Of a stretch of 64,000 nucleotides of DNA, positions 1-64,000 are shown in pieces. The notes beneath the pieces are model-generated. The model had not been told where the DNA came from. It worked only from the letters and a program-made list of their open reading frames with translations, and did no database searches. Source of the DNA: Desulfovibrio sp. (GTDB lineage Bacteria > Desulfobacterota > Desulfovibrionia > Desulfovibrionales > Desulfovibrionaceae); the NCBI GenBank assembly GCA_031288535.1, contig JAITRF010000077.1, positions 1 through 64,000 on the forward strand, written 5' to 3'. A program made the position numbers and the translations under genes. Each line of letters starts with the position of its first letter. Positions within the stretch are counted from its first letter, which is position 1.

Positions 1-237
1 GCGTATTTCCTTAACCATATCGGCAACGTCCTGTTCCGTTTTCAGACCAAGGCGTTCCGCTTCTCCAGCAAAGGCGGCCTGGACTTCTTTTAAGGCCAGA
101 TTAACGGAATTTTCCATAACGATCCGTCCATCCTGTTCCAGAAAGACAACTTTGTCGCCGTCTTTGACGCCTAGCTTGCGGCGTATTTCAAGGGGGATGG
201 TGATCTGTCCGCGTGTGGTTATTTTCGCCAGTTCCAT
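1..237 (-). CDS. AbrB/MazE/SpoVT-type antitoxin or transition regulator, C-terminus truncated by window edge
   Basis: Reverse translation MELAKITTRGQITIPLEIRRKLGVKDGDKVVFLEQDGRIVMENS... has the AbrB swapped-hairpin signature. Absent from the ORF track because it runs off the edge. Confidence 0.85.
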   Translation of the reverse strand, partial: MELAKITTRGQITIPLEIRRKLGVKDGDKVVFLEQDGRIVMENSVNLALKEVQAAFAGEAERLGLKTEQDVADMVKEIR

Positions 238-322
238 AGAATTCTCCTTTCAGCATTGGAATCAATGCTGTCCTTACTAATAAGATACATTTTTTTCCCG
301 CAAAAGCAAGTCCGGCGTTCCT

Positions 323-471
323 CCATAATCCATCGCGCTAGACATAACACAGTGTAAAAATTACTATTTTTGTGAAAACTTTGATGAAATATCGTTTCCC
401 CACGGGTCGCTTATCCATATGTTTTTATTGGTATAATAAAAAATTTCTCTTATTTGCGTGGTGGATTATGG
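323..471. mobile_element. Family C MITE-like element, copy 1 (149 bp)
   Basis: Ends CCATAATCCATCGCGC / GCGTGGTGGATTATGG are inverted repeats (14/16); interior matches 59270-59420. Confidence 0.7.
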
Positions 472-686
472 TTCTTGCCGCCTTCCGGGGTACGCGAGGT
501 CGCGCATGGATCGCGCCAATCCGTCTACACCGTAAAAAATGGGCAAACGGCTGACCGTGGAAAAAGAACAGTCAAATGTTTTTTGGAGGATGCTCCGGGT
601 GTTGGGATTTTCTTCAAGGCTCAATTATTGGGTGGAAATGGCTGTATTTGTAGCTTGACTAATTGGGTGTTTCTGGGTGTATAAAT

Positions 687-1080
687 ATGTACAACACCGA
701 CACGCTGAACATCCCGCCTGAACTCCTTGGCTTGACTGCGGAAATTGGCGAATTCAAAGGTGCATGGAAAGCATTGGGAACTCTTGCTCCAGAGCGGCTG
801 TCAGCTTTGCGCCGGGTTGCCACCATTGAAAGCATCGGCTCTTCCACTCGTATCGAGGGGAGCAGGCTTTCCGACAGTGAAGTTGAAAAGCTGCTATCCA
901 ACCTTGCCATCAGCTCCTTTTCCTCGCGTGATGAGCAAGAGGTGGCCGGATATGCGGAAACCATGGAGCAAATTTTCAATCTTGGGAATATATTCCTCTA
1001 ACGGAAAGCCATGTTCGCCAACTTCTGTTTTTAGAGGTTCCCTTATGGGCAGTTGCGCATGAAAAGGGAATTGGTGCGTC
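687..1080 (+). pseudogene. Fic-family N-terminal domain remnant, frameshifted and truncated
   Basis: ATIESIGSSTRIEGSRLSDSEVEKLL...EVAGYAETMEQIF matches the Fic N-terminal domain. A frame change near 990 continues as IPLTESHVRQLLFLEVPLWAVAHEKG. No HPFxxGNGR motif. Confidence 0.75.
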
Positions 1081-4000
1081 TGCCCTGCGGCGATGCGCAA
1101 GCATTACCTGAATCCTCGGGGTTTGTTCTGGCCGTGAATATCTCCGGCTTTGCCCCGGGGGCGTCCCAAGTCAGGCGGATCTGTCCGTCCTGCGCCGTGC
1201 TGTAGAGAGGAACGGCCAAATCCCGCAGTGCCTCGCGCACAGCGCGGGAAGGAAATCCCCAGGGATTGGCGAAGGCACAACTGGCCAAGGCGACAGAGGG
1301 GTTGACCGCCTCGTAGAAACCCGGCGCCATGCCGTTTCTGGAACCGTGGTGCGGCAGAACCAGAACTTTGGCGCGCACATCCACGGCTCTTCGCAGCATG
1401 TCCTGCAAGGCCGATGTTTCCGCGTCTCCGCAAATAAGGGCCAGAGAGCTGTCCTCCCAGACCAGGCGCAAAACCAGGGAAAGATTGTTGCCTTTTTCTT
1501 CCCCTGCCGAGGATGAGGCCGCATTTTTCCCTTCCGGCGGCCAGAGGACTTCCAGGCGCAGCCTGTGAGCAAGTTCAAGGACATCGCCCGCCCGAAGTTT
1601 TTGTCGCTTCAGGGAAGCGGCGGCTAATGCCGCATCTTCCCTCTGCGCCAGGAATGGCTGCGCGCGCTCGCCGTTGCTGAAATAACCGTCCACGGAAAAG
1701 CGTTCCAGAATATAGGGCAGGCCGCCAAGGTGGTCCGCGTCCGGATGACTGTTGATCGCTGCCTTGAGATTTGGCTTGGCCATGTAGGTCAGGGCGGGGG
1801 CGACAATGAAACGCCCGGCGTCAAAGGCGCCGAACGCGCCTCCTCCGTCAACCAGAACGCGTCCGCCGCCGCATTCGCCGTCCAGGCCCTTCCATGTCAC
1901 CAGCACAGCTTGGCCGTGTCCCACATCCAGCACAGTCAGGGAGAGTGAAGTCCTGCCCGTATCGTAAAGTTCGGCGGTGACCGGGGCGAATATGAGGAGC
2001 AGCGCCGCAAACGGAGGGAAGGCGGTGCGGGCGAGGTTGCCGGAGAACGTGAGTCTCTCGCGTAGCGCGCGCCACGCGGCATAGAGCCTGTTAACAGCAA
2101 ATGTTGACGCGCTTTGCAAGGATTTGCCGCGCAAGGCCTTGCCGTGGGACGCCAGCAGGCGGGCGTCTCCGGCGTAAATGCCATAGACGGCTTTGCAAAG
2201 GCCGGGCAAGGTGAGGCAGAGCAGCCAGAACGCAGCCATGCAGAGCCAGTGCGGACGCGGCAGCAGCGGGGCGGCCAGGACACCGGCGCCATCCAGTTTT
2301 TCCAGCAGACCAACGAGCGCCGCGCAGGGGAGAGAGGCAAGGTGGAGCGCCTTAACTCCTAAAACGGTAAAACCGAGACAGACGGAGAACAGGCCGCAAA
2401 AAGCGAGTGGAAGCACAAAAAATTCCAGCACGGGCAACCAGAGGAGATTCAAGGGAAAAAGCAGGCCGGAAAAGCCGAAAACGCGCAGGGTGAGAGGAAA
2501 AAGAATCGCCTGGATGCAAAGCGAAAGGGCCAGGATGGTGAAAGCGGCGCGTTTGAGCCTTGCGGCGCGCGGCAAGGTCTCGGCAAGGGCACGGCTCCGG
2601 TGCAGGCTTTGCCCGTTCCGGGGGCGTCCGTCTTCCAGGCTTTGCCCGGAATGGGGAAAAAGCCGCATGGACAGCGCGTTGATACTGGGCAGGCACAGGG
2701 CGATGACAGCTATGCACAGGGCCGAGAGTTGCAGGCTTATGTCGAAAAGAGCAAGGGGATTGCCGAGCAGGATAAGGCAGAGCGCGGCGCATAGCCCGTC
2801 CAGTATGGCGCGTGGCCGGTTCAAAAATACGATGAGCACGGAGAAAAACAGCATGTACGCGGCCCGCAGCAGAGGAAGCGGGGCCTGTCCGATCCAGAGG
2901 TAGAGCAGGGCGAAGGGGAGCGAAAGCAGCAGGGCCAGTTTCCGGCGCGGCAGCCTGTTTTGCAGTTGAGGACGGAAAAAAGTCAGAGCGCGCGCGAACA
3001 TAGAACCGGCCAGAAGGGCGAACCCCAGATGCAGGCCGGAGAGGGCAAGGCTGTGGGATAAGGTGGCCTTGGCGAAGAGGTCTGCGCGGGCGCGGTCGAA
3101 ATGCGAGCGGTCTCCGAAAATCAGCGCGGGCAGCATGCCTGCCGCCCCAGTGATGTTTCCCTCCTCCGAGCGGGGCAGGGCGGCGTAGAAAAGCGCGCGC
3201 GCCTTTTCCCGCATCCGCGCCGGCCATGCGGACAGGGGCGCGTCCTGGGCCTCATGATCCTTCCATTCCACGGCAGTTTTTCCGCTTCCCCTGGCCCTGA
3301 ACCATATACCCTGGTCATGACGCCTGCGGTCCATGTCCTGCACGTCCGGGTTGAGCGGGTCGTGTTGCGGCAGTATCCGCAGAGAAGCTTCGACGATTTC
3401 ACTGGGCAGAGGGGTGAATTTCGGCTTATCCCAGTTCCATAGCAAACGTCCTCGATAGGTCTCGGAGGTGCGGGACGGGTCTTCGGCTTCGTCCGGCGCG
3501 GGTAGAACATCCGTCAGGATGAGGCGCAGACCGTTGTCGGGCAAAGGGACGGCTTCGGCGACCCTGGCCCGGATGCGTACAGGCGGGGGAGGACGCATCT
3601 CGCCGTTGGCGTCCTGAACGGGCGCGGAATTTTTTTGCAGCCAGCCGGGAACGGGCGGCGGGCTGTTATCGCGCAGGGCGGCGTAGCCGCAGGACAGGCC
3701 GAAGGCCAGGACAAGACAGACGGCACGCGGCAGGTTGGCGGAACGTGGCCGGTCCAGAAACAGAACGCAAAGAAGCGCAAAAAGCCCCGCGCCGGGTTCG
3801 CGCAGGGCCAAAATGCCGGCTATGCCGCAAATAAGGCAGACTTCCGGGAAAAGCAGAAAGGCCAGGCCGGATTCCACCTTGCCGGGGGCGGGCTTCGGCT
3901 CATACGGGCCGGCAGGGTCAGGCGGCTCCGGCCGGGCGGCCAAAGCGTTCAGGTCTCGGTCCGTCCGCTCCGGAGTATTGTCCGCCGGCGCCTCGCCCTT

Positions 4001-4093
4001 GGCCGGATCAGCGGCCTCCAGAGACACGGGAAAACGTTCGGAGTTGGAGTCGGCATCAGGGGATATCCGCCCTGCAACTTTTCCCGATGCCAT
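1043..4093 (-). CDS. comEC: ComEC/Rec2-family DNA uptake protein
   Basis: 1016 aa; multiple TM segments (SLALSGLHLGFALLAGSMFARAL) and C-terminal metallo-beta-lactamase domain (LDVGHGQAVLV...NSHPDADHLGGL...LPHHGSRNG). Confidence 0.92.
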   Translation of the reverse strand: MASGKVAGRISPDADSNSERFPVSLEAADPAKGEAPADNTPERTDRDLNALAARPEPPDPAGPYEPKPAPGKVESGLAFLLFPEVCLICGIAGILALREPGAGLFALLCVLFLDRPRSANLPRAVCLVLAFGLSCGYAALRDNSPPPVPGWLQKNSAPVQDANGEMRPPPPVRIRARVAEAVPLPDNGLRLILTDVLPAPDEAEDPSRTSETYRGRLLWNWDKPKFTPLPSEIVEASLRILPQHDPLNPDVQDMDRRRHDQGIWFRARGSGKTAVEWKDHEAQDAPLSAWPARMREKARALFYAALPRSEEGNITGAAGMLPALIFGDRSHFDRARADLFAKATLSHSLALSGLHLGFALLAGSMFARALTFFRPQLQNRLPRRKLALLLSLPFALLYLWIGQAPLPLLRAAYMLFFSVLIVFLNRPRAILDGLCAALCLILLGNPLALFDISLQLSALCIAVIALCLPSINALSMRLFPHSGQSLEDGRPRNGQSLHRSRALAETLPRAARLKRAAFTILALSLCIQAILFPLTLRVFGFSGLLFPLNLLWLPVLEFFVLPLAFCGLFSVCLGFTVLGVKALHLASLPCAALVGLLEKLDGAGVLAAPLLPRPHWLCMAAFWLLCLTLPGLCKAVYGIYAGDARLLASHGKALRGKSLQSASTFAVNRLYAAWRALRERLTFSGNLARTAFPPFAALLLIFAPVTAELYDTGRTSLSLTVLDVGHGQAVLVTWKGLDGECGGGRVLVDGGGAFGAFDAGRFIVAPALTYMAKPNLKAAINSHPDADHLGGLPYILERFSVDGYFSNGERAQPFLAQREDAALAAASLKRQKLRAGDVLELAHRLRLEVLWPPEGKNAASSSAGEEKGNNLSLVLRLVWEDSSLALICGDAETSALQDMLRRAVDVRAKVLVLPHHGSRNGMAPGFYEAVNPSVALASCAFANPWGFPSRAVREALRDLAVPLYSTAQDGQIRLTWDAPGAKPEIFTARTNPEDSGNACASPQGRRTNSLFMRNCP

Positions 4094-4118
4094 GGTTTCC
4101 CTTGAAAGCCGGTGCGGT

Positions 4119-5378
4119 TTAAGCTTTCACCCGCCGGATGCGCGCGCCGACGGCTTCCAGTTTGCGTTCGATGTGTTCATAACCGCGATCCAGATGATAG
4201 ATGCGCTGCACCTTTGTCTGCCCCTTGGCCGCGAGCCCGGCGATCACCAAAGAGGCGCTGGCTCGCAAATCCGAGGCCATGACCGGGGCTCCGACCAGAT
4301 GGGAGACTCCCCGGATTACCGCCCGGGAGCCGGAAAGGCGGATGTCCGCGCCCATGCGCGCAAGTTCGGGAACATGCATGAAGCGGTTCTCGAAGATTGT
4401 CTCCTCCACCGTGCTTGAACCCCGGGCCAGGGACATGAGGGCCATAAGCTGGGCTTGCATGTCCGTGGGGAAACCGGGATAAGGTCTGGTGGTCATATCC
4501 GTCCCGCGCAGGGGCGCGGACCGTGAAACGCGGACTCCTTCAGCGTGTTGACCAAAGCTGACGCCCATTTCGCCCATTTTGGTCATGACGGCCGTGAGTT
4601 CATCAAGGGGGCAGCCGAGGATTTCGCAATCTCCGCCAGTTATGGCGGCAGCGGCCAGAAAGGTGCCGGCCTCCACGCGATCGGGCATGACCCGGTATTC
4701 CGACCCGGCAAGTGAGCTTACCCCACGGATGTGAATGGTGTCCGACCCCTGGCCGGATATTCCGGCCCCGCAGGCTTTGAGGAAATTCGCCAGATCCGTG
4801 ATTTCCGGCTCACGCGCGCAGTTGCGCAGGATGGTTTCCCCTTCCGCGAGTACGGCGGCCATGATCAGGTGTTCCGTCCCGCCCACGGTGGGGAAGTCAA
4901 AGGTGATGTCAGCGCCGCGCAGTCTTTTACAGCGGCCGACAATATAGCCGGAATCCAGTTGCAGTTCCGCGCCCATTTTTTCCAAAGCCCTGGTGTGTTG
5001 CTCGACGGGTCTTGCGCCTATGGCGCAGCCTCCGGGCAGGGCGACTTTGGCGAAACCCAGGCGGGAGAGGAGGGGACCCAACACCAAAACAGAGGCGCGC
5101 ATGGTTTTTACCAGGTCATAAGGCGCTTCAGGGTTGAGATTTTCAATTTCCACACGGATGCTGTGCCCGGTTTCGTCGGTAAAGCGCGCCGGGCGCCCCA
5201 GCACTCCCAACATGGCATTGGTCGTGTTTATGTCGCGCAGTCGCGGCACATTATGGAAGGTAACCGGCGCATCCAGCAGGATGGCGGAAAAGAGTATGGG
5301 GAGGGCGGCGTTTTTCGAACCGCTGATCGGTATGTCGCCGCGCAGGGGCACGCCCCCTTCGATAAGCAGTTCTTCCAA
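4119..5378 (-). CDS. murA: UDP-N-acetylglucosamine 1-carboxyvinyltransferase
   Basis: [33 protein letters not shown] and [17 protein letters not shown] start at 5378 preceded by GAGGAGG; the ORF-track ATG at 5420 lies in a repeat. Confidence 0.95.
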
Positions 5379-5395
5379 TTTCGCCTCCTCTATAT

Positions 5396-5510
5396 AGCAT
5401 TTTACGCTTGAGATTGTCATTTAACGGCGAAGCAAGTTCGCCTCGCGACAATCTCTCCGCGGGGATTTGCAGGCAAATTCCCGCAGAGAGATTTTTGCAT
5501 TGGCCGCACG
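5396..5510 (+). repeat. Family A palindromic element, copy A1 (right-hand hairpin degraded)
   Basis: agcattttacgcttgagattgtcatttaacggcgaagcaagttcgcctcgcgacaatctctccgcggggatttgcaggcaaattcccgcagagag. Confidence 0.8.
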
Positions 5511-5536
5511 TCCCGGCGGGGCGGGAACGGTTTTTT

Positions 5537-6514
5537 TCAAAGAAACATGCGGTTGTCTTTTTTCCTGCACCAGTCGGCAAAGTCCGGAAAATGCCGCTTC
5601 AGAATGGCTCCGGCGTTGCTTTCGGCTTTGGCGTAGCGGTAGGCTGTTTTTTTGCCCGTGCCGACCCAGTGGGTCAGGTAGGGCTGCAGGTCCATGTTGC
5701 GCGCGCGCAGACCCTTGCGGTTCAGGTCCCTGAACCATGCCGCTGCCGTGTCCAGCAGGAGTGGCCCGCATTGTTCGAAGGCTCCGAAGGGCAGAATGTT
5801 TCCTTGGGGTATCACCAGGGCGCGCGTTTGTTCTACATCGACCATGCAGCTCCATTCATTGACCCGGCATTCCGGCAGGGGCCAGGCCATGCTTTGATAG
5901 TGTTCCTCCAAACTTTGCCAGTAAGGGCGCACGAAGCGCCCTGTCCTGAGCGCGGCCGCATACAGGGCGCGCAGGCCGGAGAAGTCGGGCTGAAAATCCG
6001 CATAGGAGTCCGGGGAGCAGGGGGCCGGAAAACCCGCGGCCAACGCAGTTTGTTCGTCTTTAGCCGGACAGTTCCAGCATTGGCCGATGCTGCCCACGGC
6101 AAAGCACCCGCCGATCCTCTCCAGCATGGCTTCTATGATGTCCGCCTTGATCAGTACGTCATTGTGCAGGATAAAGAGATATTTCTTGTTCGTTCGCTCA
6201 AAGGCGTATTCATAGCGGATACCGAGGCGGTAGGCGGGATCGTCGAGTTTTTCACGTTCCGGAGCCTTGCGGGCAAGCCAGTATCCGGGTTGGGAGACAA
6301 TTATTCTGTCGCCCAGGCGCTCCTGAAGATATTGTGCGATTACGAAGGGGGCGGCCGTGTCGAAGCGTGAGCCGTAAGGTTCGAACTGCAAGTAGATGCG
6401 GTCGATGTGCGGGCCGGAAAAGCGCAGCAGAGACAGCAGACTTAGCGCGCTGGCAAGGGGTTTGGCGAAAATATTTATCGCCGCGTCCACCTTGCCGATA
6501 TTTTCTGTTTTCAT
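5537..6514 (-). CDS. Putative glycosyltransferase-like protein
   Basis: LLRFSGPHIDRIYLQFEPYGSRFD...NKKYLFILHNDVLIKADIIEAML looks like a GT-A fold; start MKTENIGKVD at 6514. Confidence 0.5.
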   Translation of the reverse strand: MKTENIGKVDAAINIFAKPLASALSLLSLLRFSGPHIDRIYLQFEPYGSRFDTAAPFVIAQYLQERLGDRIIVSQPGYWLARKAPEREKLDDPAYRLGIRYEYAFERTNKKYLFILHNDVLIKADIIEAMLERIGGCFAVGSIGQCWNCPAKDEQTALAAGFPAPCSPDSYADFQPDFSGLRALYAAALRTGRFVRPYWQSLEEHYQSMAWPLPECRVNEWSCMVDVEQTRALVIPQGNILPFGAFEQCGPLLLDTAAAWFRDLNRKGLRARNMDLQPYLTHWVGTGKKTAYRYAKAESNAGAILKRHFPDFADWCRKKDNRMFL

Positions 6515-6554
6515 TCCGAACGACGCTTCCCGCTTGCCTAAGTTCGTTTTCTGT

Positions 6555-6650
6555 CTTACAGACATCCGCATTGAAACGTAAACTTTCCAATGTGGGGATC
6601 GCCGATCGGAAACCGCGGTTTCCGATCGGCTCGCGTCGCTTCTCGGCGAC
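6555..6650 (+). repeat. Family D repeat, copy D1, including a perfect 30-bp palindrome at 6601-6630
   Basis: cttacagacatccgcattgaaacg... matches the reverse complement of 59057-59100; gccgatcggaaaccgcggtttccgatcggc is fully self-complementary. Confidence 0.55.
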
Positions 6651-6760
6651 ATCAGCCTGACGGCGTACGGATTTCCATGCGGAAATTATAGCTGGAACCA
6701 GTCACAAAAGCAAATTTTTCGGCTGCCCGCCGCCGGATGCAAAAGATCAACGGAGATTTT

Positions 6761-8311
6761 ATGGAGATAGAAGCGCAAAGCGCATCAGGGAAAAGCAGCG
6801 CGGTTGACTGCGCGATTCTGCCCTTCTTTGAGAAAATTCCGATTGGGGATCAAGCCCCTTTCCTGTCCGGGATCGCCTCCTGGGTTTCGACAAGCCCCGC
6901 CCTGCGGGATTTCAGCGGCAAAAAGGACGAGTCGGCCCTGATCCACGGGAACGGGGATGCACTCTGGCCGCGTCTCCTGCTTTGGGGCCTGGGGAAAGAA
7001 GACAAATGCACGCTGGCCGATTTGCGTAACGCCGTGGCTGGCGCCGTAAAATTTTGCCGGGATCGTTCTTTCCGCACCTTGGGATTGCCGGTGGAAGCCC
7101 TGGACCTGTTCGTCCGGAAAGGTCTGGCCCCGGATCGGGACGTTTTGCTGCGCGAAGCGGCATACTCGGCCCTGCTCGGCTTGTGCCGGAACGATTACTA
7201 CCGTAGCGCCCCGATCGAGGACGAGGAACCTCCGGCCGACCCGGAACGGCTGATATTTATCTTCGCGGAAGACGAAATTTCGGAAAAGTCGAATCTGGCC
7301 CTGCGCCTGGGCGCGGGCGAGGCCAAAGGGGTGCTTGATGCGCGGCGTCTGGGCAACACGCCGGCCAACCTGCTCCCGCCTGCCGCTCTGGCTGAGGAAG
7401 CGCGGCTGATTGCGGAAAGATACTCCTTTGCCTGCCGGATTTTCGACGAGGAACAAATCCGGGCGATGGGCATGGGCGCTCTCCATGCGGTAGGCCGTGG
7501 CTCCAGAAACGGACCCAGGTTAGCCCTGATCGAACACTGCCCGAAAGGAAAGGAAAATACCGCTCCCCTGGTCATAGCCGGCAAAGGCATTACTTTTGAC
7601 AGCGGCGGCATTTCCCTCAAACCCTCCGCCAACATGCACGAGATGAAGAGCGACATGGGCGGTGCGGCCGCCGTGCTCGGCTTTTTCACGGCTGTGGGAG
7701 AATCGCCGGACCGCGAATTGCTGCCGCGGATCATCGGCGTAATCGCCGCCGCCGAAAACATGCCCGGCGGCAACGCCGGACGGCCGGGGGACATTGTTAC
7801 CACATACAACGGCAAGACGGTGGAAATACTGAACACCGACGCGGAAGGACGGCTGGTCCTGTGCGACGCCCTGGCTTATGCCCAGAAGGAACTGAACCCC
7901 GCCGCGCTTATAGATCTGGCCACACTGACCGGGGCCTGCGTAATCGCCCTGGGAGATTACGGCAGCGGGCTTTTCAGCGCGGACGAGGCCCTGCGGGCGG
8001 CTGTTCTGGAAGCCGCCGGACAAAGCGGCGATCTGGTCTGGCCCATGCCGCTTTGGGATGAATACGACAAGAATCTTAAAAGCGAACTGGCCGACATGGT
8101 CAATATCGGCCCGCGCGAAGGCGGGGCCATACACGCGGCCCTTTTCCTGCGCAGGTTCATAGAAAAGCGAACGCGCTGGGCGCACCTGGACATCGCCGGT
8201 CCCGGCTGTGTGGCAAAACCCGCCCCTCTGCTTCCGGTTCCGGGGGCAACCGGAGTCGGGGTGCGGCTGCTTTGCCGTCTGCTGCGCGATACGGGCTTTA
8301 CTCCTTACTGA
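6761..8311 (+). CDS. pepA: Leucyl aminopeptidase (M17)
   Basis: VIAGKGITFDSGGISLKPSANMHEMKSDMGGAAAV and NTDAEGRLVLCDALAYA. Confidence 0.95.
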   Translation: MEIEAQSASGKSSAVDCAILPFFEKIPIGDQAPFLSGIASWVSTSPALRDFSGKKDESALIHGNGDALWPRLLLWGLGKEDKCTLADLRNAVAGAVKFCRDRSFRTLGLPVEALDLFVRKGLAPDRDVLLREAAYSALLGLCRNDYYRSAPIEDEEPPADPERLIFIFAEDEISEKSNLALRLGAGEAKGVLDARRLGNTPANLLPPAALAEEARLIAERYSFACRIFDEEQIRAMGMGALHAVGRGSRNGPRLALIEHCPKGKENTAPLVIAGKGITFDSGGISLKPSANMHEMKSDMGGAAAVLGFFTAVGESPDRELLPRIIGVIAAAENMPGGNAGRPGDIVTTYNGKTVEILNTDAEGRLVLCDALAYAQKELNPAALIDLATLTGACVIALGDYGSGLFSADEALRAAVLEAAGQSGDLVWPMPLWDEYDKNLKSELADMVNIGPREGGAIHAALFLRRFIEKRTRWAHLDIAGPGCVAKPAPLLPVPGATGVGVRLLCRLLRDTGFTPY

Positions 8312-8314
8312 TAA

Positions 8315-9733
8315 GTGTTCGCGCGGCCCAAACTGGATTTTCCGCTCGAGAGAGAGGGGGGAACCCATATCTCCACCCGCGAGATATGGTCGTTGACCTG
8401 GCCTCAGGCCCTGACCATGTTTTTCCAGTTCATGGTCGGCTTTACGGACGTCTTTGTGGCGGGGCGCATTCACCCGCACCTCCAGGGGGCGCTGGGCATT
8501 GTCACCCAGTGCCAGTTTTTTTTCCAGGTACTTGGCATAGCTTTGGTAAACGGGGGACTGGCGGCTATGAGCCAGGCTCTGGGCGCGGGTCTTCCCCTGC
8601 GGGCGCAACGCTATACCGGGTTGCTGTTCAAGGCCGGAGCCGTTTTTTCCCTGGCGACGCTCGCCTTGGGCTACGTCTTCGCCACTGATCTGCTGCTTTT
8701 TCTGCGCGTGCCTCCGGACATACACGATCTCACCCTTGAGCTCTGGCTCATGCAACTGCCCATATTGCCCGCAAGCTATCTGGCCTTCGTCACCGCGGCG
8801 GTGTTTCGGGCGCGCAAAATCGTGCGCGTCCCGTTGATTTCCGTAGTCATAGTCTGCCTGGTGAATCTGGCGGCGGATCTGGGTTTCGGCTTGGGGTGGT
8901 TCGGCTTGCCCCGCTTGGGCGCCGCGGGCATTGTCCTCTCCAGCATAATTTCCGTGTCCTGCGGCGGCCTCTTCAATCTGGCCGTGCTGATAAAAGAGGG
9001 TTTGCTGAGCCTTGCCGGTTTTGCTCCGTTGCGCTGGGAAAAATGCGCCATCGGCTATGTGATGAAGGTGGCCATGCCGGCTGGCGGCACGCAACTCCTC
9101 TGGCATTTCGGCTACCTTGTGCTTTTTCTGATTACCAACACCCTGCCGCACGACAGCGTCGTCGCGGTAAACGGACTTACCGCCGGTCTGCGCGTCGAGG
9201 GTTTGCTGTTTCTGCCCGCCATGGCTTTCAGCCTTACCGGCTCCATTCTTGTCGGGCATTGCTTGGGGGCGGGAGACGCGGCCGAGGCTAAACGCGTGGG
9301 TTTGCGCGTGACCGGGGCCGGGGCCGGGGCGATGTCTCTTCTGGCCCTTTGCATATTTCCCTTTATTTCCGGAATTATGGCCTTCGTATCCCCGGACGCC
9401 GATGTGCAGAAAGTCGCTGAAAGCTATATATTCTACAACCTTCTGGCCATGCCGTTCAGCGTTGTCAGCATGACCATGAGCGGGCTGTTTTCCGGGGCCG
9501 GGGCGACAGTCTTCAGTCTGGCGGCTTTCAGCACCGGTACCTGGGTGGTGCGTCTGCCTCTGGCGTGGTATATGGGACATGTGATCTGGGAGAGCGCGTC
9601 CGGTATTTTTCTGGCCATGCTCGTGTCTCAGATTGTCCAAGCCGGATTGAGCATGTATCTGTTTCTTTTTTGCGACTGGAGCCGTTTCGCCTCCACCGCC
9701 AGACGCATGGCCCGCCCCGGCCGGAAGACGTAA
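8315..9733 (+). CDS. MATE-family efflux transporter
   Basis: WSLTWPQALTMFFQFMVGFTDVFVAGRI...; about 12 hydrophobic segments. Confidence 0.88.
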   Translation: MFARPKLDFPLEREGGTHISTREIWSLTWPQALTMFFQFMVGFTDVFVAGRIHPHLQGALGIVTQCQFFFQVLGIALVNGGLAAMSQALGAGLPLRAQRYTGLLFKAGAVFSLATLALGYVFATDLLLFLRVPPDIHDLTLELWLMQLPILPASYLAFVTAAVFRARKIVRVPLISVVIVCLVNLAADLGFGLGWFGLPRLGAAGIVLSSIISVSCGGLFNLAVLIKEGLLSLAGFAPLRWEKCAIGYVMKVAMPAGGTQLLWHFGYLVLFLITNTLPHDSVVAVNGLTAGLRVEGLLFLPAMAFSLTGSILVGHCLGAGDAAEAKRVGLRVTGAGAGAMSLLALCIFPFISGIMAFVSPDADVQKVAESYIFYNLLAMPFSVVSMTMSGLFSGAGATVFSLAAFSTGTWVVRLPLAWYMGHVIWESASGIFLAMLVSQIVQAGLSMYLFLFCDWSRFASTARRMARPGRKT

Positions 9734-9777
9734 TACCGTTTCCTGATTCCAGCGCGGGAGAACGTTCCGCTTAGGCT

Positions 9778-9904
9778 TTAGAGCAGGTTACGCTTGAAAT
9801 TGTCGCTTAACGGTGAAGCAAGTTCGTCTCGCGACAATCTCGCTGCAAGGATTTGCAGGCAAATCCTTGCAGAGCGGTTTGTACATTTTTAATGATAAAC
9901 CGCA
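9778..9904 (+). repeat. Family A palindromic element, copy A2
   Basis: ttagagcaggttacgcttgaaattgtcgcttaacggtgaagcaagttcgtctcgcgacaatct...gcaaggatttgcaggcaaatccttgcagagcggttt...aaaccgc. Confidence 0.88.
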
Positions 9905-9976
9905 TGATTTCAACATGTTGAGTGAATACATCTTGCGTTTGCATCTGGAAACGGATGCCTTCAAGGAATGATAACG

Positions 9977-10864
9977 ATGAACCATGCGAAAAACGGATAT
10001 ACGCCGGTTTCCTTTGAGGATATGCCCCGCTACCTGGAGGTTCTGGGCAAAAGCCGGTGCAGGGCCTCGGATTACAGTTTTGCCAACCTTTGGGGTTGGT
10101 CCACTTATTACTCCCTGGAATGGCGCTTTGACGGACTTTTGTGCTGGATACGCCAGAAGCGCCCGCTGGAGTGCAACTGGGCGCCGGTCGGTCCCTGGGA
10201 TGAGGTTGAAGACTGGGGAGGATATCCGGAAATGGCGGCGGGGGCGCGGTTTATCCGGGTGCCGGGAAGGCTTTGCGAGACCTGGGCCGAGGTCTTCGGG
10301 GACCGCATCGTGGTTGGGGAGGACCGCGATCAATGGGATTACATCTACCTTTCAGCGGAGCTTTGTAGTCTTTCCGGCAACCGCTTTCATAAAAAAAAGA
10401 ACCTGCTCAGACAGTTCATGAAAACCTACGCTTATGAGTACAAATCCCTGTCAGGGGAGGATGTCGAGGCGGTTTTGGATATGCAGACCGAGTGGTGTCG
10501 CTGGCGCGACTGCGAATCTTCCGAGGCCCTGCTTGCCGAAAACGACGCTGTAGCCAGGGTGCTGGTGGCCTGGAACAGAATTCCCGGCTTGTGCGGGGGG
10601 ATAATCCGCATCGACAGCATCCCGGTGGCCTATACACTGGCTGAGCCTTTGAGCGAAGACACCCTGGTGATCCACTTTGAAAAGGCAGCCAATGACATCA
10701 AGGGGGGATACCAGGCCATAAATTATCTTTTCTGCAACGATGCGGGGAAAAATTTCACCTATATCAACAGGGAGCAGGATCTCGGCGACGAAGGTCTGCG
10801 CCGGGCCAAGATGAGCTACAACCCCGCCGACTTTACCCGCAAATGCTCGGTGAGTGTGCTTTAG
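9977..10864 (+). CDS. DUF2156 (phosphatidylglycerol lysyltransferase C-terminal-like) protein
   Basis: DYSFANLWGWSTYYSLEW...FHKKKNLLRQFMKTYAYEYKSLS...VIHFEKAANDIKGGYQAINYLFCNDAGKNFTYINREQDLGDEGLRRAKMSYNP. Confidence 0.85.
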   Translation: MNHAKNGYTPVSFEDMPRYLEVLGKSRCRASDYSFANLWGWSTYYSLEWRFDGLLCWIRQKRPLECNWAPVGPWDEVEDWGGYPEMAAGARFIRVPGRLCETWAEVFGDRIVVGEDRDQWDYIYLSAELCSLSGNRFHKKKNLLRQFMKTYAYEYKSLSGEDVEAVLDMQTEWCRWRDCESSEALLAENDAVARVLVAWNRIPGLCGGIIRIDSIPVAYTLAEPLSEDTLVIHFEKAANDIKGGYQAINYLFCNDAGKNFTYINREQDLGDEGLRRAKMSYNPADFTRKCSVSVL

Positions 10865-10975
10865 AGCATTTTCTCATTGAAAATATTTATCCTGATAAAT
10901 GCTTGGGCGTTGTGAAGCAATGCAGACGTGAGTATTTATTGTATCATAAATAGGAAATATCACTCATAACTTACT
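10861..10975 (+). repeat. Diverged or partial family A element, copy A8
   Basis: Left end TTAGAGCATTTTctcatTGAAA matches the family A terminus; remainder diverged. Confidence 0.4.
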
Positions 10976-11180
10976 GAAATATCTGCTCAGCAAGGAGAGT
11001 ATGCGCATCGGGCGCAAACGCGCGGAGTGGGATGATGAATTTCCGGCCTCGGCCTTGGCCGCTGAATTTGTTTGATTCTTCATTCGATTGCCCTGTACGG
11101 CAAACAAAATTTCCTTGCCAAAGTTCGCCGGATCGGCTAATAACGACAACCTTCCCTGAAACAATTGGGGGAATATGTTC

Positions 11181-11254
11181 GGCGGCATAGCCAAGTGGCA
11201 AGGCAGAGGTCTGCAAAACCTCGATCTCCAGTTCGAATCTGGATGCCGCCTCCA
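11181..11254 (+). tRNA. tRNA-Cys (GCA), CCA encoded
   Basis: ggcggcatagccaagtggcaaggcagaggtctgcaaaacctcgatctccagttcgaatctggatgccgcctcca; acceptor GGCGGCA/TGCCGCC pairs. Confidence 0.95.
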
Positions 11255-11257
11255 GGT

Positions 11258-11332
<75 letters not shown>

Positions 11333-11345
11333 GGCAAAATTCGGC

Positions 11346-11385
11346 AAGCCCCACAATGTTGCAAAAACCTTGTGGGGCTTGTTCT
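11346..11385 (+). terminator. Hairpin terminator candidate after the tRNA pair
   Basis: AAGCCCCACAA ... TTGTGGGGCTT, then gttct. Confidence 0.6.
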
Positions 11386-11390
11386 ATATC

Positions 11391-11540
11391 AAGTTGCGGC
11401 CGATAGGGAGCAAATTGGTGTAGGCTGAAGGCTTTGCCTTCAGCCCGCCGCAAAGGCGCAGGCGGCATTGGCTGCCGCCGTAAAGCGTCGAGGCTGGCGT
11501 GCCTTTCCGCATTCAAACCCGTTTGAATGCAAGTTGGTAT
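11391..11540 (+). repeat. Family B palindromic repeat, copy B1 (150 bp)
   Basis: Same length and same ends as 42031-42180 (aagttgcggcc.atagggag.aaattggt ... gtttg.atgc..gttggtat). Confidence 0.85.
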
Positions 11541-11775
11541 TATGAAATCAGACCGTCCGGCAGCGGAGTTGTCAACAAATGGAAATCTCCCGGGTTAGCC
11601 GGCCTTTTGCCGCCGAATCAAAACTGCATGGATGCAGTTTCGATTCGATAGCGGTTCCTTCCGTCAATGCCGTTGGTATATGCTAATCTACTTAATTTTA
11701 ATGGAAAAATTGTAAATACATTACATCGCAAATGGGAAACGATGTGAAATTCGAATAATCTGATGCAAATTGACA

Positions 11776-13500
11776 TCAGGCGCTTCCAAAGAATGGAGTT
11801 AACCTGGGGGTCGCATAAAGGCGCAGAAAATTCTTTTCCGCTTCCGCCGTGCCGATGAGAATCAATTCTTCGCTCTCTGCCAGAGGCAGAGCAGGATCCG
11901 GCGGCACCGAAACTTTGTCCCCCGCCTGCACGGCGATGACGTTGCAGTCCGTGTCCTGTCTGATACCGCTGGCCTTCAGGGGAACGCCTATAAGTCCCGG
12001 AGGGACGGGCATGCGGAAAACATTCAAGCCCTCTGTGAACATGAAGACCCGGCCGGGTTTGAGCAGGTTGATCACCATATCCGCTGTCAGCCCCGCCTGA
12101 CTCATAACCAGATTGGCGCCGGCATTGTACAGGGAGGGTACGTTGCGGTCCAGGGTGGCGCGGCTGATGATTTTGATGTCCGGGCGCAGTTTGCGGCAGT
12201 AGATGGTCAGGTAAATGTTCAAATCGTCATTGTGCGTGGTCACAATAATATTCCGTGTTTCATCAAGCCCCGCGCCGCGCAGGACGGAGATATCCGCCGC
12301 GTCTCCGTGGATGTAGCGCGGATCCCCTTTGGGCGCGAGCGAATCCTTTTGCTCCACAACACGGAAGGGAATATTGCGCCGTTCCAAGGTTTTGACCACG
12401 GCGCTTCCAACCCGGCCGCCGCCGAGGATCAGAGCCGGAGGCTCCGGCACGGTTTGCCGGCGGCGCAGGGAGCTGGCGTAATTTTCCAGTTTGTCCGCAG
12501 TGCCGGCCAGCAGCAGAATGGAACCCTCCTCCAGAAGCGCCTCCGGTTTTGCCGGCAAATACTGTTTTCCTTGCCATATACCGGCTACATTCAGGCCGAA
12601 GCGGGAACGCAGGTCCGTATCCATGATGCGTTTTCCGGCCAGAGAAGTGCCTGTGGCCGGGCTCTCGGCAATACAAAAACCGGCGAAGCCGCCGATGATG
12701 TTCATGCCGGGATCGGAACTGAACACCCGTCTGGCCAGAGCTTCGCCCAGGATCTGCGGAAAATGCAGCACATGGCGGCACCCGGCAAGGCGCAGGATGT
12801 CGACCGCCGCTTCATGGTCCGCACTTGCCGCCAGCAAGCCGCCCGGAGAGTACTCATGCACGGTGGAAGCGATATTGGTGTTTTTCATGTCGTCGTGCAG
12901 GGCGAGGATCAGGGCGGCATTCTCCGCCCGCGCCGCGGCGTATCCCGAGGTGGAATCCGTTTCTCCGTATACCACGTTGTAACCCTGATCGAACAGGGTC
13001 ACGGCCTTGCGGTCGTCATCAAGCAGCAGGGCACAGGGAATTCCATAGTGGGCGCAGCGCGCGGCAAGGCTTAAGGCCATGCCGTCAGAACCCACTATGA
13101 GCACATGCCCGGATGTCTCTTTGGGCAGTTCGCGGGGGGTTTTGGCTTTGTTGTGCGCATCCAGCCAGGGGGCGTAGACAAAACGGATAAAGGTGAAGGG
13201 CAGAAGCAGCATGAAAAGCATGATGCCGGACATCAGCACCACTATGCTGAATATCATGCCCAAATCGCTGTGAAAGGTTATGTCGCCGAAGCCCAGAGTG
13301 GACATGACGGTTAAGGTCCAGTACAGCCCGGTAAGCTGGGAATACTCGCGCCCCTCCAGTTCCATGATGCTGTGGAAGAGAACGCTGTAGATCATGACCA
13401 GCGCGCCTATGAGCAGGGCGAAGCGCAGCATGAAGCGCAGATTGCGCCTGTTGTCGTGCCGGGCCAGGAAGTACTCCATCTGGGAGAGTATGAATTTCAT
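11776..13500 (-). CDS. Potassium channel protein with two TrkA/RCK domains
   Basis: Pore motif TLGFGD; two Rossmann segments (HVLIVGSDGMALSLAARCAHYG; ALILGGGRVGSAVVKTLERRNIPFRVVEQ). ATG overlaps the upstream stop. Confidence 0.88.
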   Translation of the reverse strand: MKFILSQMEYFLARHDNRRNLRFMLRFALLIGALVMIYSVLFHSIMELEGREYSQLTGLYWTLTVMSTLGFGDITFHSDLGMIFSIVVLMSGIMLFMLLLPFTFIRFVYAPWLDAHNKAKTPRELPKETSGHVLIVGSDGMALSLAARCAHYGIPCALLLDDDRKAVTLFDQGYNVVYGETDSTSGYAAARAENAALILALHDDMKNTNIASTVHEYSPGGLLAASADHEAAVDILRLAGCRHVLHFPQILGEALARRVFSSDPGMNIIGGFAGFCIAESPATGTSLAGKRIMDTDLRSRFGLNVAGIWQGKQYLPAKPEALLEEGSILLLAGTADKLENYASSLRRRQTVPEPPALILGGGRVGSAVVKTLERRNIPFRVVEQKDSLAPKGDPRYIHGDAADISVLRGAGLDETRNIIVTTHNDDLNIYLTIYCRKLRPDIKIISRATLDRNVPSLYNAGANLVMSQAGLTADMVINLLKPGRVFMFTEGLNVFRMPVPPGLIGVPLKASGIRQDTDCNVIAVQAGDKVSVPPDPALPLAESEELILIGTAEAEKNFLRLYATPRLTPFFGSA

Positions 13501-14591
13501 GCCCGGCCTCTTTCGTCTCCTGACCGCGCGGCGGACGGGTGCAGCAGAAAATATGCGTGGAGCATAAGCCATTCAAGCGTCAGGACGGGATTTACTCCCC
13601 TGTTGATATTTTCGCGGCCTTCGGCCAGAAGCTCATCAAGGACGCGCAGCTTTGCGGCCGGGAGGGCGGAAAAAATTTTTCCAAGTCCGCCCGGTCGGGC
13701 CTCTCCGCCTGATCCGGAGAGGATCGCCGCAATCAGCGCCCTGGCGCAGCCGTCAATAATATTCTGAACCAGAGACGCATCTACGGCGCCTTTGGCCGCG
13801 CTTTGGCCAAAAAACCCCTGTCCGGTTTCAAGAAAGGCGCAAAGAACTGGTTCCCAGGCGCAAAAGTCTGCTGTTTCCCCGGCTTCGCGCGTCCAGGGGA
13901 GCGTAAGTACGAAACTGCGGGAGACCAGAGTTGGCAGAAGACGCTCGCGTTGCGGGGCGAGCAGCGCGAAAGAGGTGGCGGCCACCGGCTCCTCCAGAAG
14001 TTTCAGCAGGGTATTTGAGGCCTCCATCGTCATGGCCTGGGCTTCTCGGATGATTATCGCCCGGAAGCGGGCTTCGCGCGGCTGTTCCCAGCAGACTGAT
14101 TTCAAGGGCCGCAGCTCGTCGATTTTTATGCTTTGGGCAGATCCGTCAAAGAAAAAACAATCCCGGTGCATGTGGGCGATAAAGCGCAGGCAGGCCGCGC
14201 ATTGCAGACAAGGTCTGCCCGCCGCGGCCCGGGGCGGGTCTTCTTCCGTTTTTCGCGGCGGCGCAAACCCCGGCAGAGGGAAGAAAGACGGGGCGGCAGG
14301 GGGTTTAGGCCTGGCCGGGACGCCTGCGGGGTCGCAGTTGAGAAACAGCGCCCAGTAATGAGCGGCTGCCAAGCGCTGCGTTGCGTCTCCTCCTTCCAGG
14401 AGCAGCGACTGGGGCGGGTTTTGCGCCAAACGTTCAAGAAAGGTTCGGCAGGACGCCATACGCGCACTTTGCATGAAGGCGCGCACAGGGAGAAAGAGCT
14501 CTTCCGTTGCCTGCCTGTCCGGCAGGATATCCCCGGACGCCGCCTCTTTCCCGCCGCTTTCCGTACCCGTATCCGTTGCGGCCGCGTCCAT
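13497..14591 (-). CDS. holB: DNA polymerase III delta' subunit, start uncertain
   Basis: PPQSLLLEGGDATQRLAAAHYWALFLNC...IKIDELRPLKSVC...FRAIIIREAQAMTMEASNTLLKLLEEPVAATSFALLA. Confidence 0.85.
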   Translation of the reverse strand: MDAAATDTGTESGGKEAASGDILPDRQATEELFLPVRAFMQSARMASCRTFLERLAQNPPQSLLLEGGDATQRLAAAHYWALFLNCDPAGVPARPKPPAAPSFFPLPGFAPPRKTEEDPPRAAAGRPCLQCAACLRFIAHMHRDCFFFDGSAQSIKIDELRPLKSVCWEQPREARFRAIIIREAQAMTMEASNTLLKLLEEPVAATSFALLAPQRERLLPTLVSRSFVLTLPWTREAGETADFCAWEPVLCAFLETGQGFFGQSAAKGAVDASLVQNIIDGCARALIAAILSGSGGEARPGGLGKIFSALPAAKLRVLDELLAEGRENINRGVNPVLTLEWLMLHAYFLLHPSAARSGDERGRA

Positions 14592-14696
14592 TTCAGGCGG
14601 ATATCCGCCCCGCAGGGACGGCGGCGCAAAACCCTGGCGGCTTGCGATGTTTTACGCAAAAGCCGCCGCAGGCGCAGGTGGTTGGGGGTCTTTCGG

Positions 14697-15422
14697 TCAT
14701 TTCCAGGGATATGAAGAAATGAAGGTGTAGACCCCGGATGCGAAACCGATCAGGCTGCACATGCCGAAAAGGGCGTCTGACATGTGTTTGGCGCACCAAA
14801 GCAGTCCGGCGGACAAGAACGTCAAGGCCAGCGCCCAGACATGGTGCGGCAGACCCAGCGCGGACAGCAGGCTTGGTTGGCCTGTCGCCATGAGCCAGAA
14901 GGCCGTCATAAGACAGCAGCCACTTATGAGCACCAGCGAATATTCCGCGTTTTCCCAGAACCCGGCCGGTTTTTTCAGACAGCGCATCCCATAGACGGCC
15001 AGGGCGCCCAGCATGTACCAGAACGGCTCCCCCGGAAGGTTGTAGATGTCGTATTTGGCGACAAAGAAAGCTTCACCGGCCCGGATGAGCAAAAACCAGA
15101 TGAGGGGAGTGGCCAGCCCCAGGGAAAACACCGAAGGCAGCTTGAGCGCCAGACCGAAGCACAGATACAGAGCCGTGATGACAAGCGGAAGCCTGGCTAT
15201 CAGCGTATCTGGAATAACGCTGCCCCGCATGACCGTCAACAGGGCCACAAGCGCCAGGGTTATGCCGTGCCCGCCGAGCCAGTACAGGGATTTCCCGGCC
15301 AGAGGGGATGGGTCCTTACGGGAAATCCTGTGCCCGGCATAAAAAAGCAGGACGGGAATCAGGGCCAGAAGCGCGGGGATGATGAGCAATATCCGATTAA
15401 AGGACTGTGTTGCTTCTTCCAT
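14697..15422 (-). CDS. Polytopic membrane protein of unknown function
   Basis: 241 aa with about 7-8 hydrophobic segments; no family recognised. Confidence 0.6.
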   Translation of the reverse strand: MEEATQSFNRILLIIPALLALIPVLLFYAGHRISRKDPSPLAGKSLYWLGGHGITLALVALLTVMRGSVIPDTLIARLPLVITALYLCFGLALKLPSVFSLGLATPLIWFLLIRAGEAFFVAKYDIYNLPGEPFWYMLGALAVYGMRCLKKPAGFWENAEYSLVLISGCCLMTAFWLMATGQPSLLSALGLPHHVWALALTFLSAGLLWCAKHMSDALFGMCSLIGFASGVYTFISSYPWK

Positions 15423-15449
15423 GGTTACCGCCTTTGCGCAGCAGCGTGG

Positions 15450-15962
15450 TTATAATGCGACCCTGGCGGCGTCAAGCGCGGCCGCGAAATTCACTTCATG
15501 CGTGACCTCGGGGACTATTTCCGAATATGTGAGTACGCCTTTGGCGTCGATCACGAAAATGGAGCGGGTGAGGAGCCTGAGTTCCTTAATGCCCACTCCA
15601 TAGGCGACGCCGAAGGAAAGATCGTAGTAATCGGACAGGGTCTGGACCTGACTTATCCCGGCCGCCCCGCACCAGCGGGCCTGCGCGAAGGGCAGATCGC
15701 AGGATACGGCGAGTATTTGCACCTTTTCGCCGAGCTTCGCGGCCTCGCTGTTGAAGCGGCGCGTCTGCACATCGCAAACGGGCGTGTCCAGGGAAGGGAC
15801 GACCGAGAGTATGAGAACCTTGTTCTTGTAGTCGGCCAGGGAACGCGTTGCGAGCTGGTTATCGCGCAGAACGAAGTCCGGAGCCTTCTCCCCGGTTTTC
15901 AGGGGAGCGCCGAGCAGGGTCAGCGGGTTGCCTTGAAAGGTGACGGCATTGCTTCTTTCCAT
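15450..15962 (-). CDS. tpx: Thiol peroxidase
   Basis: VTFQGNPLTLLGAPLKTGEKAPDFVL...LSVVPSLDTPVCDVQTRRFN. Confidence 0.95.
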   Translation of the reverse strand: MERSNAVTFQGNPLTLLGAPLKTGEKAPDFVLRDNQLATRSLADYKNKVLILSVVPSLDTPVCDVQTRRFNSEAAKLGEKVQILAVSCDLPFAQARWCGAAGISQVQTLSDYYDLSFGVAYGVGIKELRLLTRSIFVIDAKGVLTYSEIVPEVTHEVNFAAALDAARVAL

Positions 15963-16004
15963 AATTGTTCCTCTTGATCCTTGTAATAATGTTGAAGAAG
16001 GGCG

Positions 16005-18128
16005 CTATATGGCCTTGGCGGATGCGGCTTGGGCAACGAGGCGCTCGCCTGCCGGGGTATTCAGCACCTGGCGGAGTATTTTCACCACATCGGAGTCGTA
16101 ATTTCCCGTCTGCCGTTCCAGGATGTTCAGGGCTTCGTCCACGGGCAGGGCAGGGCGGTAGGACCGGGGTTTGGCCATGGCGGTAAAGGCGTTGGCAACG
16201 GAGAGGACGCGGGCCAGCACGGAGATTTCGTCGCCCACCAGACCCTTGGGATAGCCCTTGCCGTCCAGGCGTTCGTTCATCTGACAGATGGTCTCCACAA
16301 CCGGCAGATCAAATTCGATATCCTTGAGCACGTTGCGCGCATATTCGACGTGGCGCTCCATTTCCATTTTTTCTTCCGGGGTGAGCACTCCTGGTTTCAG
16401 CAATATCCCGCGCGGCACGAACATTTTCCCGATCTGGGAGAGATTGGCGGCCGCTTCGATCGTGGCCGTGTCCTTTTCCGAAAGGCGCAGTTGCTTGGCG
16501 ATAAGCGAAGCTATACCGCCCATGATGCGCGAGTGGCCGCCGAGGAAGGGGTCGGCTTCCTCAATGGTGCGCACCAGGGCGTCAATAGTCTGCTGTACGA
16601 CGCGCCGGCTGCGCTCCTGGGTTTCCACAAGCTGGGTGATGTCGCGGAATACCGAAACTATGCCCTGCACGGTGCGGGAATTCACGTCTTTGAGCGGGGT
16701 TTTGGATATCTGGAAATGGTAGCGTTTGGATTGCAACCAGAGGACTTCGGTGACGGACACGCTTTCCCCGGTCATCAGCACATGCTGATCCGAGGTGTTG
16801 AGGCGTTTCGCCGTATCAAAGCCGAAGACCGCCGGTCCGTCAAGCCCGATCACGTCGTCCACCGAGCGCCCCACGGCGGCCGCGAAGGCGTTGTTCACAT
16901 AGCGGTAGGCACCCTTGCCGTCGGAGAGGGATATGGGGTCGGTTATGGCGCTGTTGATGCCGTCAAGGAGTTTTTTCTGTTCGTCGATCACGGACAGAAG
17001 ATTGGTAATATGGGAATTGATGTTGGACTGCTCACGGCCGACGATGCGCCACCAGCCGGCGGAAACCAGCAACCCCAGGGCCACCGCGATAAGTCCGGCT
17101 ATGCTGTAAATGATTTTCGCCCGTTCTGACAGCAACGCGTTGGTTATGGCGGAGTCGTTCTCGGCTATGATCCACCAGTCGGTGGAGCGCAGGCGGATGC
17201 CGGAAGAATATACGATCAGATTTTCTCCGTAAGCGGTCCGGATGCCGAAGGGCAGGGTGAGATCGTCAGCCTTGACGGGCAAATCCGTCACCTGGCGCAG
17301 TATTGTGGCCCCGGAAGCAATGTTCTGGTAGATATCCCCGTTTTTCTGCACCATTTTCAGCTTGCGCCCTTTCTCGTCCACCAAACCGGGGGAAAGTACC
17401 TCGGAGAGCTTGGAATCCACCAGTTGCGAAAGGATCATGACCGCAACCGCCTTGCCGGCCGTTCCTTGGTAGCTGGGCGACATTATCGGCAGGTATATGT
17501 CCAGAGTGATGCCTTTGGGCTGGATTTCAAGCGGGGCGTAAACACGCCTGGAAGTCTCCAGCACCTGCTGCACCAGTCTTTTCTGGTAGGAACTCAGAGG
17601 CGAAAAGGAAACCTCGGTGGCCATGTACGTCTCCGCCCGGCTGTTTACGATGCGGGCCGCGGCAAAGCCGGAGAAGGAGACGAATTCGGAAAGCATGGTG
17701 CGCATCAGGGGAAGCTGCGATCGCAGTTGATCCACCTGCTCGTCTCTGCCCGAAACTCCGCCCGCGTCCGGCGTTTTTTCCTCCGCCCTCGGCGAGCTGA
17801 AGAGCAGGGGGACGCTTGGCAGTTTGTCCATTTCCGAGGCGAAAATCTGGAAAAGATCCGAACCTACAAGTTGGGCGCTTTTTTCAACCAGGGATTCCAG
17901 CCAGGCGTCCGTCATTTCCACACGGGCGGAGGTAATGCTTTGCTGGCGCTTGAGAATGTCCTCCTCCGTCGTGCTTTTTGTCTCTGACATGGTGTGGTAG
18001 GCAAAGGCGAAAACAATGCCTATGACCACAACCACGGTCAAAATGCCGAGCCACAGAAAGCGCTTCTTGCTGTCAGCGGCCGCGGGCATCTTGGCGAGTG
18101 GCGAACTCGCGGTTTTTTCTTCGCTCAT
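16005..18128 (-). CDS. Membrane sensor with periplasmic domain, PAS domain and degenerate HD-GYP domain (DvhD/LapD-like receptor candidate)
   Basis: TM near N-terminus, large periplasmic region, PAS (LLDGINSAITDPISLSDGKGAYRYVNNAFAAAVGRS), then HSRIMGGIASLIAKQL...LSQIGKMFVPRGIL...QMNERLDGKGYPKGL. Start 18128 has GGAG six nt upstream. Confidence 0.8.
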   Translation of the reverse strand: MSEEKTASSPLAKMPAAADSKKRFLWLGILTVVVVIGIVFAFAYHTMSETKSTTEEDILKRQQSITSARVEMTDAWLESLVEKSAQLVGSDLFQIFASEMDKLPSVPLLFSSPRAEEKTPDAGGVSGRDEQVDQLRSQLPLMRTMLSEFVSFSGFAAARIVNSRAETYMATEVSFSPLSSYQKRLVQQVLETSRRVYAPLEIQPKGITLDIYLPIMSPSYQGTAGKAVAVMILSQLVDSKLSEVLSPGLVDEKGRKLKMVQKNGDIYQNIASGATILRQVTDLPVKADDLTLPFGIRTAYGENLIVYSSGIRLRSTDWWIIAENDSAITNALLSERAKIIYSIAGLIAVALGLLVSAGWWRIVGREQSNINSHITNLLSVIDEQKKLLDGINSAITDPISLSDGKGAYRYVNNAFAAAVGRSVDDVIGLDGPAVFGFDTAKRLNTSDQHVLMTGESVSVTEVLWLQSKRYHFQISKTPLKDVNSRTVQGIVSVFRDITQLVETQERSRRVVQQTIDALVRTIEEADPFLGGHSRIMGGIASLIAKQLRLSEKDTATIEAAANLSQIGKMFVPRGILLKPGVLTPEEKMEMERHVEYARNVLKDIEFDLPVVETICQMNERLDGKGYPKGLVGDEISVLARVLSVANAFTAMAKPRSYRPALPVDEALNILERQTGNYDSDVVKILRQVLNTPAGERLVAQAASAKAI

Positions 18129-18230
18129 GTTCATCTCCGAACTTGTTAGGTTCCCGGCTGAAGGACAGGGGGCGTTGTCTGCCGGCAAACAGGCGAACGC
18201 CCGGTTATGCGCGCTCGGTGCCCGCGTTTG

Positions 18231-19073
18231 TTATTTTCCGGTTCCTGCTTTAGGTTTTACATGTCTCCACAGATATTCTCCGTTCACCGTATACAGAGGG
18301 GTGTAGTGCGTCAGTTTTTTGTGAGACAAAACTAAATTCGTTATATTGTCAAGAATATAGGCATCGTCGTCCACAAAAACCACCAGCACGGCATGGCCTA
18401 GTCCTCGTATGCCGTCTTTGACCGCGGCTATGCGCATAAGCTCGGGGGGAACTCCCAAGTCCACCAGGGCGAAAAACTTGGTTATGACGTAGTCCTCGCA
18501 GTCGCCGGATCTGCTCAGAAATTCGCGCGGCGTCGCCCAGTAATCTTCGACCCCCCATACTTCGTTGTCCATCTTGTACGGCCACTGGTTGAAAAAATTG
18601 GTTACGCTCTGCAACTTGTCCCGGATCGGGGCATCCTTCAGCTTGGCCTTGAGCGCAAGCCAGCGTTCCTGTACCTTCGCGTTATCCGTGGCGATGCCCT
18701 GCTCCGTGAAAGAGGGGTTTTTCGCTTCCTCAGCCAGCACCCTTTCCCATTTCGGCAGGTTTTTGATCAGGCTGCGAAATTCCACAGTGCCGAACAAGCG
18801 GATAATGGGCTTTGCCGGTTCTTTTTCCGCCGTCTCTTTATTCGGCGCGCCCTGTCCTGCGGGCGCGTCCTGTCCTGCGGGCGCATCCTGAACAACCGGG
18901 GCGGTCTGTTCTTCCAAGGGCTCCCGGGTGGCGGCCGCATCCGGGACCGCAACGTTCGCAGTTTCCCCGGCGTATGCGGGCCGCCCGGCGAGGCAAAACA
19001 GCAGGGCCAGGACGAGGGCGGCCTTGCGGCATTTCGGCGCCGGCTCACAGCTGTATGATATATATGAAAACAT
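18231..19073 (-). CDS. LapG-like periplasmic cysteine protease (bacterial transglutaminase-like)
   Basis: N-terminal signal region; triad context SGDCEDYVITKFFAL...GHAVLVVFVDDDAYILDNITN; WPYKMDNEVWGVEDYWATPREFL. Confidence 0.85.
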   Translation of the reverse strand: MFSYISYSCEPAPKCRKAALVLALLFCLAGRPAYAGETANVAVPDAAATREPLEEQTAPVVQDAPAGQDAPAGQGAPNKETAEKEPAKPIIRLFGTVEFRSLIKNLPKWERVLAEEAKNPSFTEQGIATDNAKVQERWLALKAKLKDAPIRDKLQSVTNFFNQWPYKMDNEVWGVEDYWATPREFLSRSGDCEDYVITKFFALVDLGVPPELMRIAAVKDGIRGLGHAVLVVFVDDDAYILDNITNLVLSHKKLTHYTPLYTVNGEYLWRHVKPKAGTGK

Positions 19074-19126
19074 GCCCGCTCCGGCTCGGATTGACAGGAT
19101 ATGCTCAGCGCAGAGCGCCGGACCCG

Positions 19127-19252
19127 GAGCATTTTACGCCTGGATTGCCGCTTGACGGCGAAACAAGTTCGCATTGCGACAATCCCGCGGCAAGGATTTG
19201 CAGGCAGATCCTTGCAGAGCGGTTTAACATTTTCAAAGTCAGACCGCTCTAA
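19127..19252 (+). repeat. Family A palindromic element, copy A3
   Basis: gagcattttacgcctggattgccgcttgacggcgaaacaagttcgcattgcgacaatcccgcggcaaggatttgcaggcagatccttgcagagcggtttaacattttcaaagtcagaccgctctaa. Confidence 0.9.
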
Positions 19253-20577
19253 TGTTCGGTCATGGCATTCTGCATGGCTCTGCGTATCGGACCGATAATG
19301 TGGCTGAGCACAGATTTCTTGTCCGTAAGCACATCCACGCTGACCGTCATACCGGGCAGAATTTCCAATTCTTCGCCCCTGTACAATATGCTTTTGCGCT
19401 TAGTGAGAAAGCGCACCTCATACCAGGGATTGCCCTTTTTATCCTCGACGGTGTCGTTGCTGATCTTTGTTACAGTTGCCTCCAGCCCTCCGTAAATGGA
19501 AAATTCATAGGCCGTGACCTTGACCATAGCCGGCTGGTTTACAAAAAGAAAACCGCGGTCCTGGGGGGCGAATTTTGCTTCCACTTCCAGCACTCCGTCG
19601 GTCGGAATTATTTCCATGATGGTTTCGGCGGGTTTGGCGACGCTGTCCTTTTTGAGAATGATGCGCACCACCTTTCCCCGCACCGGAGAGCGCAGTTCGG
19701 TGCGCGTCACCAGTTCGTCCGAGGCCCTGATTTGCTGTTCCACGCTGCTTTGCTCAAGGCGGCTCTTGTTGATCTCGTCGGCTATGCCGGCCATGCGCTC
19801 GGCGCGCAGGTTCTGCAGGCGCTGAACCGCCGCGTTCACGCCGTTTTCGGCCCTGGCTATGGTCTGGGCCACGCTGTTCAGTTCGCCTTCCTGGGTGACT
19901 ATGCGTTGCCTGAGTTGCAGATACTGGATTTGGGAATAAGAACGGCCGACCATGGGCCTTATCGTGGCTTCCTCCTCCTTGAGCAGGGCGAGTTGGCTTT
20001 CATAAGCGCTTTTACGTTCTTTCGCCTCCGCCACTTCGCGCTGGCGCTGTTCCATCTGGGACTGAAGAAGTTTGGTCTGGCCGTCGAACTGCTCTTTGCG
20101 CGTGGCGTACATGCTCAGTTGGGCGGCCACTGCTTCCGGATACAGTTCCTTTTCATTTTCCGTAAACACCGGCGCCAGGTTGTTTTCTTCGGCTGACAGA
20201 CGCTTGATGGAAAGACTTAGTTCGATGTAGCGCGTTTGCAGATCCTTCAGCCCGGCTACGGCCTGGACGTTGGATATGGTGAGCACGGGCTGGTTTCTTT
20301 CCACCATGTCGTTTTCGGACACCAGGATATCCGTGATCGTGCCGCCCCGCTCGCTTTGTATGGGCTGCGTGCCCTGTGCCGGAATAATCTGTCCCTGCCC
20401 GCGCGTGACGTCGTCAATCATGGCCAGATCCGCCCAGATGAAGAAAACGCCGAAAAAGAACAGGCAGGCCAAGGAAAGGGTAAATGCCAGAGGGTGGCCG
20501 CTCCGGTTCATGGCCTTGTCGACGTCATGCATGTATTGCATGTCTACGGTTTCGCCATCGTGTGAAAATACGCTCAT
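19249..20577 (-). CDS. HlyD-family type I secretion membrane fusion protein
   Basis: DDVTRGQGQIIPAQGTQPIQSERGGTITDILVSENDMVERNQPVLTI...TELRSPVRGKVVRIILKKDSVAKPAETIMEIIPTDG. Confidence 0.9.
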   Translation of the reverse strand: MSVFSHDGETVDMQYMHDVDKAMNRSGHPLAFTLSLACLFFFGVFFIWADLAMIDDVTRGQGQIIPAQGTQPIQSERGGTITDILVSENDMVERNQPVLTISNVQAVAGLKDLQTRYIELSLSIKRLSAEENNLAPVFTENEKELYPEAVAAQLSMYATRKEQFDGQTKLLQSQMEQRQREVAEAKERKSAYESQLALLKEEEATIRPMVGRSYSQIQYLQLRQRIVTQEGELNSVAQTIARAENGVNAAVQRLQNLRAERMAGIADEINKSRLEQSSVEQQIRASDELVTRTELRSPVRGKVVRIILKKDSVAKPAETIMEIIPTDGVLEVEAKFAPQDRGFLFVNQPAMVKVTAYEFSIYGGLEATVTKISNDTVEDKKGNPWYEVRFLTKRKSILYRGEELEILPGMTVSVDVLTDKKSVLSHIIGPIRRAMQNAMTEH

Positions 20578-22007
20578 GCCGGTTTATCTCCGGAAAAGGC
20601 CGGGGTGGCGGCATCGCCCTTTCCCATCGTCCCGTCGCCGGCGTTTCCCCCGCCCTCGCCGGGGTTGTGGCCCTTGGCCTTGCCCTGCTGGCGGGATTTT
20701 AAAATTGGTTTCATAAGATAGTCGAAAATGGTTTTTTCGCCGGAAATGACGTTTACCTTGACGGTCATCCCGGGCTTTATCTCAAGCGACTGGCTCTGGT
20801 GCCTGAGCCGCGAGGATTCCGTCTGCAGGCGTACTTCATACCAGGCTTGGCCCCTGTTATCCTCGATCGTGTCGGCGCTGATCCGGGTGACAATGGCGGG
20901 CAGGCTCCCATAAATGGTGAAGTCATATGCGTCCACCTGGATGGAGGCGTCCATGCCCACGTCAAGAAAACCGCGGACAGACGGCTGGAAGCGCGCGTCC
21001 ACCTCCAGGGTGTCTTCAGTCGGCAGCACTTCCATAATGGTTTGCGCGCGCTGGGCAACGTTCTCTTCTTTGAGCAGGATGCGGCTTATCACCCCGTTCA
21101 TGGGGGCGCGCAGTTCGGATATGTTCACTTTGTGGCTGCCCGCCGCGATTTTCTGGTTTATGCTGTCCAATTGCCTGCGGTAGTCGTTGCGCTCCGCCGC
21201 GACCTTGGCCTGCCATTCGGAGTCCCTTCCGGCAAGGCGCGCTTCCTCTTCCCGCACCTCACTTTGTGTCTTGGATATGGTTTCAGCCAGGGCGTTCAGA
21301 TCTCCCTGCTGGCTTATGACGCGCTGGCGCAAGTTGAGGTACTCAATTTCAGAGTAGACCCTTTGCTGCACCAGGGGGCGCACCCGGTTCACCTGGTCCA
21401 TCAGCAGAATGAGATTTTGCTCGTACTGGGTTTTCTTTGACATGGCCTCGGCGACGGCGGCGCGTTTCTGCTCAAGCATCGCCTCCAACTCCCGCGTCCC
21501 GGCCTGGAGTCTGTCCTGACGCGTCGCGTACAGGCGCATCTGGTCGTTGACCATATCCTGATGGGACGCCGTCTCCTCCGCGGAGTAAAGCAGAGGCACA
21601 TTCGCCGCCTCGGCGTCCAGGCGTTTGAGCGAGAGGACGCATTCCACCTGTTTGGTCAGCAGGTCCTGGTATTCGGAAATAGCCTCGATATTGGACATTT
21701 GCACCAGCCTGTCGCCTTTTTTGACCTCCTGTCCTTCAATTACAAAGATTTCCTGAATGATGCCTCCCTGATCGCTCTGGATGGGCTGCACGCCCAGAGA
21801 AGGGGTGATTTGGCCTTCGCCGCGCGTGACCTCCATGCGCTCCGTGAACACCAGAACCAGCAGAATAACGGCAAAGGCCGTGATGGTACCGAAGGAAAGC
21901 AGATACGCCCACCTGTTCCCTTTGTAATGCATGGCCGCGTCCACTTCGGTCATGAAGCCGATGTCGGTCTGTGCGTGTTCGTAATTTTTTCCGAAAAGGA
22001 AGTCCAT
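20574..22007 (-). CDS. HlyD-family type I secretion membrane fusion protein, second paralog
   Basis: MEVTRGEGQITPSLGVQPIQSDQGGIIQEIFVIEGQEVKKGDRLVQM...SELRAPMNGVISRILLKEENVAQRAQTIMEVLPTED; overlaps next gene by 4 nt. Confidence 0.9.
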   Translation of the reverse strand: MDFLFGKNYEHAQTDIGFMTEVDAAMHYKGNRWAYLLSFGTITAFAVILLVLVFTERMEVTRGEGQITPSLGVQPIQSDQGGIIQEIFVIEGQEVKKGDRLVQMSNIEAISEYQDLLTKQVECVLSLKRLDAEAANVPLLYSAEETASHQDMVNDQMRLYATRQDRLQAGTRELEAMLEQKRAAVAEAMSKKTQYEQNLILLMDQVNRVRPLVQQRVYSEIEYLNLRQRVISQQGDLNALAETISKTQSEVREEEARLAGRDSEWQAKVAAERNDYRRQLDSINQKIAAGSHKVNISELRAPMNGVISRILLKEENVAQRAQTIMEVLPTEDTLEVDARFQPSVRGFLDVGMDASIQVDAYDFTIYGSLPAIVTRISADTIEDNRGQAWYEVRLQTESSRLRHQSQSLEIKPGMTVKVNVISGEKTIFDYLMKPILKSRQQGKAKGHNPGEGGGNAGDGTMGKGDAATPAFSGDKPA

Positions 22008-22256
22008 TTTTTCGCTCGCTTTCCCGTTCGCCTTTGCGGGTGCCGATGCTTTTCGAGGTCAGTCCTTCTAAATGCTGTAGGCAGAGTAATCACATTCTAT
22101 TTATAATCGGGGATGATACCCTCCAAAGTCAACTTTTTCCAGCGGCATCTCGCTAAGGAGCCGTTCATTGATTACCTTGATATTTATGCTGTAAGCTCCC
22201 AATAATTCCACTCTTGTAATAGAGAGCTATTTGTAAATGTTATTTATGAACAATTC

Positions 22257-25232
22257 CTAAGCCCTGGCCATTCCCGGCGCCTTGGGCTGGGGTCTGGCCT
22301 GGGGCTGACCTGCCGGGGCCGTCGGTCTTTGCCCGCCTCCGCCGACGCGGAGCTGTTCGTTGCGCAGGGCGTTCAAAACCGCGTTTTTGGGTCCGTCTGC
22401 CACCACGTGCCCGTTGTCCATGACGATCAGGCGATCGGCCAGATCCAGCATACTCAGACGGTGGGTGATCAAAATAAGCGTCTTGTTCCCCAGAGTGGCG
22501 GAAAGCCGTTGTTTCAGGGCGAGTTCCGAGCTGTTGTCCATATTGCTTGAGGGCTCGTCCATAATCAGGATGTCCGTATCCTGAAGCAGCGCCCTTGCGA
22601 TGGCCACCGACTGGCGCTGGCCGCCGGACAGGCTCATGCCGCGTTCCCCGACCGGCATCCCGAAACCGGCGGGATGCGCGCGCACAAAGTCCGTCACCCC
22701 GGAGATGTTGGCGGCGCGTAAAACCATGCGGTCATCGGCGTTTACGACACCGAAGGAAATGTTTTCGCGCACCGTGCCGTAGAACAGGTAGTTGTCCTGG
22801 CCGACATAGCCGATGCGGGATCTCAGGTCGACCATATCCAACTGCCGGATGTCCACTCCGCCCAGTTTGACCGCCCCTTCCGTCGGTTTATAAAGACCGA
22901 CGCACATGCGTCCCAGTGTGCTTTTGCCCGAACCCATGCGTCCGATGACCCCGACCTTTTCTCCCGGCCGGATGTGCACATTCACTTTTTCCAGGGCGAA
23001 GCGTTCCGTGCCCGGATATTTAAAGGACAGATCCTCAAGGGTCAGGGAATGTTCAAGGTGTCCGAAGTCCACGTACTGCCCGGATTCCGGCTGCTCCGTT
23101 TCAAGGTTCATCAGGATGTCCAGGGACTTAAGTGCCATCCGGCTCTGCTGCAAGCGGGTGAGCATGGAGGCCACCTGGGAGAGCGGGGCCATGGCGCGTC
23201 CGGCCAGCATGTTGCAGGCGATAAGCCCGCCCATGCTCAACTCTCCGTCGGAAATGCGGTACACGCCCCAGATTATGAGCAGCACGCTGACGGCCTGGGT
23301 GACGACAATTGTCAGGGTGACGGAAAGGTTGGACATGCGCTTGGTATGGTTGTTGGACGAGGCGCTCATGCCCACGACCTTTTCCCAGGCGTGCTGGATG
23401 CGCCCTTCGGCCATGGTGGTCTTGATGGTTTCAAGCCCGTTGATTATTTCAACCAGAAGGGCGTTTTTCTGCATGTTCTCCTTGAAACCCTTTTCCGCCA
23501 CCTGCTGGAGGGGGAACTGCAGGAAGAATCCGGCGCAGATGACAATAGGCACGGCGGTGATGGGGATGATGGCTATGGGTCCGCCTATGACGACCACCAG
23601 CACTATGAAGAAGACCAGAAACGGGAGGTCCACCAGTGCCATCAGGGTCGTGGAGCCGAAGAAGTCGCGCAGGGATTCGAATTCCCGCAGATTGTTGGCC
23701 AGAGAACCCGTGGAATCCGGCTTGACGTCCAGGCGCATGGACAGAAGGTGCTGCATGAGCTTGCTCGCAAGCAGGATGTCCGCGTTGCGGCCGGCCACGT
23801 CCACAAAATAGCTGCGCAGGTTTCTAAGGATGAAATCGAAAATGTAGGCCAGACCGATGCCCAGAGCGAGCATCCAGAGCGTGTCCACCGCGTGGTTGGG
23901 AACGACGCGGTCGTAGACGTTCATAAAAAACAGGGGGCCGCATACCGCGAGCAGGTTGACCAGAATGCTCGCCCCGAACACATGCCGGTAGATAGGCAGA
24001 AAACGCGCAAGCGTTCCCCAGAACCAGCGCTTGCTCTCCAGCAGTTTGATGTCGCTGGCGCGCTTGTCCAGTTTTGGTTCCGGCTTCGCGAAGATGGCGT
24101 AGCCCAGGTATTCGTTGGCCAGAACCTCGCGATCCACAGGGCGCGGTTCCATATTGTTCTCGGGGAAGAGCACTTCCGCCGTTTTTTCGTTCATCGACTT
24201 GAGAATGCAGGCTTTGTCACCTTGCAGCAACAGGATGCAGGGCAGGGTGAGATTGGAAATGGAGGCGAGACTCGGGCGATACACCGTTTTGGCGCGCAGT
24301 CCGGCGGATTGGGCGGCGCGGATGGCCGCCGAGGGGTGCAGGGGGCCGGAGGTTTTCGGCAGCCCGGCTACCAGAAGGCGCGTGGACACAGGTTTGCCGA
24401 AAAGCTTGAAAAGTCCTGCCATGCACTCGATGAGCGGCGGGTCGTAGTCAACGTCAGAGGGATCGGGCACCAGGGAATTGGATATCTGGCTCTCCGCGTT
24501 TTCCTTGCCGGCCAGACGCGTGGTGTCGATGGTGTCGTCCGCGTCCGGATCCAGCGTGCGCGGCACGACTTCGGGAGGGCTTCCCGGTGGAGGTCCCTGC
24601 GGTTTGGCCTGATCGCGTCCGCCCATGGCCAGGATGGCGGGATCCTGCACTTCCTCGATTTTGGCATCATCCGGCAGGCTTAGATCAGGCGCGGGAGAAC
24701 GCGCCTGGACACCCGAACCGTCAGCCGGCCTCTCCCTAGCTTCAGGAGGAATGCCTGGGGCTACAGAGGAACGCGCCGTTTCCGGTCCGGCAGAAAGCGG
24801 GTCGATTTTTTCTCTGGATATCGGAGGTTGGGTTTCGGCCCGTCCCGCCTCTGTCTGCAAAGGCGGTCTGCGGTCGTCGGCACGTGGACCGGCATCCGCC
24901 GGCTTTCTCTCTTCAACCTGGACAGGGGCGGAAATCTCACCTGAAATGCTGCGGAAATAGCCACGCGCGGTGTTGACCACCGCGGCTGCATCCGGGGAGT
25001 CAGTGGAAAAATCGGCTGTTTCCGCCCTGAATACGGCAAAAGGGTCATCGCAGACGCGATCCGGGGCGATGTCCCCGAAGTCGGGCGCGGGCCCGTCGAA
25101 ACTGAAAATTTCCGCGCCTAGCAAAAGATCGACGCTCTGCGCCGGACGGGAGGCGGGCGAAGACATTTTCTGCATCGCCGCCCCTCCGCCCTTGGCGGAT
25201 GCGTCTCCGTTCGCAGCTGTATTGCCCGTCAT
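22257..25232 (-). CDS. Type I secretion ABC transporter (LapB/RtxB-like) with C39-like domain and long low-complexity N-terminus
   Basis: Walker A GRMGSGKST, signature SLSGGQRQSVAIARALL, Walker B ILIMDEPSSNMD; C39-like region from DPPLIECMAGLFKLFGKPVS. Start MTGNTAANG at 25232. Confidence 0.9.
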   Translation of the reverse strand: MTGNTAANGDASAKGGGAAMQKMSSPASRPAQSVDLLLGAEIFSFDGPAPDFGDIAPDRVCDDPFAVFRAETADFSTDSPDAAAVVNTARGYFRSISGEISAPVQVEERKPADAGPRADDRRPPLQTEAGRAETQPPISREKIDPLSAGPETARSSVAPGIPPEARERPADGSGVQARSPAPDLSLPDDAKIEEVQDPAILAMGGRDQAKPQGPPPGSPPEVVPRTLDPDADDTIDTTRLAGKENAESQISNSLVPDPSDVDYDPPLIECMAGLFKLFGKPVSTRLLVAGLPKTSGPLHPSAAIRAAQSAGLRAKTVYRPSLASISNLTLPCILLLQGDKACILKSMNEKTAEVLFPENNMEPRPVDREVLANEYLGYAIFAKPEPKLDKRASDIKLLESKRWFWGTLARFLPIYRHVFGASILVNLLAVCGPLFFMNVYDRVVPNHAVDTLWMLALGIGLAYIFDFILRNLRSYFVDVAGRNADILLASKLMQHLLSMRLDVKPDSTGSLANNLREFESLRDFFGSTTLMALVDLPFLVFFIVLVVVIGGPIAIIPITAVPIVICAGFFLQFPLQQVAEKGFKENMQKNALLVEIINGLETIKTTMAEGRIQHAWEKVVGMSASSNNHTKRMSNLSVTLTIVVTQAVSVLLIIWGVYRISDGELSMGGLIACNMLAGRAMAPLSQVASMLTRLQQSRMALKSLDILMNLETEQPESGQYVDFGHLEHSLTLEDLSFKYPGTERFALEKVNVHIRPGEKVGVIGRMGSGKSTLGRMCVGLYKPTEGAVKLGGVDIRQLDMVDLRSRIGYVGQDNYLFYGTVRENISFGVVNADDRMVLRAANISGVTDFVRAHPAGFGMPVGERGMSLSGGQRQSVAIARALLQDTDILIMDEPSSNMDNSSELALKQRLSATLGNKTLILITHRLSMLDLADRLIVMDNGHVVADGPKNAVLNALRNEQLRVGGGGQRPTAPAGQPQARPQPKAPGMARA

Positions 25233-25467
25233 TGTTCCTCGCACCGGCAAATATGCAACCAGCGGTTTTCTTTCATGCCTACTGTATAGGCCCTTATCCG
25301 GCACTCGTCAACAATCGCGGAGTCGGACCGGTGAGCGGATTTTGCCAGGGGCACGGAGAAGAAAATTTTCAATTCAGTGGGGTTTTATGAAAATATCAAT
25401 AAAAATTGGAAAAAAAATAAAAAAAAAATCAAGAAAAAGTATATAGTTTTTCTAGAAAAAGTCAATA

Positions 25468-25499
25468 AAATCGGGAAGATAGATATATCTTCCCGATTT
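25468..25499. terminator. Perfect 14-bp stem hairpin in the AT-rich intergenic region
   Basis: AAATCGGGAAGATA gata TATCTTCCCGATTT. Confidence 0.45.
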
Positions 25500-25523
25500 G
25501 AATGAAAATTTTTTAAAAATCGC

Positions 25524-25554
25524 TTGACACGGACGGGAAATTTTGATTAAAAAT
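25524..25554 (+). promoter_or_regulatory. Possible sigma70-like promoter for the tolC gene
   Basis: TTGACA, about 17-nt spacer, AT-rich ttaaaaat as a weak -10. Confidence 0.35.
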
Positions 25555-25771
25555 AATCAACCGCGCACAGAAACCCATAAGGAGAAGAAAACTATCTGAA
25601 ATTACTCGATTGTTTGGCTGAGGCGAATGCCGCACCGGCATTCGTGGTTCCAGGAACGTGTGAAAAATTTTGCTGATTTTCGCCGGTTCAGAGGAATATA
25701 CCGGCGGCTGTTGGCGCGGTGCAGGTCGGCTCGCAGTGTCGACCGGCTGTGTTTGAGGAAGGAGGAGTATA

Positions 25772-27166
25772 ATGAGAACGAAATTTCGCAGAAAAGTTTT
25801 TTGCATCCCCGCATTGGCGCTGGGTTTGATGTTGTCAAGCCCGGCCATGTCGTTTGCTGTGGACGGAATAGTCACCCTGCGCGACACGGTGGCGATAAGT
25901 TTGGCCTACAGCCCGAACATAAAAGCCTTTCAGGAATACCGGCAGGCCGCCGTTCACGATCTGCAGCGCGCCCGCAGCGGCTGGTTCCCGCGTGTAGACG
26001 CGCGCGCCGGCTGGGGCGTCGAGCAGGTGAGCGACACCTTCAATCGCGGTCATTCTGGCAGCAATATTGACAGGACCCGCGACTTTTACAGCCGTAGTGA
26101 AGCCAGTCTCACCATATCCCAGACCATCTGGGACGGACTGGCCACGCTGAACCGGGTGCGCATGGGCGAATCCCGTCTGGATTCCGCCGAGAGCCGTCTG
26201 ATCGACAATGCAGAAGGCATGGCTCTGGACGCGGTTCTGGCGCACGTTGAAGTCTACCGCCAGCGCCGCATCGTCGCCCTGGCCGAACTGAACGTCAAAA
26301 ACCACAAATCCATACGGTCTTCACAGTACCAGCGGCACAAGTCCGGGGCCTCGACCATGGCCGACGTGACCCAGACCCAGAGCCGTCTGGCCCGGACCGA
26401 GGCTTCGCTTACGGAAAGCCGCGCCGCCCTTGAGGTGGCCATCGCCAACTACAAGCGCCTCACCGGACGCGATCCGGGAGTGGTCGCGGCCCCCGAGGCC
26501 CCGGCCAGCGCCTATCCGAGCCTGGAAGCAGCCCTTGTAGCCACTCAGGCCGGAAACCTCAAAATCAAGGCGGGTCAGTCCGATATCGAAACCGCTCTTG
26601 CCCAGTATAAACTGGATCAGAGCAGCTTCCATCCGCAACTGTCCCTTGAGGCCGGTCCGACCTATTCCTACCGTAGCGGTTCCAGCCTCACCGACCAGGG
26701 TGGAGTGGAAATCATGCTGCGCGCCAGTTGGAATCTTTTCAACGGCGGCTATGACTATTACAACGTGAAAGGCGATCTGGCCCGTGCCCGTCAGTCCAAG
26801 CAGGAACTGGAAGACCTCAAGGACCAGCTTACGGAACAGACGGAAGCTTCCTGGGCGGAACTGAACTCCGCGCGCGAGCAGGCCAGACACTTCTCCAGCG
26901 CCGTGAATTACAGCACCAAAACTCGGAATATGTATATGGAACAGTTCAACGTCGGTCAGCGCTCATTGCTTGATCTGCTGGATTCCGAGAACGAACTGTT
27001 CAGCTATTCCATCCAGCTGGTCACGGCCCAGCTCAACGTGACAGCGGCCCAGTACCGCATGCTCGCTCTTGGCGGCGGTCTGATGGCCTCCTTGGGCATC
27101 AACCGTCAGGAACTGCCCATAGAGATTGACGTTTTCGGTCCTGAACGGCCCAATATTCGTCGTTAG
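25772..27166 (+). CDS. TolC-family outer membrane type I secretion protein
   Basis: Signal peptide, LRDTVAISLAYSPNIKAFQEYRQAAVHDLQRARSGWFPRVDARAGWG; C-terminal EQFNVGQRSLLDLLDSENELF. Confidence 0.92.
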   Translation: MRTKFRRKVFCIPALALGLMLSSPAMSFAVDGIVTLRDTVAISLAYSPNIKAFQEYRQAAVHDLQRARSGWFPRVDARAGWGVEQVSDTFNRGHSGSNIDRTRDFYSRSEASLTISQTIWDGLATLNRVRMGESRLDSAESRLIDNAEGMALDAVLAHVEVYRQRRIVALAELNVKNHKSIRSSQYQRHKSGASTMADVTQTQSRLARTEASLTESRAALEVAIANYKRLTGRDPGVVAAPEAPASAYPSLEAALVATQAGNLKIKAGQSDIETALAQYKLDQSSFHPQLSLEAGPTYSYRSGSSLTDQGGVEIMLRASWNLFNGGYDYYNVKGDLARARQSKQELEDLKDQLTEQTEASWAELNSAREQARHFSSAVNYSTKTRNMYMEQFNVGQRSLLDLLDSENELFSYSIQLVTAQLNVTAAQYRMLALGGGLMASLGINRQELPIEIDVFGPERPNIRR

Positions 27167-27211
27167 AAACCTTCACAGCATTTCCTCCGCCTCAGTCTGC
27201 GGACAAACAGC

Positions 27212-27243
27212 ACAAATCCCGGGCGTCGCCGTCCGGGATTTGT
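27212..27243. terminator. Hairpin between convergent tolC and mnmE
   Basis: ACAAATCCCGG gcgtcgccgt CCGGGATTTGT. Confidence 0.5.
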
Positions 27244-27317
27244 CGTTTCCGCCGCCGTTCGTGCCGAGTCGAACGCAAGCTTTTACCGGCCGGTCTGAAA
27301 GCAAATTGGCGCCAGAA

Positions 27318-29039
27318 TCACTTGCCGATGCAGAAAGAAGAAAAGATGCGCCCGAGCAATTCTTCGCCGGCACTTTTCCCGCTCACTTCGCCAAGTAACC
27401 GGGCCGCGCTTTCCAGGTGCAGAGCGAGAGCGTCCCGGGCAAATCCCGCCTTAAGCGCATCCTCCAAGGCGTGCAATTCATCCAGGGCGTTGCGAATCAG
27501 CCCCGACTGACGCAGATTGGGGGCCAGATCCCCTTCCGTTTCGCGTCCGGCAAGCAGGGCGGTTTGCACCACTTTAAGCAATTCAGCAAGACCGGCGCCG
27601 GTTTTGGCGGATATGGCGAGGCAGGGACAAATATTTTCCAACCCCCCGTCCCTTTCCGCCACCGCACGAATCTTCGGCGCATTCCCTGAGTCCCGGAGCT
27701 TGGGCGTGTCCGGCGCGTAATGCGGCCCGGGTCCGTTTGGGCCGGCGGGATAATCCACCGGCCGCACACGGCCGATTGCGTTCATGACCCAGGCGCGGAA
27801 GGCGGCGCAACGCGCGGCCAGTCCTTCGTTCCATTCCACGTTCGGGCCGGATGCCGGCTCGTCCTCGGCGCCTGCGCGGATAAGGTCGCATTTGTTCAGG
27901 ATCGCAATAATTTTCCCTTGCTCCAGCTTGTCTATGTGCCGGAGGAAAAACTCGACATCTTCCGACACAAGTTCGTCTCGCGCGTCCTTGAGATATAGTA
28001 TCAGGTCGGCTGCGCGCGCCAGTTCATGCGCCCTTCGTATACCCTCGCCCTCCACGCGCGTGATTTTGTCATCGTTCCCGCTTCGCCCTTCCGTCTTCGG
28101 CCTTCCGATCTCCCTATCTCCCAAATCCCGCAGCCCGGCGGTGTCGGCAAGGCGTAGCGCCAAGCCGCCTATATTGAGGTTTTCTTCAATATAATCACGG
28201 GTTGTCCCGGCTTCTTCAGAAACGATGGCCCGTTCGCGGCAGAGCAGTGCGTTCAGCAGACTGGATTTTCCGGCGTTGACCCGACCGCAGAGCACAACGG
28301 ACGCCCCTTCGCGCCAGAAGCGGGCGCGGGCAAAGGCGTCAAGAAGCCTTTCCAGACTTTGGCGGCAAAGGGACAGAGTCTGCGTAAAGGCAGCCGGAGA
28401 TAAAAGTTCGGCGTCTTCCTCTGGAAAATCCAAATCCAGAATGCTCTGAATGCGCATGGCATCCAGGGTTTCACGCACCTTTTCGATTTCCCGTCCCAGC
28501 GACCCGCCGAGTTTGGCGGCAGCGAGTCTGGCCCCGGCAGGGGTTTTCGCGTTGACAAGCTCGGCTACCGCCTCCGCCTGGGTCAGGTCCATGCGCCCGT
28601 TCAGAAAGGCGCGCAGGGTGAATTCTCCGGGTCCTGCCGGTCGCGCTCCTGCGCTGACGGCCGCTTCAAGCAGGGCGCCGGTCACGCCGGACCCGCCGTG
28701 GCAGTGGACCTCGCCCGCGTCTTCTCCGGTCGCGGAAGCAGGGCCGGGCATGTATACCGCCAGCACCTCGTCCAGACGGCGGCCTGTCTCGTCCAGGGCA
28801 TAGCCGTGATGCAGGCGGCGGGGGCAAAAGACAAAGGCATCCGAAGCGCCGTCAGCGAACGCAGGGGATTTTCCGGCTGCCTTTTTGGCGGGCAGGAAGA
28901 TGCTGTGCAGGATTTCCTGAACTTTCGGGCCGCTGAGGCGCAAGACGGCTATAGCGCCCGGGCCCGGCGGGGTGGCGATGGCGGCGATGGTGTCAGATCT
29001 GCTCATCGGAATCGGCAAAGTCATGCAGACGCCGCTCAA
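27318..29039 (-). CDS. mnmE: tRNA modification GTPase MnmE
   Basis: DTIAAIATPPGPGAIAVLRLSGP, G1 GRVNAGKSSLLNALL, DTAGLRD, C-terminus LLGRIFSSFCIGK. Confidence 0.95.
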   Translation of the reverse strand: MSGVCMTLPIPMSRSDTIAAIATPPGPGAIAVLRLSGPKVQEILHSIFLPAKKAAGKSPAFADGASDAFVFCPRRLHHGYALDETGRRLDEVLAVYMPGPASATGEDAGEVHCHGGSGVTGALLEAAVSAGARPAGPGEFTLRAFLNGRMDLTQAEAVAELVNAKTPAGARLAAAKLGGSLGREIEKVRETLDAMRIQSILDLDFPEEDAELLSPAAFTQTLSLCRQSLERLLDAFARARFWREGASVVLCGRVNAGKSSLLNALLCRERAIVSEEAGTTRDYIEENLNIGGLALRLADTAGLRDLGDREIGRPKTEGRSGNDDKITRVEGEGIRRAHELARAADLILYLKDARDELVSEDVEFFLRHIDKLEQGKIIAILNKCDLIRAGAEDEPASGPNVEWNEGLAARCAAFRAWVMNAIGRVRPVDYPAGPNGPGPHYAPDTPKLRDSGNAPKIRAVAERDGGLENICPCLAISAKTGAGLAELLKVVQTALLAGRETEGDLAPNLRQSGLIRNALDELHALEDALKAGFARDALALHLESAARLLGEVSGKSAGEELLGRIFSSFCIGK

Positions 29040-29862
29040 GAGCGGCGCGTTGCTTGCGCTCCCGAGTTCCGAGCGGCTTCAAGTTTTCAAATTCCCTCGA
29101 TTTTTCCTGTTTGCGGGCAAAGATGAGAAAGCCGGTATGCGCCGTCATGCGGTCCGCCGGGCGCAGGCGATCCGCCACGGCTTTCCAGGGGCGCACGAGA
29201 ATCTCCTCCACCTCGACCTCGTCAAAGGCCAGCCTTTCCATGCCTTTAAGCAAACGGGAAACCTGATCTGCTGTGGGCAGCAAAAAGGCGAAGATACCGC
29301 CCGGTTTCACCGCCGTCTGGGCCTGTTCCAGATAATTCCAGGGTTCGCGCAGATCCAGAAAAAGGGCGTCGGCGTCCTTTTGTTCAAAACCGTCGCCGAT
29401 GTCGCGCAAGTACTGGGTCACGTTTTCTCCAAGCCCCGCCCAGTTCAGGTTGCGCCGACAGAGATCGAAAAATTCCCGGCTGGCCTCATAGCTGTAGATG
29501 TGGCCGGAGCCTCCGCAAAACCAGGACAGGGCCAGGGTGAGTCCGCCCGAACCGGATCCGGCCTCGATAATGTTCCGGTCCCGCCCGACTCCGAGACGCA
29601 TGCATATATACCCGATATCTTTGGGATACATGATTTGCGTACGTCGTTTTACGCCGCGCACCAAGTCATAGAGGGTGGGCCGTTGAATCCGGTACGGCAC
29701 GCCCTGAAGCGTTTTCACCTCTGTGCCGTAGTCGGCTGCGGCGAGAAACGCCGCCGGCAGCACACCGTCGTTGCCGTGAATGTCGGCGCCCTGCGTCAGG
29801 CGGCGCAAGCTGCGCTTGCCTGATGGAGCGACAAGTATGATCAGGTCTCCGTAGGCCGGCAT
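28993..29862 (-). CDS. trmI: tRNA (adenine-58-N1)-methyltransferase TrmI
   Basis: KRRTQIMYPKDIGYICMRLGVGRDRNIIEAGSGSGGLTLALSWF. Confidence 0.9.
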   Translation of the reverse strand: MPAYGDLIILVAPSGKRSLRRLTQGADIHGNDGVLPAAFLAAADYGTEVKTLQGVPYRIQRPTLYDLVRGVKRRTQIMYPKDIGYICMRLGVGRDRNIIEAGSGSGGLTLALSWFCGGSGHIYSYEASREFFDLCRRNLNWAGLGENVTQYLRDIGDGFEQKDADALFLDLREPWNYLEQAQTAVKPGGIFAFLLPTADQVSRLLKGMERLAFDEVEVEEILVRPWKAVADRLRPADRMTAHTGFLIFARKQEKSREFENLKPLGTRERKQRAALERRLHDFADSDEQI

Positions 29863-29871
29863 ATTCGCGGA

Positions 29872-31560
29872 TCAATCCCTGAACACGGCCCCGCCGGCTG
29901 CCGATCCGACCTGGCGCGCATAGCGGCGCAGGAAGGGCGAGGGGATATCTTTTTCCATGGGCTTGAAGGCGCCAAGACGTTTTGCCAGTTTGTCTCCGTC
30001 CAGCACAAGTTCCAGTTTGCGCCCGGGGATGTCGATAAGGATGGAATCTCCGTCTTCCACAACGCCAATAGGCCCGCCTTCCGCGGCTTCCGGGGAAACA
30101 TGCCCTATGGCCGCTCCCCGCGATCCCCCGGAAAAGCGCCCGTCCGTGATCAGGGCCACGTCTCCGTCCAGACCCATGCCGGCTATGGCTGAAGTGGGGG
30201 TGAGCATTTCCCGCATCCCCGGTCCGCCGCGCGGACCTTCATAGCGAACCACCACACAGTCCCCGGCTTTGATCTTTCCTCCCAGTATGGCCGCCACTGC
30301 CTCTTCCTCCGAATTGAAAACCCTGGCCGTGACTGTGCGCCTCAGCATGGAGGGGAGAACCGCGAACTGTTTCACAACGGCCCCGTCCGGGGCGAGGTTT
30401 CCTCTGAGTATGGCTATCCCTCCCTCCGGATAGTGCGGATTGTTCAGGGGACGGATGACTTCCGGGTTCCGGTTCGCGGCCTTCAGTTCTTTCAGGTTCT
30501 CGGCGACGCTGCGCCCGGTGACGGTGAGCGCGTCCCCGTGCAGGAGGTTTCCCTCAAGAAGCGAGGCCATCACGGCCGGAATGCCTCCGGCGGCGTGCAA
30601 ATCCTGGATGTGCGGACGTCCGGCCGGGGAGAGCTTACACAGATTGGGCGTGCGGCGGCTGATCTCGTCAAATATTTCCAGGGTGAGCGGCAGACCGGCC
30701 TCGCGAAAAATCGCGGGCAGATGCAGAACAGTGTTCGAGGAACCGCCGAGGGCCATGTCCACGGCAGTGGCGTTGGCCACGGATTTTTCCGTGACGATGT
30801 CTCTGGGGAGGATATTTTTCTCCAGAAGGGCCATGACTCCGGCCCCGGCCTGCTTGGCCAGGCGGATGCGGTCAGCGGACACGGCGGGGACGGTGCCGTT
30901 CCCCGGAAGGGCCAGACCTATGGTTTCGGCTATACAGTTCATGGTGTTGGCCGTGTACATTCCGGCGCAGGAACCGCATCCCGGACAGGCGTTTTCCGCA
31001 AGGCTCTCCAGTTCGTCTTCTTTCATGGTCCCTGCTCGCACACGGCCTACGCCTTCAAATACCGCGATCAGATCTGACGCGGCTCCGTTCCGATCCGGCA
31101 TTCCCGCGCCCGCCAGCATGGGACCTCCGCTGACCATGACAGCCGGAATATTCAGGCGCAGCATGGCCATGAGCATTCCGGGGACTGTTTTGTCGCAGTT
31201 GGGGATTAGTACAAGGGCGTCGAAAGGATGGGCATTGGCCATGAGTTCGACGGAATCGGCGATTATTTCCCGGCTGGGCAGGGAAAATTTCATCCCCTCG
31301 TGGTTCATGGCCAGTCCGTCGCAGACGGCGATGGCCGGAAATTCCAGAGGCGTGCCACCGGCGCTGCGTACCCCGGCTTTCGCCGCCTCCGACAAGGCGC
31401 GCAGGTGGAGGTGTCCGGGGACTATTTCGTTGAATCCGTTCACTATGCCGACAAGCGGGCGTTCGATTTCTTCCCTGGTCAGACCGAGGGCGTAAAGAAG
31501 GGAACGGTGCGGGGCTTTTTCCAGTCCCTGTGTCATGCGCCGACTGCGTGTGCCTTTCAT
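29872..31560 (-). CDS. ilvD: Dihydroxy-acid dehydratase
   Basis: [30 protein letters not shown] and [26 protein letters not shown]. Confidence 0.96.
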
Positions 31561-31728
31561 GGGAAATTCCTTGTTCGATTTTATTGGCGGACGTTTCTTG
31601 ACACCGCCAAGGATGACTTGTAGTTCCCAACGTCGGAATTTGCAAATAAAATATCTGCCGGCGTCTGTGCGGCAACAAAAATATGTTTGTTATTTTTGCA
31701 ATTAGACACCAGGCGAGAAACTGCGACC

Positions 31729-33222
31729 ATGAGTTTTCCATCCCCCAGATCTTTCCGCATGACCTGCGTTGTGGAAGAAATTCCCCAAGTGGAAGATCTG
31801 CTGCGCGCCCAAGGTTTTGTTTTTGAGACAGACCCTTTTTACGCTCCCGCCCGTCGTCTGTTGCGCGCCCCTCTCCCTCTCGGGGCGGGTCTCGCCGCTT
31901 TTTTCGGCTGTATTTATATCCAGGACCGTTCATCCATGCTCCCTCCTCTGGCATTAGAGCCTGCGGCGGGCGAGAATATCCTGGACATTTGCGCCAGTCC
32001 GGGAGGAAAGACCTCCATGCTTGCCCGTATGGGCGGCGACTGTTTTGTACTTGGAAACGAACCCGCGCCGAAACGTCTGACTGTGCTGCGCGCCAACCTG
32101 CATGCGCAGAATCTGCTTAACTGCGCTACGGTTTCCTGTCCGGGCGAAGATTTTCCCCTTCCGGGGGTTTCTTTTGCAGGCTGGGATGCGATTTTGCTGG
32201 ACCCACCGTGCAGCGGCTGGGGGACGGTGGAAAAAAATCCCGGAGTGAGAAAACTCTGGCGCGGCGACAAGATAAAAACCCTTACCGGCCTGCAGCGCAG
32301 GCTTCTCGCGCGGGCGGCGCGTCTTTTGAGGCCGGGCGGGCGGCTCGTCTATTCCACCTGTACCGGCAACGGCGCTGAGAATGAAGAACAAATACGCTAT
32401 GCCTGCGAAGAACTCGGCTTGGAGTTTACCCCCTTGTCTTCCACTCCACCCTTCTTTGCCCTGGAAGAAGCTTACTTGCCTCAATACACCGGAGTATGGC
32501 GGATAAGAACGGGAGGGGCTTGCGCGGGCGATTTCGGCGGGCAGGGTTTTTTTGTGGCCGTACTGCGAAAACCGTGGGATTGCCGAACCTCCGGCAAGGG
32601 GAGCGCGGGCACGCGCGCGCCAGGGACTGAAGATCGTCCCGGAAGGGAAAGCGGTGGAAACAATTTTCCTGAGCCCGTTCCAGAGCGGTTTAACTTTGAA
32701 AATGCGCGCTACGGGAACTTGTCCGCAAATCCTTGCCGCGGGACTGTCGCGAAAAGAACCTGCCTCGCCGTCAAGCGACAATTTCAAAGTGAAAATGTCC
32801 TGGGACGCGAAGTCCTTGCCGGGCCGTACCTTGATCCGTCCCTGCTTCCGGACGGTGATGTTACAGCCTTTGGGAACCAAGTATATTTCCTCCCCGGGAC
32901 CCTGCGCACGGCGCCTGAGCTTGCCGTCCGGCCTTATTGCAGGCGGGGTTTTCTCCTGGGAAGCGCGGGCATGGACGGGAGGATACGCACAAACCCCCGG
33001 CTACGGGCGCTTATGCCGACTCGCGCCGCGCTTGCTGCCTCCGGTACGCCTTTCCTCTCGGTGGACGAAGTCGGGCCTCTCCTCGATCTGCTCGAAGGCC
33101 GCGGGCTCGGCGTCAAAGTCAAGATGAAGGAAATAGGCCTCTACTTCCGCGATCTCCCTTTGTGCAGGCTTTCCGTCAAAGGGGGCAGGGCGGTTTTGCC
33201 GCCGCTCGGGAAGACGGGCTGA
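31729..33222 (+). CDS. NOL1/NOP2/Sun (RsmB/RsmF-type) RNA m5C methyltransferase carrying an in-frame family A repeat
   Basis: ILDICASPGGKTSMLA, LLDPPCSGWGTVEKNP, LVYSTCTGNGAENEEQI; repeat-encoded peptide RFNFENARYGNLSANPCRGTVAKRTCLAVKRQFQSENV at 32682-32803. Confidence 0.9.
   Translation: MSFPSPRSFRMTCVVEEIPQVEDLLRAQGFVFETDPFYAPARRLLRAPLPLGAGLAAFFGCIYIQDRSSMLPPLALEPAAGENILDICASPGGKTSMLARMGGDCFVLGNEPAPKRLTVLRANLHAQNLLNCATVSCPGEDFPLPGVSFAGWDAILLDPPCSGWGTVEKNPGVRKLWRGDKIKTLTGLQRRLLARAARLLRPGGRLVYSTCTGNGAENEEQIRYACEELGLEFTPLSSTPPFFALEEAYLPQYTGVWRIRTGGACAGDFGGQGFFVAVLRKPWDCRTSGKGSAGTRAPGTEDRPGRESGGNNFPEPVPERFNFENARYGNLSANPCRGTVAKRTCLAVKRQFQSENVLGREVLAGPYLDPSLLPDGDVTAFGNQVYFLPGTLRTAPELAVRPYCRRGFLLGSAGMDGRIRTNPRLRALMPTRAALAASGTPFLSVDEVGPLLDLLEGRGLGVKVKMKEIGLYFRDLPLCRLSVKGGRAVLPPLGKTG
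32682..32803 (-). repeat. Family A palindromic element, copy A4, inside a coding sequence
   Basis: Reverse complement: attttcactttgaaattgtcgcttgacggcgaggcaggttc...gcgacagtcccgcggcaaggatttgcggacaag...cattttcaaagttaaaccgctct. Confidence 0.88.
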
Positions 33223-33230
33223 GCAATTTC

Positions 33231-33255
33231 ACTTCGAAATTGCTCTGGCGGCCGC
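33231..33255. terminator. Hairpin just after the methyltransferase stop codon
   Basis: GAGCAATTTC acttc GAAATTGCTC, perfect 10-bp stem. Confidence 0.45.
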
Positions 33256-33263
33256 GCGAGCGG

Positions 33264-33325
33264 ACGCCCGCCGTGAAGGCGCAAGCGCAATTTATTTGCG
33301 CGGTTAAGCGCCGGAGCGGGCGCGG
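33264..33325 (+). repeat. Family B variant, copy B5, with a substituted hairpin
   Basis: cgcccgccgtgaaggcgc...ttaagcgccggagcgggcg aligns with B2 (gtccgccgcgaaggcgc...tgtaaagcgccggagcgggcg); GGCGGCA/TGCCGC hairpin replaced by GCGCAA/TTGCGC. Confidence 0.5.
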
Positions 33326-33365
33326 CCTGAAAATAAACCGTGTATAATCTCAAAGGTAAAATGCT

Positions 33366-33492
33366 CTGGAACATTTTACGCTTGAAATGCTTGCTTAACG
33401 GCGGGCAAAGCCCGCCTGCAAGCATTTCACGGCAAGGAGTTGCAAGCAAATCCTTGCAGAGCAGTCCAAATTTCAAAGTTGAACTGTTCTAA
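33366..33492 (+). repeat. Family A palindromic element, copy A5 (type 2 stem)
   Basis: acattttacgcttGAAATGCTTGCttaacGGCGGGCaaaGCCCGCCtGCAAGCATTTCacggcaaggagttgcaagcaaatccttgcagagcagtcc...ctgttctaa. Confidence 0.88.
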
Positions 33493-33685
33493 TTTCAATT
33501 TCAATGCCGGCAAAAATTACTTCAATTTTATCGGTCATTGGAATTACGCAAAAAATCAGGCGTAAAGCAGTCAAGCCGGTTTGAGTGCAAAGCGGCGTCA
33601 GGCGGCCCCCGGATGTTTCGGCATCAATATTGCTTACAATCTTTCCGTACGGGGATTGGGAAAAAAATGCCGCCAAGGAGTTCTT

Positions 33686-34285
33686 GTGAGTCAGAACATC
33701 TCCTCTTCGCAGGCAGTCGATCCGCAATTCCCGGCTCCGGGGGCGAATACCTGCTATGCGGATTTCGGGACGGACAGCCCGGCCGATTTCGGATCCTGCG
33801 ATGATCTGTCCAAGATATTGGGCAGATTGAAGAAATTTCTGTCCCATCTGGATTTGGGCGAAGCGGAAGCCTTTGATGTAGAAGGCGCGGCCGGTTCGCG
33901 TCTGATCCTTCAGTTGTCCGACAGCCTGTCCAAGTTGCAGGATGATTTTCTGGAAACCCTCAATGACGGATTGGAGCGATGCGGAGCCGACCTTTCCGCG
34001 AAGCGGACGTTGCGCCTGGAAGGCGCGGCCCGTCTGGTTTCCGTGGGCGACGACCCGCAACGTCGGGAAGTGGAGAGCTTATTGGCCTCGGATTCGCGGC
34101 TTGCTTCCGTGTTCGCGGAGATATCCGCGCGGGCCTTTCTTTTGCGCGCATTGCGCGAGCTTCATAACGCCGTGTTTCGGATCGCTCCGGAAGGCGGGGC
34201 CGGATGTTATCAGCTCAGCCTGAAAGGCGACATGAGCCATTTTTATTTTGCAAAGCCAAGCGCCTTTGCAAATCCGGGAACCTGA
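33686..34285 (+). CDS. Hypothetical protein (about 199 aa)
   Basis: GTG start at 33686 with aaggag upstream; helical acidic protein, no family recognised. Confidence 0.6.
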   Translation: MSQNISSSQAVDPQFPAPGANTCYADFGTDSPADFGSCDDLSKILGRLKKFLSHLDLGEAEAFDVEGAAGSRLILQLSDSLSKLQDDFLETLNDGLERCGADLSAKRTLRLEGAARLVSVGDDPQRREVESLLASDSRLASVFAEISARAFLLRALRELHNAVFRIAPEGGAGCYQLSLKGDMSHFYFAKPSAFANPGT

Positions 34286-34305
34286 GTTCGCAAAGGCGCG
34301 TTTCC

Positions 34306-34340
34306 GCCGAAGCAAATTGCGTTCGGCAATTTGCTTCGGC
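34306..34340. terminator. Bidirectional hairpin between a hypothetical gene and ilvC
   Basis: GCCGAAGCAAATTGC gttcg GCAATTTGCTTCGGC. Confidence 0.5.
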
Positions 34341-34381
34341 TCTGAGATTTCGGTAACTTCGCCCCTGGACAGGCGAAGGGA

Positions 34382-35979
<1,598 letters not shown>

Positions 35980-36127
35980 TATGGTCTCCTGAAAGATTTG
36001 CCGCCTGCTCCGGCAGGCGGGCTGGCCTCTCCGGCGGTGGCGGACGGGTTTACGCCAAATCGGAATACGGTTTTCCAGGTCGGATTGTTTGAATATGAAA
36101 TCGGAGGCGTTGCACAGCACAACAGCC

Positions 36128-37834
36128 TCAAATCACGATCATTTCTTCCAGACCCTTGCCTGCGGGCACCATGGGATAAACATTCTCCTCTCTGCATACG
36201 CGCACGTCCACGACCACCGCTCCCGGCGTATCCAGGGCTTTTTGCAGGGTGGGGGCCAGTTCGGCTGCCTCGCTGATGCGAAAGCCCGTCGCCCCGTACG
36301 CTTCGGCAAGTTTCACAAAATCGGGCGACAGTCCCTCAAGGTCGGTGCAGACGTAATTTCTCCCGAAAAACAGATCCTGCCACTGGCGGACCATGCCGAG
36401 AAAGCGGTTGTTGAGGATGACGACCTTGACCGGCAGGTTGTTGGCCACTATGGTGGCCAGTTCCTGAATGTTCATCTGCACCGAGCCGTCGCCGGAGATG
36501 CACACTACCAGCTTTTCCGGCATGGCTGTCTGTGCGCCCAGCGCGGCGGGCAGTCCATAGCCCATGGTGCCCAGGCCTCCGGAGGAGAGAAAGGCGCGCG
36601 GCCGGGTGAATTTGAAGAACTGTGCCGTCCACATCTGGTGCTGGCCCACATCCGTGCTGACGATGACATCGCGTTTTTCCCGGGTCAGCTTGTCTATAAG
36701 CTCAATCACCTGCTGCGGTTTTATTTCTTTTTCGGAAGGCAAATAGGTCAGGGGGTGCTTTGCCTCATATCCGGCAAGGCGGGCAAGCCATTCCGAGTGC
36801 GCTTCTTCCCAGTCCTTTTCCTCGGCGCCGGCGGCCAGTATTTCGGCCAGACAGATGGCGGCTTCCCGGCAATCAGCTACGACCGGCACATCTACGTTGA
36901 CGTTCTTGCGTATGGAGGTGGGATCGATGTCTATATGTATGATTCGCGCCTGTTTGGCAAAGGCGGAAACTTTGCCTGTAACGCGGTCCGCGAAGCGCGT
37001 TCCGACCGCTATCAGCACATCCGCCTCAGTCACGGCCCGGTTGGCCGTAAAGGTGCCGTGCATCCCGACCATGCCGTGCCACAGGCGGTTTGTGCCGGGA
37101 AACCCGCCCAGTCCCATCAGGGTCGAGATCATGGGGATGCGGTAGCGCAAGGCAATGTCCGTGATGACGGCGCTGGCCTCGGATTCGATTACCCCGCCGC
37201 CGATCAGGAAAAGCGGGCGCCGGGACTTGGTGATCAGTTCGGCCGCGCGGCGCAACTGTACCATGTTGGGTTTGTAATTGGGATTGTAGCTGCGCAGACG
37301 CACTTCATCCGTCCAGACGAACTCGCCTTTGCCGACGGTCACATCTTTGGGCAGATCGATGAGCACCGGACCGGGGCGGCCGGATTTTGCCAGATAGAAG
37401 GCTTCCCGGACAATTCTGACCAGGGATTTGACGTCTTTCACCACATAATTGTGTTTGGTGCAGGGTCTGGTGATCCCGGCTATATCGACTTCCTGAAAGG
37501 CGTCGTTGCCTATGAGACTGGTGGGCACCTGCCCGGTGATCACCACCAGCGGGATGGAGTCGCAGTAGGCCGTTGCGATGCCCGTCACGGCGTTTGTGGC
37601 TCCGGGTCCGGAGGTGACGATACAGACCCCGGTTTTTCCGGAGGCGCGCGCATAGCCGTCGGCGGCATGAACTGCGCCCTGCTCGTGGCGCGTGAGAAAA
37701 AGAGTCAGGGCATCGCGGTGGCGGGCCATTTCATCAAGAAGATCGATGATCACGCCGCCCGGGTAACAGAAAATGGCTTCCACCTTTTCGCGTGTCAGGC
37801 ATTCCGCCAGGATCCCGGCTCCGGTCAATTCCAT
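36128..37834 (-). CDS. ilvB: Acetolactate synthase large subunit
   Basis: ELTGAGILAECLTREKVEAIFCYPGGVIIDLLDEM...ThDP motif GDGSVQMNIQELATIVANNLPVKVVILNN. Confidence 0.96.
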   Translation of the reverse strand: MELTGAGILAECLTREKVEAIFCYPGGVIIDLLDEMARHRDALTLFLTRHEQGAVHAADGYARASGKTGVCIVTSGPGATNAVTGIATAYCDSIPLVVITGQVPTSLIGNDAFQEVDIAGITRPCTKHNYVVKDVKSLVRIVREAFYLAKSGRPGPVLIDLPKDVTVGKGEFVWTDEVRLRSYNPNYKPNMVQLRRAAELITKSRRPLFLIGGGVIESEASAVITDIALRYRIPMISTLMGLGGFPGTNRLWHGMVGMHGTFTANRAVTEADVLIAVGTRFADRVTGKVSAFAKQARIIHIDIDPTSIRKNVNVDVPVVADCREAAICLAEILAAGAEEKDWEEAHSEWLARLAGYEAKHPLTYLPSEKEIKPQQVIELIDKLTREKRDVIVSTDVGQHQMWTAQFFKFTRPRAFLSSGGLGTMGYGLPAALGAQTAMPEKLVVCISGDGSVQMNIQELATIVANNLPVKVVILNNRFLGMVRQWQDLFFGRNYVCTDLEGLSPDFVKLAEAYGATGFRISEAAELAPTLQKALDTPGAVVVDVRVCREENVYPMVPAGKGLEEMIVI

Positions 37835-38070
37835 CAGGGTCGTTCCTCCCGCTCGGCATAGGATTGCAAAAGAGCCACAAGCTTTGTCTTTCCCTCCAGC
37901 TTCTGTTTTTTTATCCTGCTCACTTCCTGTTTTTCCGATGGGGTCAGGAAGCTTTTCCCTTCAAGTTTTTCCAGTTGTTTTTCATAGAGAATATGGTCAT
38001 CCCACAGGCTTTTCAATTCGGGATGCGTAGGCGCCAGTTTTTCAAGCAGAGCATATTCTTTTGCTTCCAC
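37834..38070 (-). CDS. DUF465/YdcH-family small protein
   Basis: HPELKSLWDDHILYEKQLEKLEGKSFLTPSEKQEVSRIKKQKLEGKTKL. Confidence 0.8.
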   Translation of the reverse strand: MEAKEYALLEKLAPTHPELKSLWDDHILYEKQLEKLEGKSFLTPSEKQEVSRIKKQKLEGKTKLVALLQSYAEREERP

Positions 38071-38151
38071 AATGCACCTCCGGTGTAGATGCGGGTAAGA
38101 CTGTTTATATCAATTTTCCTGCGATATAAAGCCTGAACTGCTCCCTGTCTT

Positions 38152-38279
38152 TTAGAGCATTTTACGCTTGAAATGCTTGCTTGACGGCGAGCGAAGCCCG
38201 CCTACAAGCATTTCGCGGCAAGGATTTGCGAACAAGTCCTTGCAGAGCGGTCCAATTTTTCAAAGTCAAACTGCTCCAG
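38152..38279 (+). repeat. Family A palindromic element, copy A6 (type 2 stem)
   Basis: ttagagcattttacgcttgaaatgcttgcttgacggcgagcgaagcccgcctacaagcatttcgcggcaaggatttgcgaacaagtccttgcagagcggtcc...tcaaactgctcc. Confidence 0.9.
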
Positions 38280-38401
38280 GAGTCTGTCCGAGAGAGATGC
38301 CCGTGTCGAGTTAACATATTGATATTTTTGAGTGTTACGAATGCGATAGATTTATGCGCATCAATAAATTCAATATGTTATGTCAAAAGTCTGACAGGAT
38401 C

Positions 38402-38722
38402 CTAGGATGAGAGCAGTTTCCAGTCCGGCTCCTCGGCAGCCGCGACCAGCAGGAGTTTTCGCCTGGCATTCGTCCCGGATGCTATGGACAGGGCGGAATG
38501 CCGTATGCCCAGCAGTTCGGCGGCGAAAGCCAGCAAGGCCTTGTTGGCTTTGTTGTCCACAGCCGGGGCGGCTACGCGCAGGCAAAGGCGTCCGTCCCGG
38601 ATGCCCGATATTTCGGATTTTTTTGCTCCGGGCAGTATGTGAAGCAATATCTGCCATTCTTTTTCTCCGGTCTGCCGGATGAAAGGCGGAAGGTCAGGCC
38701 GGCTTTTTATCTGTGTCGGCAT
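38402..38722 (-). CDS. DUF167/YggU-family protein
   Basis: ILLHILPGAKKSEISGIRDGRLCLRVAAPAVDNKANKALLAFAAELLGI. Confidence 0.88.
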   Translation of the reverse strand: MPTQIKSRPDLPPFIRQTGEKEWQILLHILPGAKKSEISGIRDGRLCLRVAAPAVDNKANKALLAFAAELLGIRHSALSIASGTNARRKLLLVAAAEEPDWKLLSS

Positions 38723-39236
38723 AGCCTTCCACCCGGTTCGCTTCAGCCCGCCGGTTCAGAGCCGCCGTGGCCCGTTCAAGGCGTATGTCTTCCATTTGTC
38801 CGAGTTCAAGAAGTTTCAGGTGTCCCTCGATAACGGAGCGGACTTTGAATTCAAACTGCGCTTTCAGTTTACGTGTTTCCGAAATTTCCTCAAGGACGCG
38901 GGCCAGCCGCTGATTCGCCTGGTTGGTCAGGTTTTCCGCCCTGTTCTGTGCGGCTTCAATGATCAACTGGGCTTCTGTTTGCGCCGCGTTTTTTATGTCC
39001 TCTCCCATGCGCTTGGAGATGAGCAGGGCATCGCGCAGGGCGTTTTCGCGTTCTGCGTATTTGCTTAAATCGTCTTCAAGCCGGGCGATCAGGTTTGTCA
39101 GCCGCGCGCGTTCCTCGCCGAGACGGGTAAGGGTTTCCGCCACTTCCTGAAGGTAATTGTCCACCTCTTCCGGATCGTAGCCGCGCAGGCTCCGGGAGAA
39201 GGTACGGTTCAGTATGTCCACGCGGTTGACGGACAT
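38694..39236 (-). CDS. DivIVA-domain protein
   Basis: DILNRTFSRSLRGYDPEEVDNYLQEVAETLTRL then coiled coil. Confidence 0.9.
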   Translation of the reverse strand: MSVNRVDILNRTFSRSLRGYDPEEVDNYLQEVAETLTRLGEERARLTNLIARLEDDLSKYAERENALRDALLISKRMGEDIKNAAQTEAQLIIEAAQNRAENLTNQANQRLARVLEEISETRKLKAQFEFKVRSVIEGHLKLLELGQMEDIRLERATAALNRRAEANRVEGYADTDKKPA

Positions 39237-39239
39237 GGT

Positions 39240-39545
39240 TCAGCCCGCCAACAGTACTGCTGTTTGTCTCAAGGTGGCGGATATGAGCTTTTGCAGGATC
39301 TGCAAGGCCAGGAGCAGCACGATGGGCGAAAAGTCCAGTCCTCTTGCGTAAGTGAATGGCAGCCATTTTCTTATGCGCCAGAAAGCCGGTTCGGTAAGCT
39401 GGCGCAATACCCGCACAATGGGATTATATGGGTCGGCGTTCACCCAGCTCACGATACAGGCGCCGATAACGATAAAAAAATAGATGTTTATCAGGGAGGA
39501 GGTTACGAAATCCACGGCTTCGATCAGGCTCATAAGGATAATCAT
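39240..39545 (-). CDS. YggT-family membrane protein
   Basis: ACIVSWVNADPYNPIVRVLRQLTEPAFWRIRKWLP. Confidence 0.9.
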   Translation of the reverse strand: MIILMSLIEAVDFVTSSLINIYFFIVIGACIVSWVNADPYNPIVRVLRQLTEPAFWRIRKWLPFTYARGLDFSPIVLLLALQILQKLISATLRQTAVLLAG

Positions 39546-40264
39546 GTGTCCTCCGCCGCCGGGCGGGCATGGCGCATCGGTTCTTGTCCGGGTTTTTCCA
39601 CCAGGGGGGAGATCAGTTCCATCATGTCGAAAAATCCGTTGAAATGCAGGTGGGCTTGGAGTTCTTGGTTGCGAAAGGACCAGAATGGCACCCCGGCGCC
39701 GCGCGCGGCCTGTTCGTCCACTTTGGAATCTCCCAGAAAAGCGATGTCGCCGGGTTTTTCATCCCAGGTTTTCAATATTCCCACTAGCCCTTCCGGGCTT
39801 GGCTTGGGCGGATAATCCGAGGCCGTGGCGACCGGATCGAAGAAATCTTCCAGATCGAAATGCCGCAGAAGTTCATGTACTGTGCTTGAGCGGTTGGTGA
39901 ATATGGCCAGTTTTACCTGCTGCCGCTTGAGCCAGCGCAGAATTTCCGTAAGGCCCGGCTCTACCGAGAGCAGAGGCAGAATTTGTCCCGGGTAGTCTAT
40001 TTTCCGGCAGGCTTCCCAAGCCGCCTCCCGGTAAGCAGGCGGGATGATATGGAGCATGGCTTCTTCCACCGAGGCCATGTGGCAGTATTCTTCCTCGGCC
40101 GGACTCAAAGGGGGCAGGCGCAGTATGCGGCGGATCAGATTGTAGAATTCCATGTTCGAAGCGCGCGAATCAAGCATTACCCCGTCTATGTCGAATACCA
40201 GACCGCGCAGCCCCGTCCCGGGTTCTTTTTGCAGGTCGGCGAGGCATGCGCTTAATGTCTTCAT
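39542..40264 (-). CDS. HAD-family hydrolase
   Basis: GLVFDIDGVMLDSRASNMEFYN...LAIFTNRS...GDIAFLGDSKVDEQAARGAG. Confidence 0.9.
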   Translation of the reverse strand: MKTLSACLADLQKEPGTGLRGLVFDIDGVMLDSRASNMEFYNLIRRILRLPPLSPAEEEYCHMASVEEAMLHIIPPAYREAAWEACRKIDYPGQILPLLSVEPGLTEILRWLKRQQVKLAIFTNRSSTVHELLRHFDLEDFFDPVATASDYPPKPSPEGLVGILKTWDEKPGDIAFLGDSKVDEQAARGAGVPFWSFRNQELQAHLHFNGFFDMMELISPLVEKPGQEPMRHARPAAEDT

Positions 40265-40462
40265 CAAAAATTCCTTTATGGCTGGAACATCTCCCCTCTT
40301 TCGTGAACCGGATGTCTTTGCCCGCTGACTCCGTATGGCTGTATGCATCAGATAAAGCAACAATTACAAGATGTTCTACAGATTTGATGTTCGGCTATCT
40401 ATAACCGGATAAGCACGCGCTGTCAAACGCAACCCTTATGTTTGCCTTGCCCGGTTCGCCGG

Positions 40463-42202
40463 TCAGGGCTTTGGATTTGACGCCGCCTGGGGTTTGTCGG
40501 CGGGTGTCGGCCCGTTCAGGGCGGATTGGAAAAAAGTCACAAGGAACTGATCTATTTGCCGCGCGATTTTGTTGCGTTCGTCTCCGGAAATGGCGCCGCA
40601 GGCTTCGCCGAGAGAGGCGGCGGTGTCCTGCGAGCAGCGCGCGAACAAGGAGAAGTGATCGGCGCTATCCACGCGCAGGACCTGTGTGGTTGGGGGCAGA
40701 CCGGAAATAAAGGATCGGGAATGCTGCGCCGGGGGATAAAGACGGTCTTTGCCCGCTTCGACCAGCGCGGCGGGAATGTTCACCCTGCGTAGCGCCTCGG
40801 GATTGAACAGCATGCCGCCGGCAGGCGTCAGGAAAGCCAGTGCCCGGATGCTGCGGGGGAACCCCCCGGTTTTGGAGACGGCCGGGAAGGACGCTCTGGA
40901 AAGGGCGCCGGAGTCCGCACTGGTCCGCATCGCGTTTTCTTTTGCGGGGCCAGGCAAATCCGGCTGAGGTATTCTGACGAAACGCCCGCCGCTGTCGGCC
41001 CAGCCGAACAGAGGACCGCCCTGAATATCCAGGATTGGAGACAGAATCGGGCCGAACCCTTTGTCGTCGTCCGGTTCGGCGGGCGGTTCCAAAAGCTCTG
41101 TGGAAATAACCGGGGACGGTTCAGGAAAAGTTTCTTCTTCTTCGCCCCAATTGAGCAGCCATTTCCACCAGGGTCGTTTTTTGGGCATTTCCCCGGCGGA
41201 CAGGGAAGGGGATTCGCGCTTCGTCTCCGCCGTGGGCGCATTGGCGCTCTCCGCCATATACCGGGCGGGATTGGGAGTAAAGATATCTCTGCCTTTTTTT
41301 TCCGCCAGTTCAAGCATGGCCGCAGGCATGCGGGCGAGGCGTTTCGCCGCCCAAGGCGAACAGAAGCCTTCCTCCGGGGACTTGTCCGCGCAGTAGCCTT
41401 CGAGAAACGAAAAATCAGGCAGGAGTCCGAGAAGCTGCAAGACGCTGATGCTGCCGAAGCCGACGCCCATGAGGCCTATGCGGGATGTGTCCGCACAGGG
41501 TCCTATTTCCTGGTTCTCCAGAACGGTTTCCAGGGCGCGGAGCAGGGCGCGCGGCCTTTCCGCAAGCAGCTTTGCCGTATATATGCCGTAGCTTTCCGCC
41601 TGACTGTCCCCGGTGTGGGTCGGGGAAATAACGATTATGCCGGAGCGGGCCAGGGCTACGGCCAGATCGCTGTTGGCGAAGCGGCTGCCCGCCGTGTCAT
41701 GGGAAACAAGCACTACCGGATAAGAACCGGGTACGATTCGGCCGCGCTTGGCCGCGTTGATTACCCAGCCTTCCTGGACAAATTCGACGGGCGTGGCGCG
41801 CCCGGGATACCAGACGGAAAAATCGAAGCGTTCCTGCGTCTCCGGGTCCCATACCCCGAAACTGCGCATGACGGCAGTGTAGTTTTCCGCTCCGGAAGCG
41901 CTTTGCGCCGGTGCGGGCGTAGCAAAGATCCCAAGCAGGACCGCAAGACAGAGACGGAAAAAGGGGCCGCGCAGGGCTGCGCCGCGTGCAGGCGCGGGAC
42001 GCGTAAAACGATCCGGGAAGGAGTAATGCCAAGTTGCGGCCAATAGGGAGAAAATTGGTATCGACTGCAGGCAAAGCCGGCAGTCCGCCGCGAAGGCGCT
42101 GGCGGCATTGACTGCCGCTGTAAAGCGCCGGAGCGGGCGTGCCTTTCCGCGTTCAAATCCGTTTGGATGCGGCTTGGTATAAGGCGGGACTGGAGAGGGC
42201 AT
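40463..42202 (-). CDS. Predicted secreted alpha/beta hydrolase; 5' end read through a family B repeat, start uncertain
   Basis: LCLAVLLGIFATPAPAQSASGAENYTAVMRSFGVWDPETQERFDFSVWYP...YPVVLVSHDTAGSRF...IGLMGVGFGSISVLQLLG. Confidence 0.72.
   Translation of the reverse strand: MPSPVPPYTKPHPNGFERGKARPLRRFTAAVNAASAFAADCRLCLQSIPIFSLLAATWHYSFPDRFTRPAPARGAALRGPFFRLCLAVLLGIFATPAPAQSASGAENYTAVMRSFGVWDPETQERFDFSVWYPGRATPVEFVQEGWVINAAKRGRIVPGSYPVVLVSHDTAGSRFANSDLAVALARSGIIVISPTHTGDSQAESYGIYTAKLLAERPRALLRALETVLENQEIGPCADTSRIGLMGVGFGSISVLQLLGLLPDFSFLEGYCADKSPEEGFCSPWAAKRLARMPAAMLELAEKKGRDIFTPNPARYMAESANAPTAETKRESPSLSAGEMPKKRPWWKWLLNWGEEEETFPEPSPVISTELLEPPAEPDDDKGFGPILSPILDIQGGPLFGWADSGGRFVRIPQPDLPGPAKENAMRTSADSGALSRASFPAVSKTGGFPRSIRALAFLTPAGGMLFNPEALRRVNIPAALVEAGKDRLYPPAQHSRSFISGLPPTTQVLRVDSADHFSLFARCSQDTAASLGEACGAISGDERNKIARQIDQFLVTFFQSALNGPTPADKPQAASNPKP
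42031..42180 (+). repeat. Family B palindromic repeat, copy B2 (150 bp)
   Basis: Colinear with 11391-11540 over the full 150 bp. Confidence 0.85.
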
Positions 42203-42308
42203 GTGGGGAAGAGTAGCGCAAGTGCGCGACGCGGGCAAGAGCCGCGCGGCAAAAGCCGCAACGGAAGGAATGCCCGGTACCCTGTGCACATTTTCCGGCA
42301 TCGACGAA

Positions 42309-42704
42309 TCAGATTTTTTCCAGGAGCTTTTCCAGGTATGGGGAGCTTGGGGCGTCCGCAGCCGATGCCGCATCCGGCGACTTTTTCTCCTCCGTTTTGC
42401 GCACGCGAGCAAGCATAAGCTTCAAACGCCGCATTTTTCCATAGGCGCGCCGCTCTTCGGGGGCGCCGGCAAGCAGGTCGTCCATGCGCGCCAATGCGCC
42501 GGGGGGGATTTTGTCTTCCAGATGAGAACTGTTGCGCAGAATGGTGTAGGCCATGCGCATTTCCGCAGGTAGATGAGAAAGGTCTTCCAGAACAAGGGGT
42601 TTGCCTGTTCCGGGGATGTTTTCGAATTTGCCCTCGGCTATGGCCTCCTCAATTTTTTTCTCCGCGACGAGGGCGATTGCCGTAAGCAGGTCAACGGAGG
42701 TCAT
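42309..42704 (-). CDS. DUF1992 (DnaJ homologue subfamily C member 28-like) protein
   Basis: AEKKIEEAIAEGKFENIPGTGKPLVLEDLSHLPAEMRMAYTILRN. Confidence 0.9.
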   Translation of the reverse strand: MTSVDLLTAIALVAEKKIEEAIAEGKFENIPGTGKPLVLEDLSHLPAEMRMAYTILRNSSHLEDKIPPGALARMDDLLAGAPEERRAYGKMRRLKLMLARVRKTEEKKSPDAASAADAPSSPYLEKLLEKI

Positions 42705-43315
42705 TTCAGTTCTGCTTGCGCCTTTTCCTTCAGGTCCGGATCGGCCTGCGGCAACCCGATGAGGATGTTCAGCAGTTCTATTGCCCTGTTTCTGTTGTCC
42801 ATCGAATACTTGTAGATGATCGCCAGGTTGTAGAGCGTGTCGGGGTCTGTTTGATTTTTTAGCGTATCCTCAAGAATTTCCGTAGCTTCCGCATTTCGTC
42901 CTTGACGGTGCAGAACCAGACCCAAGAGGCGCCTGGGGCGGGGATCGCTAGGGCGGCCCAGTATTGAGCGGTTCAGGAAGATTTCCGCGCGTACCCAGTC
43001 AGCGCCGGATATAAAAATTTCTGCTATCTTGCCCAAGGTATCGGGGTCATTGGGGTTCTCCCGCAGAGAGCGCATGAGATCGCCTATTTCCGCGGCCTGC
43101 GCCTCGGTCAGTTCCCGCAGGGCAGGCATTCCCGGCGCGGGCGCCGCTCGATTTTCCGAGGCCTCGCCCTGGGTGTTTGCTCCGTCCCGCCTCGCTCCCG
43201 GCGCGAGTTTTTCCCCGTCCGTGGTGTCCTTTATGGAAAAGACGAGCATGGCCGCTAGAGCCAGCAGGAGCGGGAACAGAATAAAATAGGGCGCGACGCC
43301 TCTGCCGGAATTCAT
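42701..43315 (-). CDS. TPR protein, likely cytochrome c biogenesis associated
   Basis: Single TM then TPR-like helices; lies in a ccm-like operon. Confidence 0.7.
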   Translation of the reverse strand: MNSGRGVAPYFILFPLLLALAAMLVFSIKDTTDGEKLAPGARRDGANTQGEASENRAAPAPGMPALRELTEAQAAEIGDLMRSLRENPNDPDTLGKIAEIFISGADWVRAEIFLNRSILGRPSDPRPRRLLGLVLHRQGRNAEATEILEDTLKNQTDPDTLYNLAIIYKYSMDNRNRAIELLNILIGLPQADPDLKEKAQAELK

Positions 43316-43443
43316 TCCTTTTCCTCCAGGCGGCTTATGCGTCCGGATAAAAGGGTCTGCCTGCGCGCCAGCAGGCAGAGATAGAGGCCCAGTCCTATCC
43401 AGACGACAAGGCCCGCACACATGATCCATTGATAACTATCCAT
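43312..43443 (-). CDS. CcmD-like small membrane protein (43 aa)
   Basis: MDSYQWIMCAGLVVWIGLGLYLCLLARRQTLLSGRISRLEEKE; stop overlaps the next ATG. Below the ORF-track size cutoff. Confidence 0.75.
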   Translation of the reverse strand: MDSYQWIMCAGLVVWIGLGLYLCLLARRQTLLSGRISRLEEKE

Positions 43444-43458
43444 ATAGGTCTCGAATTG

Positions 43459-44157
43459 TTAATGCCCGCCGCCATAAAGTTTCCGGGCCAGCAAGGTTTC
43501 AAGACGGCGTTCGTCCAGAGCCGCTTGCACACGCAAGCCGATCAGGGCCGCCCACAAAATGGCGAAAGAGACGATGCATGCCGCGAGTGTCAGCTTCATT
43601 TCCGCTTCAAGACTGATTGAGGGCGGATGAACGTAGCTCCAGAGTCGGGCTGAGAGAAATACCAGGGGCACATCCAGAAAGGCGGCCACACCTATTACGG
43701 CGCAGATCTTCGCCTTGCGGCGCAAGGAGATGTCAAGGCCGCGCACGACGAGATACCCGGAATATACAAAACACATCACCAGGGTGGTAGTCAGGCGGGC
43801 ATCCCAAGTCCACCATACCCCCCAAGAGGCCTTGGCCCAGATGGATCCGGAAATTATGGACAGGACCGCGAAAACCAGGCTTACTTCCGCGCAGGCCCCG
43901 GCGAGGTCGTCCCAGAAGTCTTTTTCAGTGCGTAGATAGACGAGGCTGGCGGCAAAGGTCAGGAAGAATCCGCCCAGCGCCCACCAGGCCAAGGGCATAT
44001 GCAGGTAAAAAATTTTCTGGGGCAGGCCGAGGGTGCTTTCTTTGGGCGCATAAACAAAGATCAGCGCCCAACTGACGGCGAGGGCGAGTCCCCCGGCCAG
44101 GGCCAGGGGCGGGATGAAGGAAAAATTCTTGGGCTTTACGTGGAGCCTTGTCCGCAT
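43459..44157 (-). CDS. ccmC: Heme exporter/cytochrome c biogenesis protein CcmC
   Basis: LPQKIFYLHMPLAWWALGGFFLTFAAS...SGSIWAKASWGVWWTWDARLTTTLVMCFVYSGYL. Confidence 0.92.
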   Translation of the reverse strand: MRTRLHVKPKNFSFIPPLALAGGLALAVSWALIFVYAPKESTLGLPQKIFYLHMPLAWWALGGFFLTFAASLVYLRTEKDFWDDLAGACAEVSLVFAVLSIISGSIWAKASWGVWWTWDARLTTTLVMCFVYSGYLVVRGLDISLRRKAKICAVIGVAAFLDVPLVFLSARLWSYVHPPSISLEAEMKLTLAACIVSFAILWAALIGLRVQAALDERRLETLLARKLYGGGH

Positions 44158-44367
44158 CTGTCGTCCATCCTATTCAATGTCAACCCTCTCTAATTTTTTC
44201 GCAAAATATCAGGTTCTGGCCGGAACGCAATTCCGGGGCGCAGGCCTGGAGGATTTTTTCTTCAACAAAAAAATTTTACTGCGCTGGCTGCGGCAATGCC
44301 GATTCGAAAGCCGCCGCAACACGGCAGGATGCCTGGCTTGCGGTGCTGGACCACTTGCCCGGCCGAG

Positions 44368-46377
44368 TCAGAGCAAGCCTGTATCCCAGTTGAAGTTGCC
44401 CGGTCGGGGGCGGTTGCCCGGGTTTTGCGGCGCGCGCTCCTCTATATGGATGAAAGCCAGGTAGCCGGCTTCTTCCAGCAAGCTTCTCCTGGCGGACAGG
44501 TCCAAAGGCCAGACCGGGTATATCCAGGCGTTTTCCCCGTAGCGGCGCAGGAAAAACTCTTCGCCGCCGGGGCTTGAGAAGGCAAGGCCGGTCCGGACGT
44601 TTTCGGTTTTTCGCCTGCTGATGCCCACTGGCCAGAGGCCGGAGAGCACGATTCCCAAGGGAAGAGGGCTTTGTTTCGGAAGAGACAGCAGGTCGTCCCG
44701 ACCCAGCTCCGGGCTTGCGATTGCGGAGGAAAAGCCCAGTTTCCGCATGGCTTCGAGGGCGTAAGCATTGGCCAGGTTACAGAAGGGTCCGGCGCAGAGA
44801 TCCAGGTTTTCGGGTTTGGAAAAGAAGGCGATTTGCCAGGGGCTGTTGCAGACAATGCGTTTGCCGCCGTCCCGGATCAGGGCGTTGAGCATCCGCTGCC
44901 ATTGCTTTTCCTCGTCCGGCCAGACCACCGGCGGCAGCCACCAGGAGATGCGGGAATAAAGGGTGCGGGAGACGGCGCGCAAGGCTTTTTGCGAGAGCCA
45001 CAAGCCCTGAAGCGCGCCCGCTTCCCGGCCTTGTTTCCCTCTGCGCCCGTCGGGCAGGGAGGAGCACAGAAAGATATCTACTTTGCGGGCTTTGCCGCCG
45101 AAAGGTCGGGGTTTTGGGGGCGCGCATGGCGTCTCTGCATTTTCCGGGCGGATTTTGCCCAGCTTGCGTTGCCATTGCGCTATACCCGCTTCAGCCTCGG
45201 GCGTGCGACGATCTATGAGCAGGACGGGAACGCCGGCTTTAGGACGCTTGTTTTTCGGCAGGCGCAGGACGAGAGCCAGACCCTGCGCGGCCGGGACGTT
45301 CAGGGCTATCGTACAGTGCCAGGGTTCGTCCTCGCGGCCTATGCGCAAGTAGTCCCCGGGCAAAAGGGGCAGGCGGGGCAGCAACTCGCAGGCGCCCTCA
45401 CTGTTTATGCGGATTTTGCCGCATATAAGCCCGGAGCCTCCTTCCCGCTCCTCCGAGGCCTCGGTCTGTTGCGCGTCCCTGTCTGTAAACAGGGCGCGCG
45501 AGCTGGCGCGTCCGAGGGCCGTATTGATGAGACGCAGGGCCTCTTTTCCTGCTTCCGGTTTGTCCGCTTCATCGCGTAGTAGCCTGTAAGCCTTGGTCAC
45601 ATGATAGACGTAGTGCGGACCCTTTTTTCTGCCTTCGATTTTCCAGGCCCGGATGCGCGACAGAGGCAAAAGCCCGCGCGTCAGGACATCTAAGGAAAGA
45701 TCCAGGCTTGAGAAGAAACGCCCCCGGCGTCCGCTTTGGGCATACATGCGGCGGCAGGGCTGTACGCAACGTCCGCGCAGCCCGCTTTTGCCGCCCATGT
45801 AGCTGGACCACCAGCAACGGCCGGATACGCAAAAGCAAAGGGCGCCGTGCACGAAAACTTCCAGGTCCAGACCTTCCGGGCAGTCGGCGTCAAGTGTTTG
45901 CAGTTCGGGAAAAGTCAACTCGCGCGGCAGGATAACCCTGTCCGCGCCCAAGGTCTTCGCAGCCGCGAAGGCGGTCCGGTGCGTGGCGTTGCCCAGGGTG
46001 GAGAGGTGCAACTCGCCGGCAAACCCGGCATTTTTGGCCAGGACTGGCAGGGAAGGGTCCTGGAAGATCAGGGCGTCCGGAGCTGACCCGCCGCACAGGC
46101 GCCGGATCAGGCTGAACACCTTGGGCGGTTCTGCCGGCTTGACCATGGTGTTTAAGGCCACATATACGCGTCTGCCTTGGGAATGTGCCGTGTCCAGCAG
46201 GGAGAGCAGGGCGGAACTGGAAAAGTTTTCCGCCTCCATGCGCGCTGAAAAGTGTTTGAGGCCGAGATAGACGGCATCCGCGCCGGCGGCGAAGGCGGCG
46301 AGGGCGGAGCGCAGGTCCCCTGCCGGGGCGAGTATCTCCGGGCCCCGGGTTGTTGCGATCAAAATATTGTCTGACAT
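44368..46377 (-). CDS. U32-family peptidase
   Basis: PEILAPAGDLRSALAAFAAGADAVYLGLKHFSAR...EVFVHGALCFCVSGRCWWSSYMGGKSGLRGRCVQPCRR. Confidence 0.93.
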   Translation of the reverse strand: MSDNILIATTRGPEILAPAGDLRSALAAFAAGADAVYLGLKHFSARMEAENFSSSALLSLLDTAHSQGRRVYVALNTMVKPAEPPKVFSLIRRLCGGSAPDALIFQDPSLPVLAKNAGFAGELHLSTLGNATHRTAFAAAKTLGADRVILPRELTFPELQTLDADCPEGLDLEVFVHGALCFCVSGRCWWSSYMGGKSGLRGRCVQPCRRMYAQSGRRGRFFSSLDLSLDVLTRGLLPLSRIRAWKIEGRKKGPHYVYHVTKAYRLLRDEADKPEAGKEALRLINTALGRASSRALFTDRDAQQTEASEEREGGSGLICGKIRINSEGACELLPRLPLLPGDYLRIGREDEPWHCTIALNVPAAQGLALVLRLPKNKRPKAGVPVLLIDRRTPEAEAGIAQWQRKLGKIRPENAETPCAPPKPRPFGGKARKVDIFLCSSLPDGRRGKQGREAGALQGLWLSQKALRAVSRTLYSRISWWLPPVVWPDEEKQWQRMLNALIRDGGKRIVCNSPWQIAFFSKPENLDLCAGPFCNLANAYALEAMRKLGFSSAIASPELGRDDLLSLPKQSPLPLGIVLSGLWPVGISRRKTENVRTGLAFSSPGGEEFFLRRYGENAWIYPVWPLDLSARRSLLEEAGYLAFIHIEERAPQNPGNRPRPGNFNWDTGLL

Positions 46378-46404
46378 CAGGACGACAGAATTTTTTCTGA
46401 ACGG

Positions 46405-47115
46405 TTATGTAAACGCGGCCTTCCGCGTTGACGTTTCACAGTACAATTCAAAGTGGTTTTTCCGGTAATACAACAGGCCCTCCGCTTTCAGCCGGGAGAG
46501 TTCGGCGGACATCGCGCTTCGCTCGACTGAGAGGAAGTCCGCCAATTCCTGCCTGTTGAAAGGTATGTCAAATTTGTTCGCGCCGGAGCGGACCGCCTGT
46601 TCGGAGAGATAAGAGAGCAGCTTTTCGCGGGTGTTGCGTTGCGTAAGGTGCTGCAGTTTGGAGATCAGCGAGATGTTTTTGCCCGCGATTACCCGCAGCA
46701 TGTTCTCTATCAGGCGGGTGTGGAACCCGCAAGCGCTGGAGCAGGTCAGCAAGATGCGCCGGTAGTCCAGCAGCAGTATCTCGCATTCCTCGTTCGCGAC
46801 GACGCTGACTGGAAGAGTCCGGGATTCGGCATTACAGGGTCGGGCGGCGCAGGAAAACGCCTCCGCGAACAGCTCTCCGCTTCCGGCGCGGGTGATGATG
46901 CTGCGGTTGCCCCAGTAGTCTTCCCGGATTATGTCGACGTTGCCGGACACTACCACTCCCACGGCGGCGGCGTCATCGTTTTCGACATAGACGTATTCAC
47001 CCTTGGCGAAGGATTTTTTCCGCGGCGACAGGCAGACGAACATTGCGTCAAGTTCGTCCGCGTCGATTCCCGCAAACAACGGACAAGACTTCAAAACCGA
47101 TGGACAATTTTTCAA
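46405..47115 (-). CDS. Crp/Fnr-family transcriptional regulator
   Basis: cNMP-binding-like N-terminus; HTH FNRQELADFLSVERSAMSAELSRLKAEGLL. Confidence 0.9.
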   Translation of the reverse strand: MKNCPSVLKSCPLFAGIDADELDAMFVCLSPRKKSFAKGEYVYVENDDAAAVGVVVSGNVDIIREDYWGNRSIITRAGSGELFAEAFSCAARPCNAESRTLPVSVVANEECEILLLDYRRILLTCSSACGFHTRLIENMLRVIAGKNISLISKLQHLTQRNTREKLLSYLSEQAVRSGANKFDIPFNRQELADFLSVERSAMSAELSRLKAEGLLYYRKNHFELYCETSTRKAAFT

Positions 47116-47373
47116 GGTTTCCCCGATTCTGTTGGAAATACAACCGATTTTCCGCTTTTATCGTACTATTGTCAAAGCATAAAATCAAAGGGCAGGGCTG
47201 ATGCATCTTATTGCGTCAGTCTTTCGGCGATGCGCAAGCATCACCCGGCCGCAGGCTTCGTATGGAGCAAGGTGGCTTTGCCGCCGTGAATCTCAAAGAC
47301 ATATATCATAATATGCTGGGTGAACAATATAAAATTTCAGATGCTTCAGCACTGAAGCAAAGGAGAAATTGCC

Positions 47374-47988
47374 GTGACCAGAAGGATCATTAGCATCGAC
47401 GAGAGCAGGTGCAACGGCTGCGGGCTGTGTGTGAAGGCCTGCCACGAAGGCGCGCTGGGAATCGTGCAGGGCAAGGCGCGGTTGTTGCGGGAGGACTACT
47501 GCGACGGGTTTGGCGACTGTCTGCCGGAATGTCCCGAAGGCGCGATTTTTTTCGAGGAGCGTGAGGCAAAACCATACGATGCGCAGGCGGTTGCGGCGAT
47601 GTCAGGAGGAATGAACCACTCCGGCCCGCCATTTAAAAATTTTCCCATTCAGCTCAAGCTGGTGCAGTCGACCGCGCCGCGCTTTTTTGAGTGCGGTCTG
47701 CTGGTGGCAGCCGACTGCACGGCCTTTGTCTGCGATGACTTCAAACGCAGTTTATCGGCCGGCAAGGCGCTTGCGATCGGCTGCCCCAAACTGGATGCAA
47801 CCGACTATTCCGGTAAGCTGGCGGAAATAATTCGCGCAAACGCGGTGAAATCGGTGACGGTCGCAAAAATGGAGGTGCCGTGCTGCGGCGGTTTGGCGCG
47901 AATGGCTGAAATGGCGATTGCCGGATCAGGCGCTGACGTTTTGCTTGAAGTGATCACCGTAACAGTCGAAGGTAAACTACAATCGTAA
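47374..47988 (+). CDS. 4Fe-4S ferredoxin-type protein
   Basis: RIISIDESRCNGCGLCVKACHEGALGI; C-terminal VPCCGGLARMAEMAI. Confidence 0.88.
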   Translation: MTRRIISIDESRCNGCGLCVKACHEGALGIVQGKARLLREDYCDGFGDCLPECPEGAIFFEEREAKPYDAQAVAAMSGGMNHSGPPFKNFPIQLKLVQSTAPRFFECGLLVAADCTAFVCDDFKRSLSAGKALAIGCPKLDATDYSGKLAEIIRANAVKSVTVAKMEVPCCGGLARMAEMAIAGSGADVLLEVITVTVEGKLQS

Positions 47989-48042
47989 AATACAGCCGAT
48001 TTGTATGCCGCCAGAGTAGTTCAATTTCCAGATGCAGATTGC

Positions 48043-48076
48043 CGCATCCAAGCCTGTTTGAATGCAACTTGATATA
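48043..48076 (+). repeat. Family B 3'-end fragment, copy B4
   Basis: gcatccaagcctgtttgaatgcaacttgatata resembles gcattcaaacccgtttgaatgcaagttggtatta. Confidence 0.5.
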
Positions 48077-48291
48077 AGATCAACTCTCCGGAGACGATCG
48101 GGAAACAATTCAGAACAATCGAATGAGTTCTACAATATATTGAAATTACAGAAGAAAATTTTACACCGACAAGTCGCGGTAAACAATTTCAGCAAGTTAT
48201 AGTTGCTCACTCGATTGCCCCGGGAAAGAATTGCCCCTTTATTGACAAGCGGCGTGCTATCCGTGATTATGGCCCAAGCGGAGACAGGCAT

Positions 48292-48978
48292 ATGAAGATC
48301 GCCGAAGATATTTATTTTTATGAAGAGACTTCAGCGGGTACGGGTTTCAGCGCCAACGCCATTGTGATTGACGGCGACCCCAAGCTCATCATCGACCCCG
48401 GTTCTAAGGGGCATCTGCCGCTTCTTGTCAAACGCATGGCAGCCGACGGTCTGGATGTGTCCGCCCGGGATCTGGCTTTTTTTACGCACAGTCATCCCGA
48501 TCACCTGGGGGCTGGGCGGGCTTTGGCGGATGAATTTAAGGTGTGTTTGGCCATGCACAGGCTGGAAATCGATTTTCTCCGGGGCGGAGGATTGTCTTTC
48601 TGGGGGAGTTTTCCCTTTTCCGAAAAGGAATTCATGGTGCTGGAGCAAGGAGAATTTTCTTTCGGCAGCCACGATTTTTATCTCCACCACACTCCGGGGC
48701 ACAGTCCCGGAAGCCTTACCCTGCACTGGCCGGGAGCGAAATTGCTGGTTACCGGCGACGTGTATTTTTCCGGCACCTTTGGGGCGACAAACCTGCCGGG
48801 CGGAGACGAACGGGATATGTTCCGGACTCTGGAACGTTTGGAGGCGCTTACGGATGTGGATCTGGCGCTTTGCGGTCATGGCCCGGCTGTTGTCGGGCGG
48901 GGGGCAGTTCGGGAAAATTACCGGCTGCTCGCGCGCGAAGTGTCCATGAAGAAGGCCGGCACCTGGACCGGCTCATGA
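48292..48978 (+). CDS. MBL-fold metallo-hydrolase
   Basis: FFTHSHPDHLGAGRAL; HHTPGHSPGSLTLHWPGAKLLVTGDVYF. Confidence 0.9.
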   Translation: MKIAEDIYFYEETSAGTGFSANAIVIDGDPKLIIDPGSKGHLPLLVKRMAADGLDVSARDLAFFTHSHPDHLGAGRALADEFKVCLAMHRLEIDFLRGGGLSFWGSFPFSEKEFMVLEQGEFSFGSHDFYLHHTPGHSPGSLTLHWPGAKLLVTGDVYFSGTFGATNLPGGDERDMFRTLERLEALTDVDLALCGHGPAVVGRGAVRENYRLLAREVSMKKAGTWTGS

Positions 48979-49071
48979 ACGCGCCGTCCCGGACCCGGCG
49001 TGTTGCCGCGACTGCGGGATAATCCTGACCTTTTGCGCGATGGGAGGAAGCCTGATTGCGCAAAAAAAAAC

Positions 49072-49974
49072 ATGAACACAGCAAGCATGACCATGTGTGG
49101 CGCTTCGCCGGCGCAGACTGACACCGGCCTGGTTCCGAGCGATGGCGCCTTGGTCCGGCTGAAGGTTTTGGACATCGCCGAACTCGGGCGGGGCGGTCCG
49201 GATTTGTTTGTCCTGCGCCTGTCACCGCCCGGATGGGAAACCCCCTTGCCCGGACGCTTCCTCATGTTGCGTGCGGCCGCTACGGGCAGGGAATATCTCT
49301 GCGCTCGCCCCTTTTCGATCTGCCGGATAAATGACGAGGCCCTGGTCGTGTTTTTTCAGGTGCGGGGCAAGGCGACACGCGATTTCGCGGCGCTAAAACC
49401 CGGCGATCCGGTGGATGTATGGGGACCGCTCGGCAATTCCCTGCCTGTTGATTCGTGCCGTCCGGTGCTCGCCCTGGCCGGAGGCATGGGTATCGCGCCC
49501 TTTGTCAATTATGTGGATCAGCACCCGGCGCCTGGCAACATAAGCCTGGAATTCGGCCATCGTCTCCCCTTGGAATGTTATCCGTTGCGCTATATTGAGG
49601 GTAAATGCCGTATAAGGACCCACCATGAAAAAAACGACGGAGATCGTGCCGTTTTCAGCGCGCTAGTTGAAGAACGCATCCGGGAGTTTGCCTTGTCCGG
49701 AATAATTCTGGCCTGTGGTCCCGGCGCGTTTTTGCGTTTGGTCCGCGAGCTTGCTCTCAAGTACCGGGCCGAGGCCTGGCTGAGCCTTGAAACGCGCATG
49801 GCCTGCGGGATCGGGGCCTGCCTGGGCTGCGCGGTAAAAGCTCTTTTGCCCGCGGAGGCTTTTGCCGCGCCTGCGCAGGTCCTTGCTGCCCCCCCCTCCA
49901 GAGGAGACCGGGAGCATTTTGTTCAGACTTGTCTCTGTGGTCCGAATTTCCGCGCGGACAGGGTGTTGTTGTGA
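49072..49974 (+). CDS. pyrK: Dihydroorotate dehydrogenase electron transfer subunit
   Basis: FAD/NAD ferredoxin reductase-like fold; 2Fe-2S region LETRMACGIGACLGCAVKA...HFVQTCLCGPNF. Confidence 0.88.
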   Translation: MNTASMTMCGASPAQTDTGLVPSDGALVRLKVLDIAELGRGGPDLFVLRLSPPGWETPLPGRFLMLRAAATGREYLCARPFSICRINDEALVVFFQVRGKATRDFAALKPGDPVDVWGPLGNSLPVDSCRPVLALAGGMGIAPFVNYVDQHPAPGNISLEFGHRLPLECYPLRYIEGKCRIRTHHEKNDGDRAVFSALVEERIREFALSGIILACGPGAFLRLVRELALKYRAEAWLSLETRMACGIGACLGCAVKALLPAEAFAAPAQVLAAPPSRGDREHFVQTCLCGPNFRADRVLL

Positions 49975-50930
49975 GCGCGGGCGGCAGGGAAAACGCAAAG
50001 CTCGGGGTCTGTCTGAAAGGCGCGAGAGCTTCGCTTGCCCTCAACAATCCCGTGCTTACGGCTTCCGGCACCTTCGGCTACGGCCTGGAATTTTCCCCCT
50101 ACGGCGATTTGCGCAAACTTGGAGGCATTGTCGTCAAAGGTCTTTCCCTGGAGCCGCGTGAGGGAAACCCCATGCCGCGCATTGCCGAAACCCCGTGCGG
50201 CCTGTTGAATTCCGTGGGCTTGCAGAACTGCGGGGCGGAGATTTTTCTCAGGGACAAGCTGCCTTTGCTGCCAGTGGAAGTTCTGCCGGTCATAGTCAAC
50301 CTCTATGCGGCCGCAACTGATGAATTTGCCGTACTGGCCGGACTTTTTTCCGGGGAACACGGCATTGCCGCGCTTGAAGTGAATATTTCCTGTCCCAATG
50401 TGCGGGAAGGAGGGCTGCTTTTCGGACAGGACCCGCGCATGGCTGCGGAGGTGACGGCCGCCGTGCGTGCCCGTTGCCCGGATAAGCCGCTGATTGTGAA
50501 ACTCACCCCCAACGTCACGGATATCGCTGTCATAGCCAAAGCCTGCGTGGAGGCTGGGGCGGACATACTTTCCTGCATCAATACGCTGAGCGGGATGGCG
50601 GTGGATTTGAACACGCGCAGTCCCTTGCTTGCCACAGTGACCGGCGGTCTTTCCGGCCCGGCCATAAAACCGGTGGCCCTGCGGTCGGTCTGGCAGGCCA
50701 GCCGGGCCGTGTCCGTTCCGGTCATCGGCGTAGGCGGCATCGGCAGCGCCGAGGACGTGTTGGAATTTATCCTGGCCGGAGCGGGCGCCGTGCAGGTCGG
50801 CACGGCCTCTTTTTCCCGCCCTGATGCTGTTTTCAGGATAGTGGAAGATCTTCCGGCGGTTATGGAAAAATATGGGGTGGACGACCTGGAGGCTTTCCGA
50901 GGGTCTTTGCTGACGTGGCAGACGGATTGA
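49971..50930 (+). CDS. pyrD: Dihydroorotate dehydrogenase, class 1B catalytic subunit
   Basis: NPVLTASGTFGYGLEF, VNISCPNVREGG, VIGVGGIGSAEDVLEFILAGAGAVQVGTA; GTG start overlaps the pyrK stop. Confidence 0.93.
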   Translation: MSAGGRENAKLGVCLKGARASLALNNPVLTASGTFGYGLEFSPYGDLRKLGGIVVKGLSLEPREGNPMPRIAETPCGLLNSVGLQNCGAEIFLRDKLPLLPVEVLPVIVNLYAAATDEFAVLAGLFSGEHGIAALEVNISCPNVREGGLLFGQDPRMAAEVTAAVRARCPDKPLIVKLTPNVTDIAVIAKACVEAGADILSCINTLSGMAVDLNTRSPLLATVTGGLSGPAIKPVALRSVWQASRAVSVPVIGVGGIGSAEDVLEFILAGAGAVQVGTASFSRPDAVFRIVEDLPAVMEKYGVDDLEAFRGSLLTWQTD

Positions 50931-51098
50931 GAGCTAAAGATATTTTTTTCAGAATTTTTTAAAAAAAAAGCCAAATTTATGTTGACGCGGCATTGCGCTT
51001 AGGGCAAGTAACGCATAAATAAACGCGCGGTTCCGGCAGTTGGTTTGCAGGGTTTTTCGGCGCGGAGTTTCATTGTTTTTTCTGTGAGGTTTTATTGC

Positions 51099-51365
51099 AT
51101 GACTAAGTCTCTTTATGTGGGCAATCTGCCTTGGGCGGCTACGGAAGAGGAAATTCGCAACCTGTTTGCGGCGCATGGAAACGTGAGCTCTGTCAAGTTG
51201 ATAAGTGACAGGGAAACCGGGCGCGCGCGAGGTTTCGGGTTTGTGGAAATGGATGCGGCGGACGCAACCACTGCCGTGGAAGCCTTGGACGGATCCAGCT
51301 TCGGGGGGCGTACCCTGCGCGTAAATGAAGCTCAGCCCAAGGCGCCGCGCCAACCACGTTATTAA
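51099..51365 (+). CDS. RRM-domain RNA-binding protein
   Basis: KSLYVGNLPWAATEEEIRNLFAAHGNVSSVKLISDRETGRARGFGFVEM. Confidence 0.95.
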   Translation: MTKSLYVGNLPWAATEEEIRNLFAAHGNVSSVKLISDRETGRARGFGFVEMDAADATTAVEALDGSSFGGRTLRVNEAQPKAPRQPRY

Positions 51366-51393
51366 AAATCAGTTCCCGGTTGAACTTTTCCGA

Positions 51394-51420
51394 AACCCCG
51401 GCTTGGCCGGGGTTTTTTTT
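51394..51420 (+). terminator. Rho-independent terminator of the RRM gene
   Basis: aaCCCCGGcttgGCCGGGGtttttttt. Confidence 0.9.
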
Positions 51421-51506
51421 CGGCCGGGCGTCATGTCGTTCACGAGGCAAAGTACGCTTTGATCTGATTGGAATAGATGTGGTCTCCATATGACGGCGAC
51501 TGAGAC

Positions 51507-51788
51507 TTATGCGCCGCCGAGCCTGATGTATGTGGGAAAATTGAGAAAAATTCCGCTGGTATAGGTGAGCAGCTTGTCCATAATCCAGGGGAAGCTGATG
51601 AGCAGGGCCAGGAACATGGCGATTATCTTGGGGATGAAGGCCAGGGTGGCCTCCTGGAGTTGCGTCGCCGCCTGAATGATGCTGACGATTAGTCCTACCC
51701 CCAGGCCGACTCCGAGCAGGGGCAGAGATATGAGCAGGGCCAGTTCAATGGACTGCCTTGCGAAACCTACAACAAATTCCTGGGTCAC
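51507..51788 (-). CDS. fliQ: Flagellar biosynthesis protein FliQ
   Basis: LLISLPLLGVGLGVGLIVSIIQAATQLQEATLAFIPKIIAMFLAL. Confidence 0.93.
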   Translation of the reverse strand: MTQEFVVGFARQSIELALLISLPLLGVGLGVGLIVSIIQAATQLQEATLAFIPKIIAMFLALLISFPWIMDKLLTYTSGIFLNFPTYIRLGGA

Positions 51789-51796
51789 GGCGCGCC

Positions 51797-52570
51797 TCAC
51801 AAAAGAAAACTGTTGACCAGCGAACCTACAAGCAGAGACCACCCGTCCACCATGACGAAGAGCAGGAGCTTGAAGGGCATGGAAACCATCATGGGCGGCA
51901 GCATCATCATGCCCATGGCCAGAAGGATGCTGGACACCACCATGTCCAGAATCAGAAAGGGTATATATATCATGAAGCCGATGGTGAACCCGGTCTTCAG
52001 TTCGCTGATCACAAAGGCCGCCGCCAGAGATACGGTCGGCACGTCTTCGCGCGTCGCCGGGCGTTCCATGCGCGTTATACTGTAGAATATGGACAGGTCT
52101 TTTTCCCTGGTATGCCTGAACATAAATTCACGCAAGGGTTTTTCCGCGTTTTGCAGGGCCTCGGCAAAGTCCATGCGTTCTTCGAGATAGGGCTGGAGTG
52201 CCGTGTCGTTTATCGCCTTGCCGACCGGAGTCATGATGGCCACGGTCATAAAAATGGCCAGACTGACCAGTATCTGGTTCGGGGGAAGCTGTTGCACCCC
52301 GAGCGCCTGACGTATGAAATGAAAGACCAGAATGATGCGCGTGAAGCTGGTCACGGTGAGCACTATGGCCGGGGCGAGGGATAGAACTGTCAGGAGGAAG
52401 AGGATTTCCAGCGCCAGTTCAATGCCTCTGGGTTCGCTTTGTCCGGCGGAAAGCGTGAGTTGAAGGTTGGGAAAAGCGAGGGTGGGGGCGGCCTGGGCGG
52501 GTTGAACGAGCGAAATCAAAAGGCAGACGGCCAGGATCACGGGCGCAGCCGTCGGCAACGCGCGCCGCAA
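51797..52570 (-). CDS. fliP: Flagellar biosynthesis protein FliP; start uncertain, TTG at 52570 proposed
   Basis: LAPAIVLTVTSFTRIILVFHFIRQALGVQQLPPNQILVSLAIFMT. The ORF-track start at 52774 reads through repeat A7. Confidence 0.92.
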   Translation of the reverse strand: MRRALPTAAPVILAVCLLISLVQPAQAAPTLAFPNLQLTLSAGQSEPRGIELALEILFLLTVLSLAPAIVLTVTSFTRIILVFHFIRQALGVQQLPPNQILVSLAIFMTVAIMTPVGKAINDTALQPYLEERMDFAEALQNAEKPLREFMFRHTREKDLSIFYSITRMERPATREDVPTVSLAAAFVISELKTGFTIGFMIYIPFLILDMVVSSILLAMGMMMLPPMMVSMPFKLLLFVMVDGWSLLVGSLVNSFLL

Positions 52571-52627
52571 TGCCGTTTCAAGGACGCGGGTGAACCGGCA
52601 AAGCGCGAGATGCGGGGGGGGTTCTCG

Positions 52628-52760
52628 TCCTTGAGCGGATTGACATTGAAAATATCCTTCCGCTCCGCAGGGATTTGCCTGCAAATCTCTGCCGCGAGAG
52701 TGTCGCAAGGCGGACTCGTTTCGCCGGCAAGCGGCAATCTCAAGCGCAAAACGCTCTCGG
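52628..52760 (-). repeat. Family A palindromic element, copy A7, between fliO and fliP
   Basis: Reverse complement: gcgttttgcgcttgagattgccgcttgccggcgaaacgagtccgccttgcgacactctcgcggcagagatttgcaggcaaatccctgcggagcgg. Confidence 0.85.
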
Positions 52761-52770
52761 GGCGCGCGGT

Positions 52771-53352
52771 TCATTTCCTCTCATCCGGTTTCAGGGTAGG
52801 AGGAGTTTTTCCCGCTGCCGGTTCCGTCGTATACTTCGTGCCAAAAACTCTATCTTCCGGTTCGTCCGCTTCGTCGGGCCGGTTTGCTTCCGCTTCTTCG
52901 CGGAATATTTCCGTGAGCAGGGAGATGTTCCGTTCCGTAACCCCGACGATCAGATGTCTGTCCAGGCAGCGGATTGCCAGGATCCATTTTTTGGGACCGA
53001 GGGGGAGGCGGTTCTCAACGCGCAGCATATTGCCCTGGGACGCGAACAGTCCCGGAGCCATGCCGCGTTTGCGGATGAACCAGAGCAGCCCCCAGAGCAG
53101 GGCGACAAGCAGGCAAAGCAGGGCCAGGGCCTCGAAATAGCCGCTCCAGGACAGGCTGACGTCCGGGATTTGCCCTGCCGGGGGGGGGAGAGACGGGCTG
53201 TCCGTGGCGTTTTGCGCATCGGCCGCGAAAGAGACGCGTGCGGCGCAGAGTGCGCAGAGGATCTGGGCAAAGAAAAAAAGTCTGCCCGGTCGCTTCCGGA
53301 TTCGTAGTGCAAAGGCCGGTATTTCGAGGAGCCGGGTGGAGGAAAAGCGCAT
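52771..53352 (-). CDS. fliO: Flagellar biosynthesis protein FliO
   Basis: Single TM, then NMLRVENRLPLGPKKWILAIRCLDRHLIVGVTERNISLL. Confidence 0.82.
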   Translation of the reverse strand: MRFSSTRLLEIPAFALRIRKRPGRLFFFAQILCALCAARVSFAADAQNATDSPSLPPPAGQIPDVSLSWSGYFEALALLCLLVALLWGLLWFIRKRGMAPGLFASQGNMLRVENRLPLGPKKWILAIRCLDRHLIVGVTERNISLLTEIFREEAEANRPDEADEPEDRVFGTKYTTEPAAGKTPPTLKPDERK

Positions 53353-53524
53353 GGTCGATACGCTGTAACACTTAAAAATGTATACGGTGCAGCGTGGCAG
53401 GCGCCGGGCGGCAAGCCCGGCGCGCCGCCGAAGGCGGCGTGAGCACCGCAAAAACCGCGTCTTTTGCCGTGCGATTTTGTCGCCTAAAACGAAGCGGATG
53501 CGCGGTTCTAAGCGACACATGGCG

Positions 53525-54058
53525 CTAACCCAGTTGCTTCACCCGTTCTATGGGGCTTATGATGTCCGTGAGGCGGATGCCGAATTTTTCGTTGATGACC
53601 ACCGCCTCTCCGCGCGCGACCATTTTTCCGTTCACATAAACCTCCAGAGGTTCTCCGGCCAGTTTGTTCAGTTCCACCACCGAACCCTGGCCGAGCTGGA
53701 GCAGCTCGTTGATCAGCAGGCGGGTGCGGCCCAGTTCGGCTGAAACGTCCAGAGGGATGTCCAGGATAAAATCCAGCTCGCGCCTGCCGGAATCCTGACG
53801 CGGGGCCTTGGCCTCATCGGTCAGGTCCTTGAAATCCATCACCTTCGCCTGGGCGGCGAGAGTAGCCTGTTCCTTGTCCTTTTTGACGTTGGCCTGCTCG
53901 TCGGCGGCCAAGGCCGCGGCCCATTCCGCAGCCAGGGCTTCGTCGTCGTTTTTCGCGTCGCCCGCGTTCTTTTCGCCCGCAGGGGCGGGCTGCTCCTCGT
54001 CCTCCAACGACGCCGCCCATTCCGCGGCCAGGGCGTCCTGATCCACATCGTCAGCCAT
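53525..54058 (-). CDS. fliN: Flagellar motor switch protein FliN
   Basis: LDFILDIPLDVSAELGRTRLLINELLQLGQGSVVELNKLAGEPLEVYVNGKMVARGEAVVINEKFGIRLTDI. Confidence 0.95.
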   Translation of the reverse strand: MADDVDQDALAAEWAASLEDEEQPAPAGEKNAGDAKNDDEALAAEWAAALAADEQANVKKDKEQATLAAQAKVMDFKDLTDEAKAPRQDSGRRELDFILDIPLDVSAELGRTRLLINELLQLGQGSVVELNKLAGEPLEVYVNGKMVARGEAVVINEKFGIRLTDIISPIERVKQLG

Positions 54059-54115
54059 AAAGCTTCCTTCCGTTTAGGATGAATGGCGCGGCGTACGCGC
54101 GCCGTCAAAGCATTT

Positions 54116-54613
54116 TCATTGTATGAACAAATCCGTTATGAACACCTGGCTGACCTTTCCCCGGCCCAGGATGGCGTTCAGCCTGTCCGTGATCTCGCTT
54201 TTCAGCAGAACTTTTTTTTCCGGCGTGGACAGGTCGGCGTAGGTTTTGCTCGCAAGCAGAAGCAGGATGGCGTCGCGGATGCGGGCGTTATTCCTGGCCA
54301 CTTCGTTTTTTACCTTGTTGTCGGCGGTCTCTATTTCAACGTGCAGGCGGATGAGGCGCTGTCCCAGAGGGTCGGCAAGATTGGTGACGAAGGCGGGCAG
54401 GGCGACGGTGAGGCTTGGAAGCTGGGGTGCCTGCTCTTCCTCCGCTACCGGCTCCTTGCCGGTAAAGCTTTGGATCATGGGCATGAGTCTCTCGCCGAGG
54501 AAAAAGAACCATGCAGCCGCGCCGCCTCCGCCCATGACGGCCAGGATAAGGATTATCACGATCAGCAGCCTGAGCTTGCTTTTCTTGCGGGGTGTCGCCG
54601 CTTCGTCCGCCAT
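54116..54613 (-). CDS. fliL: Flagellar basal body-associated protein FliL
   Basis: LLIVIILILAVMGGGGAAAWFFF...NNARIRDAILLLLASKTYADLSTPEKKVLLKSEITDRLNAILG. Confidence 0.9.
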   Translation of the reverse strand: MADEAATPRKKSKLRLLIVIILILAVMGGGGAAAWFFFLGERLMPMIQSFTGKEPVAEEEQAPQLPSLTVALPAFVTNLADPLGQRLIRLHVEIETADNKVKNEVARNNARIRDAILLLLASKTYADLSTPEKKVLLKSEITDRLNAILGRGKVSQVFITDLFIQ

Positions 54614-54631
54614 GGTCTCGCTCTTTCAAAA

Positions 54632-55366
54632 CTATATGTATGAGGCAGTTCTGGACACGGTTTTCAACAAGAGTTCGATGCGTCGGTTTTTCCGCCGTCC
54701 TTCGGCGCTTTCATCGGAACAGACGGCCTTGTCCGGCCCGTATCCGCTGATGGAAAAGCGGTCCGCCGGCACTTTGGCTTGCAGAAAGTGTTCCAAAACC
54801 GCAGCGGCCTTGAGATAGCAGCTTTCATACGGGCTTTGCGGGGCGCTTGCGGGCCGGTCGTCCGTGTGCCCGCTTATGTTTATGTCAGCGTTGAGGGCCA
54901 GAATAACAGGAGTGAGCAAGTCAAGCAACTTTTTGCCTTTTTCCTTGAGTTCGGCGCTGTCCTCCGGAAAAAGCAGGTCATCAGTCAAAACAATGACGGC
55001 GCCTTCGGGATGCGAGAGGAGTTCGATCAGTTCACTGAGTTTTTTTGAGGATGTCTCCGGGTCGGTGGGCTCAAAGGCAAAGAGCAGGTCCAGCACCTTT
55101 TGCGCGATGCCGGGAAGTTCCCTGGGGTTCTTCAAATACTTGGCTATTAGTTGGATATCTTTTTCCCTTGTCTCCAGGGAGGGGGCGGTTTTTTGCGTCT
55201 GGCCCCGCATCTGCGCCCCGATTCTGGAAACAAGGGTCTTGTCCATGCCGGACATGCTGAAGAGCAGGATGAAAAAGGCCAGGAGCAAGGTCATCAGGTC
55301 GGAGAAAGTGACGAGCCAGGGTAAGCCCGTTCCGGCGGGTTTCGCCTTTCTGCGCGCCGGGCTCAT
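54632..55366 (-). CDS. MotB-like/OmpA-domain stator protein 1
   Basis: WLVTFSDLMTLLLAFFILLFSMSGMD plus OmpA motif ISGHTDDRPAS...ISGYGPDKAVCSDESAEGRRKNRRIEL. Confidence 0.88.
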   Translation of the reverse strand: MSPARRKAKPAGTGLPWLVTFSDLMTLLLAFFILLFSMSGMDKTLVSRIGAQMRGQTQKTAPSLETREKDIQLIAKYLKNPRELPGIAQKVLDLLFAFEPTDPETSSKKLSELIELLSHPEGAVIVLTDDLLFPEDSAELKEKGKKLLDLLTPVILALNADINISGHTDDRPASAPQSPYESCYLKAAAVLEHFLQAKVPADRFSISGYGPDKAVCSDESAEGRRKNRRIELLLKTVSRTASYI

Positions 55367-56226
55367 GGCGCGCCCGGAGTCGTTTTGGGCAGGGCGAAAT
55401 CAAATTTGAAACCCCTGTAGTACATCTCCTTTTGAACTTCCTCTTTGTCTTTCAGCTCTTCCAGTTTTTGCAGCCATTCCCGGTTGCGTTTGTCAAGGAC
55501 GAGGTCTACGCGCCGGTTTTTGCGCCGGCCTTCGGGGGTGTTTTCCGAAAAGCGGGGATGCAGGCTGCCGAAAGCCTCCATGGAGAGCCTGCCGGAATCG
55601 AGGCCGTGGCCGGAGAGGTAGAGATAAACCGCCAGCGCGCGCTGGAAAGACAGAGGCCAAGTGCTGTCCATGCCTTGGTTTTCCAGATCCACGACATAGC
55701 CTTTCCCTTCCTCTTCCCGGCGCGTTGCCGCGTGTCCCGCCACCAGCAGCGGGTATTCCAGACGCTGCAGATAGGGGAGCAGCCGGTCCAGCAGATCCGC
55801 TCCCTGCTGGGCGATCTCACTGCTTCCGGAGGTAAAGAGCACATCGGCGCCCATGGACAGAATCTGGACGTGTTTGTTTTCCTGAAAGTCCAGGTTGTCT
55901 CCGATGGCGTCAAAGAGCAGGTCCCGCAGGGGAGAGAGGTCGTTCTGATAATCTTTGGCTGGGGGCGGGTCCTGGGGGATGCGGGCGGGGGCGCTGCCTT
56001 CCCCGGTCGTCGCATCCGGCTGAACCTTGGGCGGGGTCATTTCCGGAAGTGAGGTTTTGCGGCTTGAAAAGCTGGAGGATACGGAGTTTATGGCCGCGAC
56101 TTTGGCTTTTTCGTCAATGACCGAGCCGGCGGTCAAAAATACAAAGAAAGTGAAAAGCAGGGTGACGAGATCCGTGTAGGTCAGCAGCCATGCGGGGCGG
56201 GGCGGGACGGGGCGGCGTTTGCTCAA
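55363..56226 (-). CDS. MotB-like/OmpA-domain stator protein 2
   Basis: WLLTYTDLVTLLFTFFVFLTAGSVID plus LVAGHAATR...FSENTPEGRRKNRRVDLVL. Confidence 0.87.
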   Translation of the reverse strand: MSKRRPVPPRPAWLLTYTDLVTLLFTFFVFLTAGSVIDEKAKVAAINSVSSSFSSRKTSLPEMTPPKVQPDATTGEGSAPARIPQDPPPAKDYQNDLSPLRDLLFDAIGDNLDFQENKHVQILSMGADVLFTSGSSEIAQQGADLLDRLLPYLQRLEYPLLVAGHAATRREEEGKGYVVDLENQGMDSTWPLSFQRALAVYLYLSGHGLDSGRLSMEAFGSLHPRFSENTPEGRRKNRRVDLVLDKRNREWLQKLEELKDKEEVQKEMYYRGFKFDFALPKTTPGAP

Positions 56227-56987
56227 CGGCTGTCTCCGCGCTCTTTCGGCGATTGGAAGCAGGACAGCTTTTCCATGATTATGCGCGGGTTTTCCCCTCT
56301 GGATATGGCCAGAACCCCTTCCATCTGCATCTCCATGAGCTTGATTTCTTCCTTGGACTTGTGCCGGAGTTTTCCCACCATGGGCAGGAAGACGAAATTT
56401 GCGAGCAGGGAGCCGTAGAAAGTCGTGATCAGGGCCAAAGCCAGACCGGGGCCGATGGCACTCGGCTCGTCCATGTTTTTCAGCATCTTGACGAGGCCGA
56501 TTACCGTGCCCAGCATGCCTATGGCCGGGGCGTACGAGGCAAGGGCGTCGGCCATTTCAATGCCGGTCTCGTGCCGGGCTTCGGTATTGGCAATCTCCGT
56601 TTCCATGATGTTCTGGATGACTTCCGGTTCCAGCCCGTCCACGGCCAGATTCAGGCCCTTGCGCAGATAGGGGTCCTCAATTTCCCGCACGTTTTCTTCC
56701 AGAGCCAGGATGCCGTCGCGTCGGGCCTTCTGGGCGTACTCCATGAAATTGTCTATGATTCGGTTTGCGGAGAGTCCCCCGTCCCTGATCATCTTGCCGG
56801 CAAGCGCGCTTATGGTGCGTACCGTGCCGAACGGGTACTGGGTGAGGACTGCGCCTACGGTCCCGCCGAGAACCAGCAGAAAGGAGGGCAGGTCGATGAA
56901 AAGCATGAAGTCCCCGCCCCCCACGGCAATCGCCGCGGCGATCATGCCGAAGGAGACGAGCGCGCCGATGATCGTTGTCTGATCCAT
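56223..56987 (-). CDS. motA: Flagellar motor stator protein MotA
   Basis: MDQTTIIGALVSFGMIAAAIAVGGGDFMLFIDLPSFLLVLGGTVGAV...YAPAIGMLGTVIGLVKMLKNM. Confidence 0.93.
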   Translation of the reverse strand: MDQTTIIGALVSFGMIAAAIAVGGGDFMLFIDLPSFLLVLGGTVGAVLTQYPFGTVRTISALAGKMIRDGGLSANRIIDNFMEYAQKARRDGILALEENVREIEDPYLRKGLNLAVDGLEPEVIQNIMETEIANTEARHETGIEMADALASYAPAIGMLGTVIGLVKMLKNMDEPSAIGPGLALALITTFYGSLLANFVFLPMVGKLRHKSKEEIKLMEMQMEGVLAISRGENPRIIMEKLSCFQSPKERGDSR

Positions 56988-57013
56988 GTCGGAAACTCCG
57001 TAGCGCCCGCCAG

Positions 57014-57781
57014 TCAGACGCGGCCGCGCATCCCGAAAATATCCGTTCCGATGCGCAACAGGGTTGCGCCTTCTTCCACCGCTGTCTCAAAATCGCCCGA
57101 CATGCCCATGGAGAGATGGGGCAGGGGCAGGGAGCAGAGCGTTTCCATCTTGTCCCGCAAGGTTCTGAGCATAATGAAATAGGGCCTGGAGTCCTCGACT
57201 GTCCCGGGAAGAGGCGGCAGGCACATGAGGCCTTGCACGCGGATGCTCGGCATCGCGCGCGCGGCGTTCAGCAAATCCTCCAGCCCCTCCGGCGCGACTC
57301 CGTGTTTCTGCGCCTCGCGTCCCACGTTCACCTGGACGAGCACGTCCTGGGGCGGCAAGGGCGGCGCGTTCCCGGCCAGATCTTCCGCCTTTTTTTTCTC
57401 CCAGGCCTTTTGCAGCGCTTCGGCAAGGCGCACGGAATCCAGAGAATGGATCAGTTCGAAGGGGCCGATTACTTCCCTGCTTTTTCTGCTCTGCACGTGC
57501 CCGATGAAGTGCCAGGCGGGCGGGTGCGTTTGGGGCATGGAGGACAAGAGCCGTTCCACCAAGGGAATTTTTTCTCCGGCCTCACTGGCGTAGCTTTCCC
57601 CGAAAAGCGCGCGGCCTTTGCCCGCGGTCTGCCAGTAGGCGCACAGTTCCACCACGCTAGCGGCCCCGTGCGTTTTGGAGACGGCCACCAGTTCCAGGTT
57701 TTCCCTGTCTCTGCCCGAGCGGGAAAGGGCTTTTTCCAGGCGTTCGCACACCGCGTCAAAACGTTCGGTTAAAGCGCTCAA
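57014..57781 (-). CDS. YggS-family PLP homeostasis protein
   Basis: ENLELVAVSKTHGAASV...WHFIGHVQSRKSREVIGPFELIHSLDS...LPHLSMGMSGDFETAVEEGATLLRIGTDIFG; TTG start at 57781 with AGGAG upstream. Confidence 0.9.
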   Translation of the reverse strand: MSALTERFDAVCERLEKALSRSGRDRENLELVAVSKTHGAASVVELCAYWQTAGKGRALFGESYASEAGEKIPLVERLLSSMPQTHPPAWHFIGHVQSRKSREVIGPFELIHSLDSVRLAEALQKAWEKKKAEDLAGNAPPLPPQDVLVQVNVGREAQKHGVAPEGLEDLLNAARAMPSIRVQGLMCLPPLPGTVEDSRPYFIMLRTLRDKMETLCSLPLPHLSMGMSGDFETAVEEGATLLRIGTDIFGMRGRV

Positions 57782-57863
57782 AGCTTTCTCCTGCCGCAGG
57801 CGTCGCCGGAGCGCATTCGGGAAAAGATTCGCCGGCGCGCGTTGCGCGGGCAAAGCGCGTCCG

Positions 57864-58050
57864 GCCCGCGCACCCGGCGAAGCAGCTCCGCATTGCGTCG
57901 CCGGGTGCATTTTATTTGGACAGCCGCAGGCAACGCCTGCCTTTTGCGAAACCTGCGGTTTTGGCGCTTGCCCTGGCAAGCGCAATTCCGATTCCTGATG
58001 AAAAAATTCATACGGAATCGGAGTCATGTACCCTCGGCAAAGCCGGGGGC
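57864..58050. repeat. Array of consecutive hairpins between yggS and era
   Basis: GCACCCGGCGA/TCGCCGGGTGC, GCAGGCaacGCCTGC, GCGCTTGCCctGGCAAGCGC, CCGATTCC/GGAATCGG, TCGGCaaaGCCG. Confidence 0.6.
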
Positions 58051-58105
58051 TTACCAATTTTTTGTTAACCCGCTCTGATCCTCCGGACAAAGCGTCAGCC
58101 GGACC

Positions 58106-59047
58106 TTACAGGTCGGTCATTCCCGCGGCCGGATCGAGGCTGTGCAGGAATGCCTGGTCTTCGGCCCAGTTTTCCTTGATCTTGACCCAAAGCTGCAAAT
58201 GCGCCTTGCGCCCCAGCAGTTCCATGATTTCCTTGCGCGCAGTCTGCCCGACCTGCTTTATATTGCGTCCGGCACGGCCGATTACCATGGCCTTGTGTGT
58301 GCTTTTCGCAACATAAATCACCGCATGGATCGTCACGTGGCCGCTTTTTGCGTCCTCCTCCCAGGCCTCGATGTCCACGGCCGTGGAGTAGGGCAGTTCC
58401 TGGCGCAGAAAGAGAAACAGCTTCTCGCGTATTATTTCCGCGGCCATGAAACGCAGGGGGAGGGTGGAGAGCATATCTTCCGGGAAAATGGCGGGTGATT
58501 CCGGCAGGGCTTTTTTGACGGCCGTAAGCAGTTGCGGCAGGCCTTCTCCGCTTGCGGCCGAAACCGGGAAGATCTCCGCGTCCGGCCAAGCCGCATTTGC
58601 GGCTTCAAGCAGGGGGAGAAGGCGGGATTTGTCGCCGAGCAGGTCCACCTTGTTGGCTATGATGAAGACTGGTCTTGTTTCGTCGGCTGTGGCGCTACGC
58701 AGGGAAGCGGTGTCGTTTGCGAAAAAGTCCGGATGTCGGGCGTAGAGGTCGGCGTCGATGATTATCCCCAGAACATCGGCGGATTCCAGGGACTGCCAGG
58801 CGGAGTGGACCATCGCGCGGTTCATTTTGCCGCGCAGTTTGTGAATGCCGGGCGTGTCCACGAAAATCACCTGGGCGTCTTTTTCGGATAGAATGCCGGT
58901 AATCCGGTTGCGCGTGGTTTGCGGCAGGGGCGACACGATCGCCACTTTCCGCCCCAGGCATTTGTTCAGGAAAGTGGACTTTCCGGCGTTGGGAGGTCCG
59001 ATGAGGGCGACAAGCCCGCATTTGAAGGGAGGGAGGGTCGTGGACAT
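58106..59047 (-). CDS. era: Ribosome-associated GTPase Era
   Basis: GLVALIGPPNAGKSTFLNKCLGRKVAIVSPLPQTTRNRITGI, FVDTPGIH, KH domain VIGRAGRNIKQVGQTARKEIMELLGRKAHLQLWVKI. Confidence 0.96.
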   Translation of the reverse strand: MSTTLPPFKCGLVALIGPPNAGKSTFLNKCLGRKVAIVSPLPQTTRNRITGILSEKDAQVIFVDTPGIHKLRGKMNRAMVHSAWQSLESADVLGIIIDADLYARHPDFFANDTASLRSATADETRPVFIIANKVDLLGDKSRLLPLLEAANAAWPDAEIFPVSAASGEGLPQLLTAVKKALPESPAIFPEDMLSTLPLRFMAAEIIREKLFLFLRQELPYSTAVDIEAWEEDAKSGHVTIHAVIYVAKSTHKAMVIGRAGRNIKQVGQTARKEIMELLGRKAHLQLWVKIKENWAEDQAFLHSLDPAAGMTDL

Positions 59048-59056
59048 TCAGGCGGT

Positions 59057-59185
59057 CCCCCGCGTTGAAAACTTCGTTTTTCAGCGCGGATGTCTGTAAA
59101 TATTGTCTTATATGGCTTCCGTCGCCGCCCGGCAGGGCGGCGAAATGCCGTCCCGGCGATACGGAAAACCGCGTTTTCCGGCGTT
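59057..59185 (-). repeat. Family D repeat, copy D2
   Basis: Reverse complement contains ttacagacatccgcgctgaaaaacgaag and ggaaaacgcggttttcc, matching D1. Confidence 0.5.
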
Positions 59186-59269
59186 GCGATCCTGTCAAAA
59201 ACCACTTGGGAGGTGATTTTGAAATGAGTTCTAGTCGTTTGCCTCTGCCTTGTCAATCGTGTTACGTTA

Positions 59270-59420
59270 CCAGAATCCACCACGCATAGACACAACATGG
59301 TGTAAAAATTACTATTTTTCTAAAAGCTTTGGCGAAGCACCATTCCTCCACAGGGGCGCTTACCCATGTGTTTTTATTAATATAATAACAATTTTCTCTT
59401 ATTTGCGTGGTGGATTATGG
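59270..59420. mobile_element. Family C MITE-like element, copy 2 (151 bp)
   Basis: CCAGAATCCACCACGC / GCGTGGTGGATTATGG inverted repeats (15/16); flanked on both sides by GTTA (59266-59269, 59421-59424). Confidence 0.75.
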
Positions 59421-59695
59421 GTTAGAGCGCGTTGCGGTTGCCATCTGCACTCTCGATAGATATTTAAATGAGTTACTATCGAGTGGGGTCCGGTGGAAAT
59501 CATTATCGTTGCTGTCGTCATCCGTACGGCTCGAAGACTCGCCTACGGCTGACGCTCCTCCGGCGGGGCTTCGGGCGGATCCCCAAGTAATCTGCGCTTC
59601 CCTGTAAATTCCCAACCTGGAAAGGGGTTGTTAGGACGAAAGGAACATGTTTTTTTGGATTGTAGAAAAGTCCAACATGTCGCCAAGGAGGGCCA

Positions 59696-60160
59696 ATGCC
59701 GAATGCAGACAGACACGGAAGAGGAGGCTTTGCGATCCTGGCGTTTATTGCCGGGGCGGCTGTGCTGCTGTGCGCGTCTTACAGCGTAAAGGCAACGGAC
59801 GGGCCGGGATTTTGCGCAAGCTGCCACTCCATGGGAGAGCAGGCTTGGACGCATGCCCAGAGCGTGCACGGGCAATTTGACTGTAACGAGTGTCATACCC
59901 CGGCGGCTTTGGGCGCCAAGCTTCCCTTTAAGGCCAAGGTAGGCATTAAAGACATCATCGCCAACACCACCGGCGTGCCGGATGCCATTCACAGCAGCAA
60001 GGAAATGAAGGATATACTCCAGGCCAACTGTCGGCGCTGTCATCTCGGCAGCACCATGGGGGTGGCCATGGATGTGAAACCTTATTGTGTTGACTGCCAC
60101 CGCTCTGTGCCGCACAACCGGATGATCCCCATTGACAAAAGGAAGGCCGCCGATGCTTAA
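59696..60160 (+). CDS. nrfH: Cytochrome c nitrite reductase small subunit
   Basis: N-terminal TM; four CXXCH motifs (CASCH, CNECH, CRRCH, CVDCH). Confidence 0.95.
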   Translation: MPNADRHGRGGFAILAFIAGAAVLLCASYSVKATDGPGFCASCHSMGEQAWTHAQSVHGQFDCNECHTPAALGAKLPFKAKVGIKDIIANTTGVPDAIHSSKEMKDILQANCRRCHLGSTMGVAMDVKPYCVDCHRSVPHNRMIPIDKRKAADA

Positions 60161-61790
60161 ACGCACAATTTTACCATTCTGTCTCTTGCCTGTCCTGTTC
60201 CTGGCCGGATGCTCGGCCGAGCCCCAGGCTCCTCTGGTGCCCAAATACAAAACGGGCCTGGATAAAAAGGAGATCGGCAACTCGGCGTTCAGCAAGCAGT
60301 TTCCGCAACAGTGGCAGACTTACCAGCGCAACACCCAGGCCAATGAGGCCGAGATGCGGAAAACCGAGACAAAGTACAAGGCTTCGTTCCCCTTCCGCAA
60401 AAATGACGACACAAACCAGCCCATGGTCGGAAAACCTGGCGCCGGCCAGCCCTATCTCAAAAACCTCTGGCTGGGCTATCCCTTCAGCTTCGAGTACAAC
60501 GAAGCGCGCGGTCATACATACGCGGTCGAGGACATCCTGAACATAGACCGCATCAACCGCTATGCCGATGCGGCCGGCCTGCCCGCCACCTGCTGGAACT
60601 GCAAGACGCCCAAGATACCTTCCTGGGTCGATGAGTTCGGCGACGACAAATTCTGGAGCATGAACTTCAACCTTTTCCGCTCAAAGGAGAGGATCGACGT
60701 CAGTGAGCACACTATAGGCTGCGCCAACTGTCACGATGCCGAAACCATGGAGCTTTCTCTCTACAGCGCCCCGCTCAAGGATTACCTGGCGCGCAGCAAT
60801 ATCGACTACAACAAGCTTTCCCGCAATGAAAAGCGCACTCTGGCCTGCGCCCAGTGTCATGTGGAATACTATTTCAGCGAGCCCGATCACGGCCCGGCCC
60901 GCAAGCCCGTGTTCCCTTGGGACAAGGGCCTGGAGCCGGAGGATATGTATATTTACTACAGCGAGAAGGGAAAAGCGAAACCGGGTGGAGGCTTTGACCG
61001 GTTCGCGGACTGGATACACCCGGTTTCCAAGACGCCGATGATCAAGGCCCAGCATCCGGAATACGAGTTCTGGTACAACGGCACGCACGGCGCTGCTGGC
61101 GTGTCCTGCGCCGACTGTCATATGCCGTACACCCGCGTGGACGGGAAAAAGAAGATTTCCAGCCACCAGTGGACTTCGCCCCTGCGTAGCGACGAGATGA
61201 TTGATAATTCCTGCCGGCAGTGCCACACGGACAAGACGGTGGAATTTTTGCGCGAGCGCGTGCATTTCACTCAGGATCGCGTCTATCGCCAGTTGCTCGC
61301 CGCACAGGACCTGTCGGTGCTGGCCCACGAAGCCGTGCGCCGCGCTTCGGAATGGCAGGGCGACAAGGGATCGGGGTTTGACGCCACCATGGCCCAGGCC
61401 AGGGAGATGGTCCGCAAGGGACAGTTCTTCTGGGACCTGGTGTCGGCCGAGAACAGTGTCGGTTTCCACAACCCGTCCAAGGCTCTGGAAACCTTGACCT
61501 TTTCGCAGCAGTACAGCCGCAGGGCCGTGGAACTGGCAAGTTCCGCGACCAACTATGAAATCGCCAAGGACCTGGAAGGCGACGTGCGTGCGCTTGTCCC
61601 GCCCATTCTGGAGTGGTCGCGCAAGCTGATGATGGATCAGGCCAACCTGGACAGCCACGTCTGGACGCGCTACCTGAAGCCTCTGCCCAAGTCGGAACTT
61701 GTCTGGGACGGTCAGGAGCGCAAAACGCCCATGAAGACCGGCGTGATCAAGCAGGGCATCGGCCCGGTTTCCGCGCTGGAAAGCAGATAA
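60153..61790 (+). CDS. nrfA: Ammonia-forming cytochrome c nitrite reductase catalytic subunit
   Basis: CWNCK catalytic heme motif plus CANCH, CAQCH, CADCH, CRQCH. Confidence 0.97.
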   Translation: MLKRTILPFCLLPVLFLAGCSAEPQAPLVPKYKTGLDKKEIGNSAFSKQFPQQWQTYQRNTQANEAEMRKTETKYKASFPFRKNDDTNQPMVGKPGAGQPYLKNLWLGYPFSFEYNEARGHTYAVEDILNIDRINRYADAAGLPATCWNCKTPKIPSWVDEFGDDKFWSMNFNLFRSKERIDVSEHTIGCANCHDAETMELSLYSAPLKDYLARSNIDYNKLSRNEKRTLACAQCHVEYYFSEPDHGPARKPVFPWDKGLEPEDMYIYYSEKGKAKPGGGFDRFADWIHPVSKTPMIKAQHPEYEFWYNGTHGAAGVSCADCHMPYTRVDGKKKISSHQWTSPLRSDEMIDNSCRQCHTDKTVEFLRERVHFTQDRVYRQLLAAQDLSVLAHEAVRRASEWQGDKGSGFDATMAQAREMVRKGQFFWDLVSAENSVGFHNPSKALETLTFSQQYSRRAVELASSATNYEIAKDLEGDVRALVPPILEWSRKLMMDQANLDSHVWTRYLKPLPKSELVWDGQERKTPMKTGVIKQGIGPVSALESR

Positions 61791-61816
61791 TTCGCCAGGG
61801 TGTTTACGTTTGATGC

Positions 61817-61858
61817 CAGTTGCGGACGATAGGGAGCAAATTGGTATCGGCTACAGTT
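61817..61858 (+). repeat. Family B 5'-end fragment, copy B3, joined to family A-like sequence
   Basis: cagttgcggacgatagggagcaaattggtatcggct matches B1/B2; followed by cacggcgaggatttgcgg, resembling family A. Confidence 0.55.
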
Positions 61859-61883
61859 CACGGCGAGGATTTGCGGATTAAGA

Positions 61884-61926
61884 AAGTGCCGATTGATTGG
61901 GGACACTCCCCAATCAATCGGCACTT
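61884..61926. terminator. Perfect 20-bp stem, 3-nt loop hairpin between convergent nrfA and pheA
   Basis: AAGTGCCGATTGATTGGGGA cac TCCCCAATCAATCGGCACTT; no clear T-run. Confidence 0.55.
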
Positions 61927-61943
61927 CCGATTTGGAAGCGATA

Positions 61944-63059
61944 TCAGGCCTTCTGCGCGATTCCCTTCGGGTATGAGCCGAGCAGGCGCAAGCGCAGGCA
62001 GCAGACGCGCAGTTCTTCCACGAGGGGGCTGTACTTTGCGGCGCGCAAATCGCAGTCCAAGTCGGCGAAAAAAACGTATTTCCAAGACTCCCCCCGCATG
62101 GGGCGGGACTCCAGTTTGCTCAGGTTGATGCCTGCGCGGAAGAAGATTTGCAGAACGCTGGCCAAGCTTCCCGGCCGGTCCGCCAGGAGGAAGAGGATGG
62201 AGGACTTCATCTGGGCTGTCTTGTCTTCCCATTCCCCGGCCTCGTCCGGCCCTATTATGAAAAAGCGCGTCATGTTGTCCGGCACGTCTTCGATGCCGGA
62301 AGCCAGGATATTCAGGCCGAGGTTTTCCGCCACCGAGGGGTGGCAGATAGCCGCTCCGCCTTTTTCCTTGGCTGCGCGCCGCGCCGCGAGGGCGCTGCTT
62401 TCCAGGGAAATCCGCTCCGCGTTCGGCATTTTGTCCCGCAGCCAGTTCGCGCACTGGCCGAGGGCCTGGGCGTGCGAATAGACGCTCTCGACCGCTCCTG
62501 GCGTGGTTTCGGCGCTGACCAGGCACAGGCGGATGCGGCTGAAATGCTCAGCCTGCACGTAAACCTCCTGAGCGGCGAAAAGGTCCATGCTCTGCACCAC
62601 TGTGCCGTTCACGGAGTTTTCCACGGGCACGACGCCCAGGTCGCATTCGCGCCTGCGCACGGCCATGAAGACGTGCTCCAGTCCCGGCATGGGCGCGGCG
62701 CTTACGCCGGCGCCGAAGTATTCCAGGCAGGCCATGTGGGAAAAGGTGCCCTCCGGCCCGAGAAAAGCGACCCGCAAAGAACGTTGCAGGGTGCGGGAAG
62801 ATGAAAGTATCTCCCGATAAACGGCCAGCAGATGCTCATTGGGCAGAGGGCCGGGGTTTGCCGCGCGGAGCCTGTCCAGGACTTCCTCCTCGCGGCTGGG
62901 CCGGAATACCGGGGAGTTGTCCCGCGCCTTGATCCGTCCCGCCTCAATACTTAAGGCGGCCCGGCGGTTAAGCAATTCAAGGAGCAAATTGTCGGTTTCG
63001 TTGATGTCGGCGCGGATGCGTCTCAAGTTTTCATCCAACGCGGCGCTGTTTGTCTGCAT
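61944..63059 (-). CDS. pheA: Chorismate mutase/prephenate dehydratase (P-protein)
   Basis: VAFLGPEGTFSHMACLEYFG, GVVPVENSVNGTVVQSMDL, ACT region ESRPMRGESWKYVFFADLDCD; N-terminal chorismate mutase helices. Confidence 0.95.
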   Translation of the reverse strand: MQTNSAALDENLRRIRADINETDNLLLELLNRRAALSIEAGRIKARDNSPVFRPSREEEVLDRLRAANPGPLPNEHLLAVYREILSSSRTLQRSLRVAFLGPEGTFSHMACLEYFGAGVSAAPMPGLEHVFMAVRRRECDLGVVPVENSVNGTVVQSMDLFAAQEVYVQAEHFSRIRLCLVSAETTPGAVESVYSHAQALGQCANWLRDKMPNAERISLESSALAARRAAKEKGGAAICHPSVAENLGLNILASGIEDVPDNMTRFFIIGPDEAGEWEDKTAQMKSSILFLLADRPGSLASVLQIFFRAGINLSKLESRPMRGESWKYVFFADLDCDLRAAKYSPLVEELRVCCLRLRLLGSYPKGIAQKA

Positions 63060-63114
63060 CTGAAGTTCACCCGAAATTCCTTTATGGTCTGAAGTCTCTT
63101 CCTTCAGGGAGGGA

Positions 63115-64000
63115 TCATTCCTCGCGGATGCTTTCCTTTATGCGCATCCCGAAATGTCGCCCGGCTTCGTCCAGACGGCAGAGCACGGAGTCTCCCGGGG
63201 TCAATTCCACCACGCTTGTCGCCTCGCCGTTCGGCCTGACCAGACGTATGGTTTCGGCGTTTTGCAGGAAAATTCCTCCTTCCCGATCCCCGGCCCTGGC
63301 CCGTACCAGGAGCATGGGGCGTCTTTCCACCTTTACCCGTCCCACCACGGCCTTGCAAAAACCGCCCCGGTAGTCCGCAATGAGGACTTCCGACCCGGCG
63401 CGCAGCTCCTGCAGGTAGGCGCTGGCGTCATTGGGGAGCATGGCGTAGGCGTGCACCGCCCCGGCGTTGATGCGAAAGGGTCGCGCGGCCACGTATTCGT
63501 TGTGCTCGGTTTCCGCGTTGACCAAAAAGGTAAAGGCGGCGGAGTTGCCGGTCAGCATGCCTTGTCCGGTCTGAAATATGGAGAGGGTATCCACGCAGAC
63601 GCGCTCGCCCATGCCCGCGCCGGAAATTTCGGTGATCACCGCCTCCGTGAGCTGCAGGACGCCGCTTTCTCCTTTGACCGAGGCCAGGATATCCTTGAGA
63701 TCGTCGAGGCCTTCGCGTGGCACGGCTATGTTGTCCACTCCCTTTTCCAGGATGCCGGCGGCGAGTGCCGCTTCTTCGGCGGAGCGCGCTTCCAGGATGA
63801 TCAGGCCGTTTTTTCCGCGTGTCTGTTCATGGGCCAGAAGGTTTTCCACCGGGATGACCTCCCATCCCCCGTTCAGGAGGACGGTTTGTCCCAGATCCAG
63901 GCAGGATGCTGCCAGGGCCGCGTCCGCACCCGAGGCCAGGGTGATTTCCCGAATTCCGCCCGACGTGAGCGTCGCACAGCGGGCCAGGGCTGACGCGCCG
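63115..64000 (-). CDS. 3-dehydroquinate synthase type II, N-terminus beyond window
   Basis: VCVDTLSIFQTGQGMLTGNSAAFTFLVNAETEHNEYVAARPFRINAGAVHAY. The frame stays open past the ORF-track start at 63849 to the window edge. Confidence 0.9.
   Translation of the reverse strand, partial: GASALARCATLTSGGIREITLASGADAALAASCLDLGQTVLLNGGWEVIPVENLLAHEQTRGKNGLIILEARSAEEAALAAGILEKGVDNIAVPREGLDDLKDILASVKGESGVLQLTEAVITEISGAGMGERVCVDTLSIFQTGQGMLTGNSAAFTFLVNAETEHNEYVAARPFRINAGAVHAYAMLPNDASAYLQELRAGSEVLIADYRGGFCKAVVGRVKVERRPMLLVRARAGDREGGIFLQNAETIRLVRPNGEATSVVELTPGDSVLCRLDEAGRHFGMRIKESIREE

Follow-up and report, generated by a model that had tools for sequence, protein, structure and literature searches.

In the window, that is, the whole 64,000-nucleotide stretch of Desulfovibrio sp. 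DNA analyzed in this study, a gene for an RNA m5C methyltransferase carries a copy of a dispersed repeat, A4 of family A, within its ORF (Table 1). The product matches PF01189 (Methyltr_RsmB-F, E=1.8e-33), and a match to TIGR00446 supports the family. Residues 2-242 form the catalytic part, which is matched by solved relatives, and A4 lies downstream of this part. The first-pass annotation had described an element inserted in frame in a NOL1/NOP2/Sun gene, in the linker that joins the methyltransferase core to the C-terminal domain, with the frame left open. This was found to be the case: the ORF is open from end to end, and the site falls in a hypervariable linker, which differs in both length and sequence among the genus orthologs and is probably flexible. 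A repeat does lie at the limits proposed then (32682-32803), but the family ends place the core and its two flanking dinucleotides slightly differently, as given in Table 1.

Table 1. The host gene, A4, and further copies of family A. Positions without a prefix are those of the window; G000 is the genome of the window (a 2.83-Mb draft), and G095 is Desulfovibrio sp. MAG Nc350_bin8, the nearest relative found.
Feature	Position	Strand or frame	Basis or remark
RsmB/F-family (NOL1/NOP2/Sun) RNA m5C methyltransferase gene, 497 aa, intact	31729..33222	+	Open ORF; PF01189; TIGR00446; solved relatives
A4, in-frame copy of the family-A MITE, 118-nt core	32683..32800	+	Homology to family ends; further copies; G095 empty site; peptide in frame
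Left target dinucleotide CA, putative decayed TA	32681..32682	.	Family ends C-TA-GAGC; IS630-type parent
Right target dinucleotide TG, putative decayed TA duplication	32801..32802	.	As for the left dinucleotide
Family-A copy outside any gene reading frame	5391..5502	-	
Family-A copy (A2 of the first-pass annotation)	9776..9905	-	Hairpin fold z=-7.4
Family-A copy starting at the 3′ end of a secretion-type gene	19123..19253	-	
Family-A copy downstream of the host methyltransferase gene	33364..33492	-	
Family-A copy, intergenic	38150..38279	-	
Family-A copy, no coding gene shown across it	52630..52759	+	
In-gene copy, Lnt	G000:C38:13900-14032	A4 strand and frame	G095 gap 120 nt
In-gene copy, FtsK	G000:C133:7307-7441	A4 strand and frame	G095 gap 126 nt
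In-gene copy, GH57/DUF3536 protein	G000:C39:26787-26921	A4 strand and frame	G095 gap 126 nt
In-gene copy, PHP-like/UvrD-type helicase	G000:C110:1719-1851	A4 strand and frame	G095 gap 114 nt (+15 nearby)
In-gene copy, NapH/NapG-type ferredoxin protein, strongly diverged	G000:C34:18158-18279	A4 strand and frame	G095 gap 117 nt
In-gene copy, CopA	G000:C6:743-874	A4 strand and frame	Frame reading
Possible further in-gene copy	G000:C3:29396-29482		Protein without a Pfam match

The methyltransferase gene was compared with its ortholog in G095. On either side of the site, the two are about 82-83% identical at the DNA level; at the site itself, the G095 gene is shorter by a single stretch of exactly 120 nt and joins cleanly. 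In one placement, this gap corresponds to residues 314-353 of the window protein. Thus, the net insertion is 120 nt or 40 codons (the 118-nt core plus one dinucleotide), in agreement with the roughly 40 added residues reported before. The standard insert of the family is 126 nt, 6 nt more than here, and the frame is kept all the same. None of the A4 peptide is present in the G095 ortholog. The repeat is also absent from inside the gene in the genus orthologs compared, and weak profile matches in those loci fall outside the gene. Among the matches scored, no other site in the genome reaches 90% identity to A4, and this speaks against an assembly chimera. The best explanation is that A4 entered the methyltransferase gene after the split from G095.

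Is the host gene a decayed pseudogene, which would have undermined the first-pass annotation? The DPPCSGWG and STCT motifs are both kept, and comparison with the G095 gene gives a pairwise dN/dS of 0.18 before the insert and 0.24 after it (by region, 0.14 in the core and 0.66 in the linker), ratios that also span the time before the insertion. Since both flanks give such ratios and the motifs remain, no decay was seen; the part after A4 looks constrained, and the gene is apparently working despite A4. No match to the host gene was found among phage records.

Family A is a dispersed, palindromic repeat of about 124 bp without a transposase gene. Its consensus ends are C-TA-GAGCGGTTTRACATTGAAAA and CTCAAGCGTAAAATGCTC-TA-G (C-TA-GAGC...GCTC-TA-G), and the consensus folds much better than shuffled sequences, with three main hairpins (z=-8.9). 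A4 has lost this hairpin potential (z=-0.4). With 40 of 307 candidates scored, the A4 DNA was found to recur in at least 39 further places of the 2.83-Mb genome (71-88% identity, E<1e-8), with one additional weak, partial match. A profile search of 974 kb taken without regard to the repeat gave 123 copies, which by extrapolation corresponds to roughly 350 copies genome-wide. About 4 of these 123 unselected copies lie in genes and about 97% outside them, and the non-genic copies mostly have stop codons or frameshifts. Repeat DNA of the A4 type is present in 14 of 15 genomes of the genus, whose source, read from the name of the sister genome record, is presumably the termite gut. No copies were found in the plasmids searched, and a search with one exact pattern found none in viral contigs.

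The A4 peptide was then searched through the genus genomes in six frames, and matches in long stop-free frames were read and their hosts named. A4 is not a lone case; at least six other genes carry sibling copies in frame (Table 1), and this recurrence in one and the same frame strengthens the parallel with Rickettsia palindromic elements drawn by the first-pass annotation. Six genes, namely those for the methyltransferase, Lnt, the GH57 protein, FtsK, the helicase, and the ferredoxin protein, have an empty site in G095. Each gap is a multiple of 3 nt, no leftover repeat was seen at the junctions, and the net insert is exactly 126 nt at two of the sites. In another species (G126), the gene for an RluA-family pseudouridine synthase has a copy before the catalytic domain in the same frame, which is missing in G107. 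Long open frames over certain other copies (for example, those at G000:C58:27365, C140:6456, C23:5035, and G095:C201:39111) were judged to be antisense or upstream artefacts and not counted. In the case of CopA, the copy starts at the end of the CopA model, and the frame continues into a CopZ-like domain (L155:467-3175, G000:C6); a diverged family-A copy may thus have given a CopA-CopZ fusion.

The open variant of family A has one stop-free frame among the six, and therefore the in-gene copies share their frame. The main consensus of the intergenic copies is one base longer and contains an in-frame TAA, with a second TAA near the right end in the same frame. All six full-length in-gene copies are open with a net length of 0 mod 3, as against 7 of the 91 other full-length copies, a contrast that is partly by construction, for copies were called in-gene on the basis of an open ORF across them. 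The previous remark that other copies are open in the corresponding frame is hence true of these seven, stop-free and of frame-preserving length, but not of the rest. Of shuffled sequences with the family composition, 63% have at least one open frame; therefore, the open frame itself needs no selection. In four in-gene copies, the changes by codon position number 39, 37, and 41. With no codon-position bias, the inserted peptide looks like a tolerated passenger rather than a selected segment, as judged from these few copies.

Elements of the IS630 family target TA, which is duplicated upon insertion. By seeking the family-A ends farther apart in G000, I found an insertion sequence of 1.0 kb (G000:C41:1-998) with the ends TAGAGCATTTTAACTTTGAAA and two ORFs meeting at a run of A. 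The second ORF encodes an IS630-family transposase with DDE_3 (PF13358), above the NCBIfam cut-off for NF033545. A second copy is cut off by the end of contig C6. The 19-base ends of the insertion sequence are identical to those of A4 at 17/19 and 16/19 positions, and to those of the family consensus at 15/19 at both ends. Family A is thus likely a non-autonomous MITE of this resident element, and the matching ends suggest that its transposase moves the family. A duplication of TA upon insertion is probable. The 124-bp core plus TA makes 126 nt, in agreement with the net insert at the two empty sites mentioned above. A paired k-mer test across decayed copies gave no clear signal of a target-site duplication, and the flanking dinucleotides of A4 itself are CA/TG, not TA. 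Two other origins were considered. An IS701-type origin, prompted by the CTAG-like target, was rejected, since PF13546 occurs in 1 of 15 genus genomes and is absent from this one; a Y1/RAYT origin is very unlikely, as the whole genome has just two partial Y1_Tnp matches (36 and 26 bits). The IS630-family transposase (L087:53-986) lies in two frames that join at eight consecutive A, the arrangement one would expect of programmed frameshifting. Both copies of the insertion sequence adjoin GTTGTGCTAG-like sequence (L087:998-1100, L155:119-135), which at L087 is a tandem array rich in CTAG.

Rickettsia provides the best-known palindromic insertions in frame, and for repeats of this kind the mover has rarely been identified. 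Rickettsia palindromic elements (RPE) are repeats of 100-150 bp with many copies, some of which have entered unrelated protein genes in frame (PMC10969869, PMC2229807). Family A is likewise palindromic, many-copy, and in frame in several unrelated genes, clean against orthologs. In contrast to Rickettsia conorii, where nearly half of the RPEs are in ORFs (PMC10969869), about 4 of the 123 unselected copies of family A are in genes, and a likely parent insertion sequence was identified. Because of this low share of copies in genes, family A was not classed as an RPE, although it works like one. ERIC (RU-1) of enterobacteria is a mostly intergenic 127-bp repeat with TA at its termini and an open frame of 42 amino acids fused to genes (PMC2759123, PMC2229807). 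TA termini, a 42-codon open frame, and a mostly intergenic distribution are common to family A, while sequence and host differ; no parent insertion sequence is known for ERIC (PMC2229807), unlike family A with its likely one. RUP of Streptococcus pneumoniae is a MITE with a TA target and ends matching the resident IS630-Spn1 (PMC2229807), just as the family-A ends match a resident IS630-type element. RUP has stop codons in all six frames (PMC2229807) and therefore makes no in-frame insertions, unlike family A. In the Correia/NEMIS repeats of Neisseria, one length variant is open and found in genes, and the other has stop codons and is intergenic (PMC2229807); the 107-bp Correia form is MITE-like and fused in frame in genes (PMC10969869, PMC2229807, PMC2759123). 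Family A has the same two kinds of copy, open in genes and stop-bearing between them, but another sequence, size, and host. The Correia/NEMIS repeats also have IHF and RNase III features. Family A seems to unite traits of RPE, ERIC, Correia, and RUP in a genus of Desulfovibrionaceae.

As a whole, it is very probable that family A is an IS630-mobilized palindromic MITE with one permissive frame, which survives in linkers and loops and leaves a passenger peptide. The non-autonomous element of about 124 bp would be mobilized in trans by the IS630-family transposase and inserted at the TA within CTAG-like sites, and duplication of the TA would bring the gain to 126 nt or 42 codons. Such a length would keep the frame, and with the permissive strand and phase, a gene would acquire a segment of about 42 residues without being broken. 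Insertions in other phases or in the structured cores of needed genes would be removed by selection, while those in linkers and loops would persist; A4, placed in the variable linker that separates the methyltransferase core from the C-terminal domain, may be one of these survivors. The likely parent transposon, the empty sites in the sister species, and the rule of a net 126 nt with one open frame in six would together account for the pattern. It is very unlikely that family A is instead a REP/BIME-type element moved by a Y1 (RAYT) transposase. Palindromy with several hairpins, CTAG-like ends, and mostly intergenic copies would fit such an element, but the terminal inverted repeats match the resident IS630-family element, and the genome offers nothing of the Y1 domain beyond the two partial matches. 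That the insert is ancestral and was precisely excised in G095 is extremely unlikely. Cut-and-paste elements are able to leave a site, but here six independent sites would all have been emptied without leftover repeat, and the more distant methyltransferase orthologs also lack the repeat in the gene.

The inserted peptide might have become useful and been kept by selection, for example as a flexible, basic RNA-binding linker. It is rich in R and K, its frame is open in every in-gene copy, and the ferredoxin copy is strongly diverged, yet open. Against this, the changes are even over the three codon positions, the host proteins are unrelated, and the insert-free G095 ortholog is intact in each case tested, so that an adapted peptide is improbable. 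With a panel of close relatives, one could distinguish a passenger from a useful segment. It is likewise improbable that an open-frame MITE lineage is kept frame-compatible by selection, as a genus-wide mobile cassette of about 42 residues by which the linkers and loops of housekeeping proteins are extended time and again and neighbor genes are joined, as in the CopA-CopZ read-through. If true, it would be a standing source of new protein segments.

Apart from family A, a second dispersed repeat family (starting AGCAATTTCACTTYGAAATTGCTC) lies directly 3′ of the methyltransferase stop codon (window 33221-33375), and about 15 pieces of the sister genome have copies of it (75-94% identity). More dispersed repeat families were found in the window at 11390-11540, 42030-42180, 404-488, and 59353-59437 (85-151 nt, 82-83% identity).
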